Positions 1-11,329 of a DNA stretch of 11,329 nucleotides are shown here, piece after piece. The notes beneath the pieces are model-generated. The model made no database searches, was not told where the DNA came from, and saw nothing but the letters and a program-made list of their open reading frames with translations. This DNA is from a bacterium (GTDB taxonomy: Bacteria; JAJVIF01; JAGGVT01). Position 1 is the stretch's first letter. The number at the start of each line of letters is the position of its first letter. Position numbers and translations under genes: made by a program. The stretch lies in NCBI GenBank assembly GCA_021157815.1, contig JAGGVT010000029.1, forward strand, positions 1 to 11,329, given 5' to 3'.

Positions 1-1829
1 GCGGGACGGACGCCCTCTATTCTGCCCGCCTGACCAATTGTTGCCGGCTTGATTTTGTTGAATTTTAGTCTGCCTTCGAAACTTAATCCCTTGAGTGAAT
101 CGTAATCGAAGTCCGGCGAAAGTTTAACACCATCCCATCGCCGCATTTTTTCCGCCTGTTCGTTCTGGCGTTTTAGATAACCCTCGTATTTGATTTCAAC
201 CTCGACGCTTTCAATAAGGTCAGGCTTGAAATCATCCTCGATTAATCCTTTCTCAATCAGGTGTTTGAGTTTCAATTCAGGACGGCGCAGCAGTTCAACC
301 AGAGAAATTCTCTTATGAATATCATTCGCGCTTTCAGGCAGGCCAACCTCAACCGGCGTATATTTGCCGGTTTGAAGCTGCGCCATCATGCGTTCGCGAT
401 TTTCCTTTCGCGACTGGAATCGCTCCCAGCGGTCATCCTTTACCAAACCAATTTCCCTGCCGATTGATGTCAGGCGGAAATCCGGATTGTCATGGCGGAG
501 CAGAAGGCGATATTCCGCGCGGCTTGTGAACATGCGGTACGGCTCGTTTGCGCCTTTTGTAGTTATATCATCCGCGAGTATTCCAATGTATGCCGTTGCG
601 CGGTCGAGAACCAAAGGAGGGCGATTCTGAATTTTCAGCGCGAGATTGATTCCCGCCATGAGACCCTGGCATCCCGCCTCTTCATAGCCGGATGTACCGT
701 TAATCTGTCCGGCGAAAAACAATCCCTTCACCTGCTTGGTTTCAAACGTAGGAAGAATTTGAGTCGGAGGGGCGAAATCATATTCGATTGCGTAACCGGG
801 AAGAAGAATTTCCGCTCGCTCCAGTCCGGGAACAGTTCTGACATACTGCACCTGTACATCCTCAGGCAGCGATGTGCTCAATCCCTGAAGGTAAACCTCC
901 TCGACATCCAACCCCTCACGTTCGCAAAAAACGGGATGGCTGATTTTATCGGGAAACTTGTGGTATTTGTCCTCGATTGACGGGCAGTAGCGTGGCCCGA
1001 TTCCCTTTATGTCTCCGCTGTAAAGCGCCGCGCGGTGGAGATTCGCCATTATGATTTTACGCGTTTCCTCTGTTGTCCGCGTGATAAAGCAGCTGACCTT
1101 TTCGAGATCGTTTTGCGAATCGTTCATGAATGAAAAACCGGGAAGCGTGTTGTCGTGCTGCTGCTCCTCCATATGGTCGAAATCGATTGTGTCGAGTTTA
1201 ACTCTGGGCACTGTTCCGGTTTTCAATCGAAGCAATTCTATTCCGGCATTTCGGAGTGAATCGGATAGCCCAATCGACGGCGGCTCATCGCGCATACCTG
1301 CGGGAATGCGTTTATCGCCAATGAAAATCAAACCGTTAAGAAAAGTGCCGGTTGTGATAATCGCGCCTGATGATTGAAACTCATCGCCATCGGATGTTGT
1401 AACCCCGACAATTGCGCCATTTTCCACCTGGATTGATTCCACCATGCCTTCAATAAGTGTCAGATTTTTCTCATTCTGAAGGGCGCTTTTCATGTGCTTT
1501 TCGTATAATATTTTATCAACCTGCGCTCTTAACGCCTGAACAGCTGGCCCTTTTCCGGTGTTCAACATGCGAAGATGAATCAGGCTGGCATCGGTTGCAA
1601 TCGCCTGTTCACCGCCGAGAACATCGATTTCACGGGTGATATGCCCTTTCGCGGGACCGCCGATTGACGGGTTGCACGGCATGCATCCGATTCTGTCAAC
1701 GTTTGATGTTATGACAAGAACAAATAGTCCCATGCGGGCGCATGCCAGAGATGCCTCGATTCCGGCATGTCCGGCGCCGACGATTATGGCATCATATTTC
1801 CGGGCAGCTGCAGTCATACGAATACTCAT
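1..1829 (-). CDS. mnmG: tRNA uridine-5-carboxymethylaminomethyl modification enzyme MnmG (GidA), C-terminus cut by window edge
   Basis: FAD-dependent enzyme that, with the GTPase MnmE, installs the (carboxymethyl)aminomethyl group on C5 of wobble uridine-34 of certain tRNAs in the cytoplasm. About 609 codons are visible of a family length near 620-630, so only the last few residues are missing. Seen in the translation: the Rossmann dinucleotide motif GAGHAG at residues 18-23; the conserved CNPSIGG with Cys52; GPRYCPSIEDK with Cys282; the FAD-site signature FFAGQINGTSGYEEAGCQG; EPYRMFTSRAEYRL; and the C-terminal domain running to KPATIGQAGRIEGVRP. Cys52 and Cys282 correspond to the two catalytic cysteines known in the family. 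ATG at 1829 is taken as the start; an in-frame ATG at 1817 is equally possible, and neither has a strong ribosome binding site. It is transcribed away from the larE-like gene. Identification is near certain. Confidence 0.97.
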   Translation of the reverse strand, partial: MSIRMTAAARKYDAIIVGAGHAGIEASLACARMGLFVLVITSNVDRIGCMPCNPSIGGPAKGHITREIDVLGGEQAIATDASLIHLRMLNTGKGPAVQALRAQVDKILYEKHMKSALQNEKNLTLIEGMVESIQVENGAIVGVTTSDGDEFQSSGAIITTGTFLNGLIFIGDKRIPAGMRDEPPSIGLSDSLRNAGIELLRLKTGTVPRVKLDTIDFDHMEEQQHDNTLPGFSFMNDSQNDLEKVSCFITRTTEETRKIIMANLHRAALYSGDIKGIGPRYCPSIEDKYHKFPDKISHPVFCEREGLDVEEVYLQGLSTSLPEDVQVQYVRTVPGLERAEILLPGYAIEYDFAPPTQILPTFETKQVKGLFFAGQINGTSGYEEAGCQGLMAGINLALKIQNRPPLVLDRATAYIGILADDITTKGANEPYRMFTSRAEYRLLLRHDNPDFRLTSIGREIGLVKDDRWERFQSRKENRERMMAQLQTGKYTPVEVGLPESANDIHKRISLVELLRRPELKLKHLIEKGLIEDDFKPDLIESVEVEIKYEGYLKRQNEQAEKMRRWDGVKLSPDFDYDSLKGLSFEGRLKFNKIKPATIGQAGRIEGVRP

Positions 1830-1988
1830 TATACAGCTCAATAACCAACATTACCTAATCGCATGATACGTTTGTCTAACTTTCATGCTAAAATCTTCTA
1901 CATTTTCATCTGGCAGATAAACTTTTCTTTGCGATTATCTGCCGTTTTATCCATATTCGATTTAATTTAATATTCATATTTAAAAAGC

Positions 1989-2016
1989 TTGAAATTTTCT
2001 TAATATTGATTAAAAT
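1989..2016 (+). promoter_or_regulatory. Candidate sigma70-type promoter for the larE-like transcript
   Basis: TTGAAA (1989-1994) and TAAAAT (2011-2016) are separated by 16 bp in the AT-rich gap between the divergent mnmG and larE-like genes. Transcription would start near 2023, a few bases before the GGAGG at 2029-2033. AT-rich intergenic DNA produces such matches by chance, so this is a moderate call. Confidence 0.4.
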
Positions 2017-2040
2017 TAATAATTGCCTGGAGGAATTCAA

Positions 2041-2067
2041 ATGACACCTGTATCAGCTATCAGTTGA
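2041..2067 (+). CDS. SD-led 8-codon mini-ORF (possible leader peptide) upstream of the larE-like gene
   Basis: A strong Shine-Dalgarno GGAGG (2029-2033) lies 7 bases before an ATG at 2041, but that frame encodes only MTPVSAIS before TGA at 2065. The next frame is open from 2045 to the TGA at 2123-2125 and reads HLYQLSVEAELNKRYELSWD followed by FTPWVR. It has no start codon of its own, and its stop abuts the ATG of the larE-like gene (TGAATG). Either this is a short coupled leader, or one small gene is split by a frame change inside the region with two TATCAG copies (2051-2056 and 2058-2063). No family is recognised, and chance cannot be excluded. Confidence 0.3.
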   Translation: MTPVSAIS

Positions 2068-2125
2068 AGCTGAATTAAATAAACGATATGAATTATCCTG
2101 GGATTTCACACCGTGGGTCAGGTGA

Positions 2126-2947
2126 ATGGATAACAACACCAGAGTCAGGTACGAGCAGCTTAAGAAAAATCTGAAGTTGTATGGCCAAACCGCTATCGCG
2201 TTTTCAGGCGGGTTGTCGAGTGCATTTTTGCTTCGAACGGCCCAGAATGTGCTTGGCACTAATAACGTGCTTGCAATTACATCAATCTCAAAAGCTGTTC
2301 CACAGGAGGAACGCCTTCGAAGCCAGGCACTGGTAAAGGAATGGGCAATCAAACAGATTTTCGTTGAAACAGAATTCTGGAAAGAAGCGCAAAAGCATAA
2401 CTCAACCAGAAACGAAGCATATCGCGAGGATTTGTACGCCAAAATAACCAAAACAGCTCTTGAGAGAGGATTTGACCTTGTCCTCGATGGCTGCACTCTT
2501 GATGATTCTGCCGGCATTTCGGAAATCAACGGCACAAGCACGATGCTGGTTAAACCACTCGCGCAGGCCGGATTGACAAAAGCTCATCTGAGGGAAATTT
2601 CACTTCATGAGGGCTGGCTGCTTTATGACATTCCCGAAAACTCATCCCTTATCAGTCGATTCGAACACGAGCGTAAAATAAAAGCGGTTGACCTGGAACG
2701 TGTTGAGCGCGCGGAAACAATCCTGCGCAACCTTGGATTCACACAGGTTCGTGTCCGCGACCATGGCGAGGTCGCAAGGATTGAAATCGAGCCTGATGAG
2801 TGGGAACGGTTCAACGATCAGAAACTGCGTGAACTGGTCAATATCGGATTGAAAAAACTGGGGTATATCTATTCAACTCTTGATATCAAGGGATACCGTC
2901 CCGGCAGCATGGATGAATCCTGCAATCCCAATCTAAACGGGCAATAG
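2126..2947 (+). CDS. larE: LarE-family PP-loop protein with non-canonical active-site positions
   Basis: Resembles LarE, the ATP-dependent sulfur transferase that builds the sulfur ligands of the nickel-pincer nucleotide cofactor of lactate racemase. Family features seen in its 273 residues: an N-terminal helix then AFSGGLSS (residues 25-32), the PP-loop position; LDGCTLDD near 113-120; SLISRF at 174-179; VRVRDHGEVARIEI near 209-222; and the C-terminal GYRPGSM. Two key positions differ. The usual SGGxDS aspartate is Ser31, and the cysteine normally opening the CLxSR segment, the sacrificial sulfur donor in single-Cys LarE, is Ser174. The protein may therefore use another donor or have a different role. 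ATG 2126 is fixed by the stop codon directly before it (TGAATG); only AGG at 2120-2122 lies close upstream, so translation may be coupled to the mini-ORF. No larA, larB or larC homologue lies nearby. Family assignment is confident; function is not. Confidence 0.8.
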   Translation: MDNNTRVRYEQLKKNLKLYGQTAIAFSGGLSSAFLLRTAQNVLGTNNVLAITSISKAVPQEERLRSQALVKEWAIKQIFVETEFWKEAQKHNSTRNEAYREDLYAKITKTALERGFDLVLDGCTLDDSAGISEINGTSTMLVKPLAQAGLTKAHLREISLHEGWLLYDIPENSSLISRFEHERKIKAVDLERVERAETILRNLGFTQVRVRDHGEVARIEIEPDEWERFNDQKLRELVNIGLKKLGYIYSTLDIKGYRPGSMDESCNPNLNGQ

Positions 2948-2964
2948 ATAAAAAAATAATGAAC

Positions 2965-3167
2965 CGTAACCCGGTCATGCCGTCCCGAACAAAATCAACA
3001 ATTATCTGTAAGGTGAATCAGGCATGCCGGGGTCCCGCATAAATAGCCACCTCCCCGGCACATCGGCAGGCTTAGCACAGGCATGCCTGATTTACATTAT
3101 AGAAAATTGTTAATTGTGCACGGGACGGCATGCTTGTCCTGAGCCTGCCGATAGGGACCGGGTTACG
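2965..3167. repeat. Nested imperfect inverted-repeat (palindromic, MITE/REP-like) element
   Basis: The 293 bp between the larE-like gene and the hydrolase hold no gene but a layered inverted repeat. The outer ends are CGTAACCCGGTC (2965-2976) against GACCGGGTTACG (3156-3167). Next come ATGCCGTCCCG (2977-2987) against CGGGACGGCAT (3121-3131), then AATCAGGCATGCC (3016-3028) against GGCATGCCTGATT (3080-3092), and innermost TGCCGGGG (3025-3032) against CCCCGGCA (3053-3060). The right arm is longer and contains a second inverted pair, 3062-3087 against 3127-3152, identical at 23 of 26 positions. No transposase ORF lies inside. As RNA it would fold strongly and could act as a transcript end between the flanking genes. 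Confidence 0.7.
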
Positions 3168-3225
3168 ATGGAAATAAACTTTTCAACAGCCCTGTCCCGG
3201 TCGCGTTCCCAAGACATCAATCTGC

Positions 3226-3231
3226 TATAAT
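3226..3231 (+). promoter_or_regulatory. Consensus -10 box placed for a leaderless hydrolase mRNA
   Basis: A perfect TATAAT lies 9 bases before the ATG at 3241. With the usual 6-8 base gap, transcription would start at about 3238-3240, at or just before the start codon. There is no convincing -35 and no Shine-Dalgarno sequence. Confidence 0.45.
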
Positions 3232-3240
3232 TTGTAATTG

Positions 3241-4092
3241 ATGAAATACGACCTTCCGGATAAATTCGAAATCACCTCCGATTCAACAAACGATTCAATT
3301 CGTGAAATCGACTTTTTCTATCCATCAGATAACCTGCATGTTCGCGGACACCTTTTCCTGCCTGATAATTCCGAACCGCCATTCAAACTCATCGTATTCA
3401 ACCATGGCGGGATAAACGGAATCTATGAGGGTATAATTATCATTTCACGCGAACTCGCGCGGGACAGCAATTACGCGGTATTCGCTCCAAGCTATCGCGG
3501 CGAGGATGATTCCGAGGGTGAAATCGAAATCGCTGCTGGCGAGGTCGATGACGTTCTTAACGGATTGAATCTGCTTCTGGAATCATCCATTGTGGATAGA
3601 GAAAATATTTACATGGTCGGATCATCGCATGGAGCACTGATTACACTAATCGCGATGGCAAAAGATAAAAGCGGCTTGATAAAAAAAGGCGTTTTTGGTT
3701 ACGGTGTCGCGGATATTTTCAAATGGTGGTATTTCCTCGATGAGAATGCAATGCACAAGGGAACCGGCGTTTCGGCATCCGCGTATCCCGGCTCTCCTGA
3801 TGAATATCCCGAGTATTTCAAAAAGAGAAACGGCGTGGAATATATATCTCAAATCAACGCGCCGCTTCTGATAATTCATGGCGAGGAAGACAGACTTGTC
3901 CCGCTTGAACAGGCTTGCATTTTGAAAAAAGCCGCTGACGGCGCTGGAATTGAGAATGTCAATCTTGTGGTAATACCGGACGCCGGACATGGGCTGCTGA
4001 CTAAAAGGGAGACGTTTGAAGATGGGTCATACGAGAAAAGCGCGGAGTGTATCAGTGCGTGGGAATTGATTCTGCAGTTTATTAATTTGTGA
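3241..4092 (+). CDS. Alpha/beta hydrolase (dienelactone hydrolase / prolyl-oligopeptidase-like fold)
   Basis: Predicted serine hydrolase of 283 residues acting on an ester, amide or peptide bond; the substrate cannot be read from the sequence. The fold's catalytic triad is visible in order: nucleophile Ser129 in the elbow GSSHG (127-131), acid Asp217 in IHGEEDRLVP, and base His250 in DAGHGL. The oxyanion-region segment FNHGGINGIYEG and the substrate-binding segment YRGEDDSEGE lie before the nucleophile. There is no signal peptide or membrane helix, so it should be cytoplasmic. ATG 3241 was chosen; a TTG directly before it (3238) would add one residue. No Shine-Dalgarno is present and the -10 box is very close, suggesting leaderless translation. 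It appears monocistronic, between the inverted-repeat element and the pst promoter. Fold certain, specificity unknown. Confidence 0.88.
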   Translation: MKYDLPDKFEITSDSTNDSIREIDFFYPSDNLHVRGHLFLPDNSEPPFKLIVFNHGGINGIYEGIIIISRELARDSNYAVFAPSYRGEDDSEGEIEIAAGEVDDVLNGLNLLLESSIVDRENIYMVGSSHGALITLIAMAKDKSGLIKKGVFGYGVADIFKWWYFLDENAMHKGTGVSASAYPGSPDEYPEYFKKRNGVEYISQINAPLLIIHGEEDRLVPLEQACILKKAADGAGIENVNLVVIPDAGHGLLTKRETFEDGSYEKSAECISAWELILQFINL

Positions 4093-4111
4093 TTTACCCG
4101 TCAAAATCACA
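4088..4111 (+). other. Hairpin over the hydrolase stop codon
   Basis: TGTGATTT (4088-4095) pairs perfectly with AAATCACA (4104-4111) around an 8-base loop and includes the TGA stop (4090-4092). No T-run follows, so it is not a standard intrinsic terminator; it may act as a weak transcript end or a 3' stabiliser before the pst promoter. Confidence 0.35.
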
Positions 4112-4113
4112 CA

Positions 4114-4135
4114 GGAAAATAACTGGAAAATAACT
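4114..4135 (+). promoter_or_regulatory. Two perfect 11-bp tandem repeats, candidate Pho-regulator binding site
   Basis: GGAAAATAACT occurs at 4114-4124 and again immediately at 4125-4135, ending one base before the -35 of the pst promoter. PhoB/PhoP-type response regulators bind direct repeats with 11-bp spacing at or next to the -35 of phosphate genes. The spacing and location fit that arrangement, although the sequence is not the enterobacterial CTGTCAT box. Regulator identity is inferred. Confidence 0.5.
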
Positions 4136-4136
4136 G

Positions 4137-4164
4137 TTGACACTTGAAACCAATCATATATAAT
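4137..4164 (+). promoter_or_regulatory. Sigma70-type promoter of the pst-phoU operon
   Basis: A perfect TTGACA (4137-4142) and a perfect TATAAT (4159-4164) are separated by 16 bp. Transcription would start near 4171, giving a leader of about 30 nt with Shine-Dalgarno GAGGTGA (4188-4194) 7 bases before the pstS ATG. Confidence 0.8.
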
Positions 4165-4201
4165 CCCTCATTCAAACATATCTCAACGAGGTGACAGGCT
4201 T

Positions 4202-5098
4202 ATGAAACGCAATGTTTTATTCCTGTTGATCGCATTACTATCCACCTTACTGTTATCCGTTTCTTGCGGAGGAAACCAGGCAACGGACGACGCGTCCGGA
4301 AAGCGGGATGCATCGCAGACTCAGAGGCAGTCCATCACAATTAAAGGCTCGGACACCATGGTTCATCTGGTGAGTACCTGGGCTGAAGCGTTCATGGAGA
4401 AAAATCCCGACATTGATGTATCAGTGACGGGAGGCGGCTCCGGAACCGGGATCGCAGCGCTCCTCAACGGCACGACCGATATTTGCGCGGCATCCAGAAA
4501 AATCAAGGACAAGGAAACTCAACTCGCGGAGCAAAAGGAAATTACTCCGGTTGAGAAAATTGTCGCTCGTGATGGCATCGCCGTAATCACAAACCCCGAA
4601 AATCCGGTAACTGAACTGACACTTGGGCAGTTGAAGGATATCTTCACTGGAACATGCACGTCATGGGACGGGGTCGGCGGACAGTCCGAAAATATTGTGA
4701 TTTTGTCGAGAGAAAACAACTCCGGCACGTATGTCTTTTTCCAGAAGAAGGTTCTTCAGAAAGAGGATTATGCGGGATCGGCGCGATTGATGCCGGCAAC
4801 ATCGGCGATTGTCCAGTCAGTTACAGATGACAAATGGTCAATCGGATATGTAGGGCTTGGCTTCGCATTGAGCGCTGGCGAAAAAGTGACGGTAATCAAA
4901 GTTAAAACCAGCGATGACTCTGAAGGAGTTACGCCATCTGAAGCGACGGTCAGATCGGGAGATTATCCGATAGCACGACCGCTTCACCTTTACACAAACG
5001 GGGAGCCATCAGGCGCGGTTAAATCGTTCATCGATTTCTGCATCTCTGCTGAAGGGCAGACTATCGTTCAGGAAACCGGTTATGTACCCGCGGGGTAA
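4202..5098 (+). CDS. pstS: Phosphate ABC transporter substrate-binding lipoprotein PstS
   Basis: Captures inorganic phosphate outside the inner membrane and delivers it to the PstCA channel. The 298 residues begin with a Lys/Arg-containing n-region and a hydrophobic stretch ending LLSVSC, so Cys22 is the likely lipidation site; the -3 residue is Ser rather than the more common Leu, a relaxed lipobox. A polar linker follows (about 23-43), then the PstS fold: IKGSDTM near 47-53 and TGGGSGTG at 76-83, both anion-binding turns, and SRENNSGT at 169-176 with the Arg and Ser-Gly-Thr that coordinate phosphate in the family, then the family-typical IGYVGLGFA. The start is fixed by the GAGGTGA site. 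First gene of pstSCAB-phoU, with pstC only 3 bp downstream. Confidence 0.95.
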   Translation: MKRNVLFLLIALLSTLLLSVSCGGNQATDDASGKRDASQTQRQSITIKGSDTMVHLVSTWAEAFMEKNPDIDVSVTGGGSGTGIAALLNGTTDICAASRKIKDKETQLAEQKEITPVEKIVARDGIAVITNPENPVTELTLGQLKDIFTGTCTSWDGVGGQSENIVILSRENNSGTYVFFQKKVLQKEDYAGSARLMPATSAIVQSVTDDKWSIGYVGLGFALSAGEKVTVIKVKTSDDSEGVTPSEATVRSGDYPIARPLHLYTNGEPSGAVKSFIDFCISAEGQTIVQETGYVPAG

Positions 5099-5101
5099 TT
5101 A

Positions 5102-5977
5102 TTGAAACACCGATGGAAAGATAAAGCGATAAGGCTTGCTTTTACCGCGTTAGCGTCAACGAGCATCCTTGTCGTTGTTTTGATTTTTCTCTTTCTCGGC
5201 AAAGAGGCGTTTGGGTTTATATTCGAACCCGGATTGAAGGAACTTTTGAACACACGATGGATTCCGGTCTCTTTTAAAAGGGAGACTTTCGGAATCATAC
5301 CTCTCATCACAGGTTCCGCGCTTGTTACGCTTTGGGCGACTCTAATCGCGGTTCCAATCAGCATCTTAAGCGCGGTCTATATTTCCGAGTTTGCGGGTGA
5401 CCGTGAGAAGGAAATCCTCAAGCCGGTGATTGAACTGCTTGCGGGGATACCATCCGTAGTGCTTGGGTTTTTCGGCCTTATTGTTTTGGCGCCTATTGTT
5501 AAACAGGCATTCGGATTGTCAACGGGATTAATAGCGCTGACAGGCGCAATTCTACTGGCGTTTATGGCAATCCCGACGATGGTTTCAATTGCTGAGGATG
5601 CAATTAGAAGCACTCCCAAATCATTTCGGAACGCATCTTTGGCTCTTGGCGCCAGCAGATTGCAGACAACGTGGAAAGTCATTGTTCCCGCAGCGCTTCC
5701 AGGAATTGTCGCTGCGGTTATGCTTGGAATGGGGCGTGTGATTGGTGAGACTATGGCTGTAATGATGGTCACCGGCAACGCCGCTATAATCACCGGCTCG
5801 CCGCTTGAATCTGTACGGACGCTCACAGCGACAATCGCAGCTGAAATGGGCGAGGTCCCGTTTGGAAGTACGCATTACCAGGCGTTATTCTGCGTTGGAA
5901 TTGTATTGCTTATTACGACTTTCTTTATCAATTTCATAGCCCAGAAAGTGCTTGAACGGCACAGGGATGTTACATGA
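5102..5977 (+). CDS. pstC: Phosphate ABC transporter permease PstC
   Basis: One of two channel-forming inner-membrane subunits of the Pst transporter. The 291 residues give a typical hydropathy pattern: an N-terminal helix (about 11-35), a polar periplasmic segment, then five further hydrophobic segments from about residue 60 on. The cytoplasmic EAA-type loop that contacts PstB is SLALGASRLQTTWKVIVP around residues 178-195, followed by the family signature GRVIGETMAVMMVTGNA. The start codon is TTG at 5102: no ATG or GTG lies near it, the N-terminus it gives matches family length, and GGGG (5092-5095), overlapping the end of pstS, serves as a weak ribosome site. The gene is separated from pstS by 3 bp and overlaps pstA by 4 bp (ATGA), indicating translational coupling. 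Confidence 0.95.
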   Translation: MKHRWKDKAIRLAFTALASTSILVVVLIFLFLGKEAFGFIFEPGLKELLNTRWIPVSFKRETFGIIPLITGSALVTLWATLIAVPISILSAVYISEFAGDREKEILKPVIELLAGIPSVVLGFFGLIVLAPIVKQAFGLSTGLIALTGAILLAFMAIPTMVSIAEDAIRSTPKSFRNASLALGASRLQTTWKVIVPAALPGIVAAVMLGMGRVIGETMAVMMVTGNAAIITGSPLESVRTLTATIAAEMGEVPFGSTHYQALFCVGIVLLITTFFINFIAQKVLERHRDVT

Positions 5978-6822
5978 GCAGAGGATCTGACAAAATCTTC
6001 ATCTGGGTTATGCGCCTTGCGACTTATGGCGTTGTTGCTGTTATCGCGTGGATTCTGCTTGATATTATTGTCAAGGGCGCACCCGGAATCAACTGGGAAT
6101 TTATCAGCGCATATCCGAAAAAAAGCGGCGCTGAGGGCGGAATCCTTCCCGCGATTGTCGGAACGCTTTGCCTTGTGATTGGAACAATAGTTGTCGCATT
6201 GCCACTCGGAATGGCCACCGCGATTTACCTTGCCGAATTCGCAAGGCAGGGTAAGTTCACGCGCGGTATTCGCCTTGCGGTGGCGACACTGGCGGGTGTG
6301 CCGTCAATTGTTTTCGGGCTTTTCGGACTTGGTTTGTTTGTACTTTTTTTAGGTATGGGAGCCTCAATTGCAGCCGGATGCCTTACTCTGGCTTGCATGA
6401 TATTGCCTACGATAATCGTATCATCCGAAGAAGCTCTTCATGCTGTTCCACGGTCTTTAAGAGAGGGGAGTCTGGCGATGGGAGCGACGAAATGGCAGAG
6501 CATTAGAACTAACGTGCTGCCGTACGCGCTTCCCGGAATGTTAACCGGCTCGATTTTAGGAATCGGGCGGGCGGCTGGTGAAACCGCACCGATTCTGCTA
6601 ACAGTAGCCGCGTTTTTCCTGCCACGGCTTCCCTCCTCAATTTTGGATCAGGTTATGGCGCTTCCATATCACCTGTATGTCCTTGCGACACAGCATCCCG
6701 AAGCTGAAAAGGTACGTCCAATGCAGTACAGCACAGCTCTTGTCCTGATGATTCTTGTCATAACAGTAAACATGGGAGCGATTCTTCTGCGAGTAAAGAT
6801 TCGAAAAAGGCTTAAATGGTAG
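5974..6822 (+). CDS. pstA: Phosphate ABC transporter permease PstA
   Basis: Second inner-membrane channel subunit, pairing with PstC. The 282 residues begin with a hydrophobic helix (about 12-32). The periplasmic segment [20 protein letters not shown] follows, with the Gly-Gly-Ile-Leu-Pro stretch typical of PstA, then four to five more membrane segments. The EAA-type coupling loop [18 protein letters not shown] lies around residues 166-183, followed by [13 protein letters not shown], a strong PstA signature. Its ATG overlaps the pstC stop as ATGA, and its last codons overlap pstB by 7 bp, so the three transport genes are tightly coupled. The C-terminus is short and basic ([10 protein letters not shown]), placing it in the cytoplasm. 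Confidence 0.95.
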
Positions 6823-7607
6823 AAGAGAATAAAACAAATAACATGCAATCGGAAAACATTTCTATTGTAGTCCGCGATGTCGATTTCTATTACGGCTTAA
6901 AACAAGTGCTATTTTCCGTCACGATGGATATTCCGTCAACGAGAGTAACAGCGTTGATTGGTCCCTCCGGATGCGGGAAATCGACATTCCTTCGCACATT
7001 GAACAGGATGAACGATACAATAGACGGCACAAAAATTGAAGGCACAATTGAAATCAACGGGAAGAATATATACGCGCCTGATACCGATGTCGTTCAACTG
7101 AGAAAAAAAGTCGGCATGGTTTTCCAAAAATCAAATCCATTTCCAAAATCGATTTTTGATAATGTTGCGTATGGTCCCAGAATACATGGGATGCGTGATA
7201 AATCGAAACTGACAGAAGTTGTGGAGATGTCGCTTAAACGTGTCGGACTCTGGAACGAGGTTAGCGATAGAATGAACGACAGCGCTCTTGGATTGTCCGG
7301 CGGACAGCAGCAGCGTCTTTGTATCGCGCGTGCACTCGCGGTTGAGCCGGAAATTCTTCTCATGGATGAACCGGCATCGGCACTGGACCCACAGGCGACA
7401 TCCACAATCGAGGATTTGATTAAGGAACTGCGAAAGCACTACACTATCATCATCGTGACACACAATATGCAGCAGGCGGCGCGTGTGTCCGATTACACTG
7501 CCTTTTTCTTTGAGGGAAAACTTATTGAATACGATGATACGAAATTGATATTCACCAAGCCAGTAAAGAAACAAACCGAGGATTATATTACAGGCAAGTT
7601 CGGATAG
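6816..7607 (+). CDS. pstB: Phosphate ABC transporter ATP-binding protein PstB
   Basis: Cytoplasmic ATPase that drives phosphate import through PstCA. All ABC motifs are present in 263 residues: Walker [10 protein letters not shown] (49-57); a Q-loop in [18 protein letters not shown], the phosphate-specific variant; signature LSGGQQQR (160-167); Walker B ILLMDEP with Asp184 and catalytic Glu185; D-loop SALDP; and switch His216 in VTHNMQQA. The final EDYITGKFG matches the usual PstB end. ATG 6816 overlaps pstA by 7 bp and has AAAAAGG (6804-6810) five bases upstream. A later in-frame ATG at 6843 would remove a non-conserved N-terminal tail, but its upstream site is poorly placed. phoU follows after 30 bp. 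Confidence 0.96.
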
Positions 7608-7637
7608 GGTATTTCTATTTACCAACGGAGAATAATC

Positions 7638-8300
7638 ATGACAAAACACATGCAAAAAGAACTGCTGAAACTGCGAAAGATGCTTCTTGGACTGTGTGAA
7701 ATAGCTGAGGAAAGTGTTATTAATTCGGTTGAGGCTTTCTCGACAAGGGATGTGGAACTTGCCAGAACTATTGTTATAGGCGACGATGACATTGACCGCA
7801 TTGAGGTCGAAATCGAAGAGGAATGCCTGAAGATTCTCGCTCTGCACCAACCCGTCGCTATTGATTTGAGATTTGTTATCACAGCATTGAAAATGAACAA
7901 CGACCTTGAACGCGTCGGCGACCAGGCGGTAAAAATCGCTTATAAAGCTAAGGATTTGTCAAAATTATCAGAACTGCCGGTTAAGATAGACTTGCATCCG
8001 CTTACGGAAATCACCCGTGAGATGCTTCGTGACGCACTCGACTCGCTGATAAATCTCGACTGCCCTCTCGCTGAAAAGGTGCGAACATCCGATGACAAAG
8101 CAAACGAACTTAAACTTCAGATTAGAGATACAACATTGGCTGCCATGATGAAATATCCTGAAAGTATCGAGGGAATTATTCTGATTCTTGGTGTCGCGCG
8201 GTCTCTTGAGCGAATATCGGATTTGGCAACGAACATCGCCGAGGATGTCATTTACCTTGTTGATGGCGAAATCGTCCGCCACAGCCATGATGATGATTGA
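7638..8300 (+). CDS. phoU: Phosphate signalling protein PhoU
   Basis: Peripheral cytoplasmic regulator that links Pst transporter status to the phosphate sensor kinase and restrains uptake when phosphate is plentiful. The 220 residues form two homologous three-helix PhoU repeats. The first carries DIDRIEVEIEEECLKIL and ALKMNNDLERVGDQAVKIA (about 50-110); the second carries KANELKLQIRDT and ARSLERISDLATNIAEDV (about 152-210). The E/DxxxD elements in ERVGD and ERISD are the metal-cluster motif of the family. A ribosome site GGAG (7625-7628) precedes the ATG. It is the last gene of the operon, and its acidic/His-rich tail HSHDDD ends at TGA. No response regulator or kinase gene follows; the next gene is convergent. 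Confidence 0.95.
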   Translation: MTKHMQKELLKLRKMLLGLCEIAEESVINSVEAFSTRDVELARTIVIGDDDIDRIEVEIEEECLKILALHQPVAIDLRFVITALKMNNDLERVGDQAVKIAYKAKDLSKLSELPVKIDLHPLTEITREMLRDALDSLINLDCPLAEKVRTSDDKANELKLQIRDTTLAAMMKYPESIEGIILILGVARSLERISDLATNIAEDVIYLVDGEIVRHSHDDD

Positions 8301-8333
8301 TGTAAATTCCCTATAATGTTGCCTGATACATCA
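8298..8333. terminator. Possible weak bidirectional stem-loop between convergent genes
   Basis: TGATGTA (8298-8304) pairs with TACATCA (8327-8333) around a 22-base loop, so the stem contains the TGA stops of both phoU and the convergent small membrane gene. It is AT-rich with no T-run, so it is weak as an intrinsic terminator. Confidence 0.25.
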
Positions 8334-8696
8334 GATAGCGAAACAGGAGGCGCCGATTAGCAGTATTGCCAGAATGAATCCGACAATGAAGGACGTGACT
8401 ACCATCACGATGTAAACCATGAGTGAACGCCCAAATGATTCATTGAGGATATATTTAATCAACAGGGTGCAGATAACGGCCGCTAGCACCCAGTTTAGAA
8501 ATGCGCTTGGCATGTTGAATAACACACTGCAAATGCCGTACAGAAGAGCAATGAGGAAAAACTTTCCGAAATAAGCGTCATAGATATCCATGTAGCGCGC
8601 AGCGTACATCAGGATGAAAGTGTTGAATATGATTCCGATGGCAGTGATAAACACGATCATGCCCGGAGATGGAGGTGCTCAACATCCGCCTGCCAT
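8331..8696 (-). CDS. Small four-helix membrane protein, candidate selenoprotein with an N-terminal Cys-Sec(TGA) pair
   Basis: Not a recognised family. Read from ATG at 8696 it has 121 residues: MAGGC, an in-frame TGA (8679-8681), APPSPG, then a hydrophobic protein with segments at about 13-32, 44-60, 64-84 and 91-115, ending at TGA 8331-8333. The 8696 start has an excellent ribosome site (AGGAG, 8703-8707, 6-base gap). The alternative, an in-frame ATG at 8660 after the TGA, has no ribosome site and sits inside a hairpin. If TGA is read as selenocysteine, residues 5-6 are a vicinal Cys-Sec pair before the first helix, a plausible redox or metal site. Other genes here end at TGA, so global recoding is unlikely. 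Alternatives are a 5-residue leader coupled to a 109-residue protein starting at 8660, or a TGT/TGC-to-TGA sequence error. The open membrane reading frame is confident; recoding is inferred. Confidence 0.6.
8640..8663 (-). promoter_or_regulatory. Candidate bacterial SECIS-like hairpin
   Basis: In the mRNA, GGCA (8663-8660) pairs with UGCC (8643-8640) and UGAU (8659-8656) pairs with AUCA (8648-8645). A single C (8644) is bulged and the 7-nt loop CGUGUUU contains GU. The stem starts 15 nt after the in-frame TGA and the loop 23 nt after it, within the spacing known for bacterial SECIS elements. The bulge is on the 3' side, unlike the bulged U of E. coli fdhF. Confidence 0.45.
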
Positions 8697-8702
8697 GTTA
8701 AT

Positions 8703-8707
8703 CTCCT
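8703..8707 (-). promoter_or_regulatory. Ribosome binding site that decides the start of the small membrane gene
   Basis: AGGAG on the minus strand (within AAAGGAGAT, 8701-8709) lies 6 bases before ATG 8696. It points to initiation upstream of the in-frame TGA rather than at the downstream ATG 8660. Confidence 0.75.
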
Positions 8708-8819
8708 TTGAGACTGTGATGAGGTAAAATCGCCTCTCCTTTAATTGTTTTGCATAACTGATAGTATTAGGTTGACTCGTTATTGAGAAAAAAGTTGCGT
8801 TGCCTGCAGATCGGGGATT

Positions 8820-8831
8820 TGCATATATGCA
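8820..8831. repeat. Perfect 12-bp palindrome in the divergent intergenic region
   Basis: TGCATATATGCA is self-complementary and lies between the small membrane gene and the large lipoprotein gene, about 26 bp before the latter's TTGACA. It could be an operator for either gene, but AT-rich palindromes also occur by chance. Confidence 0.35.
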
Positions 8832-8856
8832 TTATCAGAAAACATGATTGCACTAC

Positions 8857-8879
8857 TTGACACACAACAGTGTTATAAT
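8857..8879 (+). promoter_or_regulatory. Candidate promoter of the large lipoprotein gene, with atypical spacing
   Basis: A perfect TTGACA (8857-8862) and a perfect TATAAT (8874-8879) lie only 11 bp apart, too close to work together as a standard sigma70 pair. The -10 may act with another upstream element, or the TTGACA with a weaker -10 near 8880-8886. A small AACA-G-TGTT palindrome (8866-8874) overlaps the -10. The gene's ribosome site GAGGTGA is at 8918-8924. Confidence 0.4.
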
Positions 8880-8930
8880 CTTATTGATTACTGCTTGCGA
8901 TTTCAATCATATTACTTGAGGTGAATTTGT

Positions 8931-11204
8931 ATGTCATCAAATCGAGTTTTAACAATAGTATTACTAATCATTGCTCTTGCAGCTATTGGCTGTTCAAGCC
9001 AGCACAACCCGCCGACATTACCAGGAACTGACAGCATTGACAAATCAATCACAACTGGAAACATGCCGGTTGGAGTCAGCCTGGTGTCATCGGACGGCAT
9101 ACCGCGTGAGGGATTCGGTACATTAGGGCTTTTCTCTCTTAACATCAATCCCGCCGAGATGACAGCGGAACTGGTTCCGCTTCGCAACAGCGCCCTTGAG
9201 GATGTTCTTGAAATTGTGGATATTACGAATTTCATGACCATGTCACCATGTTACGACTGCGTGAAACTTCAATCCATCTCCTTCGGTATGGATGGCAATC
9301 TGATTCTGTCAATCGGAATTCGCCATCCGTTCCCGGCGGGTAATCCAGTCGCGCCGATTACCGGACGCAACAGAGGCGACCTTCATGTGTTCAATGTCGA
9401 GGGATATATTATCTCGGACGGCACAACTCCTGTTGTTTTCAGCAATCTTGGTGAAACAATGGGTGATTTCAATTTTCTAAACCCGGATGGCTACTCCGCG
9501 TATATGGATGGTTCATGGGATGATATCTTCCCGACAACGGCGACAATCCATCCCTATATTCTGCATTTTGATGACTATACCTCCGGTAATTTCGACCCCG
9601 GCAATCCGATGGGATTTGAAAGTGTTACCGACCCGGGACCAAGCGGAAATCTGGTCATGGCAATGGGATGCGATTACGACTATCAGGATTATATTTTAAA
9701 CCTTCAATCGGGTGAAAGCCTTCGCTTTATTTATGCTGTCGGATGCACATACGCTGTAAGCGCCGCTAGCAAGAACGAACGATTCTCCCCGGAATACAGA
9801 ATTCCCCAGCATAACAAGAAAGCCGCAAGCGAGGTATGGGTTGAGATTGTCAGTAATGACCTTGCGGCGGGAGATTCAGATTCAAGCGCCACAATTGCCA
9901 TTAATGTTGTCGATATCAGCCATGGTGTTTCTGTTGGCAGCGCTCTTAACGAGATGCTGGTTGACAGTTCGGTCAGCGCGATTTCTGTTGATGTCTGCGG
10001 TGTTACATCATCCGCAGTCAGTTTCACCACCACTCCAACCGGCGGGACAGGGCACGACCCATCCGACCCGCTTGTTTTCGACGGCACCTTCAATAATGAT
10101 CTCGGCGCCGGTGAAGGTGAATATGCAGGGCTTGTTAAAGTCGTGGACAGTTATTCAACCGGATTGAATACAAATCCATTGTTGAATAGTATGGATGGCA
10201 TTTCCCGTGTTGATCCGAGTGAAACTCCGTTGAACGGCCTGTTTGCCATTGACGAATTCGCGACATACCAGACATTCACAATTGAGATTACATCCTCAAT
10301 ACCGGATGATCTTGTTTATAACCTGATTATAAGCACAGTTCGAACGGGGCTTGGCCCGATTACAGCCCTCAGGCTCGATTGGGATGCGCAAATAGGCGTG
10401 ACTGATTACAACATTTACCAAAAAGATCCGTTTGATCCAGTTTCTGTTTATACGCTGATTGATGATGGCGCCAGCACGGATAACTTCTATGAAGATACTG
10501 ATATTCAGGGCAATCAGGGGTATCAATATTACGTTACAGCGCAGTATTCCTCAGGTGAGGCGAACGATTCAAATGAGGTGCTCGCGCTTTTGGAAAACGC
10601 CGAGGATAATATCAGCACAAGTTCGATCTGGGAAACTGAATGTGGATATAACGGAAACCTGACGCCAAAGTTCAATGAATATGGCATCTGGGATGGCAAT
10701 CCCGCAAACGGCACATATCACTGGCATCAGGGCGGCGTTCAGAACAGCGCCGGCGGCGTGCCTGGCGGGTGGAATACATCCAGCTGGACTGTGCTTTGTT
10801 CGCCTGTAATTCCGATTCCAACCGGTTCCACAATCGCATATTTTGAATTTTTAGTCGCGATTCAGACAAATCCGACGGGACATCCGGAGGCAGGCGGTTC
10901 AGTTGGCGTAACGGATATTGTTACAAACGCAAATTATCATCCGACAAATGATTTGCGCGAAGGCTGGGGTTATAACACTGATGTTCATGCCGGACTCACA
11001 AATAATTACAGCAGCACAATCGATACAACAAACGACTGGGGTTACGCTTACCGGCCCGATTCAGCATATCATTTCGCTTCCTATAACATTCCGGACTTGC
11101 TTACACTGGCAGACGCCAGAGCTGCAATCGCGTGGGGGGCGGGTAGCACGGCAACACAGGGTGTTGGATATACCTTTGATGACATAGCGGTTATTGTGTA
11201 TTAA
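8931..11204 (+). CDS. Large secreted multidomain lipoprotein with a fibronectin-III-like domain
   Basis: A 757-residue surface or periplasmic protein of unrecognised family. The N-terminal hydrophobic stretch ends LAAIGC, so Cys21 is a likely lipidation site, followed by a Ser/Pro/Thr-rich linker. Residues about 45-330 form a beta-rich region with a CYDC motif (Cys107, Cys110), many Gly/Asp turns and DLHVFNVEGYIISDG. Residues about 330-470 form another beta-rich stretch. Residues about 472-555 resemble a fibronectin type III domain (ALRLDWDAQIGVTDYNIYQK through QGYQYYVTAQYSSGEANDSN). Residues about 562-757 form an aromatic and Gly/Asn-rich C-terminal beta-sandwich-like domain with HWHQGG and, at the end, YTFDDIAVIVY. 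No catalytic motif is evident; adhesion, matrix or glycan binding is possible but unproven. The ATG is supported by GAGGTGA 6 bases upstream. Monocistronic, followed by a strong terminator. Confidence 0.85.
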   Translation: MSSNRVLTIVLLIIALAAIGCSSQHNPPTLPGTDSIDKSITTGNMPVGVSLVSSDGIPREGFGTLGLFSLNINPAEMTAELVPLRNSALEDVLEIVDITNFMTMSPCYDCVKLQSISFGMDGNLILSIGIRHPFPAGNPVAPITGRNRGDLHVFNVEGYIISDGTTPVVFSNLGETMGDFNFLNPDGYSAYMDGSWDDIFPTTATIHPYILHFDDYTSGNFDPGNPMGFESVTDPGPSGNLVMAMGCDYDYQDYILNLQSGESLRFIYAVGCTYAVSAASKNERFSPEYRIPQHNKKAASEVWVEIVSNDLAAGDSDSSATIAINVVDISHGVSVGSALNEMLVDSSVSAISVDVCGVTSSAVSFTTTPTGGTGHDPSDPLVFDGTFNNDLGAGEGEYAGLVKVVDSYSTGLNTNPLLNSMDGISRVDPSETPLNGLFAIDEFATYQTFTIEITSSIPDDLVYNLIISTVRTGLGPITALRLDWDAQIGVTDYNIYQKDPFDPVSVYTLIDDGASTDNFYEDTDIQGNQGYQYYVTAQYSSGEANDSNEVLALLENAEDNISTSSIWETECGYNGNLTPKFNEYGIWDGNPANGTYHWHQGGVQNSAGGVPGGWNTSSWTVLCSPVIPIPTGSTIAYFEFLVAIQTNPTGHPEAGGSVGVTDIVTNANYHPTNDLREGWGYNTDVHAGLTNNYSSTIDTTNDWGYAYRPDSAYHFASYNIPDLLTLADARAAIAWGAGSTATQGVGYTFDDIAVIVY

Positions 11205-11236
11205 CCGTGATAATAATAGTGGAAGTATGATAAACA

Positions 11237-11270
11237 AAGCAGAGTGTTTAAACATTCTGCTTATTTTTTT
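11237..11270 (+). terminator. Strong rho-independent terminator after the lipoprotein gene
   Basis: AAGCAGAGTGT (11237-11247) pairs with ACATTCTGCTT (11252-11262) around a TTAA loop: an 11-bp stem with one G-U pair. It is followed by A and seven T (11264-11270), 32 bp after the stop codon. Confidence 0.9.
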
Positions 11271-11317
11271 GGGTCTTCAATAAATCGTGTGGGTTGAGTT
11301 TAGATTGAGTAAAAAAA

Positions 11318-11329
11318 GGGGACTGTCCC
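11318..11329. repeat. GGGAC/GTCCC palindrome at the window edge, possible start of a dispersed repeat
   Basis: After seven A residues the window ends in GGGGACTGTCCC, a 5-bp inverted repeat (GGGAC 11319-11323, GTCCC 11325-11329) around one T. Similar GGGGACTGTCCC/GGGGACAGTCCC sequences flank REP-associated Y1 transposase loci in many bacteria. The rest, if any, lies outside the window. Confidence 0.4.

Follow-up and report, generated by a model that had tools for sequence, protein, structure and literature searches.

A probable orphan membrane selenoprotein with a putative N-terminal Cys-Sec site in a selenocysteine-decoding bacterium

According to a 2026 review (PMC13188914), prokaryotic selenoproteins comprise 119 families and subfamilies, and most of those characterized adopt a thioredoxin-like fold. 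Several catalogued selenoproteins carry a CU motif: KCU-star/DUF466 (NF033934), SaoC (NF040734), SaoL (NF040728), HgcA (NF040863), MbdU (NF045648), and the Csac_0668 family (PMC13188914 Table 1). The candidate gene described here shares with these proteins a vicinal Cys-Sec pair in which the Sec comes from TGA; in contrast to them, its CU lies at residues 5-6, just ahead of four transmembrane helices. Compared by description, no four-helix membrane protein with an N-terminal Cys-Sec appears among the entries of that table that we consulted.

The analyzed stretch of DNA (the window, 11,329 nt) is contig C24 of a 3.2-Mb host genome (G000) that is 91% complete and consists of 221 contigs. The minus strand reads ...CAAAGGAGATTAAC ATG GCA GGC GGA TGT TGA GCA CCT CCA TCT CCG GGC ATG ATC... 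As a sequence-only reading of this DNA had proposed, a Shine-Dalgarno sequence, AGGAG (positions 8703-8707, minus strand), is located 6 nt 5' of an ATG at 8696; the frame opened by this ATG reads MAGGC-TGA-APPSPG and runs on into a membrane protein ORF. The TGA (8679-8681, minus strand) is codon 6, the proposed selenocysteine, and codon 5 is TGT (Cys); beyond TGA 8681-8679 the frame stays open down to the TGA at 8333-8331. The read-through gene (8331-8696, minus strand), delineated from the sequence, a structure model, and a paralogue alignment, has 121 codons for amino acids, MAGGC-U-APPSPG followed by the four-helix membrane protein. Table-11 ORF calling yields only a 109-aa ORF from ATG 8660 (8331-8660, minus strand), just as had been anticipated for standard annotation, and no Shine-Dalgarno site precedes that codon. 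An apparent pstS-pstC-pstA-pstB-phoU phosphate operon (recognized by eye) occupies positions 4202-8300 in convergent orientation, 30 nt from the end of the candidate gene, and an ORF at 2126-2947 resembles, also by eye, a LarE-type ATP-dependent sulfur transferase.

When the intergenic region was shuffled, 0.48% of the shuffles produced an AGGAG/GGAGG start in frame and no more than 20 codons upstream. As a background count, strong Shine-Dalgarno starts that bridge a stop within 15 codons were tallied in sampled stretches of the host genome (352 kb); 3 of 278 long ORFs had one, one across TAA and two across TGA, the candidate gene included. The candidate is the sole member of this trio that was searched for homologues, and a homologue supports its bridged segment. 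The other two are located in L051 (contig C211), at 2319 on the plus strand (MLSIARGCID-TAA) and at 8180 on the minus strand (MAVHL-TGA), and are probably due to chance.

The homologue is a paralogue, P0002, encoded in the same genome (C51:10858-11241, equivalent to L005:1859-2242); it has 127 aa, belongs to no named family, and is 39-40% identical to the candidate. Its ATG has its own AGGAG and occupies the same start position, and its frame contains no internal stop. The segment MAGGCUAPPSPGM aligns without gaps with MTPDAFPMPSPSM of P0002, from residue 1. Between the TGA and ATG 8660, P9, S10, and P11, before helix 1, are identical in the two proteins, the Ser10 codon being TCT in one copy and TCC in the other. 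In a codon comparison, 25 of the 48 identical residues are encoded by different synonymous codons; the similarity between the two genes is therefore at the protein level. The BLOSUM score of the extension against P0002 was reached by 1.9% of base shuffles. The gap-free alignment and the retained PSP make it very probable that the segment ahead of ATG 8660 belongs to the coding sequence, and a gene start at ATG 8696 is strongly supported. The two proteins also share, by alignment, the four helices, the Asp37, Asp40, FGK, and GR motifs, and a C-terminal Cys. They differ at the site of interest: the N-terminus of P0002 is MTPDAF, with Ala-Phe (Phe codon TTC) where the candidate has Cys5-Sec6, and on the 5' side of the TGA, M1 is the sole residue identical between them.

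The host genome encodes most of the machinery for selenocysteine incorporation. A selA gene is located on C211 (E-value 4e-135), and selB follows immediately 3' of it, cut by the contig end; the selA-selB operon spans G000:C211:15930-18943 (L006). A tRNA-Sec with a UCA anticodon was detected at 65.5 bits (gathering score 47). Of the four genes that the sequence-only reading had named as a check, selA, selB (truncated), and selC were thus recovered, and selD was not found in the 91%-complete assembly. Two weak selD matches were judged, by reading the sequences, to be ThiL and PurM. According to an abstract (PMC4561486), the conservation of SPS/SelD extends to all genomes with selenoprotein genes, and for this reason an assembly gap is the likeliest explanation for the missing gene. 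Upstream of selA-selB lie genes that resemble those of a rex-like repressor and a GspE-type ATPase as well as ispH; selD is not among them. In the phylum's other three genomes, neither tRNA-Sec above the gathering score nor selD above the cut-off was detected; the Sec trait is therefore patchy in this phylum.

A formate dehydrogenase served as an internal control. The gene for the FdnG-type alpha subunit, FdhA (L032, G000:C37, minus strand), contains a single in-frame TGA at position 15436, in the context VEHQARI-TGA-HSSTVASLAATFGRGAMT (also given as VEHQARI-TGA-HSSTVASLAATFGRGAMTSHW), which is the Sec position of FdnG-type enzymes. Because SelA, SelB, and tRNA-Sec are present and the FdhA TGA falls exactly at this known Sec site, the host evidently reads TGA as Sec in one or more of its genes. 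FdhA, a second selenoprotein in this host, has a twin-arginine-like N-terminus (DRRQFL), and its gene is followed by that for an iron-sulphur subunit. A code in which TGA is reassigned was ruled out, since the candidate gene also ends in TGA and a Sec system is present in the genome.

We compared the sequence downstream of the candidate TGA with the bacterial SECIS (bSECIS) model, whose limits, as given in PMC13188914, are an apical loop of 3-9 nt, a G in the first two loop positions, a distance of 16-37 nt from the UGA, and an MFE of -7.5 or lower. Folding revealed a 34-nt candidate hairpin, UCCGGGCAUGAU-CGUGUUU-AUCACUGCCAUCGGA (8634-8667, minus strand), that lies within every one of these limits: the apical loop (8655-8649) has 7 nt and begins 23 nt past the UGA, loop position 2 is a G followed by a U, and the MFE is -10.5. 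The FdhA control passes the model, and P0002 fails it. The specificity of the model is low, with 36 of 250 random TGAs passing (14%), or 13 of 250 (5%) when G followed by G or U was required, and the stability of the hairpin does not exceed that of shuffled sequence (z = -0.33). The hairpin lends weak support to the selenocysteine reading.

Relatives were sought with the protein or its alignment in collections of genome and viral contigs, by tblastn of phages and plasmids, and in sets of 97 and 385 related genomes as well as in the four-genome phylum. These searches returned P0002 and two weak matches, in G001 and G105. The match in G001 is partial and lies inside a 516-codon frame. The match in G105 (L033, 1477-1872; E-value 1.5e-5), the sole genome of a different phylum, has a similar helix pattern, starts near helix 1 without a MAGGC-type N-terminus, and may belong to the same superfamily. 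No convincing homologue was detected in the three other genomes of the host's phylum. Conservation of MAGGC(C/U), which had been put forward as a check, was not observed: the sole full homologue has MTPDAF, and L033 begins almost directly at helix 1. Real Sec sites usually, though not of necessity, have Cys relatives. No homologue with Cys or Sec at the TGA position was found in the genome contigs, viral contigs, phages, plasmids, or related genomes, and the lack of a Cys relative at the Cys5-Sec6 position is the main weakness of the Sec reading.

No profile in NCBIfam, Pfam, or PHROGs matched above its curated cut-off, and in NCBIfam no model matched at an E-value of 1 or lower, in agreement with the earlier reading, which did not recognize this family among the known selenoproteins; an Rfam scan of the window returned nothing relevant. 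DUF7473 (PF24285) and Yip1 (PF04893) have the same multi-helix membrane layout, with Pfam scores far below threshold (window protein: 13.9, gathering score 27; paralogue: 15.9, gathering score 28.6) that probably reflect shared membrane composition. The only other site in the host genome with the pattern ATG-N3-GGN-GGN-TGY-TGA (C61:5280) is out of frame within a 1076-aa ORF, its read-through is full of stops, and we attribute it to chance.

In the reading we prefer, translation would start at ATG 8696, and the sixth codon, UGA, would be read as selenocysteine by SelA, SelB, and tRNA-Sec, directed by the stem-loop that begins 11 nt downstream of the UGA. The product would be a membrane protein of 121 residues and four helices whose short N-terminal tail carries the vicinal pair Cys5-Sec6. 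On balance we regard it as probable that the gene encodes an orphan selenoprotein with a Cys-Sec site at the membrane surface and no match among the family models that were scanned. Sec at codon 6 specifically is what we infer: a Sec-decoding host, the FdhA control, and the bSECIS-compatible hairpin agree with this part of the sequence-only reading, whereas Ala-Phe in P0002, the absence of a Cys or Sec homologue in the collections scanned, and the missing selD do not.

In the main rival, codon 6 of an ordinary membrane protein gene was originally a sense codon, and the TGA arose by a recent nonsense mutation or reflects an assembly or base-call error. The intact P0002, with Phe (TTC) at this position and Ala before it, would fit such a history, as would the empty search for Cys or Sec homologues and the single, fragmented assembly of 221 contigs. 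However, the remaining 115 codons of the frame carry no other lesion, and the stop is a TGA that directly follows a Cys codon, in a genome that decodes Sec, with a bSECIS-compatible hairpin after it; we consider this explanation unlikely, at roughly one chance in five. Next in order, MAGGC could be a leader peptide that terminates at the TGA, with reinitiation at ATG 8660 producing a plain 109-aa protein. ATG 8660 is 18 nt past the TGA, within reach of reinitiation, and has no Shine-Dalgarno sequence, and L033, possibly a distant relative, has its start near helix 1; yet APPSPG is conserved at the protein level with P0002 (identical PSP, the synonymous change at Ser10, and the shuffle result), which translates this segment without an internal stop, so that leader and reinitiation appear less likely still. 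That the upstream ATG and its Shine-Dalgarno sequence are coincidental, with translation from ATG 8660, where standard ORF calling starts, or from another codon, is very improbable, given that an in-frame strong start arises by chance at a rate of only about 0.5% and that P0002 begins at the corresponding codon and has an AGGAG of its own.

We modeled the structure with single-sequence AlphaFold2, which gave four helices (residues 11-35, 40-59, 65-84, and 91-120; mean pLDDT 65), consistent with the four-helix membrane protein that had been predicted. A Foldseek fold search with this low-confidence model returned no match (best E-value 2.5). The sole Lys and Arg residues, R34, K45, K81, and R90, lie within loops 1-2 and 3-4 or close to them; the positive-inside rule would then orient both termini and loop 2-3 outward. 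With this topology, Cys5-Sec6 would share a face of the membrane with Cys118, which is located at the end of helix 4. To judge from the Cys-Sec pair, the site would most likely be a thiol/selenol redox site or a soft-metal site at the membrane surface.

The candidate would represent a new family within the well-known bacterial recoding of Sec, not a new kind of system. We give about even chances to a lineage-restricted family, found in a single lineage within a small phylum, that combines an outward-facing N-terminal Cys-Sec with four helices, that has a duplicate without a redox residue at that site, and in which Sec was gained or lost without a visible Cys intermediate. If true, so small an integral membrane protein, its Sec at residue 6, would have an architecture unlike that of the thioredoxin-like majority, and the Phe-bearing P0002 would be an exception to the usual exchange of Sec and Cys. 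The locus would also show that annotation can trim Sec genes to plain membrane ORFs.
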